Origin: Chloroflexota bacterium
GTDB taxonomy: Bacteria; Chloroflexota; Anaerolineae; Anaerolineales; Anaerolineaceae
Direction: 5' to 3'
Length of the DNA stretch: 44,199 nt
Assembly (NCBI GenBank): GCA_009773005.1
Contig: WOUT01000019.1
Coordinates: 1-44,199, forward strand
Shown: positions 1 through 44,199 of the stretch, piece by piece
How positions within the stretch are numbered: position 1 is the stretch's first letter
How the letters are laid out: every line of letters starts with the position of its first letter
The notes under the pieces: model-generated
What the model was told of the DNA's origin: nothing
What the model saw: only the letters and a program-made list of their open reading frames with translations
The model's database searches: none
Program-made: the position numbers and the translations under genes

Positions 1-102
1 ATATTCGATAAATTTACGGTAAGGAGGCGCAGAAAATGCTATACTAAATAAAGATTTCCAGAATTTTTTCGCAAGTTGGATATAAATGAAGGTGATTTTA
101 TT

Positions 103-131
103 TTGACGTGGAATTCAGGTCATAGTATATT
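103..131 (+). promoter_or_regulatory. sigma-70-like promoter of the branched-chain aminotransferase
   Basis: TTGACG (103-108) and TATATT (126-131) are separated by exactly 17 bases. Transcription would start near 138, leaving a leader of about 26 bases that carries the AGAGG ribosome site before the TTG start at 164. Confidence 0.65.
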
Positions 132-163
132 GGATTTTTTCGAAAGCAGAAAAGAGGTGACTT

Positions 164-1093
164 TTGTACACGGAACCTAAATTTATATGGATGGATGGCG
201 AAATAGTGGAGTACGAGAAAGCAACTGTTCATTTTTTAACTAGCGCACTGCATTTTGGGACAGCAGTTCTTGAGGGCATTCGCTGCTATGATACACCCGA
301 AGGACCAGCAATATTTCGCCTTGCCGAGCACATGGAGCGGTTGATTAATTCAGTAAAAATCCTAGGTCTTCATGAACTACCCTATTCAAGAGAAGAGTTA
401 TGTGAAGCTACCAAACAGGTTATTTCAGCGAACGGTTTTCATGAATGTTATATACGTCCACTCGCCTATCATGCCTGTGCCTTTCCGACCTTGGTTTTAA
501 CAAATGGCAAAACTCGGATTGGGATTGCAGCCTGGGAATTTGGGTCTTACCTGGGGGATGATGCCAGGGAGCTGGGAGTTTGTGCGAATGTGTCTTCTTT
601 CACTCGCCATCATCCGAACGTGATGATGACTAAGGGGAAAATAACGGGGAATTACAGTAACAGTGCGCTAGCAAAAACCGATTCTCTGCAATTGGGTTTT
701 GATGAGGCAATTATGTTGGATCCTCAAGGATTTGTCGCTGAGTGCACAGGAGAAAACCTATTCTTGGTCCGCAAAGGAAAGATTATCACCCCTCCAACTG
801 CCACAGTCCTGGAAGGGATCACTCGCGATTCACTCATGGAGGTGGCAGTCGATCTCGGTTTCCAAGTGATCGAGCAGCCCATTTCTCGTGACCAGCTCTA
901 TATTTCGGACGAAATTTTCGTCTGTGGTACTGCAGCGGAATGTATCGCTATTCGAGTGATCGACCACCGTCAGATAGGTTCGGGTAAGATGGGACCGGTT
1001 ACTCAAGCAATCCAAGGCGCTTATTGGGCAGCAACCCATGGCCAAAATCCACGCTACGCAAAATGGCTGGATTACCTGAACCTTCGTCGGTGA
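164..1093 (+). CDS. ilvE: branched-chain amino acid aminotransferase
   Basis: A 309-residue class IV (fold-type IV) PLP aminotransferase, the usual length for IlvE. It reversibly transfers the amino group between glutamate and the keto acids of leucine, isoleucine and valine in the cytoplasm. Visible family motifs are EGIR near residue 37, the stretch around Lys159 (GKITGNY), which matches the PLP-binding lysine region of IlvE, and ECTGENLF near 193. The start is a TTG with AGAGG six bases upstream and a 17-bp-spaced promoter before that; no ATG fits better. It stands alone, with no other ilv or leu gene beside it. The substrate class could also be D-amino acid or aminodeoxychorismate lyase type, but the EGIR and GENLF context favours branched-chain. 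Confidence 0.9.
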   Translation: MYTEPKFIWMDGEIVEYEKATVHFLTSALHFGTAVLEGIRCYDTPEGPAIFRLAEHMERLINSVKILGLHELPYSREELCEATKQVISANGFHECYIRPLAYHACAFPTLVLTNGKTRIGIAAWEFGSYLGDDARELGVCANVSSFTRHHPNVMMTKGKITGNYSNSALAKTDSLQLGFDEAIMLDPQGFVAECTGENLFLVRKGKIITPPTATVLEGITRDSLMEVAVDLGFQVIEQPISRDQLYISDEIFVCGTAAECIAIRVIDHRQIGSGKMGPVTQAIQGAYWAATHGQNPRYAKWLDYLNLRR

Positions 1094-1191
1094 AGATTTC
1101 GTTAGGATTCACTAACCGATAAGGTTGATCGACCAATTGGTATTATCTATACCGGTTTTGAAAAAATAATCTAACGGAGCAGAAAACATCT

Positions 1192-1314
1192 ATGAACCTA
1201 TCCTTTCGGAGCCGTCTGCATAACAGTGAACCCTTGCTGGGCACAATCATCAGTATTCCATCACCCGAAATCGCTGAGATATTCGCTGAAGTTGGGTATT
1301 ATTATTCCGCATAA
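1192..1314 (+). pseudogene. 5' remnant of an HpcH/HpaI-family aldolase gene
   Basis: A 40-codon reading frame begins MNLSFRSRLHNSEPLLGTII and continues with SIPSPEIAEIFAEVGY before running into a stop. This matches the conserved N-terminus of HpcH/HpaI aldolases (2-keto-3-deoxy acid aldolases; typically about 250 residues), where the next residues should be a D-W-x-x-x-D stretch. Homology breaks at about base 1297 and nothing resembling the rest of the enzyme follows. A GGAG ribosome site is still present 10 to 15 bases upstream of the ATG. It is a truncated gene, most likely left by a deletion. Confidence 0.7.
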
Positions 1315-1700
1315 TATTTTTCCATCAATTTCTCAAAACCGAATGTTCTAAAACCTTTTCACCTTCCTGATTAAATACAAAAACAGACCAGTATATTTAA
1401 GAAGAAAAGTCATGCTAGACATTTATTAAACACCTTTTGACTTGGATATTTTTACGAGAGCTTCATCACCATGACTCTTGTTGTTCTGATGTTCTTCTCA
1501 TACAGAAAAAAAATACTTCAAGTGCAATGTCTTGATATGTGCCTGTATTCTGAAATGCATAGAGAATCAAAATTGAACATCAAAAACAGATAAAAGCCAG
1601 CATCCAAACTAAAAAGCTGAAATATCTGAACCAAGCCATCCAAATGTGCCTACAATCCTCCTTCATCACGCCTAACGCGGTTGGTATTGGATTTTCGGTA
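1315..1700. other. gene-free AT-rich stretch
   Basis: No reading frame with recognisable protein similarity, no clear terminator hairpin and no RNA gene was seen. It lies between the aldolase remnant and the 3' end of holB, and is probably decayed sequence. Confidence 0.5.
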
Positions 1701-2690
1701 TTATTCAATTCGGGGGATTTCTAAAAGCAGATTATCAACCAGTAATCTGAGATTGGCATTTACTTCCAACAACTCTAGAGAATGATCAATGGAATTATGC
1801 ATACCCATGATCTGCTCTTTTCCAAGTCTGGCGGCAAGCGCGCTGATCTCATCCTCGTGATCAACATTGGTGAGATGGTCTTCTCTTTCATTGGTAATCA
1901 GGAGTAGATCACGGCAGAATGAAAGCCACACCTGCAAAGTTGACCGCAATTGGTCTCGGTTTCGGGTGAGATTTTCAACACTTGAAAAACGATCTCTGAT
2001 ATTCAAAGAGAATAAGTGGATCAATTCATCAAGCCAGGCGCCGCGCTTTTCTGTCAGCGTGGGGTCCTTGATCATCTGAAGCGCCAGACCCGGGCGCCCG
2101 TTGGAAAGATGCGAAATCAGTCTCGCATGGGCTTGCGGGATGTTCCAGCCGGAGATCAGCGCTTTTTCCAATACATCCATTGATACCGGGCGCAGGCGCA
2201 GGATCTCGCAGCGAGAAGAGATAGTCGGCAGCAAATTGTCGGGTGAATCGGCAGTAAGCAGTAAGATCACCTGTTTTGGGGCTTCTTCCAGTGTTTTTAA
2301 AAGCGCGTTTTGCGCGTTCTGGTTGGCGCGTTGAAAATTCAACAGGAGGGCGATACGGAAACGCGCTTCATAAGGGGAGAGTGAGAGGCTGCGTTGCAGA
2401 TTTCTCACCTGGTCCACTTTTATTAGCCCGCCCTCAAGTTCTGGTTCAACAATACTCAGGTCGGGCTGCTGTAACTTTACGATTTGAAGGCAAACGCGGC
2501 AATTTCCGCATGCCTCCCCGATTGTTGGAGATTGCAGGCAGTTGATGGCCTGGGCAAATTCAAGCGCCAGGCTGCGCCGGCCGATACCAGGCGGACCGGT
2601 GAATAGATAAGCATGCCTCACATCCCCGTGGACGATATGTTGTTTCAACAAATTGGCTGCCCATTCGTGTCCTAACAAATCCCAACTCAT
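1701..2690 (-). CDS. holB: DNA polymerase III subunit delta prime
   Basis: A 329-residue clamp-loader subunit that works with delta and tau/gamma to load the sliding clamp during replication. The AAA+ N-domain is recognisable. The P-loop position reads GPPGIGRR, with arginine where ATP-hydrolysing clamp-loader subunits have lysine, fitting the known non-catalytic role of delta prime. Four cysteines (C-x8-C-x2-C-x2-C, around residues 50-68) form the clamp-loader zinc site, and the SRC arginine-finger motif is present (ISSRCE). No ribosome site precedes the ATG, which instead sits 7 bases from a -10 box, so the mRNA is probably leaderless. Confidence 0.9.
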   Translation of the reverse strand: MSWDLLGHEWAANLLKQHIVHGDVRHAYLFTGPPGIGRRSLALEFAQAINCLQSPTIGEACGNCRVCLQIVKLQQPDLSIVEPELEGGLIKVDQVRNLQRSLSLSPYEARFRIALLLNFQRANQNAQNALLKTLEEAPKQVILLLTADSPDNLLPTISSRCEILRLRPVSMDVLEKALISGWNIPQAHARLISHLSNGRPGLALQMIKDPTLTEKRGAWLDELIHLFSLNIRDRFSSVENLTRNRDQLRSTLQVWLSFCRDLLLITNEREDHLTNVDHEDEISALAARLGKEQIMGMHNSIDHSLELLEVNANLRLLVDNLLLEIPRIE

Positions 2691-2696
2691 GTGGCG

Positions 2697-2725
2697 ATTG
2701 TAGCCTAAAGCAGAATGAATGGCAA
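2697..2725 (-). promoter_or_regulatory. promoter of holB giving a leaderless mRNA
   Basis: On the minus strand TTGCCA (2725-2720) and TACAAT (2702-2697) are 17 bases apart. Seven bases beyond the -10 box lies 2690, the A of the holB ATG, so transcription and translation would start at about the same base. Confidence 0.65.
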
Positions 2726-2784
2726 CCGGGATCGAAATATATTAAGATTTATTGCGATTTTGGGATCAGAAAGAATAAATATTA

Positions 2785-4485
2785 TCACTCAATGAATAAC
2801 GGTTCAATTTCTGGCAGCGGAACCCACGCCAGCACGCTCGTCCCGTTACCAAGTTCCGCTGTAATATCTACATCACCGCCGGCATTGGCGGCACGTGTTT
2901 CCATATTTGAAAGCCCGTGTCCGATGGTTAACTTTACTTTGTCGAGATCAAAACCGCGCCCGTCATCCCTTACTTCCAACAAAGCTCTGTCAATCGTCGT
3001 CCAAACTACAATTTCAACCCGGCGCGCTTTAGCGTGCTTGGCAATATTTGCCAATGCTTCCTGACAGATGTGAAAAAGCGCCACAGCTTGCGCTTCAGGC
3101 AGCGAAACAAGTTCATCATCCGGCCCTTGCACGTTCACATCAATCAGTGTATTGGCGCGAAACTCCAGCACCAGCCGTTGGATACCTTGCATCAGGTTTT
3201 CATTATTCAACTGGCGTGGACGCAAATCGAGAATATAGGCACGGATATCACGGATGGTATGGTTGAGGTCTTTTATGGCTTGTTCAATCCGGCTTGTGGA
3301 TTGCGCAGGGTCCTCTTTCATCAGCAGACGCGCGTGTTCGAGGGTTAACCCCACTGCGTAGATAGATTGGATGATACCGTCATGAAGATCCATACCAAAG
3401 CGGTCGCGTTCTTCGAGCACTGCCAGGCGTTTGCCTGACTCATTCAAGCGCACATTTTCAATGGCTGTTGCCATCCACGAGCTGATGGCCTGAACGAATT
3501 GCACCTCAAGATCGTCCAATGGCTGCGGATGACAAGTGGCAACGCACAAGACCCCCACTACTCCGCGCCGGCCGTTCATTGGCAGCACTGCTAACTGGTG
3601 AATGCCCTGCGTTTTGGTGGCCGGGTTGAGGTCAGCGTACTCGTATTCGGATAGATTAAGCACAACCGGGTTGCCGCTTGAAGCTGTGCGTCCAACGGTG
3701 CTCTCACCGATGGTAAAGAGGGTTCGTTTCCACAGGTTATCCATCCCTTCCCCTCGATGGATCAATAACTGCAGGGTCTTGCTGTCTTCCAACCTCAGAA
3801 AGATTTCGCCAACCTCAAGACGCAAATAGTCCATCAACTGCGTTAAACCTTTATCGAGGATCTGGCCAATGTCTGTGCTGGTGGCGAGGGTGGAAGCCAA
3901 CTGGTCAAGTAAAGCCAGATTTTCGTTGCGCCGGGTTAGCGCCCGGTCGCGGATAATCAAGTCTTTATATAGCTGCGCATTTGCAATGGCGACAGCCGCA
4001 TAAGCTGCAAGCATCTCGATGATCTTTTGATCATCAACCGTGAATTCCAAATTGTTGTCTTTGTTGGTGAGGTAGATCTGGCCAAGTTGGCGCTGCCCTT
4101 GGCGGATAGGAACCCCCAGGAAAGAGGTCATGGCCGGATGGAAAGGGGGGAAACCGCTGCGGCGCGGGTCGTTGTTGATGTTGCTAATGCGAATCGATTC
4201 TTTTGATTGCATTAATTCACCAATCAGTCCTTTGCCGAACGGCGGGTGAGCGATCTGGTCAATCTCGTTTCGGCTCATCCCGATCGGGATGAACTTTTCC
4301 AGTTTTCCTTCATCATCGAGAATTCCGACGGCTGCATAGCTGGCGCCTGCCTGTTCCATGGCGATACTGGCAATTTTTTCGAGTAATGTATCAATCGAAA
4401 TTTCCCGCACCAATTCAACACTTGCCTCGTGCAGTGCGAGCAGTCGATTTTCCAGTTGTTCAATAGTCAATGGATGCGTTAGCAT
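2785..4485 (-). CDS. GAF-domain sensor histidine kinase (NarL/LiaS type)
   Basis: A 566-residue cytoplasmic kinase with no transmembrane segment. Two GAF domains occupy about residues 20-175 and 200-345. A HisKA_3 dimerisation domain carries the phospho-acceptor His368 in DLHDGIIQSIYAVG. A HATPase_c domain has the N-box (CQEALANIAKHAKA), the G1 box (DDGRGFD) and GHGLSNM. This layout usually feeds a LuxR/NarL response regulator, but none is adjacent, so it is an orphan in this window. GAF domains suggest sensing of a small ligand, redox state or gas; the sequence does not say which. A promoter with an inverted repeat between its -35 and -10 boxes lies just upstream. Confidence 0.88.
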   Translation of the reverse strand: MLTHPLTIEQLENRLLALHEASVELVREISIDTLLEKIASIAMEQAGASYAAVGILDDEGKLEKFIPIGMSRNEIDQIAHPPFGKGLIGELMQSKESIRISNINNDPRRSGFPPFHPAMTSFLGVPIRQGQRQLGQIYLTNKDNNLEFTVDDQKIIEMLAAYAAVAIANAQLYKDLIIRDRALTRRNENLALLDQLASTLATSTDIGQILDKGLTQLMDYLRLEVGEIFLRLEDSKTLQLLIHRGEGMDNLWKRTLFTIGESTVGRTASSGNPVVLNLSEYEYADLNPATKTQGIHQLAVLPMNGRRGVVGVLCVATCHPQPLDDLEVQFVQAISSWMATAIENVRLNESGKRLAVLEERDRFGMDLHDGIIQSIYAVGLTLEHARLLMKEDPAQSTSRIEQAIKDLNHTIRDIRAYILDLRPRQLNNENLMQGIQRLVLEFRANTLIDVNVQGPDDELVSLPEAQAVALFHICQEALANIAKHAKARRVEIVVWTTIDRALLEVRDDGRGFDLDKVKLTIGHGLSNMETRAANAGGDVDITAELGNGTSVLAWVPLPEIEPLFIE

Positions 4486-4506
4486 CTTAATAATCTCACG
4501 AATTCA

Positions 4507-4536
4507 ATTCTAACCGAGAGGCTCGGCATTCGTCAA
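4507..4536 (-). promoter_or_regulatory. promoter of the histidine kinase, with internal inverted repeat
   Basis: TTGACG (4536-4531) and TAGAAT (4512-4507) are 18 bases apart on the minus strand. The spacer contains CCGAG-agg-CTCGG (4514-4526), a perfect 5-bp inverted repeat placed where a repressor could block polymerase. Confidence 0.55.
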
Positions 4537-4623
4537 TCTCGCAAATCGGATAATAAACCTCTTTTTATATTTCAATTCTTGTACAAAACAGCGTCCCATG
4601 CTGGCTTCTGCGCCCAAACCTTG

Positions 4624-4629
4624 TATAAT
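4624..4629 (+). promoter_or_regulatory. -10 box upstream of the molybdopterin oxidoreductase
   Basis: A perfect TATAAT 20 bases before the ATG. No good -35 box is visible at 16-18 bases spacing, so the promoter is only partly supported. Confidence 0.45.
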
Positions 4630-4648
4630 TTGAGGCGAGGTGAGCAAT

Positions 4649-5284
4649 ATGGACAGTTTCGCTTATCGAAAATCTGAGGAAGACCGCGTCAAGAAAGAAG
4701 GGCGTTTGCCACCAGGACAATCCCTAACCCAGAAGTTTCCAGTGCTGCACTACGGGTCTGTGCCGTCCTTTGACCCGGAAAACTGGGATTTCAGAGTTTG
4801 GGGAGAAGTGGAAAAGCCGCTGCGGCTGACCTGGAAAGAATTCAACGAGCTACCAAAAACTACTTTGACAATGGACATTCATTGCGTGACGCGCTGGAGC
4901 AAGTTTGACACAGAATGGCAGGGCGTGGCGGTCAAGACATTGATCGACAAAGGCCTGGTGAAGGTTAATGCGGACGCCAAATTTGTGCTTCAGCATGCGG
5001 AGCATGGATTCACAACTAACCTGCCTATTGACATCACGCTGGCGGAGAACTTTTTGATGGCCACCCATTATCAGGGCGAACCGATCACTCCTGACCACGG
5101 TTATCCGCTACGGGGTGTGGTTGGGGCGATCCTGGGGAAAGATGCGCTGGCAGTTCCGTATTTCTGGAAGGGCGCCAAGTGGCTGCGCGGGCTTGAATTC
5201 ATGAAAACTGACCGTCCAGGATTCTGGGAGCAGGCAGGTTATAATAATAACGCAGGCGTTTGGTTGGAAGAACGTTTTGGATAA
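4649..5284 (+). CDS. molybdopterin-dependent oxidoreductase of the sulfite oxidase / MsrP fold
   Basis: A 211-residue protein covering the Oxidored_molyb domain. Cys79 in DIHCVTRWS matches the cysteine that ligates molybdenum in this superfamily, and WxGVxxKxLIDK follows as expected. It has no signal peptide, no twin-arginine motif and no dimerisation domain, so it is a short cytoplasmic version. The electron acceptor and substrate cannot be told from sequence. The ATG at 4649 has GAGGTGA five bases upstream and is preferred over an in-frame GTG at 4640. A TATAAT box lies at 4624-4629, and the gene ends at a strong terminator. Confidence 0.82.
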   Translation: MDSFAYRKSEEDRVKKEGRLPPGQSLTQKFPVLHYGSVPSFDPENWDFRVWGEVEKPLRLTWKEFNELPKTTLTMDIHCVTRWSKFDTEWQGVAVKTLIDKGLVKVNADAKFVLQHAEHGFTTNLPIDITLAENFLMATHYQGEPITPDHGYPLRGVVGAILGKDALAVPYFWKGAKWLRGLEFMKTDRPGFWEQAGYNNNAGVWLEERFG

Positions 5285-5289
5285 AAAAA

Positions 5290-5312
5290 CCAGCCTCTCG
5301 GCTGGATTTTTA
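5290..5312. terminator. bidirectional rho-independent terminator
   Basis: A perfect 6-bp stem, CCAGCC (5290-5295) and GGCTGG (5300-5305), with a TCTC loop. It has A-rich sequence before it and ATTTTTATT after it, so it can serve both the molybdopterin oxidoreductase and the convergent LysM gene. Confidence 0.85.
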
Positions 5313-5319
5313 TTAATGT

Positions 5320-6111
5320 TTACCTTCTCAGAATGAACTTAACGTATAATCCCAAACCGATGCCTGCCGTCAGTATCAATCCACCAACCACCGCCAGAAA
5401 CACCGAAGAGCCGCCTTCATTGTTCACGATATTGAGCGCCGAACTGGCCTGCGCGCTGAAATCGATAGTTGAGGTATCGCCAGCCTTGAGGCTGACCGAG
5501 TAATTCTGGTTCGAAGTAGGATTGTATCCATCGGGAATGGCGATACTGACTGTGTAGTCACCTTCAGGGGCATCTTCAAAACAAACCGGTTCACCTGTGT
5601 TAAGGGTGGTGCCTGTCTTGATGAAATTGCCCTCTTTGCTGGTGACGTTGATTTCTCCCCCCGCCAGACCGGTGCCGGTAATTTCAGTTTCTTCTGCCAT
5701 GGCATTGCCGTTGATATCGTTATAGAGGTACACGCAGATCGACCCAAAGCCTTCGACCGGCTGCGGTGTGGGCAGGTTGGGTGTTGGTGTAGGAGAGGGG
5801 CCGGCTGTAATTACCGCTGTGGGCACCGTGCCTAGCAACAGCTTATGGCCCACTTGCAAGAAACGGCACTTGTCCAAGTCAAGCTGGTTCAGACTGCGCA
5901 GCTTTTCGACCGGCATATTGATCAACAGCGCGATGCTATCGCAAGTATCCCCTTCTTTGATCGTATAATAGATGTTGCCGTTGGCTTCTGCGGTGGGTGT
6001 GTAAAAGAATACCTGTGCGTTCGCCGGAGACGCTAGAAGTGGCGCAGTTACAAGCGCAAAAAAACCCATTAACAAAAAGATTGTTATGAAAATATCTCGT
6101 ATCTTATTCAT
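5320..6111 (-). CDS. secreted, membrane-anchored LysM-domain protein
   Basis: 263 residues. An N-terminal signal peptide (residues 1-32) ends near ASPANAQ. A LysM domain follows at about 48-95 (YTIKEGDTCDSIALLI...), expected to bind glycan such as peptidoglycan. A Thr/Pro linker (about 100-117) leads to an SdrD-B/carboxypeptidase-regulatory-like beta domain (YLYNDINGNAMAEETE onward, about 127-220). The C-terminus has one transmembrane helix and ends in RR, so the protein would sit on the outer face of the membrane. An AAGGTGA ribosome site precedes the ATG and a TATAAT box lies 19-24 bases upstream (6130-6135). The exact role is unknown; cell-surface scaffolding is an inference. Confidence 0.8.
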   Translation of the reverse strand: MNKIRDIFITIFLLMGFFALVTAPLLASPANAQVFFYTPTAEANGNIYYTIKEGDTCDSIALLINMPVEKLRSLNQLDLDKCRFLQVGHKLLLGTVPTAVITAGPSPTPTPNLPTPQPVEGFGSICVYLYNDINGNAMAEETEITGTGLAGGEINVTSKEGNFIKTGTTLNTGEPVCFEDAPEGDYTVSIAIPDGYNPTSNQNYSVSLKAGDTSTIDFSAQASSALNIVNNEGGSSVFLAVVGGLILTAGIGLGLYVKFILRR

Positions 6112-6129
6112 AATAAATCACCTTTTTCG

Positions 6130-6135
6130 ATTATA
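6130..6135 (-). promoter_or_regulatory. -10 box upstream of the LysM protein gene
   Basis: TATAAT on the minus strand, placing the transcript start close to 6123, ahead of the ribosome site. No convincing -35 box was found. Confidence 0.4.
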
Positions 6136-6208
6136 ACATCAACCAGTTAGCATTTTTTGCGACGAACCAGCTTTTACGTACTTGACTATTGCTTTTAACC
6201 AATTCGTG

Positions 6209-6214
6209 TACAAT
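6209..6214 (+). promoter_or_regulatory. -10 box upstream of ssb
   Basis: TACAAT about 48 bases before the ATG. TTGACT at 6182-6187 is 21 bases away, too far for a standard pair, so the -35 element is uncertain. Confidence 0.35.
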
Positions 6215-6261
6215 TAAAGAGTATTTGTGGATTCGTCGATCAGTTTCGTTAAGGAGGATGT

Positions 6262-6678
6262 ATGTACCAGAAACTTCTCATTATTGGACGACTTGGAAAA
6301 GACCCCGAAATGCGTTTTACCCCGACTGGTCAGGCTGTCACCAGTTTTTCGGTTGCCACTGACCGGCAATACAGCGACCAAGCCGGTCAACTCGTCAAAG
6401 AGACCGTTTGGTTTCGCGTATCCGCGTGGGGCAAGCTGGCTGAAACCTGCAATAATTTCTTACAAAAAGGCAAAATGGTTATGGTGGAAGGCCGTCTGAC
6501 CGTGGACTCCAAGACCGGAGGTCCACGCATTTGGACTGGACAGGACGGCACTCCGCGCGCGTCTCTTGAAATGGTTGCCAATACGGTAAAATTCCTCTCC
6601 GCCAAGACGGATGGAGCCGCACCAGGCGGCGTTGAAGATGACATGGAAAGCGCCCCCTCAGAAGATATCCCCTTCTAG
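6262..6678 (+). CDS. ssb: single-stranded DNA-binding protein
   Basis: A 138-residue SSB with the OB-fold over about residues 1-108 (GRLGKDPEMRFTPTGQAVTSF, WFRVSAWGKLAE) and a short acidic tail ending in EDIPF. That tail is the conserved tip that recruits replication and repair partners. The length is slightly below the usual 150-180 because the flexible linker is short. AAGGAGG (6251-6257) precedes the ATG by four bases. It is the first gene of a tight three-gene set with a DUF3467 protein and a translin-like protein. Confidence 0.95.
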   Translation: MYQKLLIIGRLGKDPEMRFTPTGQAVTSFSVATDRQYSDQAGQLVKETVWFRVSAWGKLAETCNNFLQKGKMVMVEGRLTVDSKTGGPRIWTGQDGTPRASLEMVANTVKFLSAKTDGAAPGGVEDDMESAPSEDIPF

Positions 6679-6690
6679 GGCAAAAACCCC

Positions 6691-7023
6691 ATGACTCAGA
6701 CACCTCAAAATCCGGCCAACATCCCTCCAATGGACATGCCGGAGGGTTTAGAGCCGGTATATAGCAACATCGCGCGCATCAGTCACACGCCCACCGAAAT
6801 CATTGTTGATTTCAGCCGCCTGCTGCCCGCAGAACTGCGCTTCAAAGTGCTCTCGCGCATCATCATGTCTCCGGTCGGCGCCAAACTTCTCTACCGCGCG
6901 CTTGGTGAAAACATATCCCGTTATGAATCTGCCTTCGGTGAGATCCACATCCCTGGCGATTCGCCGCTCGCCGATGATTTATTTCGGCAGGTTCATCCTC
7001 CCAAAAACCCGGAATCGGAATGA
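6691..7023 (+). CDS. DUF3467 family protein
   Basis: 110 residues. The core (YSNIARISHTPTEIIVDFSR then LLPAELRFKVLSRIIMSP... and a final GEIHIPGD) has the typical pattern of DUF3467, a small domain found in many bacteria and some archaea whose molecular function is not established. It starts 12 bases after ssb and ends 3 bases before the translin-like gene, so all three are almost certainly co-transcribed. It is predicted soluble and cytoplasmic. Confidence 0.75.
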   Translation: MTQTPQNPANIPPMDMPEGLEPVYSNIARISHTPTEIIVDFSRLLPAELRFKVLSRIIMSPVGAKLLYRALGENISRYESAFGEIHIPGDSPLADDLFRQVHPPKNPESE

Positions 7024-7026
7024 CCC

Positions 7027-7662
7027 ATGCATGAATTCAGTGATTTAATTGAAAAAGCCAAGACTGTTTTTGACCAGCGCACGGCCGCGCGCGACCAGGC
7101 GCTGGTGCAGGCAAGGCAGTTAACCCGCCTTTCAGCGCACACCATCCGCGCCATTCACCGCAACGAATCAGAAGCAGCGGAAGAGTTGCTAATGGAAGCC
7201 CGCGTCTTGACGCTCAATATCCAGCGCGATCTTGCTTCTTACCCCGATCTGTATTACGCCGGTTACACCCAGGACGCCATCAAGGAATTCGCTGAAGCCA
7301 GCCTGACCTGCGCGCTGATTGAGAACAAACCCCTGCCATCGCCTGAAGATCTCGGCATTGAATTTGCCACTTACCTGAACGGGCTGGCAGAGACCATCGG
7401 TGAACTGCGCCGCAAATGCCTGGATATTCTGCGGCAGGGGTATTCGGAAGACGCCGAGCGCTTGCTGACCACCATGGATGAGATCTATAACGTGCTGGTG
7501 ACCATGGATTACCCGGACGCCATCACCAACGGGCTGCGCCGCCAGACCGACCTGGTGCGCGGCATCATCGAGCGCACGCGCGCCGACCTGACTCTCAGTC
7601 TGCGTGAGCAGCACCTGCAGGAAGCGTTGCAGAAGTTATTGGAGAAGTTCCCGGGGGTGTAG
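7027..7662 (+). CDS. translin-family protein
   Basis: A 211-residue all-helical protein. The pattern of the last two thirds, including DLYYAGYTQDAIKEFAEA, then LNGLAETIGELRRKCLDIL and NGLRRQTDLVRGIIERTRAD, matches the translin/TRAX fold, especially the GELRR motif and the final LRR-x2-D-x4-I-E-x-T-R helix. Eukaryotic translin binds single-stranded RNA and DNA as an octamer; prokaryotic members are less studied. Its place behind ssb fits a single-stranded nucleic acid role, but that is inference. Such proteins are sometimes mislabelled as haloacid dehalogenases; no HAD motif is present. Confidence 0.78.
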   Translation: MHEFSDLIEKAKTVFDQRTAARDQALVQARQLTRLSAHTIRAIHRNESEAAEELLMEARVLTLNIQRDLASYPDLYYAGYTQDAIKEFAEASLTCALIENKPLPSPEDLGIEFATYLNGLAETIGELRRKCLDILRQGYSEDAERLLTTMDEIYNVLVTMDYPDAITNGLRRQTDLVRGIIERTRADLTLSLREQHLQEALQKLLEKFPGV

Positions 7663-7831
7663 GAGATTTTTGGAGTTAGATACTGTTAAAGATTAAAGTA
7701 AAAAAAGCGAATAATCGTATATTTGCAGACTCATAAAGATGATTATCGCCTGGAATAACGGCGATATTTGTGGATTTCTGTCACGGGTTATCCTATTGGA
7801 ACAAGAAAGACAAAACCAAACTCCCAAGCAA

Positions 7832-7877
7832 GGGAATCTGCAGCTGTGTGTCATGGGAATCTGCAGCTGTGTGTCAT
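7832..7877. repeat. perfect 23-bp tandem duplication
   Basis: Two identical copies (7832-7854 and 7855-7877) that begin GGGAATCTGCAGCTG. They lie directly against the -35 box at 7881. Each copy contains the palindrome CTGCAG. Confidence 0.9.
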
Positions 7878-7880
7878 TTG

Positions 7881-7909
7881 TTGAATTCTTGTTCGGCTTA
7901 TGCTACACT
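7881..7909 (+). promoter_or_regulatory. promoter of the secreted transglycosylase-like protein
   Basis: TTGAAT (7881-7886) and TACACT (7904-7909) with a 17-base spacer. The predicted transcript start is near 7916, about 75 bases ahead of the ATG. Confidence 0.5.
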
Positions 7910-7991
7910 CTTTTTTACAGGTATCCCCTGATACCGTTACATCGTTCCATAGGCGGGGCTTTAAGTTCTGGTATCGGACCATGTGATCTAT

Positions 7992-9824
7992 ATGCCAAAA
8001 AAAATCTTCATGATTGGCTTAATATTTTTTCTTGCCGTACTTGTTATTTTGCAGACTACGGGAGAAATGAATATTGCCTATGCTGAAGACGACCCGACTC
8101 CAGGCCCAAACCGTTCTAAAATCATTAATGTCAACGTTGTTGTGTTTGAATGGTGGCTGGTCTACTGGTCAGATAATTCGGTTGCCTGTTCCTTTACCAT
8201 CGATCGCGAAGGCAAACCCAATGCGGAAGAAGTTCACAAAAGCTGCGGCGAGACAATTTTTCAAAAATGGCAAAAGACCCAGGTCTGCAACAGTGGGGTC
8301 CCGGGTCCGACTTGTACAGGGATGTATCTGCACAGCATAGGGTCTCGCAATATCCAACGCAAAGTAAAAGTAGAACTCCCGCCCGCTCAAGTGTGGATCA
8401 ATATCAATGGTTGCACTTTTGAAGCCGGGCAAAACAAATGCATCGGCGTGCCGGCTTTGAGATTCACAGGCGAGGAGAATCTGCCTAACGAGCAGATCAT
8501 CCGCATACAAGGCGATGTAAATGGGTCGCCTTTTTTATGCCCGGGTGCCGAGTGTTCCGTGCCGATTGTCCCTACAGGGGAGCAAGGAGTACCCATCACA
8601 TTCTGGGGAGACTCCAGCTATGGGGATTCCACCGAGGTTTATGAAGCCCTTATCAGGGTTGTGCCTTGGGGAGACTTCATGTCTCCGGAGCAGAGCAGCA
8701 ACGATACCCCAGAATATTATGTGGATGTGCTCAGCGCCCAATGGAAAGGCTCCCGGGCGCCAAGCTGCGCGGCGATCTGGCAGGTCTTTCCCGAGATCAA
8801 GGGTCCGCCTGACTGGCTGGATACTCCACTTGACCCGTCTGGACTACGCTCATCACTATCGCTTTATTATTTGGCAGCCATGCTTATCCAAAATGGCGCA
8901 GTGGATGCCAGAGCCTGCTCAAACGGAGGTTTGGAAAGCGTTCTCGCAGCTAACCAATGTGGACTTGAGAAAGCACAGTTTGCGGTCAATGTCTGGCAAA
9001 ACCAGTTTGATGAGCAGATCTTCAAGACCTCGCAGGAATCCAGCATTCCCGGGCAGCTTCTCAAGAACATATTTGCCCGCGAGAGCCAATTGTGGCCTGG
9101 CATCTATGGAGATGTTGAGGAGGTCGGGCTGGGTCAAATGACCGAGAACGGCGCGGATGCAGCGCTGCTATGGAACCCTGATTTTTACGCCCAGTTTTGT
9201 CCGCTTGTATTAAGTGAAAGCGCTTGTGCGCTTGGATATGGAAACCTTGGCGCTGACCAGCAGTCCATGCTGCGCGGAGCGCTGGTGCGCAAGGTGAACG
9301 CCACCTGCGCTGATTGCCCGCTTGGCATTGATCTTTCGCAAGCCAATTTCAGCATTCGGGTTTTTGCGGAAACGCTGGTGGGTAACTGCGGACAAGTGAA
9401 CCAGGTATTCTATAACGTGACCAAGCAGAATGCCGGCAGATTAAGTACCTATAACGATCTCTGGCGCTATACGCTGGTGAACTACAACGCCGGGCCGGGC
9501 TGCCTGTATACCGCCGTGAATCGCACCTGGAAAGCCAAAAATGCGCTGGATTGGCTGCATGTGGCGGCCAACCTGGAGCCTGCCTGCCGCGGGGCGGTCG
9601 ATTACGTGTTTGATGTTTCAGGAGGTGATACCGAAGAGATCCTGGTCTATTCCACCATGATCCCGACCGCCACCACCACACCCATCCGCCCGACGGCCAC
9701 TCAGACCTTGACGCGCACAGTCACCCCCACCCGTACCGCCACTGTCACAGCGACCACTATGCTGACCCCCACACCCACTGAAACGCCAACCGAGACGCCG
9801 ACCGCGACAGCGACAATACCATAG
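7992..9824 (+). CDS. secreted protein with a lytic-transglycosylase-like (SLT) domain
   Basis: 610 residues from the ATG at 7992; an in-frame GTG at 7983 is possible. A signal peptide covers about residues 1-29 and ends AYA. The first half is beta-rich, cysteine-containing and unrecognised. From about residue 345 the lysozyme-like signature of soluble lytic transglycosylases appears: the catalytic glutamate in FARES (about 362), GLGQMTENG (about 378) and YNAGPG (about 497). These enzymes cleave peptidoglycan to 1,6-anhydro sugars. The domain is cysteine-rich and long compared with usual SLT domains. The tail is a Thr/Pro-rich region (TPTPTETPTETPT) that ends without a membrane anchor. It has its own promoter. 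Peptidoglycan cleavage is a motif-based inference. Confidence 0.72.
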   Translation: MPKKIFMIGLIFFLAVLVILQTTGEMNIAYAEDDPTPGPNRSKIINVNVVVFEWWLVYWSDNSVACSFTIDREGKPNAEEVHKSCGETIFQKWQKTQVCNSGVPGPTCTGMYLHSIGSRNIQRKVKVELPPAQVWININGCTFEAGQNKCIGVPALRFTGEENLPNEQIIRIQGDVNGSPFLCPGAECSVPIVPTGEQGVPITFWGDSSYGDSTEVYEALIRVVPWGDFMSPEQSSNDTPEYYVDVLSAQWKGSRAPSCAAIWQVFPEIKGPPDWLDTPLDPSGLRSSLSLYYLAAMLIQNGAVDARACSNGGLESVLAANQCGLEKAQFAVNVWQNQFDEQIFKTSQESSIPGQLLKNIFARESQLWPGIYGDVEEVGLGQMTENGADAALLWNPDFYAQFCPLVLSESACALGYGNLGADQQSMLRGALVRKVNATCADCPLGIDLSQANFSIRVFAETLVGNCGQVNQVFYNVTKQNAGRLSTYNDLWRYTLVNYNAGPGCLYTAVNRTWKAKNALDWLHVAANLEPACRGAVDYVFDVSGGDTEEILVYSTMIPTATTTPIRPTATQTLTRTVTPTRTATVTATTMLTPTPTETPTETPTATATIP

Positions 9825-9845
9825 GCTAGCGTCAACTGGTTCGAT

Positions 9846-9920
9846 TCATTTCCGGGCTTCAAAAACTCCCGCAATCTTAACTTCATAACCCGGGCATATT
9901 CCATCCGCTGTTACCTTGTT
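9846..9920 (-). pseudogene. degenerate copy of the 3' end of the amrS-like radical SAM gene
   Basis: Read on the minus strand this encodes NKVTADGICPGYEVKIAGVF followed by EARK and a stop. The true gene ends NKVTADGKCPDCSEKIAGVF then RNSV and a stop. 15 of 20 residues agree with no gap, and many base differences are at third codon positions, as expected for a once-coding homologue. The second cysteine of the C-x2-C pair is lost. Upstream of it the frame has no further similarity. It lies on the other side of the P-loop kinase gene from the intact copy. Confidence 0.75.
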
Positions 9921-9967
9921 GGATGAGGAACCTTCGCCGAAGGAAAATTGTTTTTAAGGCAGGGTCT

Positions 9968-10603
9968 TTAGTACCCAGATAATTTTATGTTTTTATCAAT
10001 CCATAAGCAAATTTTTTGTGACGTCTCATCGATAGACGTTTCTGAAGTGTCAATTAATTCGATGACTGGTTGGTTGTCGTATGCTTTAAACCAGCGATTG
10101 AAACAAATATGTTCTTCAATATAGTTAGGCTCGTTTGAACCACGCCATTCAGGGCGTTGTTGTAAGCGATTTGATAGAGTCTCATCAGAACAGACCAATG
10201 CCAGATAATGTATTGTGGAAAAATATCTTCTTTCTATGCAGTTTTCTATGTTTTCAGGCACACCCATCCCTGCTCCGAATAAAACTACAGGTCGACCTGA
10301 TTGAGAAATATTTTTGCATACTCGGAGCCAGGTCTCGAAGAAATCTCGATAGTTATTATCAGGAGTATTGAATTCGGATCGCCAAAGAATGTCAGAGTCC
10401 AGCATTATTGCCTGGGAAACTTGACCCAATAAATGACGGTAAACTGTGGTTTTTCCTGTGCCACTCGCTCCAGAGATGATCAACAATGGCAACTGCTGAA
10501 ATCGATGTTCATGCCCACATTCCGGACAAATCGCAAAAGGGCCGGATGGGTCGATCGTTTTATCTGCATGGTACTTTCCACATTGGAAACAAATATTCAT
10601 CAT
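9968..10603 (-). CDS. zinc-ribbon P-loop NTPase / small-molecule kinase-like protein
   Basis: 211 residues. An N-terminal zinc ribbon (C5-x2-C8 and C26-x2-C29) is followed by a Walker A motif GASGTGKTT (about 45-53) and an ADSD-like aspartate stretch (MLDSDILW, about 69-76), as in nucleoside and shikimate-type kinases and AAA_18-like ATPases. An arginine-rich lid region follows (RLQQRPEWRG, about 148-157). The substrate cannot be named. The sequence is AT-richer than its neighbours and sits between two copies of the amrS 3' end, which suggests arrival by insertion. Two adjacent ATGs (10603 and 10600) are possible starts. Confidence 0.65.
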   Translation of the reverse strand: MMNICFQCGKYHADKTIDPSGPFAICPECGHEHRFQQLPLLIISGASGTGKTTVYRHLLGQVSQAIMLDSDILWRSEFNTPDNNYRDFFETWLRVCKNISQSGRPVVLFGAGMGVPENIENCIERRYFSTIHYLALVCSDETLSNRLQQRPEWRGSNEPNYIEEHICFNRWFKAYDNQPVIELIDTSETSIDETSQKICLWIDKNIKLSGY

Positions 10604-10764
10604 AACGATCTGTCATCTACTCCTAATTATCAGACAACGAGGAACTAAGACCTATGAGTATAATTTTGCGACAAAAACATCGTTTATAGCACGTGTACTG
10701 ATTTTTTGCATTGAAACTCACAACAATGTTTAAAATTCCTCCTGGTTGAAAGGAGATGAAATTT

Positions 10765-11829
10765 TTACACTGAGTTCCTAAAAACTCCTGCGATCTTCTC
10801 GCTGCAGTCCGGGCACTTCCCGTCAGCGGTGACCTTGTTTTCAAGGATGCGGTAGCCGCGGCGCTGGATCAGGCGTTTGGTGCATTTCGGGCAGTGGGAG
10901 TCTTCCAGCGAGCCCACCCTGCCGGGCAGGTTGCCGGCATACACATAGCGCAGCCCGGCTTCCTGCCCGATCTCGGCGGCGCGCTGCAGGGTCTCCGCGG
11001 AAGTCGGCGGCGCTTCCACCATTTTGTAATCGGGGTGGTAAGCAGTGACATGCCAGGGGATATCTTGCGAAATGGAGGTCAGAAACCGGCCCGCGTCCCA
11101 TAATTCCTCGGTCGAGTCGTTGAAGCCCGGGATGACCAGCGTGACCACCTCCACCCACAAGCCCATCGCGCGAGCCTGCCGGATCGTATCCAGCACCGGC
11201 TGCAGCGTGCCGCCCATCTTGCGATATTGTCTGTCTTGCATGCTTTTCAGGTCGATCTTGAGCGCGTCCAACCAGGGGTGGATATAATCCAGCACTTCAG
11301 TGGTGGCGTAGCCGTTGGAGACATACGCGGTCTTGAGTCCGTTCTGTTTAGCGAGTATAAAGACTTCCACCGCCCACTCGCTGGTGATGAGCGGCTCATT
11401 GTACGAAGAAGCGACCGCCGACGCATGGTTTGCGAGCGCCAAATTGACTAGTTTTTCTGCGCTGATCGGTTGAATTTGCTCAACACTCGAACCAGCGCGC
11501 GGATCACGCAAAGCCTGGGAAGAACGCCAATTCTGGCAGAATTCACAATGAAAATTGCATCCCAGCATGCCAAAGGTCAGCACTTCGCTGCCGGGCAGAA
11601 AATGAGCAAACGGTTTCTTTTCGATCGGGTCGATGTGCACCCCGGCAACATACCCATGCGGGACTTTTAATCCGCCATTCTCGTTGAATCTTACTCCACA
11701 AATGCCACGCTTGCCCGCGTGGATCACACAACGGTGGGCGCAGGCGGTGCAACGCAGCCCCTTGTTCTCCAGGGATTCAAACAGGCTGCCTGCCTGAGAA
11801 TAGCGATCCAATTCATCCTTTATATCCAT
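10765..11829 (-). CDS. amrS: AmmeMemoRadiSam-system radical SAM enzyme
   Basis: 354 residues from an ATG at 11829, with GGAGAAAG just upstream. Longer in-frame upstream sequence runs across the mutS2 start and is not coding. The N-terminus has a cysteine cluster (CTACAHRC, then ICGVR). The radical SAM triad is in GCNFHCEFCQNW (C-x3-C-x2-C). The body matches the PflA-like AmrS group (SYNEPLITSEW, YVSNGY, DALKIDLKSM, TLVIPGFNDS). The C-terminus adds two CxxC pairs (CPKC and CPDC), a small zinc ribbon. The AmrS reaction is not well established; genomes often pair it with Memo and AMMECR1 proteins, none of which is here. It diverges from mutS2. Confidence 0.85.
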   Translation of the reverse strand: MDIKDELDRYSQAGSLFESLENKGLRCTACAHRCVIHAGKRGICGVRFNENGGLKVPHGYVAGVHIDPIEKKPFAHFLPGSEVLTFGMLGCNFHCEFCQNWRSSQALRDPRAGSSVEQIQPISAEKLVNLALANHASAVASSYNEPLITSEWAVEVFILAKQNGLKTAYVSNGYATTEVLDYIHPWLDALKIDLKSMQDRQYRKMGGTLQPVLDTIRQARAMGLWVEVVTLVIPGFNDSTEELWDAGRFLTSISQDIPWHVTAYHPDYKMVEAPPTSAETLQRAAEIGQEAGLRYVYAGNLPGRVGSLEDSHCPKCTKRLIQRRGYRILENKVTADGKCPDCSEKIAGVFRNSV

Positions 11830-11909
11830 TCTTTCTCCTGCTTCTATTATAGCAAGGAGGCGACAGCCGAAGCAACCGGTATTCCGGAAATCAAAAAACC
11901 AGGATGTGG

Positions 11910-11915
11910 TAAACT
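11910..11915 (+). promoter_or_regulatory. extended -10 element immediately before mutS2
   Basis: TGG followed by TAAACT forms an extended -10 (11907-11915). The transcript would start near 11922, two bases before the ATG at 11924, so the mRNA is probably leaderless. There is no ribosome site and no good -35 box. Confidence 0.45.
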
Positions 11916-11923
11916 CGCTAAGT

Positions 11924-14329
11924 ATGGACGAGAAAACATTAAAGACCCTTGAATTCCCGAAAGTCATCGAGAAACTGGCTGGCTTTGCCGCATTCAGCGC
12001 CTCTGCAGAACTGGCCAGATCGCTCAAACCAGCCCCGACCCTTGCAGAAGCGCTGGAACGGCAAACCAAAACCACGGAAGCCCGCCGTTTGCTAAGTATC
12101 AAGGCTGATGTGAGCGTTGGCGGAGCGCATGATATTCGTCCGCTGGCTGACCTGGCGCGCCGCGGCGGTGTGTTGACTGAAACAGAACTGCTGGCGGTTA
12201 GCGGCACGCTGGTCTCTTCACGCAGTCTGGCAAAGTCGTTTGAAAAACGAACCCGCGAGTTCCCTCATCTGGCTGAGATCGTCAAACTCTTCCCACCTCC
12301 GCCTGGCATCATCGAGGCAATTTCCCGCTGCATCTCTGACCGCGCCGAAGTGCTGGATTCCGCGTCTCAAAAGCTGAAATCCATCCGCTCGGAGATCCAT
12401 GTTTCACACGCCCGGCTGCTGACCAAACTGGAGCGCATACTATCTGATTCACACACCGCCCCAATGCTGCAGGAGTCGCTCATCACCCAGCGTAATGGCC
12501 GCTATGTCATCCCGCTGCGCGCTGAATTTCGCAGTAAATTGAAATCCATCGTGCATGACCAATCCTCCTCCGGGGCAACCTTGTTTGTTGAGCCGGTGGC
12601 GGTGGTTGAACTTAACAATCGCTGGCATGAATTGCAGCTGCAGGAGCGTGATGAAATCCGGCGGATTTTAGCGGAGTTGTCTGCAAAAGTAGGCGCCGAA
12701 GCCGAAGCCATTCGCGGCATTGTGGACGCGCTGGCGTTTTTTGATTTCACCCTGATGTGCGCAAAATATGGCGATGAGCTGCGCGCCAGTGAACCCATTC
12801 TTAAAACGGTCAGACCGCCTGCCAAAGAGCATCATCCGGGTACATGCATCCGGTTATTTCAGGCTCGTCATCCTTTGCTTGATCAGAGCACGGTCGTCCC
12901 CATTGATGTTGACCTGGACGCTCATACATTTGCGGTGATCATCACCGGACCCAATACAGGCGGAAAGACGGTTACACTCAAGACCGTCGGGTTGATGATC
13001 ATCATGGCGCAGTGCGGCCTGCACATCCCTGCCCAATCCGGGTCAGAGTTGAGCTTCTTTGACAACGTTTTCGCGGATATAGGCGACGAACAATCCATTG
13101 AACAGTCGCTATCGACCTTTTCCGGTCATATCACCAATATCGTCCGCATTTTGGAAAAAGCGCGAACCAAGACGCTCGTCCTGCTGGATGAACTGGGAGC
13201 AGGCACTGACCCTCAGGAGGGTTCTGCATTAGCAAGGGCGATCATGTTGTATCTGGTTGACAGGCGCATCCCCTGCCTGATTGCTACTCATTACCCGGAG
13301 CTCAAAACTCTTGCGCACGCCACACCGGGTGTTGTCAATGCCAGCATGCAATTCGACCTAAAAACGTTGCTCCCGACCTATCATCTAACCATAGGCATCC
13401 CCGGGCATTCGAATGCGCTGGCGATTGCCAAACGCCTGAATCTGCCGGATGAAATCCTGGATTCAGCAAAAACAATGATCGACCCAAGTGAGTTGAAATC
13501 TGAAGAGTTGTTAAAAGAGATCCACCATCAGCGCGAAGTCGCTCTCAAAGCCAGATCCGCAGCCGACCGCGACCGGTCGCTGGCGATCAATTTGAAAGAA
13601 GAACTCGCCAACCAATTGGAAAAAATCGAGGACGAACGCCACCTGGCTCTTGAAAAAGCCAGAGCAGAAGCCGAGAAAGAATTGGAAAGTCTTCACAAGG
13701 AAATGGATGTAATTAGAAGGGATCTTCAGCGTGCCAGGCAGCCTTTGGAAGCCTTAAAAGCGATTGAGAAACAAGTCGAACAGGTTGACGAAAAAATATC
13801 CAAACCCGTTGAACGGAAGCTGATCATCAATGCTGGAAAAATCTCGTTGATGCCAAAACTGGGTGAACGGGTCAAACTGCGCACCTTGCAAATGGAAGGC
13901 TTGGTGACCGCGGTCGGCGAAAATGATCTTGAGATACAGGTTGGCAGTCTACGAGTGCGCGCAAAAAAAGATGATCTTCAACCGATTTTACAGCACATTG
14001 AAGAGACAGCGACCCCGGAAAAAAATAAGAAATTGACACAAGGCGCTTCCCGAACCCCCTCAAAAACGACACCCTTCCATCCGTCGCCGGGGATGGAGAT
14101 CGACCTGCGCGGTCAGCGTGCCGAAGACGCTCTAGACGCTCTTGACCGCTATCTGGCGAACGCCTTCATGGCTGGTATGCCATTTGTCCGTATCATTCAC
14201 GGCAAAGGCACGGGCCGCTTGCGCCAAGTGATCCGCGAAGCGCTTAAAGAAGCAGAAGAAGTTAAAAATTTTGAGGAAGGCGGTGAAAAAGAGGGTGGAG
14301 ACGGGGTTACGATTGCCCATTTGGAATAA
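11924..14329 (+). CDS. mutS2: endonuclease MutS2
   Basis: 801 residues, full length for MutS2. The N-terminal core and clamp helices run to about residue 320. The ABC-type ATPase carries Walker A (GPNTGGKT, about 342) and Walker B (LVLLDELGAGTDPQ, about 420), plus ATHYPELK. A coiled coil (about 530-630) is rich in charged residues. A KOW-like segment (MPKLGERVKLR) precedes the Smr nuclease domain with IDLRGQR and HGKGTGRLR. MutS2 suppresses homologous recombination and, in some bacteria, rescues collided ribosomes. The ATG at 11924 is preferred over a GTG at 11906. It converges on the SARP gene across a 13-bp hairpin. Confidence 0.93.
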   Translation: MDEKTLKTLEFPKVIEKLAGFAAFSASAELARSLKPAPTLAEALERQTKTTEARRLLSIKADVSVGGAHDIRPLADLARRGGVLTETELLAVSGTLVSSRSLAKSFEKRTREFPHLAEIVKLFPPPPGIIEAISRCISDRAEVLDSASQKLKSIRSEIHVSHARLLTKLERILSDSHTAPMLQESLITQRNGRYVIPLRAEFRSKLKSIVHDQSSSGATLFVEPVAVVELNNRWHELQLQERDEIRRILAELSAKVGAEAEAIRGIVDALAFFDFTLMCAKYGDELRASEPILKTVRPPAKEHHPGTCIRLFQARHPLLDQSTVVPIDVDLDAHTFAVIITGPNTGGKTVTLKTVGLMIIMAQCGLHIPAQSGSELSFFDNVFADIGDEQSIEQSLSTFSGHITNIVRILEKARTKTLVLLDELGAGTDPQEGSALARAIMLYLVDRRIPCLIATHYPELKTLAHATPGVVNASMQFDLKTLLPTYHLTIGIPGHSNALAIAKRLNLPDEILDSAKTMIDPSELKSEELLKEIHHQREVALKARSAADRDRSLAINLKEELANQLEKIEDERHLALEKARAEAEKELESLHKEMDVIRRDLQRARQPLEALKAIEKQVEQVDEKISKPVERKLIINAGKISLMPKLGERVKLRTLQMEGLVTAVGENDLEIQVGSLRVRAKKDDLQPILQHIEETATPEKNKKLTQGASRTPSKTTPFHPSPGMEIDLRGQRAEDALDALDRYLANAFMAGMPFVRIIHGKGTGRLRQVIREALKEAEEVKNFEEGGEKEGGDGVTIAHLE

Positions 14330-14341
14330 AATTAATCAAAA

Positions 14342-14381
14342 GAAGGTCGAAAGTATCAACCCCTGATCACTTTCGACCTTC
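14342..14381. terminator. 13-bp hairpin between convergent mutS2 and SARP genes
   Basis: GAAGGTCGAAAGT (14342-14354) is perfectly repeated inverted at 14369-14381 with a 14-base loop. No run of T follows on either side, so it is not a textbook terminator, but its position between two gene ends supports termination or mRNA 3'-end protection. Confidence 0.6.
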
Positions 14382-14473
14382 CTTGCACAAGCTCCCTAGA
14401 TCTTGCGCAGGGCATCTCGTATTTATATGTAGTTTATACAACTAACCCGTTGACAAAATGTTGACGGCTCTGC

Positions 14474-17400
14474 TTATCGCTTTTCCCATTCCTTTCGAAA
14501 TTTATTAAATAGTCCAAATACAGGTTTTTGAGTGGCGTGCTCCGCCATTTCATCCATGATTTTTTGAACTCGTTCTTTTATTATTTTTCTTTCATTATCG
14601 TTTTTATCGTACACACTGAGAAGGCCGGAATAGGCTTGCAATTCAAACCACCGATTATCAATGCTTCGACCAAAATCGGCAACTTTTGTATACAGTTGTT
14701 TCGCCAGTTCCTTGTTTCCCATTTTAACGGCTAGGCCGCCATTAATAGCATCAGCTATCATCCAGGAAGAACCAAAGCCGCGGTCTTGCATTTCTTTGAC
14801 CACATCCTCCGCTTGCCTCTGGAAATCATCCTCTCGAAGTTTTTCCGCAGTACTCATTAATTTCGCCATTCTGGCTGGCAGAGATATGGATGCAAGCCCC
14901 AATTTTTCAGAGGTACGAATCGATTCCTCTAAAAGTGAAATTCCTTCATCGAAATGATTGTTTTGACAAAGTGTTAGACCTAACAAGTAAAGGTTTTCCA
15001 AGGTTTGAAAATCGTTTACAGGTTGTTTTACGCCAAGACGGTAATAATCTTCGGCGGACTTTAGATCGCCCAGCAAACGAAAAATATTTCCGAAAACTGA
15101 GTGCCCGTGAGAAACTAATTTTCTTAAGGGGTGTTTGTTTTCGCGCTCAATGGCCTGTTTGGCGTGAATCCAACTCATATCAAGGTGACCCAATGCCAGA
15201 TAATTTCTTGCAAGAATTAAATCAAGCAACGAAATCCACCACCGCATTTTCAACTGAACTGCAAGCTCGTAGATCGATAATGCACTTTGAATAGATTTCT
15301 TGTACTTTGCTCCAGAGAGTTGAGCCAATGCCAGCACACTCGTTGCCTGCACTTTCGCAGACCGCCGAACAATCAACTGGCTGTCGTTAACTGCTTGAGC
15401 GGCAATAACCTCTGCCTGGGCAGGCCACCCCATCATAGTGTTAAGCAAAGAAAGGTGGGTCTGTATGTTTACAGCCGCGTCTAAACTCCGTTTATCCTCA
15501 TAATTTTTTCCGATTTGCAGTCCGTACCTGAAACTTTTTTCAGCATTAATATAGTCATTATTATAATTATGCAGAATACCCAGTCGCGCGTACGCCTCAA
15601 GTTCTTCCCCCTTGGCGTTTGCTTTGGATAAAAAGAACAGAGCTTTATTGATTTGTTCAATACCTTCACCTTGATTGTTTCTCATCCCGGCTACACGACC
15701 CAGCCCGCTCAACCCAGACCCGATCAGCAGCGGGCTTTGTCGGTTTTCACCGATTTCAAGACAAATACGATATATTTTTTCGCAGGTTGTGTAATCTGAG
15801 AGATCATAGGCATAATCGGCCCATTCCACATACAATTGGTGAACCAGCAATTCAGTGTATTGAGAGGGTACAGAGGGGAGGAGGTCCAAAGCATGTTGAT
15901 ATGCGGCATAAGTGTCGTCACGAGAGAAACGCGATCTGGAAAAACGCCCAGCCGCACACCAGGATTCGAACGCTTTGGTAATCTCACCGGCTCGCTCATA
16001 ATGACAGGCATAAACAGATGCAAGTTCCGGCAAATCTCCTTTAACCGATTGCAAAGCCTTAACCGCTAGCATATGCAAATTTCTTTTCCGCGCAGGTGAA
16101 AGGTCCTGCAGAATAACTTCGCGAATCTGGTCGTGGAGAAATGCGTAATGTGAAATAGTTTGTAATCCGCTCTCCCCGGCTAGAATTGATGCGCGTTGTA
16201 ACTCTTCAAGCGCAGAAACAAAATCTTCCGATCCCGTTTCAATCATCGATTCCAGTACTTCCGGCAAGAATTGCTTCCCGAGAACTGCCGCGGCTTTTAA
16301 TGCTTCTTTTGCATTTTCGGATAATTGCCGCGTCTTTTCACGGACGATAGCCTTTATCGTGGGTGGAATTGGATACAAGTCCTCTTTGGAGAAACTCTTA
16401 ATGTCGAAATCCAGATTTTTAATTGCTCGTAGGGTTTCGATCAGGAAAAACGGATTTCCTCCGGTATCGGACTGTATCTTTTTAATCAAGTCATCACTGA
16501 GGTTCCTGCCCAACACTGTGGTTACCAGTTGAGTAGTTTCCTCGACCGTAAACGTCTCAAGTTGGATTTTTTCCAAACTGTTTGCAAGCATACTTCTGTC
16601 CAGATAAATTTCCAGGGCCTGGTTGGTCTCTTCCTGTCGGGAGATCAATACCAATAGTCCATTTTTTTTGAAAAATGTGTGTTCATTTAAATAAGAAAGG
16701 AATTCAATGGTAGCATCATCGCACCATTGAGCGATACTGATCACAAACAAAAGCGGTTTCTTCTCTGCTAATTTGGTCAACAAATAATAAAGTGCATTAA
16801 ACAGCGATTGAAGTGGTTCAAGGGAGGCAAATTCTTTAGAGATCGAGTCAAGCTTGAGATCCTCGCTTCTTAATTCAGGGAACAAAATTGCAAGTTCCTC
16901 AGTAATATGCTCAGGCAGCGATATCCATTCCTCAGGTTTAACCTGTGACCTTAATCCATCAATTAATGGACTGAATGGCGAGCTTGTAATCATTGGTTTA
17001 CCGATACAAAACAGCAGGCGTGGCTTGAAATCCAGCCTGGAATAAAACTCCTGTACCAGGCGGGTCTTGCCTGAACCGGATTCTCCTGTGACGTGAACGA
17101 TCCCTCTTCGATGCAAGGCATGGTTCAACCGACTAATCAAATCGTGTCGACCCACAAATGGAACGGCATCTGGTTCAAAACCAGGCCACTCATCAGGATA
17201 ACTCTTTTTTTGATCTCTTCGAGACTCTTCCAGCCGTTTTTGAACATCTTGTAGAATTTGCGGTAACCCTTCTGGTTGATTCACACGGTAGAGTGAATCC
17301 AGATATCTCAGATGATCCAAGGCTTCCTTAATTCTGCCGCGTTCTTTTAGACAATTCAGCATTAAGTAATTAATATCTGTGTTCAGTGCATCATAATTAA

Positions 17401-18004
17401 TAGCAATTCCCAACCACAGGATTGCCTCATCAATTTTTCCAGCCGCTATGCAATGATCAGCCAGTCGTTCGATAATTTTTTCCCGCGAAAAGGTATAAGA
17501 TTGATTGGAAAACGCCAGCCAATTCTCAAAACCATTGGATTCGGGCAAACTCACGCTTTGCAGGAATTGATTACCCCGGCATAAACTCATGGCTTTGCGC
17601 AATTGGGTATACAACCAGTCCGGTAACTTTCCGGGGGAAGTCATTTCTGAGCTGCTCAATATTGGCTGGACGATAGCGTTGTATTCACGCGCATCCACAT
17701 ACACTCGTGAAGGATCCAGAGACAGGAAATCGTTTTCTGTTTGGATGACGGTAGAGTCCATTAAACAAGAACGAAGTCTGCTCAATCCTTCGCGCAATTT
17801 TTTTCGGGCAGCAGTTTCCTCGTCATCCGGCCAGAAAACATCGCATATATCAGACCGACTGGCAGGTTCGATATGACCGGCGAGATAAAACAAAATGGCA
17901 CGCTGCTCCCGCCTGTTTATCTTGAGCGTCTTCCCATTGAGTTGAATCACAGGTGGACCAAGAATTAAGATGCTTAATCCGGGGATATCCATCTGCTCCT
18001 TCAT
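14474..18004 (-). CDS. BTAD/SARP-type ATPase transcriptional regulator with TPR repeats
   Basis: 1176 residues. The N-terminal winged helix of OmpR/SARP type is at about 10-100 (LLGP..., REQRAILFYLA, LREGLSRLRSCL). It is followed by a bacterial transcriptional activation (BTAD) helical domain (about 105-255) and an AAA ATPase with Walker A GESGSGKTR (about 300). The rest, from about residue 620, is helical TPR-like repeats. Proteins of this build act as signal-integrating activators. There is no C-terminal LuxR helix-turn-helix. AAGGAG lies just before an internal ATG (17992, MDIPGLS), which may be the real start instead of 18004. It begins 12 bases after recN ends, so it is probably the last gene of the nadK-recN operon. 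Its target genes are unknown. Confidence 0.82.
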   Translation of the reverse strand: MKEQMDIPGLSILILGPPVIQLNGKTLKINRREQRAILFYLAGHIEPASRSDICDVFWPDDEETAARKKLREGLSRLRSCLMDSTVIQTENDFLSLDPSRVYVDAREYNAIVQPILSSSEMTSPGKLPDWLYTQLRKAMSLCRGNQFLQSVSLPESNGFENWLAFSNQSYTFSREKIIERLADHCIAAGKIDEAILWLGIAINYDALNTDINYLMLNCLKERGRIKEALDHLRYLDSLYRVNQPEGLPQILQDVQKRLEESRRDQKKSYPDEWPGFEPDAVPFVGRHDLISRLNHALHRRGIVHVTGESGSGKTRLVQEFYSRLDFKPRLLFCIGKPMITSSPFSPLIDGLRSQVKPEEWISLPEHITEELAILFPELRSEDLKLDSISKEFASLEPLQSLFNALYYLLTKLAEKKPLLFVISIAQWCDDATIEFLSYLNEHTFFKKNGLLVLISRQEETNQALEIYLDRSMLANSLEKIQLETFTVEETTQLVTTVLGRNLSDDLIKKIQSDTGGNPFFLIETLRAIKNLDFDIKSFSKEDLYPIPPTIKAIVREKTRQLSENAKEALKAAAVLGKQFLPEVLESMIETGSEDFVSALEELQRASILAGESGLQTISHYAFLHDQIREVILQDLSPARKRNLHMLAVKALQSVKGDLPELASVYACHYERAGEITKAFESWCAAGRFSRSRFSRDDTYAAYQHALDLLPSVPSQYTELLVHQLYVEWADYAYDLSDYTTCEKIYRICLEIGENRQSPLLIGSGLSGLGRVAGMRNNQGEGIEQINKALFFLSKANAKGEELEAYARLGILHNYNNDYINAEKSFRYGLQIGKNYEDKRSLDAAVNIQTHLSLLNTMMGWPAQAEVIAAQAVNDSQLIVRRSAKVQATSVLALAQLSGAKYKKSIQSALSIYELAVQLKMRWWISLLDLILARNYLALGHLDMSWIHAKQAIERENKHPLRKLVSHGHSVFGNIFRLLGDLKSAEDYYRLGVKQPVNDFQTLENLYLLGLTLCQNNHFDEGISLLEESIRTSEKLGLASISLPARMAKLMSTAEKLREDDFQRQAEDVVKEMQDRGFGSSWMIADAINGGLAVKMGNKELAKQLYTKVADFGRSIDNRWFELQAYSGLLSVYDKNDNERKIIKERVQKIMDEMAEHATQKPVFGLFNKFRKEWEKR

Positions 18005-18016
18005 GGTTGTTTATGA

Positions 18017-19756
18017 TTAATTTTCTTTTAGCTGAAGTTGGCGTTCATGCGCTTTGGAAAGGATTTCTTGAGCAGCATTCAAATTTGACTCACTCATACT
18101 GCCCGTCATTTGAGCCAGTTCAACGATTCTGGCGGTATCGTCCAATTCTTCCACTTCAGTGATCGTGCGGTCAGAAACTACCTGCTTACGTACCCTGAAG
18201 TGTTGGTCACCAAAAGCAGCCAGTTGAGAAAGATGCGTCACACACATGACTTGATGCTTGACCCCTAGATGCCAGAGTTTTTCTCCGACCACAAAACCCA
18301 CCCTGCCACCGATCCCCTGGTCGATTTCGTCAAAAACGAGGGTTGGTATAAAATCCACGCTTGCGAGTACATTTTTTAGCGCCAGCATTAACCGGGAAGT
18401 CTCACCGCCTGAGGCGATTTTAACGAGCGGCTTTAAACCCTCTCCCGGGTTAGGCGCGATTAAGAATTCAACCTGATCAATTCCTGACTCTGAAAAACTG
18501 GCTGTTTCTTTTTTGTCTAATTGTGAATCGGAATCGGTTCCATCCCGTACAAACGAAACCGAGAAGCGCGCGCCAACCATACTGAGGTCAGCCAATTCAA
18601 TTTCCACGGCTGTGCTGAGGTTCTCTGCGGCCTGTTTTCGTTTGGTAGATAGCGCCTCCCCCGTCCGTTTTGCATCTTCGATTGCGGCAAGTTCTGATGT
18701 TTCCAGGTCGGCGATTCGCTCGCTGGCATTGGCGATGTTTTCCAATTGCAGACGAGTGTTTTTACCATACTCAATGGCTGACTCCACTGACCCGCCATAT
18801 TTTCTTTTCATCTGGTGGATGAGATCCAGGCGATTCTCCACTTGCTCCAACCGGCGGGGATTGAATTCGATCCTATCCAAATAGCCGCGTAAATCACGGT
18901 TGATTTCGGTTAATTGGGCATTAAGTGATTCGGCTTGAGTTGCCAATGTTTCCTGGCTGGGATCAATCTTCGCCAAGGAAAAGAGTAATTGCGACGCCTG
19001 ACCGATCAAGTCAGTTGCTGAGGGGGCTTCAGGGGAACCTTCATCCAGTAAAACCAACGCCTGCTGGGTTGAAACAGACAGGTTTTCGGCGTTTGCCAGA
19101 CGGCTTCTTTCCTGGTCCAGGTCTTCCTCTTCGCCTGGTTTCAATTGCGCTGCTTCAATTTCCTGCGCCTGAAACGCCAGCAATTCCGTCCGCCGCGCAG
19201 ATTCGCGTTCCAACTCCCGCAGTTCATTAAGTTCTTTCCGGATCTGCAACAGTTCACGGTAAGTCTTTTTATAGGCGTCCAGTTCCACTTCAGAGCAAGC
19301 ATAACGGTCCAGTAATCCCAAATGAGAATGGACATCAAGCAAGGATAAATGCTCAGATTGACCGTGAATATCTACCAGGTATTTGCCCAACTCTTTGAGC
19401 AATCCAACGTTCACATTGCGTCCGTTGACTCGGGCGATCGAACGTCCCTCTCCGCGGATCTCGCGGCCAAGCGTAATGAAATGCCCTCCTTCGTATAATT
19501 CTTCCCGTTTAAGCGTTTTGGTCACTTCATCCATCGCTTGCGCAGGGATTTTAAAGACTGCTTCAAGCGCTGCCCGGTCTGAACCGCTGCGCACCATGGT
19601 TGCGTCTACCCGTCCGCCAACTAGCGCTTCGATGGCATCGAGGATGATGGACTTTCCTGCACCGGTTTCACCAGTGAAAATAATTAATCCGTCCTTGAAA
19701 CGGATCTCAAGGCTTTGGATAATGGCGAAGTTCTCGATGCGAAGCTCATCAAGCAT
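18017..19756 (-). CDS. recN: DNA repair protein RecN
   Basis: 579 residues from ATG at 19756 (MLDELRIENFAII), with AAGGGG eight bases upstream; longer in-frame sequence overlaps the previous gene and is not coding. It is an SMC-like ATPase of double-strand break repair. Walker A is GETGAGKS near residue 30. The family motif DIHGQSEHLSLL follows near 124, then a long coiled coil. The signature SGGETSRLMLALK, Walker B TLVFDEIDQGIGG and the VTHLSQLA histidine loop are near the C-terminus. It sits 13 bases after the B-box protein gene, and proximity to nadK is a common arrangement in bacteria. Confidence 0.95.
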   Translation of the reverse strand: MLDELRIENFAIIQSLEIRFKDGLIIFTGETGAGKSIILDAIEALVGGRVDATMVRSGSDRAALEAVFKIPAQAMDEVTKTLKREELYEGGHFITLGREIRGEGRSIARVNGRNVNVGLLKELGKYLVDIHGQSEHLSLLDVHSHLGLLDRYACSEVELDAYKKTYRELLQIRKELNELRELERESARRTELLAFQAQEIEAAQLKPGEEEDLDQERSRLANAENLSVSTQQALVLLDEGSPEAPSATDLIGQASQLLFSLAKIDPSQETLATQAESLNAQLTEINRDLRGYLDRIEFNPRRLEQVENRLDLIHQMKRKYGGSVESAIEYGKNTRLQLENIANASERIADLETSELAAIEDAKRTGEALSTKRKQAAENLSTAVEIELADLSMVGARFSVSFVRDGTDSDSQLDKKETASFSESGIDQVEFLIAPNPGEGLKPLVKIASGGETSRLMLALKNVLASVDFIPTLVFDEIDQGIGGRVGFVVGEKLWHLGVKHQVMCVTHLSQLAAFGDQHFRVRKQVVSDRTITEVEELDDTARIVELAQMTGSMSESNLNAAQEILSKAHERQLQLKEN

Positions 19757-19769
19757 GATAGAAACCCCT

Positions 19770-20300
19770 TTAGACGCTGATCCCTTTGAGGCGATAAAAT
19801 ACTGTGCTGGCAGCCACGACGGCATAGATGGCAGGCCACAACAGACCATATAACCCCGCCACACCACCTTGAGAGACAAATAACACCATCAAAACCAGAT
19901 TTGCAACAGGAGAAACCAGCCCGCCAAACATGGTTGCGCCGGCGGCCAACGGCGGGATCAGACGCGCCCGGCGTTTGCGCAGCACACGTCGTACCGCTTC
20001 TGCGATAATCATGCCTGCAACTGGTGCGAGGAAGATCGTGAAAAAACCCAGGAATCTTGCCAGAAAACCGCCAATGTATGCCAGAACCCCCGCTACAATA
20101 ATTGTCAACGGATAGTCCCACCATTGGGCAGTATCAAAGATTTTCTGCTGGCCGCGCACACATTCCTTGCAGCGATAACCGGTGGGGGTTAAAACCGCGC
20201 AGGCAGTGCACATGGGGCGTTCACAGCGATTGCATCGCAATAATGTCTCTCGTTGAGGATGGACGTAACAAAACATGGGCTGCGGTGAATTTTCGCTCAT
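19770..20300 (-). CDS. B-box zinc-finger membrane protein
   Basis: 176 residues. The N-terminus has cysteine and histidine residues spaced like a B-box zinc finger (CYVHPQRETLLRCNRC, then CTACA and CKEC, residues 11-48). Three or four hydrophobic segments follow between about residues 65 and 168, so it is a polytopic membrane protein with a cytoplasmic zinc domain. The function is unknown. It overlaps nadK by four bases (ATGA), implying translational coupling, and precedes recN by 13 bases. Confidence 0.75.
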   Translation of the reverse strand: MSENSPQPMFCYVHPQRETLLRCNRCERPMCTACAVLTPTGYRCKECVRGQQKIFDTAQWWDYPLTIIVAGVLAYIGGFLARFLGFFTIFLAPVAGMIIAEAVRRVLRKRRARLIPPLAAGATMFGGLVSPVANLVLMVLFVSQGGVAGLYGLLWPAIYAVVAASTVFYRLKGISV

Positions 20301-21169
20301 TTCAAACCACCTATCGAAGGGTTTTGTTCCATATAATTGCTCAAATTCCGATAAAAATAACCCGGATCTTGAAATACCACGAATTTTACATGGTAACCGC
20401 TCGCGGTAATTAATACCTTGTCTTCGTTTTTTAACATCACCGGGGCATGCCCGTCCACACTCATTACCGCCTGGTGATCACTGGCAGCGAAGATGGTAAC
20501 GCTCGCTCCTGCTGGCAGGATGACCGCCCGGTCCATCGAAAGGTGCGGTGCTACCGGAACGATGAGAATGTTACGCAGTTCTGGCGGCATGATCGGTCCG
20601 CCCACTGCCAACGCGTAAGCCGTGGAACCGGTCGGTGTGGCGGCGATCAACCCGTCTGCGACATAAGAAGCGAGCGAGTAGCCATCCACCTCGGCGCGTA
20701 TGCGGATTGGGCGCACTACCTGTCCGCGGCACACAACCACTTCATTGATCGCTTGAAAGGTATCAAGTAGAACGTCTTTGCGCCAGTGTTCTGCTTTTAG
20801 CATCATGCGGTTTTCGATCTGGTAATCACCGCTCAACAAGCGCGGGAAATTGTCTTTCCATTCAGTACGCGACAACTGCATCAAGAAACCAAAACGGCCG
20901 AGATTGATGCCCAATAACGGTAAACCAAGCGGTGCTGTGAGATGCCCCGCCCGCAGCATGGTGCCGTCGCCACCCACGGCGATCATCAAGTCAAATTCGC
21001 CCATCTCCAGCTTTTGGGACAGTTCAGGTTGGTTGGTTTTTGAAAGAAAAGTGGAGACTCCGCGTTCATCCAAATACGCGCAAATGTTTTGCGCTTCTGC
21101 TGTGACGCCTGTGAGTTTCGGGTGCACTACTATAGCAACGCGGCGAAGGGGGTTTCTCTCATTAGACAT
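20297..21169 (-). CDS. nadK: NAD kinase
   Basis: 290 residues from ATG at 21169 (MSNERNPLRRVAIVV). It phosphorylates NAD to NADP using ATP. The GGDGT motif (VGGDGTMLRAG) and the NLGRFGFL and TPTGSTAYALAVGGP segments are all present. The start at 21169 is chosen because a -10 box lies just upstream; an upstream in-frame ATG at 21196 lies inside the promoter. First gene of nadK - B-box protein - recN - SARP. Confidence 0.93.
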   Translation of the reverse strand: MSNERNPLRRVAIVVHPKLTGVTAEAQNICAYLDERGVSTFLSKTNQPELSQKLEMGEFDLMIAVGGDGTMLRAGHLTAPLGLPLLGINLGRFGFLMQLSRTEWKDNFPRLLSGDYQIENRMMLKAEHWRKDVLLDTFQAINEVVVCRGQVVRPIRIRAEVDGYSLASYVADGLIAATPTGSTAYALAVGGPIMPPELRNILIVPVAPHLSMDRAVILPAGASVTIFAASDHQAVMSVDGHAPVMLKNEDKVLITASGYHVKFVVFQDPGYFYRNLSNYMEQNPSIGGLK

Positions 21170-21178
21170 ATCCCTATT

Positions 21179-21206
21179 ATTATAACGATAATTCAAAGAT
21201 TATCAA
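21179..21206 (-). promoter_or_regulatory. promoter of the nadK-recN operon
   Basis: TTGATA (21206-21201) and TATAAT (21184-21179) on the minus strand with a 16-base spacer. The expected start near 21172 is three bases from the ATG, so nadK would be read from a nearly leaderless mRNA. Confidence 0.65.
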
Positions 21207-21208
21207 AA

Positions 21209-21243
21209 GCAAAGGATCAAGCAAAGGATCTGTGCAAAGGATC
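21209..21243. repeat. three copies of GCAAAGGATC upstream of the nadK promoter
   Basis: Copies at 21209-21218, 21221-21230 and 21234-21243, spaced 12 and 13 bases, immediately behind the -35 box. They could bind a regulator or be slippage products. Confidence 0.7.
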
Positions 21244-21277
21244 TGGCTCTGGCTACGATTTTGTGCGGTTTCATCTA

Positions 21278-21922
21278 TTAAGCGATAAAAACACAATCCA
21301 TCCTCCCCGCTAATGACTCGCAGCCCCAACGTAAAACAAGTGCGCTTGTTCCATTTGGGATCATTAACCTCAAGAAATACGCCAGCCAGCCGATTAATAA
21401 ACTATACGAAAATGTCGCAGTAGTCATTGAATAATGGTCGGGCTGCACACCAAAGTTATTATTGAGCGTTTTCACCAAAGTTAGAACGTCACCGAGCACA
21501 CAAGCGGTGTTCAATCGCCCTTCTCCATTTTCTGGCATGGAAAAGATCAAATCTGGAGAAAGTGAAACCGCTGCCGCGAGCACCTGGTGTGGATCATCGA
21601 AAACGACGCTCAGCGTATCAGTTCACCCTGAATACAGGGCGTTATGACCCGTCCCTTCGTTGAACAGCGCTTGCACCTAACGTGGCAGTTGAAGCGTAAC
21701 CATTTCTGAAGGTTTTGAAGACGTTGAAGGGAAAGGTAGGCGGATACCGGATAGGTCAATGGTGGCGTGCGCGTGCCGAAATACGAGTTGGTCGGGTGAT
21801 GGAGGGTTCAGAAGTTGTACCAAATGTGTTGCCATAGCCCTGGCTCCCCCGGCAGAAGGGCTATCAGGACGAGAACAACGAAAATGAGACTTGACACTTT
21901 CGGGGCAGTCAAACGATTTCAC
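21278..21922 (-). pseudogene. decayed LytR-CpsA-Psr (LCP) family gene
   Basis: The minus strand reads, in one frame, FNEGTGHNALYSG-stop-TDTLSVVFDDP, then SPDLIFSMPE...GEGRLNTACVLGD, then LVKTLNNNFGVQPDHYSM. After one frameshift it continues as RIV...SAGW. These segments line up with LCP cell-wall glycopolymer ligases: the R/D-T-D-T-L-x-V-V strand, the catalytic loop after it, the INxAYxxG-like helix and the NFGVxxDHY signature. In-frame TAG and TGA codons and a frameshift show it is not functional. The N-terminal membrane helix could not be recognised. Confidence 0.65.
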
Positions 21923-21978
21923 TCAATTTTGAACCAAATGTATCCGTTTTGCGTATATATATTATAGAGCGTCACTAT

Positions 21979-22005
21979 TTGACAGAACGCGTGTTTTAAT
22001 ATCTA
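21979..22005 (+). promoter_or_regulatory. possible promoter of the 29-codon membrane peptide
   Basis: A perfect TTGACA lies at 21979-21984. The best downstream -10 (TATCTA, 22000-22005) gives a short 15-base spacer, so the pairing is uncertain. AT-rich TATATA sequence also lies at 21954-21966. Confidence 0.35.
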
Positions 22006-22040
22006 GACAAGTGCGATGCAAGAAAAGCAGGAGGTTTATC

Positions 22041-22130
22041 ATGGCAGTCGTGATTTATATTGTTGTTGGATTTTTTGGTGTAATGTTTGCGGCATTCAGT
22101 TTGACCGGGTTGAACCCAAAGCTTAAGTAA
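22041..22130 (+). CDS. 29-residue single-pass membrane peptide
   Basis: The peptide starts MAVVIYIVVGFFGVMF and ends NPKLK. Residues 2-20 form one hydrophobic helix, followed by a short basic end. AGGAGG sits seven bases before the ATG, one of the best ribosome sites in the window, and a strong rho-independent terminator follows 34 bases after the stop, so this is a complete transcription unit. I do not recognise a family. Small one-helix proteins of this kind often act as membrane-complex subunits or regulators, which is only an analogy. Confidence 0.65.
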   Translation: MAVVIYIVVGFFGVMFAAFSLTGLNPKLK

Positions 22131-22163
22131 GCAATCCTGTCTTCGTGACCACTTTCTATCAGC

Positions 22164-22193
22164 GCGCCTTCGATTGGAAGGCGCTTTTTTTTT
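22164..22193 (+). terminator. rho-independent terminator after the 29-codon gene
   Basis: Stem GCGCCTTC (22164-22171) and GAAGGCGC (22177-22184), 5-base loop, then nine T residues (22185-22193). Confidence 0.92.
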
Positions 22194-22899
22194 ACAGCAG
22201 GGTCATCAGCCTTTGAATATGTTGAATGTGGTCTTTTTCGTGCCAGGCTGCCCGCCGTAGAACTTTACGGACAGACCAAAATTCACCATCAACGCCCCGC
22301 GCTTCCGCGTAGCCCTCCAAGGTCGGAAAAATCTCATTCACTCGTGCGCGGTTTTTGGTCAGCCGCTCAAATGTATCATTAGCAAGCTGCGAACGGGTGA
22401 TACCAGCCAGTGAGATACGGTCCAGCAGCCACCACTCGGCATTGGCAATGTGGCGGATGATGCCAGAGATACTATTCTTTTCACCTGCGAATTTCTGTTC
22501 CAATTGTGCATTTGTGAGTGGCGTGATCAACTCCATTAGATCTGCCCGGCTCCAGGAGAGCAGCAACAACCCCTGTTGGATGTTGATGCGGGTGAGCGGT
22601 TTCCAGTCGTGTTGAAACCATGCATTGACTCCCATCCCCTGTGGGTCGCGCTCAAAATCCTTTCCAACCGCGTACCAGTCAAAGGCTTCGGCAAGGCGAA
22701 CGTCAAAATCTCCCAAATCTGTTAACCATGAATCAGTCGTATGTGCTGCGATCCATTCCTTATAGGCGATCAGCGCTTGCGGAACCCTGATAATGGCTTC
22801 GCTGCCGTCATTACCATAAGCAAAACAACCCGGGTGATCCAGCGTCCAGGCGATTGATTTTCCCTCAAAACCATTTTCAAGACCAATAATTACCTGCAT
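22192..22899 (-). CDS. DinB-superfamily protein
   Basis: 235 residues. The C-terminal 150 residues form a DinB four-helix bundle. HIANAEWWLLDRI supplies the first metal-binding histidine and WHEKDHIQHIQRLM the later ones, in the usual H...H-x3-H pattern. This superfamily covers metal-dependent thiol transferases and stress-induced proteins; the substrate is unknown. The N-terminal 75 residues are an additional small domain (ITVGLENGFEG-like start). AGGAGGT precedes the ATG, and a TATAAT box is at 22929-22934 on the minus strand. It ends against the terminator of the convergent peptide gene. Confidence 0.75.
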   Translation of the reverse strand: MQVIIGLENGFEGKSIAWTLDHPGCFAYGNDGSEAIIRVPQALIAYKEWIAAHTTDSWLTDLGDFDVRLAEAFDWYAVGKDFERDPQGMGVNAWFQHDWKPLTRINIQQGLLLLSWSRADLMELITPLTNAQLEQKFAGEKNSISGIIRHIANAEWWLLDRISLAGITRSQLANDTFERLTKNRARVNEIFPTLEGYAEARGVDGEFWSVRKVLRRAAWHEKDHIQHIQRLMTLL

Positions 22900-22928
22900 C
22901 GCGACCTCCTGATATAATCCTGAGAAAG

Positions 22929-22934
22929 ATTATA
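22929..22934 (-). promoter_or_regulatory. -10 box of the DinB-like gene
   Basis: TATAAT on the minus strand with TTTGAG 16 bases upstream. It lies in the divergent region shared with the Yip1 gene, whose own TATAAT is at 22972-22977. Confidence 0.4.
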
Positions 22935-23023
22935 GCATCTTGACGCACTCCTCAAATAACATTTTGGAACTTATAATGGAATCTTGGCGTCTAATAAGAA
23001 TACTATCGACAATGAGGTTTTGG

Positions 23024-23806
23024 ATGGATACAAACAATCAAATACTGAAGAACAATAAAAAGAACCCCTTCCATTTTGAGTGGGTTGTTCCCGTGTTTCT
23101 TAAGCCGCGCAAGATGGTTAAAAAGATCGTTATGGAAGAAAAGGCGGTTTGGTTAACGCCCCTGGCATTGATCTCGGCGCTGATCATCCTGTCGACTTTG
23201 GTCGCCGCGCCCATCCGTCGGGCTGCGATCCAGATGGGGTTGAATATCCCGATCGATTTTCAGTACTATTCGGCTGAGCAGCAAGCGCAATTCATGAACG
23301 CCCAGGCGAGCCTGACTTCGCCGCTGTTTTTATACGTTTTTCCGATCCTGGTAGGGTTGGTATCTATTTGGCTTTCCTGGTTCATCTTGAGCAGTTTGCT
23401 TCATCTCAGCCTCACCTTGTCGGGCAGCCGTGCCAGTAACTTCCGCTCATACAATTTGGCTGCCTGGTCATTTCTTCCGATTGCGCTCAGACACATCATA
23501 CAAATCCTGGCAATGTTTTTTGCGAAAACCATCGTCTTATCCCCCGGTCTCTCCGGATTCTTCCCCTCTGATGCCACCGGGTTGGTTTCTTTTGTGAGTG
23601 CGCTGACGGGATTGATCGATGTATACTTGATCTGGCAAATAGTATTGTTGGTAATCGGGGTTGTTCCCCTTTCGGGATTGACCAAATCAAAAGCGTGGAT
23701 CGCAACCGGGATCTCACTGGTGATTCTGGTAATATTACAGGCGATCCCGGGTTTTATTTCAAATACAATAAGCGGATTGACAACCTCTAGTCCATTTTTC
23801 TTCTAG
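23024..23806 (+). CDS. Yip1-domain membrane protein
   Basis: 260 residues from ATG at 23024, with TGAGG six bases upstream; an earlier in-frame start overlaps the promoter. About 50 residues of soluble N-terminus (VFLKPRKMVKKI, typical of bacterial Yip1/YIP-like proteins) are followed by four or five transmembrane segments (about 50-70, 105-130, 145-165, 195-215 and 225-245). The molecular function of bacterial Yip1 proteins is not known. It begins a unit with an ABC ATPase, a secreted NEW3-type protein and an ABC permease, so a helper role for that transporter is likely. Confidence 0.75.
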   Translation: MDTNNQILKNNKKNPFHFEWVVPVFLKPRKMVKKIVMEEKAVWLTPLALISALIILSTLVAAPIRRAAIQMGLNIPIDFQYYSAEQQAQFMNAQASLTSPLFLYVFPILVGLVSIWLSWFILSSLLHLSLTLSGSRASNFRSYNLAAWSFLPIALRHIIQILAMFFAKTIVLSPGLSGFFPSDATGLVSFVSALTGLIDVYLIWQIVLLVIGVVPLSGLTKSKAWIATGISLVILVILQAIPGFISNTISGLTTSSPFFF

Positions 23807-23832
23807 GTTGAGAATAGACACTCTCATTGCTC

Positions 23833-24552
23833 ATGAAAAATAACGGATTTGTTCGGGTCGCGGACTTACACAAAGACTTTCTGATGGGAGAAACGCGTGT
23901 GCAGGCGCTCTCAGGTGTTTCTCTTGAAATAGAGCAGGGCTCATTCACGGTTGTGATGGGTCCTTCAGGGTCTGGTAAAAGTACGCTTTTATACCTTATC
24001 GGTGGTTTGGATTGGCCAACCTCAGGGTCGATCCACGTGGACGGTGAAGAAATCGAAAAAATGGACGAGAACTCTCTGGCAGGCTACCGCAGCAGCAAAG
24101 TTGGATTCGTTTTTCAATCCTTTAATCTGGTCTCGTCCATGCCGGCAGAAGAGAATGTCTCTTTTCCGTTGAGATTTGCAGGGATCGCACCTGCAGAACG
24201 GAAAACCAGGTCGCAAAACCTGTTAGAACAGGTTGGGTTGAGTGATCGCGCGACGCATAAGCCCACTGAACTCTCTGGCGGCCAGCAGCAGCGTGTGGCG
24301 ATCGCGCGAGCCTTGATCAATAATCCTCTATTAATCCTTGCTGACGAACCAACCGGCAATCTCGACAGCAACAGCGGGTTGGCGATCATGCAGCTTCTCT
24401 CGGATCTGCACAAATCTGGCAAGACGATCATCGTGGTGACCCACGACTCGAGAATAAAACAGTTTTCCACCAACACGATATTTCTATTAGATGGAAAAAC
24501 GGTTTCAGAACAAACATATAGACAAGCCACTGAATTGATGTCTCAGCCATAA
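23833..24552 (+). CDS. ABC transporter ATP-binding protein, LolD/MacB type
   Basis: 239 residues from ATG at 23833. It is a complete ATPase with Walker A GPSGSGKST, the Q-loop FQSFNLV, signature LSGGQQQR, Walker B LLILADEPTGNLD and the VTHD histidine switch. The closest type is the ATPase that pairs with MacB/FtsX-like permeases, and such a permease lies two genes downstream (26352). It would energise mechanical transport or extrusion across the membrane. It is 26 bases after the Yip1 gene. Confidence 0.92.
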   Translation: MKNNGFVRVADLHKDFLMGETRVQALSGVSLEIEQGSFTVVMGPSGSGKSTLLYLIGGLDWPTSGSIHVDGEEIEKMDENSLAGYRSSKVGFVFQSFNLVSSMPAEENVSFPLRFAGIAPAERKTRSQNLLEQVGLSDRATHKPTELSGGQQQRVAIARALINNPLLILADEPTGNLDSNSGLAIMQLLSDLHKSGKTIIVVTHDSRIKQFSTNTIFLLDGKTVSEQTYRQATELMSQP

Positions 24553-24570
24553 GAAAAAGGGTGCTTTTCA

Positions 24571-26334
24571 ATGAAAAATAAATCAAAAAAAATCCTCTCG
24601 ATCATACTCATCATGGGTGTCGTGATCACGTCCGCATTGCTTGCGTTTCCAACTTCGACAGGATATGCAGCGTCGCCAATCAACGCGTCAGCGTCACCGA
24701 ACGCAAAATCCGGCATTCCGGGGTCGATCGTGACCTATACCGTCACGATTCAAAATGAAGACCCGGCGAATGACGCAACTCTCACTCTTGAAGCTTCCAC
24801 CGCGGGCGGATGGCCGGCTCCGACTATTGTTCCCTCTATATTAACGGTTCTAAAATCAACGAGCGCGACTGTTATAGTCAATGTGCCCGTTCCCGCAATC
24901 GCGACCGCCGGGCAGAATGACATCGCCACGGTATTAATAAAAGAAGGCGTCGATATTCGAGCAACTGTTCAGTTGACCACGACTGCAAGTTCTCCGGTTA
25001 TATCTGGCAGACCGCTGGTCGCCGTAAATTCCTATACTACCGGGTCAAAACTCGTCCGCGCCGGGCAAGAATTTGAGATGTCGCTCGTATTGGAAAACCG
25101 CGGTCAACTCAGCGCGCGTAATGTCGTGGTCACCTTTGACGGCGCTGGTTTCTTCCCGCGCAGTACCGGTGGTGTGTCAACAATAGGAAATATTGAACCG
25201 GGCGGAAAGACAACTTTCCTGCAAACCTTTTTAGTCGGAAACGATCTTGCCTGGGTGAATGCAGCCCCCATTAAGGCGACTGCGGTTTATACCGACCCAT
25301 CCGGCGCTCCATTTACCGAGGTTTTTAACCTGACAGTCACCCTCGCTTCACCTGTTTCTTCGGGTCAGGCGGTTACCGCAACACCCAAAACCACCCTGAA
25401 ACCTCAACTCGTGATCATCGGCAACAAAACTGATGTTGACCCATTGCAGCCGGGTTCTATCTTCGAATTAAATCTGGATGTAAAAAATCTTGGCAGCGCT
25501 GACGCGAAGGCAGTGACCATGGTGCTTGGAGGAGGCGTCTCTTCGGGTGGCGATTCCGGCACTCCGCAACCCGGTGGTGTTTCGGGTTCTGGCAGTGAAT
25601 TGACCAATTTTGCGCCTCTTGGAAGCTCGAATATTGTGGTGGTCGGAGACATTAAACAAGCTGAATCAGCTTCTATAAAACAAAAGCTGGTGGTTAATGT
25701 CACCACTCAGCCGGGCGCTTATACCCTGAAAATCTCGTTTGTCTACACTGATCCAAAAGGTACACGCTTTGTGGATGATCAAGTGATTACGCTGTTGGTC
25801 TATTCGCTCCCGCAGGTGGAGATCAATTTTTACCGCGATCCCGGTGTATTCACCGTTGGAATGTCTAACATTCTCCCATTACAAGTAACGAACCTTGGAA
25901 AAAAGTCCGGCGTCTTGGGCAATATGAAAGTAACTGCCGTGAACGCGGATGTGTTTAATAACGTCTCATTGGTTGGCGCGCTTGAACCTGGCGGTTATTT
26001 CACCCTGGACTCTGAATTGACCCCGATGCAAGAGGGTAGTCTGGATATTGAAATATCGATCAACTACACCGACGATTTCAACCAGCCGCGCTTTATCACC
26101 CAAACGATGACCGTCGAAGTTCAACCAGTTCCTGAAATTGATCCTGGTCTTGAAGGTCCTGGTGGAGGTGGAAGCCCGGTAGAAACTCTGCCTGAGACTT
26201 TCTGGGGCAAAGTACTGCGCTTCTTCAAAGGACTGTTGGGACTGGACAGCGGCATCAAACAGCCTGTTGTACCTGAAGGCGGAGAGATGGTGCCTCCCGA
26301 TACCACTAAACCAATTGTCGTTCCTAAAGGGTAG
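24571..26334 (+). CDS. secreted protein with NEW3/CARDB-like repeated beta domains
   Basis: 587 residues with a signal peptide (residues 1-33, ending GYAAS). Three to four Ig-like units follow, each with phrases such as GSIVTYTVTIQNEDP, AGQEFEMSLVLENRGQLSARNV, GSIFELNLDVKNLGSADAKAV and NILPLQVTNLGKKSG. This is the pattern of NEW3/CARDB or DUF11-type domains. The end holds a Gly/Pro-rich segment and a hydrophobic stretch (FWGKVLRFFKGLLGL), possibly amphipathic. Flanked by the ATPase and permease genes, it is probably the extracytoplasmic partner of that transporter, much as accessory adaptor proteins serve MacB, though it is not an HlyD-type adaptor. Confidence 0.7.
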   Translation: MKNKSKKILSIILIMGVVITSALLAFPTSTGYAASPINASASPNAKSGIPGSIVTYTVTIQNEDPANDATLTLEASTAGGWPAPTIVPSILTVLKSTSATVIVNVPVPAIATAGQNDIATVLIKEGVDIRATVQLTTTASSPVISGRPLVAVNSYTTGSKLVRAGQEFEMSLVLENRGQLSARNVVVTFDGAGFFPRSTGGVSTIGNIEPGGKTTFLQTFLVGNDLAWVNAAPIKATAVYTDPSGAPFTEVFNLTVTLASPVSSGQAVTATPKTTLKPQLVIIGNKTDVDPLQPGSIFELNLDVKNLGSADAKAVTMVLGGGVSSGGDSGTPQPGGVSGSGSELTNFAPLGSSNIVVVGDIKQAESASIKQKLVVNVTTQPGAYTLKISFVYTDPKGTRFVDDQVITLLVYSLPQVEINFYRDPGVFTVGMSNILPLQVTNLGKKSGVLGNMKVTAVNADVFNNVSLVGALEPGGYFTLDSELTPMQEGSLDIEISINYTDDFNQPRFITQTMTVEVQPVPEIDPGLEGPGGGGSPVETLPETFWGKVLRFFKGLLGLDSGIKQPVVPEGGEMVPPDTTKPIVVPKG

Positions 26335-26351
26335 TTGAACGAGAGCTTCAT

Positions 26352-27677
26352 ATGCGATTTTTTGATCTGGTAAGTTTGATCTTCTATAACCTCAGCCGAC
26401 GAAAAGGCCGTGTGCTATTAACTGCGGTGGGCGTGGTGATTGGCACCGCGGCAGTTGTGGTGTTGGTGTCATTAGCGGTGGGTCTGCGAGAGAACGCCAC
26501 CCGGCAGCTTTGGGGAATCAATGATCTGACAAGTATTGAGGTTTATCCAGGCTACTCAATGGAAAAAATGGCGAGTAGCAGCAGCGTTATGGTTGGTGGT
26601 GGAGGCGGTCCTGACAGCATTAAGTATTTGACGCCCACTGCCATCAAAGAGATTGCGGCGATACCGGGGGTGAAACGAGTTATCACTCAGGATTATTTAA
26701 ATGCCAATCTTGACCTGGTCTATGGAAAGTTACACGCTTATGGCGGGGTCATCGGCGTGGATGTTACTGACCTTGCGGATATGGGACTGACCGCCGCGGA
26801 AGGAACGACTGAACTGGCAAGGGGAACGGCGGTAATTGGCTCGTGGATCACACGTAATTTTTATGATCCAAAAGCCAGACCAGACGACCCTCCACTGGAA
26901 CCCCCTCAGTTAATGGGTCAATCTGTGAAATTCGTGCTGATCAAATGGACGCAGGACGGCGTGGAAATCAAAAAAACAATGACGGTTAAGATCGCAGGAG
27001 TCCTGGCCGAAACCCGCGGTTCGGCTGATGGAAATATTTATATGCGGTTGGATGAAGTGACCGCCTGGAACGAATGGTCGCGCGGAGCCAGAATCAACCG
27101 CAACAAAGAAGGCTACGCCATGCTGATTGTCAAAGCTGAAGACCCGGATGTGGTCATTGAGGTAGCGGATAAAATCAATGAGTTGGGTTTTATGGCGAAC
27201 ACCCCACAGTCTTACCTGCAAGGGATCAACTCATTCTTCCTGGTGCTGCAAATTATCTTTGGCGGGGTTGGCGCAATTGCTCTGCTTGTAGCAGCGATCG
27301 GCATCGCCAATACCATGGCTATGGCAATTCTTGAGCGGACGCGCGAGATTGGGCTGATGAAAGCCGTTGGCGCCACGAACAAGGATGTATTGAGTATTTT
27401 CCTGGGTGAGGCGGCTGGTATCGGATTTATTGGCGGGTTGGGCGGGGTGATTTTCGGCTGGGGAGGCAGCGCTGTGCTGAACCTGGTGGCGCTATCGTAT
27501 TTTGCGAGCCAGGCGTCGGCGAATGGAGGATTACCGCCTACAATGGCAGCCTCAACTCCATTTTGGCTTCCGATCTTTGCATTGGCGTTCGCAACCGTTG
27601 TTGGGCTACTCTCGGGCTTGTACCCGGCGTTACGGGCTGCTACCCTTGTTCCAGTAACTGCTTTGAAGTATGAGTAA
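26352..27677 (+). CDS. MacB/FtsX-type ABC transporter permease
   Basis: 441 residues. A first transmembrane helix (about 20-45) is followed by a large extracytoplasmic MacB_PCD-like domain (about 50-285). Three C-terminal helices form the FtsX domain (about 290-430), including ILERTREIGLMKAVGATNKDV, the cytoplasmic coupling helix typical of the family. It partners the ATPase at 23833. Such systems often export lipids, peptides or lipoproteins, but the cargo is unknown here. Confidence 0.88.
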   Translation: MRFFDLVSLIFYNLSRRKGRVLLTAVGVVIGTAAVVVLVSLAVGLRENATRQLWGINDLTSIEVYPGYSMEKMASSSSVMVGGGGGPDSIKYLTPTAIKEIAAIPGVKRVITQDYLNANLDLVYGKLHAYGGVIGVDVTDLADMGLTAAEGTTELARGTAVIGSWITRNFYDPKARPDDPPLEPPQLMGQSVKFVLIKWTQDGVEIKKTMTVKIAGVLAETRGSADGNIYMRLDEVTAWNEWSRGARINRNKEGYAMLIVKAEDPDVVIEVADKINELGFMANTPQSYLQGINSFFLVLQIIFGGVGAIALLVAAIGIANTMAMAILERTREIGLMKAVGATNKDVLSIFLGEAAGIGFIGGLGGVIFGWGGSAVLNLVALSYFASQASANGGLPPTMAASTPFWLPIFALAFATVVGLLSGLYPALRAATLVPVTALKYE

Positions 27678-27705
27678 TACCTGATCCATGAAAACAGTCT
27701 GAAAC

Positions 27706-27738
27706 AAAAACGAGAAAGATCACACACTTCTCGTTTTT
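27706..27738. terminator. rho-independent terminator after the permease gene
   Basis: An 11-bp stem, AAAAACGAGAA (27706-27716) and TTCTCGTTTTT (27728-27738), with an 11-base loop. The T-run is part of the stem and continues into ATTTTCG. Confidence 0.8.
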
Positions 27739-27774
27739 ATTTTCGAGCAGTCAAAATTGAGTAGTAAATAAGCG

Positions 27775-27780
27775 TATAAT
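27775..27780 (+). promoter_or_regulatory. -10 box upstream of the urocanate hydratase gene
   Basis: TATAAT, 35 bases before the ATG at 27816. A good -35 box at standard spacing is not visible. Confidence 0.4.
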
Positions 27781-27815
27781 TGTTGAAAACATCACGATCC
27801 CCTCATGGAGGATGA

Positions 27816-29474
27816 ATGTCTGGTCCCAGAACAGTAAGTTCCCCGCGCGGCAACACTCTCACCTGCAAGAACTGGCAAATCGAAGCTGCATACCGCATGA
27901 TTCAGAACAACCTGGATCCTGAGGTGGCTGAGCGGCCGCAAGACCTGGTGGTCTACGGCGGTCGCGGTCAAGCTGCGCGCAGTTGGGAAGCCTTTGACGC
28001 AATTTTGGATTCACTCAAACATCTAGAACCTGATGAAACCCTTTTAGTGCAATCCGGTAAACCCGTGGCCATCTTCAAGAGCCATACAGACGCACCGCGG
28101 GTATTGATCGCCAATTCGAATCTTGTGCCCCATTGGGCAACCCAAGAGCATTTTGACGCACTGGCAGTCAAAGGCTTGATCATGTATGGTCAGATGACCG
28201 CAGGTTCGTGGATCTACATCGGTACGCAGGGTATTCTGCAGGGCACCTATGAAACGTTGGCTTCCCTGGCAGTTCAAAAGGGATGGGATTCTTTACGCGG
28301 CAAGTTCGTCCTCACCGCGGGATTAGGCGGCATGGGCGGTGCGCAACCGCTTGCGATCACCATGAATGAGGGTGTGGGGTTGGTAGTAGAGGTAGACCCG
28401 GAACGAGCACGACGCAGAAACGAGATTGGTTTTGTGGATGTTGTCGTCGATACGCTCGAAGAAGCCATGACCCTGGTGGAGGAAGCCAAGCACCAAAGAA
28501 TTCCCAAATCAATCGGATTGGTAGGCAACGCGGCAGAGATCTTTCCGGAACTGCTGATGCGGGGAGTGATCCCGGATGTGGTGACAGACCAGACCCCGGC
28601 GCACGATGTAATGAGCTACGTGCCCGCCGGTCTTTCACTGGCTCAAGCTGACGCGCTGCGAAAAAATGACCCGCAGGTGTATGCCAAACGGTCTATAGAT
28701 TCCATGTCAACGCATATCCGCGCCATGCTGGAATTCCAAAAGCGCGGCGCCGAAGTTTTTGACTACGGCAACAATCTTCGTCAAAGAGCATTCGATAACG
28801 GCGTGAAAAACGCCTTTGACTTCCCCGGCTTTGTACCGGCTTATATTCGCCCATTGTTTTGCGAGGGCAAGGGTCCGTTCCGTTGGGTAGCGCTCTCCGG
28901 CGACCCCGAAGACATCTATCGCACTGATGAGGCCGTATCAGAATTATTCCCCGACGACGCACATTTGCAGCGCTGGTTAAAAATGGCTCGCGAGCGCGTG
29001 CCATTCCAGGGACTGCCTTCGCGCATCTGCTGGCTGGGATACGGCGACCGCGCCAAGGCAGGCCTGAAATTCAACGAGATGGTGGCGAAGGGGATCGTTA
29101 AAGCCCCGATCGTGATCGGACGCGACCATTTGGACGCTGGCTCGGTGGCATCTCCGAATCGCGAAACGGAAGGGATGCTGGACGGTACGGACGCAGTGAG
29201 CGACTGGCCGATCCTGAATGCGCTGATTAACACTGCTAACGGCGCTACGTGGGTTTCCTTCCATCATGGCGGCGGGGTGGGAATCGGTTTCAGCCAACAC
29301 GCCGGTATGGTCATCGTCGCTGATGGCACGCCTGAAGCGGCTCGCAGGTTGGAACGCGTGCTAACTTCAGACCCCGGCATGGGCGTTGTCAGGCATGCAG
29401 ATGCAGGGTATCCTGAGGCAATAGATGCCGCCATCAAGCGCGGGATCAAAATTCCCATGCTGCGAAAAGAATAG
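27816..29474 (+). CDS. hutU: urocanate hydratase
   Basis: 552 residues, full length. It hydrates urocanate to 4-imidazolone-5-propionate in histidine breakdown, using tightly bound NAD as an electrophile. The NAD-binding region ([18 protein letters not shown]) and the [10 protein letters not shown] motif, which holds the conserved active-site cysteine, are present. A GGAGGATGA ribosome site precedes the start. No hutH, hutI or hutG gene is beside it, so the pathway would have to be completed elsewhere. Two small membrane-anchored proteins follow directly. Confidence 0.95.
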
Positions 29475-29477
29475 CTG

Positions 29478-29840
29478 ATGAAACGTACCCGCCTCTTTGG
29501 GTTTTTGTTCGTCATCCTCCTTGGTCTTGCCGCAGGGCTGAGCTATGGATGGATACTCAACCCGGCTGAGGTGAGGAACACCTCGTTAGACTCTCTGCGC
29601 AGTGATTATCAAGCTGATTACGTGCTCATGGTCGCAGAAATTTTTGCGGTAGATCAAGATTTGCCTGCTGCGGCACAACTGCTTAAGCATGTCTCACCGG
29701 TTGGCCCTTCTAGAGCGGTACAAGAATCCTTGATCACCGGGCAGCAGTTGAATTATTCAATTCAGGAGATGCTGACACTGGCAGGCCTTGAGATCGCAAT
29801 TAATTCCGAGGTTCCTCTTCTTGCTCAGGAGACTCCATGA
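29478..29840 (+). CDS. small membrane-anchored protein, first of a tandem pair
   Basis: 120 residues. An N-terminal hydrophobic helix (about 7-25) anchors an otherwise helical domain outside the membrane. The segment SLDSLRSDYQADYVLMVAE then FAVDQDLPAAAQLL resembles a TPR-like helical hairpin. The gene starts 3 bases after hutU ends and overlaps the next gene by four bases. The next protein has the same plan, so the two look like diverged duplicates. No known family was recognised. Confidence 0.65.
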   Translation: MKRTRLFGFLFVILLGLAAGLSYGWILNPAEVRNTSLDSLRSDYQADYVLMVAEIFAVDQDLPAAAQLLKHVSPVGPSRAVQESLITGQQLNYSIQEMLTLAGLEIAINSEVPLLAQETP

Positions 29841-30664
29841 ATGAGAAGCGCGGTGCCTGGTATCTTTTGACCGGATTGATCCTAGGTTTATTCGTCGGGA
29901 TTGTTCTATCCAGATGGGTAATTCCAGTGCAATACAGCAACACAGAACCATACTCGCTGCGTGACTCAGATAGAAAAATTTACAGGGCAGTGATCGCCCA
30001 AGCATATATGGTCGAAGCGGATACCAACCGGGCATTGGCACGACTTGCTTTGTTAAGAGATGCGAATCCGTCAGAGGTCTTGATCGCACAAGCGCAAAAT
30101 TTGCTCGGAAGTCAAGATAACGAACAGCAGGCCAGGGCGCTGGCGCTTTTGGCTGCTGCCGTGAATCAGCCTTCACTGCAAATCACGCCCCTGGCACCTG
30201 TACCAACATTTTTAACGCCCACACCGGAACATCTTTCCACAAATACCCCAACAGTGGAAACCCCAACCCGCACACCAGCCGCAACGAACACTCCGCGTCC
30301 CACCAACACCCCCCAAGCCACGCTCGGGGCGCCCTTTGTTCTGGAAGAGCAATCGATTGTCTGTGAACCGCTTCCGGCAATGCCGTTATTACAAATCACG
30401 ATCCTAAACGCGGCAGGCGAACCGGTGCCGGGCATGAAAATCGAGATCTCGCAACCGAATGGAGGTGTTGAGACCTTCTATACCGGGCTATACCCGGAAA
30501 TCAGCAGGGGTTACGCAGATTATGAGATGCAGCCTGGCATGGTCTATGCTATCCGGGTTGGCGATGCTGGACAACTCATCTCGAATCTCTCGATCCCAGC
30601 ATGTGACAACGGTAGTGGCGGAAGTTTGCCAGGAAGTTTGAAATTGGTTTTTCGACAGCCATAA
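29837..30664 (+). CDS. membrane-anchored protein with Pro/Thr linker and beta domain
   Basis: 275 residues. One N-terminal transmembrane helix (about 8-28) precedes a helical domain (SLRDSDRKIYRAVIAQAYM, then NRALARLALL, about 40-110) related in layout to the preceding protein. A Thr/Pro-rich linker (about 120-160) leads to a carboxypeptidase-regulatory-like beta domain (about 165-270), suggested by the phrase ILNAAGEPVPGMKIEIS. AGGAG lies just before the ATG. The function is unknown; an extracytoplasmic assembly or surface role is inferred. Confidence 0.68.
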   Translation: MNEKRGAWYLLTGLILGLFVGIVLSRWVIPVQYSNTEPYSLRDSDRKIYRAVIAQAYMVEADTNRALARLALLRDANPSEVLIAQAQNLLGSQDNEQQARALALLAAAVNQPSLQITPLAPVPTFLTPTPEHLSTNTPTVETPTRTPAATNTPRPTNTPQATLGAPFVLEEQSIVCEPLPAMPLLQITILNAAGEPVPGMKIEISQPNGGVETFYTGLYPEISRGYADYEMQPGMVYAIRVGDAGQLISNLSIPACDNGSGGSLPGSLKLVFRQP

Positions 30665-30668
30665 AAAT

Positions 30669-30720
30669 GCCCCGCCCGCGAGAAAATACTAAGCGAGGGG
30701 GCTCTCTTTATCATTTTTTT
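30669..30720 (+). terminator. probable terminator of the hutU unit
   Basis: An imperfect GC-rich hairpin (GCCCC at 30669-30673 with GGGGC at 30698-30702 and an inner CGC/GCG pair), followed about 10 bases later by a run of seven T residues. Confidence 0.6.
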
Positions 30721-30760
30721 ATTTGAGGAATTAATTCAAACCTTTAACTACATGCGTTGA

Positions 30761-31618
30761 TCAAAACTCGATTACCGCTTCAATAGGCACTTCCGGGTAG
30801 ATCTGCATCGGTGTAGGCGGCATCGGGTTGTAGGCATAATCCAGTTGCACTACACCGCATTTCACGCCTGCCGATCGTTTCGCGCCTTGATACGTTCCGC
30901 GTACCAGTACGTCTTCCATCGAGAGCGCCATACCGAACACCGCCATTGGTATATTCGCAGGGATTTGCGATAACTCTTCGCCAAAAGCGCCGAACGAAAA
31001 GATCATATGTTCCCGGTCCAGTGACTGAGCCTGGATCAATGGTATGATGACCGGATACCCGTCCGCGCCCACGTAGGCAAGGAACTTGAGATTATCAATC
31101 TTGTCATAAAACGCCTTGGACCATAGGTTGAGCACCACGGCTTTTTCATGCTTGAGGGAAAAGAACTTGGCAATCATCGTCTTGACCGCCGCGAGGATGA
31201 TCTGATTCATGGGCAGCGGGTGCTTGCCCGTTTGAGCGATCAAATTCATATAGTGCACGGTATGCACGCCAAAATAGGCATTATAGCGGAAGAGCGGGGT
31301 ATTGTTATAGAAATCGTACTCCCTTCCTTCTTTTGCTGAATGGGTGTAAACCGCGCAGCCTCGCCACACATTTTTATCCAGCCCCATCACCATGAACCCG
31401 GTCTTCGGATTTTGCTTGATATGCTGCTTGCTTACGCCCTCCATGAACTGCCCCCACACCATCTCTTTCGGCGAACTGGCCATCAAGGTTGTGATCAAGG
31501 TCAGATGCGGCAAACCTTCTGGGGTCACTGTGCCCAGAATCCCCACCTTCATGGTTGCCGAAAGGTCTTTAATATCCTGCTCTGAAAACTGTGTGTGCGG
31601 ATAACGTGGATTGCTCAT
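30761..31618 (-). CDS. PPOX-like flavin-binding split-barrel protein
   Basis: 285 residues with the pattern of two pyridoxamine-5'-phosphate-oxidase-like split barrels (LSATMKVGILGTVTPEGLPH near residue 20; NLKFLAYVGADGYPVIIPL near 180). The fold usually binds FMN, F420 or haem. A helical insert lies between them. GGAGGG sits directly before the ATG. It is the last gene of the glycyl-radical operon, 27 bases after the activase, and this link suggests a redox or substrate-handling role for that enzyme; this is inference. Confidence 0.65.
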   Translation of the reverse strand: MSNPRYPHTQFSEQDIKDLSATMKVGILGTVTPEGLPHLTLITTLMASSPKEMVWGQFMEGVSKQHIKQNPKTGFMVMGLDKNVWRGCAVYTHSAKEGREYDFYNNTPLFRYNAYFGVHTVHYMNLIAQTGKHPLPMNQIILAAVKTMIAKFFSLKHEKAVVLNLWSKAFYDKIDNLKFLAYVGADGYPVIIPLIQAQSLDREHMIFSFGAFGEELSQIPANIPMAVFGMALSMEDVLVRGTYQGAKRSAGVKCGVVQLDYAYNPMPPTPMQIYPEVPIEAVIEF

Positions 31619-31645
31619 ATCCCTCCGATTGAATTATTTCTAGTA

Positions 31646-32620
31646 TTAATTATCAATCCTTATAGCGCCAGTCACAAAAATCCTTTCCGGATCAAAACCG
31701 CTGTCTTTTGCCCACATCTCGATGCGTGCCAGATCCCCAGCCGACATCAAAGGCGTTTCCGCGAATACCCACTCCTTCTCCAGACGCGCATATTTGTCAC
31801 GACACAGGTTGTTGAAAGCACACAGTTCCCAGCGCTCCACACTGCCTCTCATGTGCTGTGCCAGGTATTCTCCGATCCCCTCAATGTTTTCCCGGTGGTC
31901 TGTTGCTTGAGGGATCAAGGGAGTGCGCACCCACAACTTTTTGTTGTTCTGCGATGATTGCACCCGCTCTTTGGCGATGAGCAGATTGGCGAGGATATGT
32001 TTATTGCTCACCCCTGTCCATTGCTCATGTTCCAACTCATTGATTAATTTCAAATCAAACAGAATAATATCGACATTATCGATCAGCTTTTCAAGCGTAT
32101 CCGGCGGGCATAATCCGCTTGTATCCAGGGCAATTGAGAGTCCTCTATCTTTCAAGGCTTTGATCAACGCCAGGGTAAACGCTGGTTGAAGGGATGGTTC
32201 TCCTCCCGAGAGTGTAACCCCCCCATTGGATTTTTCAAAAAAGGCTCGGTCTTTAACGAGCTCATTTGCCAAATCTATAACTGTAATATCCTCACCGAGC
32301 ATTTCCATGGCTCCGGTCGGGCAGGCTTGCACACATTTACCGCAGGTGATGCAGCGCGTTCGATCGCGTTTAATGCCGTTTGCTGTTTTTTCCAAACTGT
32401 GACGATCACAGGTTTCAAGACAGGAATCGCAGCTTATGCAGCGGTTCCCGATCCATTGCACCTGAGGTTTGAGCAGCAGACTCTCAGGGTTATGACACCA
32501 GGCGCACTTCAGCGGGCAACCTTTATAAAACACAGTAGTACGGATGCCCGGACCATCCTCAGTGGAAAGTCGCTGAAGATGCAAGATTGTACCGGTAACG
32601 GGAGCAGTGGTTTCAGGCAT
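31646..32620 (-). CDS. glycyl-radical enzyme activating enzyme
   Basis: 324 residues from ATG at 32620, with AGGGAG just upstream; a GTG at 32635 is possible but overlaps the previous gene. The radical SAM triad is C35-x3-C39-x2-C42 in GCPLKCAWCHNPE, followed by two ferredoxin-type clusters (CISCDSCLETC and CITCGKCVQACPTGA). GGVTLSGGEPSLQP is the SAM-binding GGE motif. It would abstract a hydrogen from the glycine of the partner protein to make the protein radical in anoxic cells. It lies 8 bases after the partner gene ends. Confidence 0.93.
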   Translation of the reverse strand: MPETTAPVTGTILHLQRLSTEDGPGIRTTVFYKGCPLKCAWCHNPESLLLKPQVQWIGNRCISCDSCLETCDRHSLEKTANGIKRDRTRCITCGKCVQACPTGAMEMLGEDITVIDLANELVKDRAFFEKSNGGVTLSGGEPSLQPAFTLALIKALKDRGLSIALDTSGLCPPDTLEKLIDNVDIILFDLKLINELEHEQWTGVSNKHILANLLIAKERVQSSQNNKKLWVRTPLIPQATDHRENIEGIGEYLAQHMRGSVERWELCAFNNLCRDKYARLEKEWVFAETPLMSAGDLARIEMWAKDSGFDPERIFVTGAIRIDN

Positions 32621-32628
32621 GCATCTCC

Positions 32629-35148
32629 CTAGCACATTTGGTGACTTTCACGGGTGATAATCTCATCCTGCAGTTCCTTGCCAATGGTTGTGAAATAGGC
32701 GTTATAACCGGTTACGCGCACCAGCAGGTGACGGTAGTCTTCAGGGTGTTTCTGGGCATCCCGCAGTAAATCCACGTTGAGCATATTTATCTGCAGTGCA
32801 CTGCCGCCATTTTCGATATAGCCGCGCAGGAATGCCTTGAATTTATCGCGGTGCTCAGGATCACGCATGATCGAAGGGTTGAAAGTGATGGTATGGCTGC
32901 CGCCATTCGGCAGCACGTTGAAGTATTCGCCCCAGTCTCCCTTGCCGTCCAGGGCTTTTCCGCCCATCACCTTGCCAACCGAGTTAACATTTGCCGTTGG
33001 GCCTTTTATGTCAGCGCCATTCGACGGACAGATCGCGTTTGAAAGGAACTTTCCTCTGGCACGGCCGTCGGGGCTGGCAGCCAGGATATTTGAATAAGAT
33101 ATCCAGTAGTTCCAGCTCAACATACCCGGGCGGAACTGTCGATTTGTGGAACTAGTCTTGTACTTCCAGACTTCCTCTGTCCATAAATCCATCACCTGTT
33201 TTGCCATACGGTCAGCAACATCATCATCCCGTCCGTATTTCGGCGTTTTGTTCACCGCAATAGCTTGCAGTTTCTCGTGTCCGGACCAATTTTCACGCAA
33301 AGCAGCGATCAGTTCTTTCAAAGTGCACACTTTTTTATCATATACGAGGTACTTGACAGCTAAAAGCGAATCAACTGTAGATGCATAAGTAACCGCCTCA
33401 ACCGTGACAAAATTGAGTTCCGCCCCGCCCTGGTTGATATCGTTTCCACTCGCGGCGCAGCCCTTCACCAGACAGGAAAGATAAGGCGTCTGGAAGAAGC
33501 GTGCCCGGATCGCTTCGGATTTTTCATATAACTTAACACTACGTTTAATGATGTGTTTTGTTTGTACAACGTAAGCCTGCCAGACCTGCTCCCAGGTTGT
33601 GAAAGTCTCAGGGCTGCCCGTATCTGCGCCATCCAGCGTCAATTTTGCAGGTTTTCCGGTCAGCGCATCCACCACCGGATTCATGTCGTACCCGCCCGTC
33701 ATGGTCAACTCCACAGCCTTCAACAGGTTTAGATTGTCATCCACCGTGCCAGAACGGTCATTGCCGACCATGGTGTTTTCCAAACACCCAACCGGGGCGT
33801 ACTCGTGCACATTGGTTGAGTTGATCAAGTGTTCCACGCCAGTCTTGCGCGCTTCCAGCATCATTCCTGCCATGGACCGTTCGTCAAAATTGAGCAGGAA
33901 AGGCGCACCCTGACTGCTGGCGATCATCTCAACTACTTTATCCATCAATTGCTCTGGTGTTCCGCGATGCAAGCGCAAGTTAGGTTTTGGCTCAAGAATG
34001 GGCGTCATCTCGTCAATGACCTCAAGCATGGCATAAGTAAGGTCATTGGTCATATCAAACCCGGCAGCGCCAACCCCCGAAAGTGTGATCAACTGTCCGT
34101 AACCAGCCGTGATGCCTTGATTGCCGCCGGTATGGATCATAGCGTCGTAAGCAGTGTTGCAGTGTACCCAAAAACACTTCAAGATCTCCTTGCCAAACTC
34201 GCGCTCCATCCCGTTTTTCAACGAGGATTCCCACAAAGGAAACAGGTACTGATCGATCCGGCCAAATGACACACCCGGGCCCGGATAGTTCTCATCAGCC
34301 ATTACCAGCATATGCGTGATCCACAGCGACTGAACGGCTTCCCAAAAATTGCGGGCGGGTTCCCAGGGTACACGAGCCATGTTCGCTGCCATTGTCTTTA
34401 GTTCAATTCTCCTCGCCGGTTCGCTTTCTTTTTCTGCCATTTCGGCGAGAAGCTTGTGATATTTTTTCGCAAGATCACGTGCCATGGTCGAAGCAGTCTG
34501 CATTGCCCGCAGTTGCCCACCTTTTGACCCTTTTTTATCAGACTCGGAAAGCGCTTCGTAATATTTTTTGAGATCAGCATTGATCGCAATCCACCCTTTT
34601 TCGATAACCTGGGCATACCCGGGCACAATGTGTCCGCTGGTAGCTCCAGCATTGCCGTAACCGTGGTTATGGAACCACAGCATCGCTGCACGGGAACCGT
34701 TCTTGCCATAGATTAAGGAGTCATATTCTTTAGTTTCGCGTTCGGTCAGGCAGTGCGAGATCATCACGTTAAAACGCGCCCCTGCCAACAGATCGCCTGG
34801 CAAGATCTCTTTGGGTAAATAATCAACTATGACCGCTTTCAGGAACCAAGCCCGGCGTTCAGGCAGGCTCCATTTCCAAAAATCCTGATGCAATGCCACT
34901 GGTTTGGCAGTTTGCTTAAAAGAAGAGCGGAAGGTTGGGATATAGAAATACGTTTCTGGAACTATGTAAAAGGACAGTTCATTATATTGAAAATCCCACG
35001 GAGTGCCAGTCGTCCACGAGGTGTATTCGTTGTTCCACTTTCTATTCACCCCTTGAAAAAAATAATCTCGCAGCCAACCGACCCGATCAGAAAGCAGTTT
35101 AGGTTCCTTAATAGTGAACCTTGGTTTTTCGGTTGTAATCGTAGACAT
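32629..35148 (-). CDS. glycyl radical enzyme of the PFL-like superfamily, substrate unknown
   Basis: 839 residues from ATG at 35148, with GGAGG five bases before it; longer upstream sequence overlaps the regulator region. The glycyl radical site is Gly814 in RVTGYNAYF near the C-terminus. The catalytic thiyl Cys455 lies in VGCLEN with Glu457 two residues on, the Cys-x-Glu pattern seen in dehydratase and decarboxylase-type members (glycerol dehydratase, choline lyase, hydroxyphenylacetate decarboxylase), not the Cys-Cys of pyruvate formate-lyase. PYLSCLVKGC and GGAELN are also typical. Residues that would name the substrate were not resolved. The activase follows directly. Confidence 0.88.
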   Translation of the reverse strand: MSTITTEKPRFTIKEPKLLSDRVGWLRDYFFQGVNRKWNNEYTSWTTGTPWDFQYNELSFYIVPETYFYIPTFRSSFKQTAKPVALHQDFWKWSLPERRAWFLKAVIVDYLPKEILPGDLLAGARFNVMISHCLTERETKEYDSLIYGKNGSRAAMLWFHNHGYGNAGATSGHIVPGYAQVIEKGWIAINADLKKYYEALSESDKKGSKGGQLRAMQTASTMARDLAKKYHKLLAEMAEKESEPARRIELKTMAANMARVPWEPARNFWEAVQSLWITHMLVMADENYPGPGVSFGRIDQYLFPLWESSLKNGMEREFGKEILKCFWVHCNTAYDAMIHTGGNQGITAGYGQLITLSGVGAAGFDMTNDLTYAMLEVIDEMTPILEPKPNLRLHRGTPEQLMDKVVEMIASSQGAPFLLNFDERSMAGMMLEARKTGVEHLINSTNVHEYAPVGCLENTMVGNDRSGTVDDNLNLLKAVELTMTGGYDMNPVVDALTGKPAKLTLDGADTGSPETFTTWEQVWQAYVVQTKHIIKRSVKLYEKSEAIRARFFQTPYLSCLVKGCAASGNDINQGGAELNFVTVEAVTYASTVDSLLAVKYLVYDKKVCTLKELIAALRENWSGHEKLQAIAVNKTPKYGRDDDVADRMAKQVMDLWTEEVWKYKTSSTNRQFRPGMLSWNYWISYSNILAASPDGRARGKFLSNAICPSNGADIKGPTANVNSVGKVMGGKALDGKGDWGEYFNVLPNGGSHTITFNPSIMRDPEHRDKFKAFLRGYIENGGSALQINMLNVDLLRDAQKHPEDYRHLLVRVTGYNAYFTTIGKELQDEIITRESHQMC

Positions 35149-35176
35149 CTTGTTTCCTCCTTGTGAAGATTGAATG

Positions 35177-35899
35177 TCAGGTTCTGAGATGCTTTTCACC
35201 GTGGATAAGCAGCGCTCTCATGATCTCGGCCGATTTTTCACATTGGCGCTCTTCAAAAGCATCCACCAACTTTTTATGAAACCCGAAAACTTCGTCAATA
35301 AGCGAGCTGCCAGCGGTTTTCACAAAGAAAGCGGATGTGAAATGGGTGTATACAGATTTGAATGAATTCAGGATCAACGGATAAACCAAATTTTCCGAAG
35401 CAATCGAGATGAGCAGGTGAAATTCGAAATCAAGCTCGGTCAATAATGCCAGATCTCTCCGGTTTGTTGCAAATTCACTTTTGATAATCTCGCGCAGCCC
35501 ATTGATTTGTTCCTGAGAGGCATTCGTGGATGCCAGCCTGGCGGTTTCTGTTTCTATCAGAATGCGCATGGAGAGTAGACTGTCAACTAATTGTGGAGCC
35601 AATTCACCGTTATGGTAGGAAAGCAATGAAGAAAGAATGGCAAACGACCCTGACTTGCGGAAGTCATTGATCACCACTCCGCGGCGTGGAATGATCGTAA
35701 CCAGTCCTTTCGCGGCCAGGTCTACAATCGCTTCATGCAGAACCGGTCGGCTGACTCCCAGGCGTGCGGCCAAGTCACGTTCCGAGGGCAGATGGTCTCC
35801 TTTTTTTAATTCTCCAGAGAGGATCAATTCCTCAAGACGATTAATACAAGCCTCTTTTAAACTGGCTACATGAAGCGGCCCGAGGGGTAAAGTCATCAT
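35177..35899 (-). CDS. FadR-subfamily GntR transcriptional regulator
   Basis: 240 residues from the ATG at 35899 (or 35896). The N-terminal GntR winged helix is clear (LPSERDLAARLGVSRPVLHEAI). The C-terminal helical FCD ligand-binding domain (about 90-235) has LLTELDFEFHLLISIAS and a conserved-type HKKLVDA. FCD domains usually bind a small carboxylate with a metal ion. It is the first gene of the operon, 28 bases before the glycyl radical enzyme gene, so it probably senses that pathway's substrate or product and controls its own promoter. In-frame sequence upstream of 35899 is non-coding promoter DNA. Confidence 0.85.
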   Translation of the reverse strand: MMTLPLGPLHVASLKEACINRLEELILSGELKKGDHLPSERDLAARLGVSRPVLHEAIVDLAAKGLVTIIPRRGVVINDFRKSGSFAILSSLLSYHNGELAPQLVDSLLSMRILIETETARLASTNASQEQINGLREIIKSEFATNRRDLALLTELDFEFHLLISIASENLVYPLILNSFKSVYTHFTSAFFVKTAGSSLIDEVFGFHKKLVDAFEERQCEKSAEIMRALLIHGEKHLRT

Positions 35900-35921
35900 A
35901 ATTGGAGTCCTTGCTTTGATT

Positions 35922-35935
35922 TGGTAAAGCCACCA
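35922..35935. promoter_or_regulatory. possible GntR-type operator in the leader
   Basis: TGGT-aaagcc-ACCA, a perfect 4-bp inverted repeat just after the predicted transcript start. FadR-family sites often have TGGT-Nn-ACCA with shorter spacing, so this is plausible but unproven. Confidence 0.4.
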
Positions 35936-35944
35936 GCCAATATA

Positions 35945-35973
35945 ATTATATAAACTATTTTTGGTAATTTCAA
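35945..35973 (-). promoter_or_regulatory. promoter of the glycyl-radical operon
   Basis: TTGAAA (35973-35968) and TATAAT (35950-35945), exactly 17 bases apart on the minus strand. Expected start is near 35938, giving a leader of about 40 bases before the regulator gene. Confidence 0.7.
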
Positions 35974-35977
35974 TAGG

Positions 35978-36040
35978 ATACAAGAATATTCCCCCCACAA
36001 TACAAGAATATTCCCCCCACAATACAAGAATATTCCCCCA
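35978..36040. repeat. three 22-bp tandem repeats with GAATATTC palindromes
   Basis: Units start at 35978, 36000 and 36022; the first two are identical and the third is 19 bases with one C fewer. Each reads ATACAAGAATATTCCCCC at its start and contains the perfect palindrome GAATATTC. The array ends 5 bases behind the -35 box of the glycyl-radical operon. A further stem, ATTCCCC (36032-36038) and GGGGAAT (36046-36052), follows. Confidence 0.9.
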
Positions 36041-36076
36041 AGTTCGGGGAATTTTGTTTATTTCTAGAAATAATTC

Positions 36077-37093
36077 TTAATAAGTAAGTGTTTTCTCGTC
36101 CGCTTTCACGCGCTTTCGAAACACCCGGTAGGTCCAGATCTGGTAAGCCAAAACGATTGGAACCATAATCGCCGCCACAATGGACATCACCTTGAGGGTG
36201 TAAGGTGAAGAGGATGCATTATAAATGTTCAAATTAAAATCCGCCGATGTGCTTGACATCATCACATTCGGGAAGAGCGCCGTGAACAGGCTACCGACGG
36301 TGAAGACCACTGCCATTCCTGTAGTAGCAAAAGAGTAACCTTCCCTTTTTGCTCCCATGAAGATCCTGGAAAGGATCAGTAAGACTACTGCAAGGACTGG
36401 TAAAATCAACCCCACAAGACCTTTTTCTTGAAAAGCTGACGTGGAAAATACGAGGTAAGAAAAATAGCTTCCCGCCAGCAGAAAAGCGGCGATCCAAATC
36501 GAGCGAGCGAAGTTACCAGCCCGTTCTCGCAGTGTATCGGTCAGCTTGAGAGTTAAGAAGTTCGCGCCATGCAGAAGGAATACTACTGCAACCGTGATAC
36601 CGCCCAAAATACTGAGCGGGTTCAACAACGTGAAAAAGGTTCCGGTGTAGACCTGATTGCCATCAATGGGAACCCCTTTGACCAAATTGGTGAAGACCAC
36701 GCCCAGCAGAAATGCCGCCAAAAAACTGCTCACCGCGATAGCTGCGTCCCAGCCGTTTCGCCATTTTGGATTGCCGATCTTACTGCGGAATTCGAAAGCC
36801 ACACCGCGGAAAATGAGCGCGATCAGCAGCAGGAACATACCCAGATAGAACCCACTAAACATGGTGGCGTACCAATTTGGAAACGCCGCGAAAGTTGCTC
36901 CACCCGCAGTGATGAGCCAAACTTCATTTCCATCCCAGTGTGGGCCAATGGTATTGATCACGGCGCGCCGTTCAACATCTTTCTTTCCTACGAACGGCTG
37001 CAGCATGCCAACCCCAAAATCGAACCCTTCAAGGAAGAAGAACCCGGTATACAAAACACCGATCAGGACAAACCAAAGAATATTGAGATTCAT
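36077..37093 (-). CDS. cydB: cytochrome bd ubiquinol/menaquinol oxidase subunit II
   Basis: 338 residues with eight to nine transmembrane helices. The family start is clear (LWFVLIGVLYTGFFFLEGFDFGVGML). It stabilises the high-spin haems in CydA, and the complex reduces oxygen to water at low oxygen tension without pumping protons. It overlaps cydA by four bases (ATGA), so the subunits are translationally coupled. A small CydX-type subunit was not found downstream. Confidence 0.95.
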   Translation of the reverse strand: MNLNILWFVLIGVLYTGFFFLEGFDFGVGMLQPFVGKKDVERRAVINTIGPHWDGNEVWLITAGGATFAAFPNWYATMFSGFYLGMFLLLIALIFRGVAFEFRSKIGNPKWRNGWDAAIAVSSFLAAFLLGVVFTNLVKGVPIDGNQVYTGTFFTLLNPLSILGGITVAVVFLLHGANFLTLKLTDTLRERAGNFARSIWIAAFLLAGSYFSYLVFSTSAFQEKGLVGLILPVLAVVLLILSRIFMGAKREGYSFATTGMAVVFTVGSLFTALFPNVMMSSTSADFNLNIYNASSSPYTLKVMSIVAAIMVPIVLAYQIWTYRVFRKRVKADEKTLTY

Positions 37094-38487
37094 TTCTTTT
37101 CTCCTGTTGTTTTTGCTTCCACAATTTCATCCAAGGGGACAGAGTCCATATCTCCAGCCGCCAATCCCTTCCTGGCATTTTTCAAAAGCAAGAAGAGGTC
37201 AAACCCCATCAACACCGCATATACAACCACAAAGCCGATTAGACTGATTAAAACCGAAGTGACTGTCAAATTGGGCGAGACGGCATCCCTGGTCTGCATG
37301 AGACCATGTACCACCCACGGTTGGCGGGCTGTCTCTGTCAGGATCCAGCCACAGGTGTTCGCGATGTAAGGCAGCGCCATTGCCAGCACCAGCCATTTGA
37401 GATACTTCAACCACTTTTCAGGATATTTCTTTGCGGTTATAAACCAGGCTGCTGCGGCAATCGCGACCATCAAAAAGCCAATTCCCACCATGATCCTGAA
37501 CATCCAGTAATTCAGCGCAACCAGTGGCACGTAGTCACCAGGGCCGTACTGTTCTTCATATTGAGCCTGAATATCATTGATACCTTCCACCTCGCCGGAA
37601 GGTTTGAAGTAGTAAAGCATACTTAACGCTTTGGGGATTTTCAAACTCCAAACTTCTTTTTTTCCGGTTGAGTCAAAGATGGCAACCACCGAAAAATCTG
37701 CAGGGTCCTGCGTTTCGTAATGCGCTTCTGAAGCGGCCGCCGCCATGGGTTGAACTTCACGCAGGTAGACTCCCTGCAAGTGCCCCGTCCCCACTACGCC
37801 GATGGTCGCGAAGAGACCGATGATTGCAGCCAGCCGAAACGAGATCTGAAACGCGCTTGCTTCTTTTTTCTTGAGCATATGATAAGCGCTGAACCCCAGG
37901 ATGAAAAACGACGCAGTCACCAACCCAGAAGTGAAAGTATGCAAGAACATATACCAGGCCCGCGGATTGGTCAGCAGAGCGCCGAAATCGACCATTTCTG
38001 CCCGACCGTTATTGATCACATACCCAACCGGATTTTGCATAAAGCCGTTTGCCGTCAAGATCCAGAAGGCGCTCAAATTGCCACCGATTGCCACCAGCCA
38101 CATTACCGCGGCGTGCAGCTTCCTGGAGATGCGCTCCCAGCCAAAAATCCACACGCCCAGGAAGGTCGACTCCAGAAAAAACGCCAACAGCCCTTCCACC
38201 GCCAAAGGAGCGCCAAAAACATCTCCCACAAATCGGGCGTATGCAGACCAGTTCATGCCAAACTGAAATTCCAACACAATGCCAGTCACAACACCCATAG
38301 CGTAGTTGATCAGAAACAACTTACCCCAGAATTTTGTGAGTCTCTTGTAAACCGGGTTGCCATTTTTCACATACATCGTTTCGAGGATCGCCACAAACCA
38401 CCCCAACCCCAGCGTGAGTGGGACAAAAAAGAAGTGGTAAATCGTGGTTAAAGCAAATTGCCAACGGGATAATTCCACTAAATCCAT
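37090..38487 (-). CDS. cydA: cytochrome bd oxidase subunit I
   Basis: 465 residues with about nine transmembrane helices. His18 (haem b595 side), His183 (haem b558) and Glu99/Glu107 (proton path) match the E. coli positions 19, 186, 99 and 107. The quinol-binding Q-loop after about residue 250 is of the short form, common outside the proteobacteria. The GRQPW-like motif reads ARQPWVVHGLMQT. It lies 24 bases after a UbiA-family gene, fitting joint production of a quinone and the oxidase that uses it. A bd oxidase in a genome with a glycyl radical enzyme suggests oxygen protection of an anaerobe or a facultative lifestyle. Confidence 0.96.
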   Translation of the reverse strand: MDLVELSRWQFALTTIYHFFFVPLTLGLGWFVAILETMYVKNGNPVYKRLTKFWGKLFLINYAMGVVTGIVLEFQFGMNWSAYARFVGDVFGAPLAVEGLLAFFLESTFLGVWIFGWERISRKLHAAVMWLVAIGGNLSAFWILTANGFMQNPVGYVINNGRAEMVDFGALLTNPRAWYMFLHTFTSGLVTASFFILGFSAYHMLKKKEASAFQISFRLAAIIGLFATIGVVGTGHLQGVYLREVQPMAAAASEAHYETQDPADFSVVAIFDSTGKKEVWSLKIPKALSMLYYFKPSGEVEGINDIQAQYEEQYGPGDYVPLVALNYWMFRIMVGIGFLMVAIAAAAWFITAKKYPEKWLKYLKWLVLAMALPYIANTCGWILTETARQPWVVHGLMQTRDAVSPNLTVTSVLISLIGFVVVYAVLMGFDLFLLLKNARKGLAAGDMDSVPLDEIVEAKTTGEKK

Positions 38488-38511
38488 AATACGCTCCTTA
38501 ATCCTATTTTT

Positions 38512-39552
38512 TTATCTGACAGTCCAAAAGTCAGGCAGGAAGAGCCGTAGGACTACATCAATGATCAACCCCAACAAAAATAGATTGCTAAATAAGCGAT
38601 TGTGATAAAACGCAAACCCGGAGAACCAGGCTGGCCAGGCTGGCCATTCTTTGGGCGGCTCAACAGGTCGTGGTTTGGCATGCACCCCAATCGCATAAAA
38701 AGCGCGTTTGCCAGCCACTAACACAAGCATCATCACAGGCGTGAAATATTGTGGCACAAATATCAGGTAAAAGGTTGTGAGGTAGATCATGGCGATTACA
38801 ACCATATTAAGAATTCGAGCCGCTTTTTCGCCAATCAATACTGGAAGGGTGCCGACTCTTTTTTTGCGGTCTTCAACCGACTTGTCTATATGTTTACCGA
38901 TATTGATACTGACCACGCTCAACCCGAAGGGTACCGCCGCCAATGCCACATCCCACACCGAGTTGACCATCCCCTTTGCTAGAACCAGGTATACCCCTGA
39001 TACTAAAATGGGGCCCCATATAAGAAAGATGGAAAGTTCGCCCAGAGCAATGTGTTTTAATGGCCAAGTGTAAAAAAGCAACACTACTGCTCCAAAGGTA
39101 AACAACCAGATGATCACAGGCGAAAAATTCGTATAGAAAAGGGCGAACACGCCCGCGAGGACTGCGGGAAATCCGCTTGCCACAAACCAGCTTAATTGCT
39201 GATTTTTTGTCCAAAATCCCTGCACAAGCGGATGCACACCATATTGGGTGCGGAAATAGTTATCACTGTCGATACCGCGCGAATAATCGGTCAAGTCGTT
39301 GAGAAGGTTATTTGTGCCGTGAGCGATGAACAACCCGGTAGTGATGATGAGCCATGGTAAAATGGCAAAAAAGCCATCACGCCATGCCAGCAGTCCGCCA
39401 ATCGCACATGAGTAAAGAGTGACAATCGTTACCCCTGATCGGGTCGCAATGAACCATTTGGACATCAGGTCCAATCGGTTCCACTCTTCCATGGAATCCA
39501 TTTTGACCAGGGAAGATAGCGCTTTTCTCCACATGCCAAAGTTTATTTTCAT
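38512..39552 (-). CDS. UbiA-family prenyltransferase
   Basis: 346 residues from ATG at 39552, with GGGGAGG upstream; an extra in-frame Met at 39579 has no ribosome site. Eight to nine transmembrane helices carry the two aspartate-rich motifs: NDLTDYSRGIDSD near residue 90 and DKSVEDRKKRVGTLP near 225, which bind prenyl diphosphate with magnesium. The enzyme attaches a prenyl chain to an aromatic acceptor in quinone synthesis. Placement just before cydAB suggests a menaquinone or related quinone (MenA-like role), but the acceptor is not proven by sequence. Confidence 0.82.
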   Translation of the reverse strand: MKINFGMWRKALSSLVKMDSMEEWNRLDLMSKWFIATRSGVTIVTLYSCAIGGLLAWRDGFFAILPWLIITTGLFIAHGTNNLLNDLTDYSRGIDSDNYFRTQYGVHPLVQGFWTKNQQLSWFVASGFPAVLAGVFALFYTNFSPVIIWLFTFGAVVLLFYTWPLKHIALGELSIFLIWGPILVSGVYLVLAKGMVNSVWDVALAAVPFGLSVVSINIGKHIDKSVEDRKKRVGTLPVLIGEKAARILNMVVIAMIYLTTFYLIFVPQYFTPVMMLVLVAGKRAFYAIGVHAKPRPVEPPKEWPAWPAWFSGFAFYHNRLFSNLFLLGLIIDVVLRLFLPDFWTVR

Positions 39553-39652
39553 AAGAGCCTCCCCGCCTTTTTCAGGCAAAAATAGTCACAATACACAATC
39601 TAAACAACTTCAACCACTATCATCATTTTAATCTTTTTTAGAAAAATAAGCA

Positions 39653-39695
39653 AAAAAGTGTCAGGCAGAGAGTTCTGCCAGAGCACTTTTTATTC
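39653..39695. terminator. bidirectional terminator between UbiA and DedA-like genes
   Basis: Outer stem AAAAAGTG (39653-39660) and CACTTTTT (39684-39691), inner stem GGCAGA (39664-39669) and TCTGCC (39674-39679). It serves the DedA-like gene, which ends at 39720; A and T runs flank both sides. Confidence 0.8.
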
Positions 39696-39719
39696 ATTTA
39701 TCAGAAACATCACAGCAAT

Positions 39720-40298
39720 TTATTTGAATAACTTGCCCAATCCAAACCCCCCAAAAGCGAATAAGGCTGAACCCAAGAGTACGGTAACCGCAGTCGTCCA
39801 TATGTATCTGACAATTGGCACATGGTAAACACCAGCGATCACACTGATCGCTTTTGCTCCATATAATGGGATGGCCCTTCCGCCAATCAAGAACCAGGGT
39901 GAATCAATCCTGAGTTTTCCCAATCCGAAAGGCAGCCTCTCTTTTTTCTCAAGGAAATTTACTGCGGAACCAAGCCGTTGCCCTATATAATACTCGACAA
40001 TTGCAGACAAGATATTACCTACCCAGGACGCCAGCATTGCAATCCACGGGCCAAAGATAGCACCGATAAGCAGCGTCAGCGGTTCTGATGGTATGAATGT
40101 CATTCCCAGAGCGGCGTATACGAAAACGCTGATCATGATCCCCCAAGCTCCCGCATGACTGATGTACGCCTTGATATTTTCAAAATCAAAGGCAACGATC
40201 GCCCCGATCACGATCATAAAAAAGAGGCTAGAGATTATGGTCGTGACTGTTTGATTGCGTGACTTGTTTTTCTTTTCAGAAGGTTGTGTGATTGTCAT
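39720..40298 (-). CDS. VTT/DedA-family membrane protein
   Basis: 192 residues with five to six transmembrane segments. The SNARE-associated/VTT domain motif is recognisable (FIPSEPLTLLIGAIFGPWIAMLASWVG, then GRAIPLYGAK). DedA/TVP38 proteins are thought to act as lipid scramblases or flippases, or as phosphate/proton-coupled carriers. It begins 38 bases after the MFS gene ends and is followed by the bidirectional terminator. Confidence 0.78.
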   Translation of the reverse strand: MTITQPSEKKNKSRNQTVTTIISSLFFMIVIGAIVAFDFENIKAYISHAGAWGIMISVFVYAALGMTFIPSEPLTLLIGAIFGPWIAMLASWVGNILSAIVEYYIGQRLGSAVNFLEKKERLPFGLGKLRIDSPWFLIGGRAIPLYGAKAISVIAGVYHVPIVRYIWTTAVTVLLGSALFAFGGFGLGKLFK

Positions 40299-40336
40299 AA
40301 CAATATAGTTAACCGATCATTTTAGGTTGTCCGGGT

Positions 40337-41563
40337 TTAATCCGCGGATGCAGGCATCTCGATCATTTCTGTAGTATCAGTATAATTCGGAATCCTGATC
40401 TTCATCGCCATGAAGAAATTCGCTGCGGCTATTGCCACGCCGATCAGAAACACATATTGGAAACCAAAACGATTCCAGATGATGCCGCCCAACAATGCAA
40501 CTCCGATGGAAAAAAAGTGATCAATGGTAACCGACGCAGAGAGTGCGGGCTGAATATCGGCTTCCTGAATGGCGATCTTTTTTATGTAAGTGGAACGTGC
40601 CATGCTCACCGACATAAGCGCCTGATCCACCAAAAAACACACGCAAGTGATCAAAAAAGCTGAGCTTTCTGAAAAAAAGGATCTTGAAAAGCCGTATCCG
40701 AAACAGACAAAGACAAATAACACCGCTTCGGCAGCAAGCACTACTTTCTCTCCCAGGTGGTCAATGGCTTTACCAAGGATGGGCTGAAAGAGTATGCCAA
40801 TCACACCCCCGATCACGATCAGGGTGGCGATTGTCTGGGCAGGTTTATTGAAGATCGTAACAATAACCCAGGGCGCAAAAGTGATGAAGATCTGCTTGCG
40901 CGAACCGAACAATGAAGCCAAAACATAGAACAATTTATACTCTTTGCGCAATTTTAGAAAGGTCTTTGGCGCCGGGGTTATGGAGGGTTTCATCACAGCC
41001 AACAAGACGCCAGCAACCGCAAAACACAACGCCGCAATTGCAAACGTGTGTTCGAATGTGAACCCAAAGTATTTGAAACCCAGAAAGACCAATGCGCTGC
41101 CTGATATTGCCGCCAGGTTACGGATGGAGTTGAGCTGCCCCAGCCGTCGCCCCGTTTTACCGTTCGACGCCAATTCCATCCCTATGGTAGAGGCAACCGG
41201 CATGAACAAGTGCTGCCCCAGACTGAAGATGAACAGGAACACCACCATGACCGTATAGGTTTTGGAAGCGAATCCAACCAGAAAGATACCGATTCCGCCC
41301 AGCAGCAGTGACACCGCCCCCAGTTTTCGGCTTCCCAGGAACCACAGCAATGCGGACACAAAAACGACAATAAAACCGGGCAGTTCGCGCGGAAATTCAA
41401 GGAAGGAGCGTTGAAAACCGGTCAGCGAGAAGGATTCGTTCAGGAAATTGTTAAAGGTCGAATCGACCAGACTTCCTGCCATGCCGACCGCAAAAGAGGC
41501 GACAGCAAAAAGGGCGAGTTCGCGTGAAATATTTGAAATGCGGGAGCACAATGTTTTTGTCAT
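40337..41563 (-). CDS. major facilitator superfamily transporter
   Basis: 408 residues from ATG at 41563 (a GTG at 41623 is an alternative but seems to overlap a promoter). About twelve transmembrane helices. The loop between helices 2 and 3 reads LGSRKLGAVSLLL, the usual MFS charged turn, and TGRRLGQLNSIRNLAAISGSALVFLG is typical of drug/sugar MFS efflux types. The substrate is unknown. No clear ribosome site is seen at either start. Confidence 0.78.
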   Translation of the reverse strand: MTKTLCSRISNISRELALFAVASFAVGMAGSLVDSTFNNFLNESFSLTGFQRSFLEFPRELPGFIVVFVSALLWFLGSRKLGAVSLLLGGIGIFLVGFASKTYTVMVVFLFIFSLGQHLFMPVASTIGMELASNGKTGRRLGQLNSIRNLAAISGSALVFLGFKYFGFTFEHTFAIAALCFAVAGVLLAVMKPSITPAPKTFLKLRKEYKLFYVLASLFGSRKQIFITFAPWVIVTIFNKPAQTIATLIVIGGVIGILFQPILGKAIDHLGEKVVLAAEAVLFVFVCFGYGFSRSFFSESSAFLITCVCFLVDQALMSVSMARSTYIKKIAIQEADIQPALSASVTIDHFFSIGVALLGGIIWNRFGFQYVFLIGVAIAAANFFMAMKIRIPNYTDTTEMIEMPASAD

Positions 41564-41742
41564 AACAATGGATGTTTTGAAATGGTTTTTTTTCAAAGGA
41601 ATACTTCCGGTTGATTTTAACACACCCGAAGCCCTTGGAGGTTTAATTCCAACTCCAGTCGCGAAAAAAATGGGGTTGCTTGAGGTCCATTAATCGCAGC
41701 GACCGAAGTTGATCTTGAATGGTGAGCAGGAGAACTTCAAAA

Positions 41743-42525
41743 TTATTTGCAGCGATCCATCTCGATCAGAACTTTAAATCCTTCAATTGCAGTTTTTATC
41801 ACGCTTTCGGAGTCGAATTCTGCCATGTGCTTGTTGGAGTCTGACTCTGACAACTCTGCCAGTTCGGATTCGTTGATGACGAGCATGACCCCGCCCGCGC
41901 GTTTGCGGTAGATAGAGGACAGGATGAATATGGCGGAAGATTCCATCTCGGAACACACGGCGCCGCCAGCCACCCAGGCATTCCAGCGCTCCTCCAGATG
42001 GCGCGCCATCGGCATGCGGTTGCGTTCCACTTCGCCGTAGAATGAGTCTTTAGATTGGGAAACCCCGCAATGATGCGGCAATCCGAGACGCTTTGCGCCC
42101 TCTTTCATGGCATTCACTACGTCGACATCCGCCACGGCCGGGAATTCCATGGGTAAGTAATGCGAGGTGGTACCCTCGTCGCGGATTGAGGCGGTTACCA
42201 CCACAATATCCCCAAGGCGCACATTGGCTTGCATAGAACCGGATGACCCGACGCGAACAAAAGTGTCCGCGCCTACATCCACGAGCTCCTCCACCGCAAT
42301 GGCAGCCGACGGACAGCCGATGCCGGTGGAAACTACAGAGACTTTCTCGCCCAGCAGCGTACCGGTCCAGGTCACATACTCACGGTTTTGCGCCACAAAA
42401 CGGGGATTGTCAAAATATTGGGCGATCTTTTCGCAGCGTCCTGGGTCGCCGGGCAGCAGCACATAACGTCCTACATCGCCTTTTTTGATATGCAGGTGAA
42501 ACGCCAAACCTTCTTCATTTCTCAT
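41743..42525 (-). CDS. uridine-phosphorylase-like nucleoside phosphorylase
   Basis: 260 residues from ATG at 42525, with AGAGG ribosome site. NP-I family motifs are clear: PGDPGRCEKIAQYFD (phosphate loop), VSTGIGCPSAAIAVEEL, VRVGSSGSM, and EMESSAIF (ribose and base binding). It would split a nucleoside with phosphate to base and ribose-1-phosphate; pyrimidine preference is suggested by the DPGR/EMESS pattern. Divergent from the Cys/Met-metabolism gene; a TATAAT (42557-42562 on minus strand) with TTTCTA 17 bases upstream forms its promoter. Confidence 0.87.
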   Translation of the reverse strand: MRNEEGLAFHLHIKKGDVGRYVLLPGDPGRCEKIAQYFDNPRFVAQNREYVTWTGTLLGEKVSVVSTGIGCPSAAIAVEELVDVGADTFVRVGSSGSMQANVRLGDIVVVTASIRDEGTTSHYLPMEFPAVADVDVVNAMKEGAKRLGLPHHCGVSQSKDSFYGEVERNRMPMARHLEERWNAWVAGGAVCSEMESSAIFILSSIYRKRAGGVMLVINESELAELSESDSNKHMAEFDSESVIKTAIEGFKVLIEMDRCK

Positions 42526-42556
42526 GACTGACCTCTGTAAAACGAAATGGATTTTG

Positions 42557-42585
42557 ATTATAGCGTATCTGTGAATGAATAGAAA
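42557..42585 (-). promoter_or_regulatory. promoter of the nucleoside phosphorylase gene
   Basis: TTTCTA (42585-42580) and TATAAT (42562-42557), 17 bases apart on the minus strand. Confidence 0.45.
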
Positions 42586-42608
42586 CTCTTTTTGCAGTAA
42601 GGTCAGCG

Positions 42609-42614
42609 TATAAT
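42609..42614 (+). promoter_or_regulatory. -10 box of the gamma-synthase-family gene
   Basis: TATAAT 32 bases before the ATG at 42646, in the divergent control region. No good -35 box is visible. Confidence 0.4.
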
Positions 42615-42645
42615 CAGACCTATATCTTGTCTTGTGGAGAATGCT

Positions 42646-43953
42646 ATGCGTAAGAGCAACCCGTCCCATGGATTAAGCACCCTGGTTAACCACGTCGCTG
42701 AAGGGGAGGACCCTACCGGCTCGCATGTTTCTCCTATTTTCCAAACCTCGACCTTCCGCTTCCCCGATGTTGAAACCGGGGCGGCGCGTTTCAAGGGCGA
42801 AGACCACGGGTATATCTACACCCGCCTCTCGAACCCTAACAGCGACCAACTGGCTGCCAAATACGCCGCGCTCGAAGGTTGGGATCTGCTCAAAAAGAAT
42901 CCTGACAGAGCCATGGATGAGATCGTCGGTGGTGTCATTTTTTCGTCAGGGATGGCAGCCATCACCTCCGCCATCCTGGCTTGCGTCAAAGGCGGGCAAA
43001 CGATTATCACCCACGAGTCACTCTACGGAGCGACTTACACGTTTCTGCGGGAAATGGCTCCCAAGTATGGCATCGAAGTGATTTTTACCAAAGGAGTTCG
43101 CTTGGAGGATTGGGAAGAAGCCTTCAAAAAAGCCCGTGGCGCGGCGCTGGCGTATGTGGAAACCCCTGCCAACCCGACTATGACGATCATTGACCTGGCC
43201 GGGGTTATTGAAATTGCACACCGTCACGGCACCTGGCTGATGGTGGATAATACTTTCGCGTCCCCCTACTGCCAGCGTCCGCTGACCTTCGGTGCAGATA
43301 TTGTGGTGCATTCCACCACCAAGTACCTGACCGGTCACGGGGTGGTCATCGGCGGTGCAGTGGTCAGCAATCAGATGGACTACATCAGGATGACCGTTCC
43401 CAATACACTGAAATTGCTGGGCGGCTCACCGAGTCCGTTTGACGCCTGGCTGTCCAATCTGGGGTTGAAAACCTTCGCCCTGCGCATGGAAGCGCACTGC
43501 CGAAACGCGCTGGCGGTTGCGCAATTTCTCGAAACTCACCCGGCGGTCGCGCAGGTTCACTACCCCGGTCTACCGGGTCATGCTGACCACGCCCTTGCCT
43601 GCAAGCAGATGTCCGCTTTTGGCGGGATGGTATCGTTCGAGTTGAAAGGCGGACTGAAAGCTGGCGAAGCCATGATGAATCGCGTGGAACTGGTGACGCT
43701 TGCGGTCAGCCTGGGCAACACCGATAGCCTCATCATGCACCCTGCCAGTATGTCACATGTGGGTGTACCCGCTGAGGTGCGCCGTCAGACCGGGTTGAGC
43801 GACGGGCTGGTGCGCCTGTCGGTCGGCATTGAGGAAGCAGCGGACATCATTGGGGATCTCATCTCAATCAAGCGATGCACAATCATTAACCACGAAAAAC
43901 ACATTTGTGGCGGAATTGAGACATTAGCGTCCACAAACAGCACATATATATGA
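42646..43953 (+). CDS. cystathionine gamma-synthase / O-acetylhomoserine sulfhydrylase family enzyme
   Basis: 435 residues from ATG at 42646, with GGAGA five bases upstream; the in-frame GTG at 42634 is less likely. It is a PLP fold-type I enzyme of sulfur amino acid metabolism. Motifs: SSGMAAITSAI, YVETPANPTMTI, VDNTFASPYCQRP and VHSTTKYLTGHG, whose lysine forms the PLP Schiff base. SLGNTDSLIMHPASMSH and LVRLSVGIEEAADII are the usual C-terminal signatures. The last 30 residues (from ISIKRC on) do not look like the family and may replace a normal short end. It could act as gamma-synthase, gamma-lyase or sulfhydrylase; sequence alone does not decide. Confidence 0.88.
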   Translation: MRKSNPSHGLSTLVNHVAEGEDPTGSHVSPIFQTSTFRFPDVETGAARFKGEDHGYIYTRLSNPNSDQLAAKYAALEGWDLLKKNPDRAMDEIVGGVIFSSGMAAITSAILACVKGGQTIITHESLYGATYTFLREMAPKYGIEVIFTKGVRLEDWEEAFKKARGAALAYVETPANPTMTIIDLAGVIEIAHRHGTWLMVDNTFASPYCQRPLTFGADIVVHSTTKYLTGHGVVIGGAVVSNQMDYIRMTVPNTLKLLGGSPSPFDAWLSNLGLKTFALRMEAHCRNALAVAQFLETHPAVAQVHYPGLPGHADHALACKQMSAFGGMVSFELKGGLKAGEAMMNRVELVTLAVSLGNTDSLIMHPASMSHVGVPAEVRRQTGLSDGLVRLSVGIEEAADIIGDLISIKRCTIINHEKHICGGIETLASTNSTYI

Positions 43954-44123
43954 AAGGAAAAAAACTAAACCCGATATTGTGTTGATTTAACTTTTTACAC
44001 ACGGAATTTTTGCAAAGTTTGCATAAAGGGGGTCAGTAGTAAATTTTTGTTTTTACGGTAATTCGCCCTGGGGCTTTTGTTAGTTGCATAAAATGATATT
44101 ATTTTTGTAACTGCTCAGCCCAT

Positions 44124-44158
44124 GTTAAAAGTCATTAATGAAAGGTGTTAAAGGTCAC
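44124..44158. repeat. imperfect direct repeat GTTAAA(A/G)GTCA(T/C)
   Basis: Copies at 44124-44135 and 44147-44158, 23 bases apart, overlapped by an 8-bp inverted repeat TTAAAAGT (44125-44132) and ACTTTTAA (44157-44164). AT-rich region at the end of the window, likely upstream control of a gene beyond it. Confidence 0.5.
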
Positions 44159-44199
44159 TTTTAATAAAAGAAGAAATAGCTGACAATAAAAGGGATGAA

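Follow-up and report, generated by a model that had tools for sequence, protein, structure and literature searches.

A glycyl radical enzyme matching none of the characterized families compared, and its conserved PPOX-like partner

Some of the most difficult reactions of anaerobic life are initiated by glycyl radical enzymes (GREs), and the description of a new subfamily has repeatedly brought a new metabolite with it. Beside the GRE HypD sits a gene for P5C reductase, and in other GRE operons reductases or dehydrogenases hold the equivalent place. The operons of hydroxyphenylacetate decarboxylase (HPAD) are compact. A PPOX-like protein is described next to a different GRE in the available part of PMC12583861, in which LssP, encoded in the limonenylsuccinate synthase operon, is expressed but has no clear role.

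Organization of the locus

The window, i.e., the whole 44,199-nt stretch of DNA analyzed, carries a four-gene run on the minus strand (positions 30761–35899), comprising in order a FadR/FCD regulator, a GRE, an activase, and a PPOX-like protein (Table 1). Intergenic gaps in this order are 28, 8, and 27 nt, in agreement with the co-directional run with gaps of 8–28 nt noted in an earlier, sequence-only reading; the interval given there, 32629–36040, holds the GRE and regulator only, with the activase and PPOX genes just outside. AAGGAGG precedes the ATG start of the GRE, and counting from this ATG reproduces the earlier numbering of Cys455, Glu457, and Gly814. The GRE contains the domains of its superfamily (Pfam PFL-like PF02901, 388 bits; Gly_radical PF01228, 78 bits), with the active-site cysteine and radical glycine at aligned positions (Cys455 and Gly814 corresponding to Cys433 and Gly763 of glycerol dehydratase, GD). 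A radical-SAM activase is encoded alongside, as is characteristic of the superfamily; read from a possible alternative GTG start at 32635, it scores 303 bits with TIGR02494 (cut-off 174), matches Pfam Radical_SAM (51.5 bits) and Fer4, and contains the CX3CX2C motif CPLKCAWC. The GntR helix-turn-helix and FCD domains of the regulator exceed their Pfam cut-offs, as expected of an FCD regulator of the FadR subfamily.

Table 1. Positions of genes, predicted catalytic codons, and candidate operator within the window
Feature	Position	Strand	Basis
GntR/FadR-subfamily regulator with FCD effector domain	35177..35899	-	Pfam GntR 68, FadR_C 65.6, FCD 59 bits
Candidate FadR operator	35922..35939	-	Window copy TGGCTGGTGGCTTTACCA; family palindrome TTGGCTGGTGGT-N3-ACCACCAGCCAA
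GRE, clade A of putative new subfamily, 839 aa	32629..35148	-	PFL-like and Gly_radical Pfam domains; under all NCBIfam equivalog cut-offs
Cys455 codon, predicted thiyl radical residue	33784..33786	-	Alignment with GD Cys433, HypD Cys434
Glu457 codon, predicted acid/base	33778..33780	-	Alignment with GD Glu435, HypD Glu436
Gly814 codon, predicted glycyl radical site	32707..32709	-	Alignment with GD Gly763, HypD Gly765
Radical-SAM activase with ferredoxin-like insert	31646..32620	-	TIGR02494; Pfam Radical_SAM and Fer4
PPOX-like partner of 285 aa (probable tandem of two split-barrel-like halves)	30761..31618	-	PNPOx_N matches, co-occurrence
Partner RYNxY signature, R111–Y115	31274..31288	-	Invariant in aligned partners

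Relationship of the GRE to characterized families

The window GRE reached none of the NCBIfam equivalog cut-offs. Its best score was 393 bits against a cut-off of 678, while other GREs of the same phylum (17 tested of 19 found) scored 470–803 bits with the same model. Scores with models of individual families were 377 bits for HypD (NF043068, cut-off 1100, passed by five of the 17 other GREs), 312 bits for the choline TMA-lyase CutC (TIGR04394, cut-off 1050), 359 and 355 bits for HpsG/HpfG (NF048011 and NF048009, cut-offs 1000), 233 bits for indoleacetate decarboxylase (NF033718, cut-off 1100), and 166 bits for HPAD (NF033715, cut-off 1150). PDB profiles of eliminases scored 381 (CutC), 378 (HypD), and 346 bits (GD), against 287/213 (BssA/TutD), 240 (7e7l), and 163 bits (HPAD), suggesting that the GRE is nearer to the eliminases. 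Identity to 37 other GREs in a core alignment peaked at 0.33, with a median of 0.30.

Close relatives were to be expected from a similarity scan queried with six peptides of the window GRE itself, and 41 were found, all in records of MAGs or uncultured organisms (41/41). With the window GRE and relatives from further genomes, including a more divergent group B, these form a clade that spans several phyla. In a tree built with clade A thinned to 10 sequences and with no decarboxylase or fumarate-adding reference, A and B together were monophyletic and separate (local support 1.0, stem 0.65); ORFs shorter than 590 aa and the fused, partial, or unclear sequences of L008, L021, L133, L172, L196, and L197 were omitted. 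Group B was not itself monophyletic, and lies nearer to the known families, since it outscores the window GRE on their models (PFL2-3 gives 482 and 499 bits). GREs of A and B share 43–48% identity, within a 40–50% range that falls below the threshold for functionally distinct GREs in the portion of PMC11528403 available. Judged by these comparisons, the GRE is a distinct, uncharacterized subfamily matching no characterized family tested here. Clear clustering with such a family, which would have contradicted the earlier reading, was not seen with NCBIfam models, PDB profiles, alignment, or tree. That the operon instead belongs to hydroxyproline dehydratase, choline lyase, glycerol/propanediol dehydratase, the sulfonate lyases, or the fumarate-adding synthases is highly improbable; the C-x-E motif and His173 are common to dehydratases, but every equivalog cut-off failed, pocket residues are replaced, and the clade stands apart in a tree whose references include no decarboxylase or fumarate-adding synthase. 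For families with NCBIfam models, the assignment is refuted at the sequence level.

Cys455, Glu457, and Glu584 are each conserved in all 70 clade-A and all 12 group-B sequences. Gly814 is glycine in 67/70 clade-A sequences (two gaps and one Val otherwise) and 10/12 group-B sequences (one gap, one Lys), and its column is invariant across the 37 rows of alignment A2. Fifty-four positions are kept in A (at least 97%) and B (at least 90%) and present in at most 15% of the 37 other GREs, the N-terminal ones being less certain, as some references lack that part. Pocket residues were assigned by sequence alignment. His173, the equivalent of HypD His160 and GD His164, is retained from the glycerol and hydroxyproline dehydratases; distinctive positions are Trp679-Asn680-Tyr681-Trp682, Arg465, Asp470, and Val469, which suggests that none of the other GREs in the comparison has the same pocket.

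Following established GRE chemistry, the activase would place the radical on Gly814, from which it would pass to Cys455, with Glu457 as the predicted acid/base. Eliminase-type cleavage of a carbon–heteroatom bond appears more likely than decarboxylation. An arylacetate-type decarboxylase, releasing a waste product, would explain why neither a transporter nor a downstream pathway recurs, and no recurrent downstream genes were found beyond the partner. By hand alignment, the invariant Glu584 may also match the catalytic Glu637 of HPAD. The role of HPAD Glu637 is described in PMC9248008, the available part of which also states that exchange of Glu502 for Gln mimics phenylacetate decarboxylase, unlike Glu457 here. 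However, both decarboxylase models score far under their cut-offs and below the eliminase models, the PDB profiles behave likewise, a glutamate also aligns with Glu584 in 5ymr, and neighbors of at least 100 aa include no recurrent small subunit of the HPAD type. A decarboxylase is thus an unlikely reading, and we continue to favor an eliminase.

Occurrence and possible role of the PPOX-like partner

In the sampled genomes of several phyla, the GRE was almost never found without its flavin-fold partner. A PPOX gene lies downstream of the GRE in all 55 clade-A loci whose sequence extends far enough and in 8/9 group-B loci; the exception, L070, comes from a genome in which a PPOX of the group-B type is present on a different contig (L071). 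Genomes were then counted in draws from two phyla, each including a center genome chosen for its GRE, with partner profiles built from these same loci. Within the window's phylum, exactly four of the 400 genomes carried the partner, and these were the four with the GRE. Among 345 genomes of a phylum taken to be deltaproteobacterial, the GRE (clade A plus group B) was found in 36, about a tenth, and all 35 strong partner matches fell within these 36, one of them (G413) cut by a contig end. The remaining GRE genome, G687, has a contig that ends ∼46 nt past the activase match (L156). Partner and GRE lie on different contigs in G480 and G528, and 12 further genomes of the 345 gave partial profile matches (∼67–98 residues, E = 1e-9 to 3e-14). 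This conservation of loci across several phyla and the genome-level co-occurrence in two phyla refute the PPOX gene as a chance neighbor, an explanation that nothing found here favors and that retains a negligible probability. A PPOX gene not conserved next to the enzyme in relatives, which would have contradicted the sequence-only reading, was thus not what the loci showed. That reading had suggested that the protein may be an unusual accessory, a wording that understates a gene as strictly present as the GRE in the sampled genomes.

The window protein scores 23.0 bits with Pfam PNPOx_N, under the 28.1 cut-off, as does L151 (24.6), while L145 (46.6) and L041 (28.7) exceed it; 31 of 35 family members, the window included, match at E ≤ 0.01. 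The C-terminal half of the family profile matches 2htd (E = 2e-4), and matches of the N-terminal half to 1rfe and HupZ are not significant (E = 0.07–0.2). The partner is probably composed of two tandem split-barrel-like halves and, given this weak fold similarity, would most likely bind a flavin. Arg111, Tyr112, Asn113, and Tyr115 of its RYNxY signature are invariant in 35/35 clade-A and 9/9 group-B partners (44/44), among ∼20 positions conserved across both groups.

We tentatively prefer, at somewhat less than even chance, a self-contained, probably autoregulated radical module in which an FCD-FadR protein controls an eliminase-type GRE and a dedicated PPOX-like partner acts on the GRE product and so completes the conversion. 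Nearly as likely, the partner is not a pathway enzyme but serves the GRE as an accessory or protective subunit, e.g., a flavin-bearing radical guard or an electron donor to the activase. The small subunits of HPAD and Bss provide analogues, LssP (PMC12583861, as far as its available part describes it) a parallel case, and occurrence with the GRE is nearly one-to-one. Identity of the partners between A and B is 20–27%, so that they diverge much faster than the GREs, and an accessory role therefore fits as well as a product-acting enzyme. Against this, the strictly invariant, polar RYNxY has the appearance of an active site. Activase genes were counted in 47 of the 55 clade-A loci by a strict ORF test, and tblastn recovered six of the remaining eight (L027, L044, L059, L063, L135, and L139) but found none in L064 or L142. 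The partner persists in these two loci and also in L158 and L159, all of them lacking an activase between partner and GRE, which makes an electron donor to the activase less likely; three of the four genomes carry activase-like genes elsewhere.

A more speculative reading, less likely than not, is a new class of two-component system, in which a GRE of unprecedented pocket is obligately paired with a flavin-bearing split-barrel protein, coupling radical to flavin chemistry on a single substrate. Radical elimination may give an unsaturated product that then undergoes flavin-dependent reduction, or a one-electron exchange may take place between flavin and substrate radical. We know of no characterized GRE that couples the two in this way; in the literature searched, a single paper combining glycyl radical and pyridoxamine 5 concerns another system, and none combines the former with FMN-binding split barrel. 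The pairing in several phyla suggests a new, widespread anaerobic chemistry.

Regulation, substrate, and comparison with known systems

The regulator probably binds its own palindrome, which would make the module autoregulated. TGG[TC]N3ACCA occurs in the 100 nt that precede the FadR match in 42/43 loci with FadR and 0/33 without (three of 79 loci with too little upstream sequence being excluded), against a rate of 0.16% per 100 nt in shuffled sequence. FadR-subfamily operators consist of TKGT/ACMA boxes with a 3-nt spacer in the part of PMC4494728 available; the candidate operator fits TKGT-N3-ACMA by sequence, with TGGC on one side of the window copy. A wider regulon may exist: approximate operators (TGGCTGGTGGT-N3-ACCA, at most two mismatches) clearly outnumbered a reversed-pattern control (at least 1.7-fold) in seven of 19 genomes, among them the window's own (18 copies versus 10), were about equal in five, and were fewer in seven. 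The FCD repressor would sense a small, probably carboxylate-bearing metabolite and, on binding it, release the operator. Its Asp157 (43/43), His161 (43/43), His208 (42/43), and His233 (41/43), presumably metal ligands as in other FCD proteins, are conserved.

When neighboring proteins of at least 100 aa were clustered across 78 loci, only GRE (78), PPOX (72), activase (68), and FadR (42) recurred broadly. No small iron-sulfur subunit recurred among them, consistent with the earlier remark that the HPAD-type subunit was not seen, at a size limit that a protein under 100 aa would escape. Nor, with cluster representatives judged by eye, did a transporter, microcompartment, or aldehyde/alcohol dehydrogenase. 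Genes seen in a few loci encode an FAD amine-oxidoreductase-like protein (L064 and, by cluster, L033/L035), a sulfatase (L044/L047/L056), and, in group B, ThiT-like (L148/L149/L152) and thiamine-pyrophosphokinase-like (L148/L149) proteins. A TRAP transporter lies directly upstream in L060, the sole locus with a transporter. In 5/79 loci, in A and B alike, the operon adjoins a second GRE, three of whose pocket residues are glycerol-dehydratase-like. These two observations and the conserved FCD residues are consistent with the ligand class proposed earlier, carboxylate or diol-like, and hint weakly at a carboxylate- or polyol-like metabolite. Since a strict enzyme–partner pair is accompanied by a regulator that would sense a ligand and has a clear candidate operator, the substrate is directly testable through the regulator.

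Among known systems, the HypD operon shares the GRE with radical-SAM activase, the C-x-E loop, and the His160 equivalent, and HypD (6vxc) is the best single-sequence PDB match (282 bits). In contrast, HypD Asp278, Phe340, Tyr450, and Thr645 are not kept (Asp278 is Pro291 and Thr645 is Trp679 here), and the PPOX-like protein occupies the place of P5C reductase. B12-independent glycerol/diol dehydratase likewise has an eliminase-type scaffold and the retained histidine, but of the pocket that we take to comprise His164, His281, Ser282, Asp447, and Tyr640, only His164 is kept (His281/Ser282 become Pro291/Gly292, Asp447 Val469, and Tyr640 Leu677), and its microcompartment or aldehyde/alcohol dehydrogenase cluster is absent from the recurrent neighbors judged by eye. 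For the isethionate and dihydroxypropanesulfonate lyases (IslA/IseG, HpsG), 5ymr, which we take to be isethionate lyase (its PDB copy is labeled formate acetyltransferase), carries Glu and Asp at the positions aligned with Glu584 and Asp464, respectively. The clade of the window GRE is separate from these lyases, however, and their arginines at columns 169 (both HpsG) and 675 (5ymr), presumably sulfonate-binding, are Ala169 and Gly675 here. HPAD and indoleacetate decarboxylase share C-x-E and, for HPAD, a compact operon, but differ in their low model scores and in the small subunit, which does not recur here among neighbors of at least 100 aa. Fumarate-adding synthases (BssA, MasD) have profile scores below those of eliminases, in a comparison whose tree held no BssA or MasD sequence. 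LssP resembles the partner, by its description in the accessible part of the source, as a PPOX-like protein encoded beside a GRE, but that GRE is a fumarate-adding synthase, and the limonene enzyme was rejected as the same family on this ground; benzene-activation systems were also set aside, the literature available in part concerning other proteins. Finally, each half of the partner weakly matches PNPOx-like/FMN-binding split-barrel proteins (PF01243, COG3576), from which it is distinguished by two halves per chain, the RYNxY signature, and its tie to a GRE.

Operon layout, neighbors, and GRE subfamily

A FadR-type regulator, a glycyl radical enzyme (GRE), its radical-SAM activase, and a PPOX-like protein had been read from the sequence as one co-directional run with short gaps, and this arrangement was seen, as four consecutive minus-strand genes with intergenic gaps of 28, 8, and 27 nt. 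Pfam and NCBIfam also backed the identities assigned to regulator, GRE, and activase. The window genome is 2.86 Mb in size (completeness 97.5%, contamination 3.1%) and contains a single PF02901 match. Across loci with relatives of the window GRE (L-numbers), clustering of neighbors identified the four operon genes as the only broadly recurring ones, other clusters being judged by eye.

Features of the operon, its neighborhood, and related loci
Feature	Locus	Coordinates	Strand	Basis or remark
FadR-type regulator	window	35899-35177	minus	Pfam and NCBIfam
GRE	window	35148-32629	minus	Pfam and NCBIfam
Activase	window	32620-31646; GTG start at 32635 also possible	minus	Pfam and NCBIfam
PPOX-like protein	window	31618-30761	minus	PNPOx_N support from family members
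bd oxidase/UbiA-like genes	window	36077-39579	minus	by eye
22-bp tandem repeat	window	35978-36039		2.8 perfect copies
Second GRE	L132	12304-14775		complete
Second GRE	L135	2308-4686		complete
Second GRE	L149	9650-12091		complete
Second GRE	L133	about 3179-5517		two pieces
Second GRE	L160	3870-4295		piece only
TRAP transporter	L060	2576-5604		DctP-DctQ-DctM
FAD amine-oxidoreductase-like gene	L064	11795-13294
FAD amine-oxidoreductase-like gene	L035	from 6884		start only, then contig end
Sulfatase	L044	13495-14982		Pfam-checked
Sulfatase	L056	8255-9745
Sulfatase	L047

Several neighbors are confined to subsets of loci. Upstream of the window operon runs a co-directional set of genes resembling cytochrome bd oxidase subunits and a UbiA-type prenyltransferase, which six close relatives retain (L025–L028, L050, and L065); neighbor clustering revealed this cluster in no others. 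A TRAP transporter immediately precedes the GRE of a Gracilibacteraceae MAG (L060). In L064, an FAD amine-oxidoreductase-like gene separates GRE and PPOX genes, and a search detected no activase in the vicinity or, with a threshold of E ≤ 1e-40, elsewhere in its genome (G412); a similar gene begins at the contig end of L035. Three deltaproteobacterial loci (L044, L047, and L056) have a sulfatase and a small membrane protein encoded after the PPOX gene. Named by eye, an opposite-strand ThiT-like gene lies upstream of the more divergent GREs of L148, L149, and L152, accompanied in L148 and L149 by a thiamine-pyrophosphokinase-like gene.

The GRE belongs to a new subfamily. The broad PFL2-3 model, with a cut-off of 678 bits, gave it 393, and no NCBIfam equivalog model gave it more than 377 bits. 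Other GREs of the window's phylum (17 tested of 19 found) scored 470 to 803 bits with PFL2-3, five of them passing the model for HypD (hydroxyproline dehydratase) and one that for HpsG. A similarity scan of species genomes yielded 41 loci with best-segment identities of 58 to 85%, assigned by record title to Chloroflexi/Anaerolineales, Desulfobacterales and other Deltaproteobacteria, Myxococcales, Poribacteria, Spirochaetales/Treponema, Bacillota, Oscillospiraceae, and Gracilibacteraceae. In the phylum of G404 (genome of deltaproteobacterial L047), GRE profile searches matched 36 of 345 genomes, and in that of G411 (genome of Oscillospiraceae L062), 4 of 348. These searches revealed, beyond the window GRE and its close relatives (clade A), more divergent relatives of ∼800 aa and 43 to 48% identity by tblastn (group B). 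Among locus ORFs of at least 400 aa, family profile scores were at least 1157 bits for clade A, 579 to 975 for group B, and at most 385 for other GREs, with L172 (430 bits), whose contig, judged by its length, is that of L029, counted as a fragment of the L029 GRE. With PFL2-3, group B reached 482 (partial) and 499 bits, above the window GRE. In a FastTree phylogeny of 59 sequences, containing neither decarboxylase nor fumarate-adding references, clade A and group B together were monophyletic (local support 1.0; stem, 0.65 substitutions per site), group B by itself was not, and the placement of their nearest neighbors had local support of only 0.13. The genome of L058 (G409, titled Desulfosudis oleivorans) gave thirteen GRE-profile matches; some of these are fragments of a single ORF, and several fall in ORFs around 1000 aa long.

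Regulator and candidate operator

FCD residues D157, H161, H208, and H233, which we take to be metal ligands, are conserved in 41 to 43 of 43 regulators. The palindrome TGG[TC]N3ACCA occurs within 100 nt upstream of the regulator in 42 of the 43 loci having it, the sole exception (L135) showing a near match by eye, and before the GRE in none of 33 regulator-less loci; the remaining 3 of 79 loci have too little upstream sequence. Its frequency in shuffles was 0.16%, and in the best cases it extends to TTGGCTGGTGGT-N3-ACCACCAGCCAA. On a stricter test, among loci with 1 kb upstream, the regulator was present in 36 of 62 clade-A and 0 of 10 group-B loci. The palindrome fits the TKGT/ACMA boxes with 3-nt spacing described for the FadR subfamily in PMC4494728, where its effectors are small ligands, e.g., carboxylic acids. 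Among the matches listed, at least 8 of 19 genomes scanned carry one exact palindrome each, on the operon-bearing contig. Approximate copies exceeded the control in 7 of the 19, pointing to possible further targets of the regulator beyond the operon. Just upstream of the window's candidate operator, between the regulator and the gene at 36077, the 22-bp unit ATACAAGAATATTCCCCCCACA is tandemly repeated.

PPOX-like partner and proposed chemistry

The PPOX-like identity proposed by the sequence-only reading is supported at the level of the family; the window protein alone falls below the Pfam cut-off, PNPOx_N was matched by 31 of 35 family members at E ≤ 0.01, and two of three members tested passed the Pfam cut-off. 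PNPOx_N supports the N-terminal half, and the C-terminal half weakly resembles a split barrel (2htd, E 2e-4). We infer that the partner binds flavin. Whether the gene co-occurs with the GRE elsewhere had been left to be checked, and it does, both locally and at genome level in two phyla. Of 70 distinct clade-A and 12 distinct group-B loci, 55 and 9, respectively, have 2.6 kb or more of DNA downstream; the PPOX-like gene is present there in all 55 and in 8 of the 9. At E ≤ 1e-10, the partner profile matched 4 of 400 genomes in the window's phylum, precisely the four carrying the GRE (three clade A, including the window's, and one group B). In the phylum of G404, strong matches (weakest E 8e-74) occurred in 35 of 345 genomes, all among the 36 GRE-positive ones; in the 36th, the contig stops just past the activase. 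Twelve more genomes there matched over part of the profile only. Window and group-B partners share 17 to 25% identity, and all 44 aligned partners have R111, Y112, N113, and Y115. Given this co-occurrence, and invariant residues despite such divergence, the partner is an old, nearly obligate companion of the GRE.

An eliminase-type reaction by the GRE, whose product the partner would then process, is favored because eliminase profiles score highest, because some genomes carry a dehydratase-like GRE next to the operon, and because, apart from the partner, no gene that would handle the product is found repeatedly; a decarboxylase is a less likely identity for the GRE. Close behind is a model in which the partner serves as an accessory subunit of the GRE, supported by its fast evolution and by the precedent of LssP, a PPOX-like protein presented without a clear role, beside a different GRE, in PMC12583861. 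That paper was the only one to combine "glycyl radical" and "pyridoxamine 5" in the open-access literature searched. The same literature contained no joint mention of pyridoxamine 5, formate acetyltransferase, and radical SAM, and no paper on glycyl radical with FMN-binding split barrel; among the open-access matches listed, none combined glycyl radical enzyme and PPOX. A second, uncharacterized GRE adjoins the operon in 5 of 79 loci, beside clade-A and group-B operons alike. The three complete second GREs share 60 to 75% identity, pass no NCBIfam cut-off, and carry three pocket residues (His, Asp, and Tyr) like those of glycerol dehydratase (GD), a hint that the operon may serve polyol-like or hydroxy-acid chemistry.

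Active site compared with known GREs

The residue numbers reported earlier (Cys455, Glu457, and Gly814) are correct, counted from the ATG start, and the alignment indicates that the family keeps the Cys, Glu, and Gly of GD and HypD. Of 70 clade-A rows, 67 have Gly in the Gly814 column, the others showing 2 gaps and 1 Val; of 12 group-B rows, 10 have Gly, with 1 gap and 1 Lys. At the other aligned positions, which we take to be pocket residues, one His is retained (His173, equivalent to GD His164 and HypD His160). GD Asp447, His281/Ser282, and Tyr640 are replaced by Val469, Pro291/Gly292, and Leu677, and HypD Asp278 and Thr645 by Pro291 and Trp679. Fifty-four positions are conserved in clade A and group B and shared by no more than 15% of 37 other GREs, including Trp679-Asn680-Tyr681-Trp682, Asp464, Arg465, Val469, Asp470, Asn472, Glu584, Glu286, and Tyr288. 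Judged from these shared and replaced residues, clade A and group B probably have a common chemistry, but not the pockets of known families. Equivalents of Asp464 and Glu584 are also found in 5ymr, presumably an isethionate lyase; where sulfonate lyases have Arg at alignment columns 169 and 675, the window GRE has Ala and Gly.
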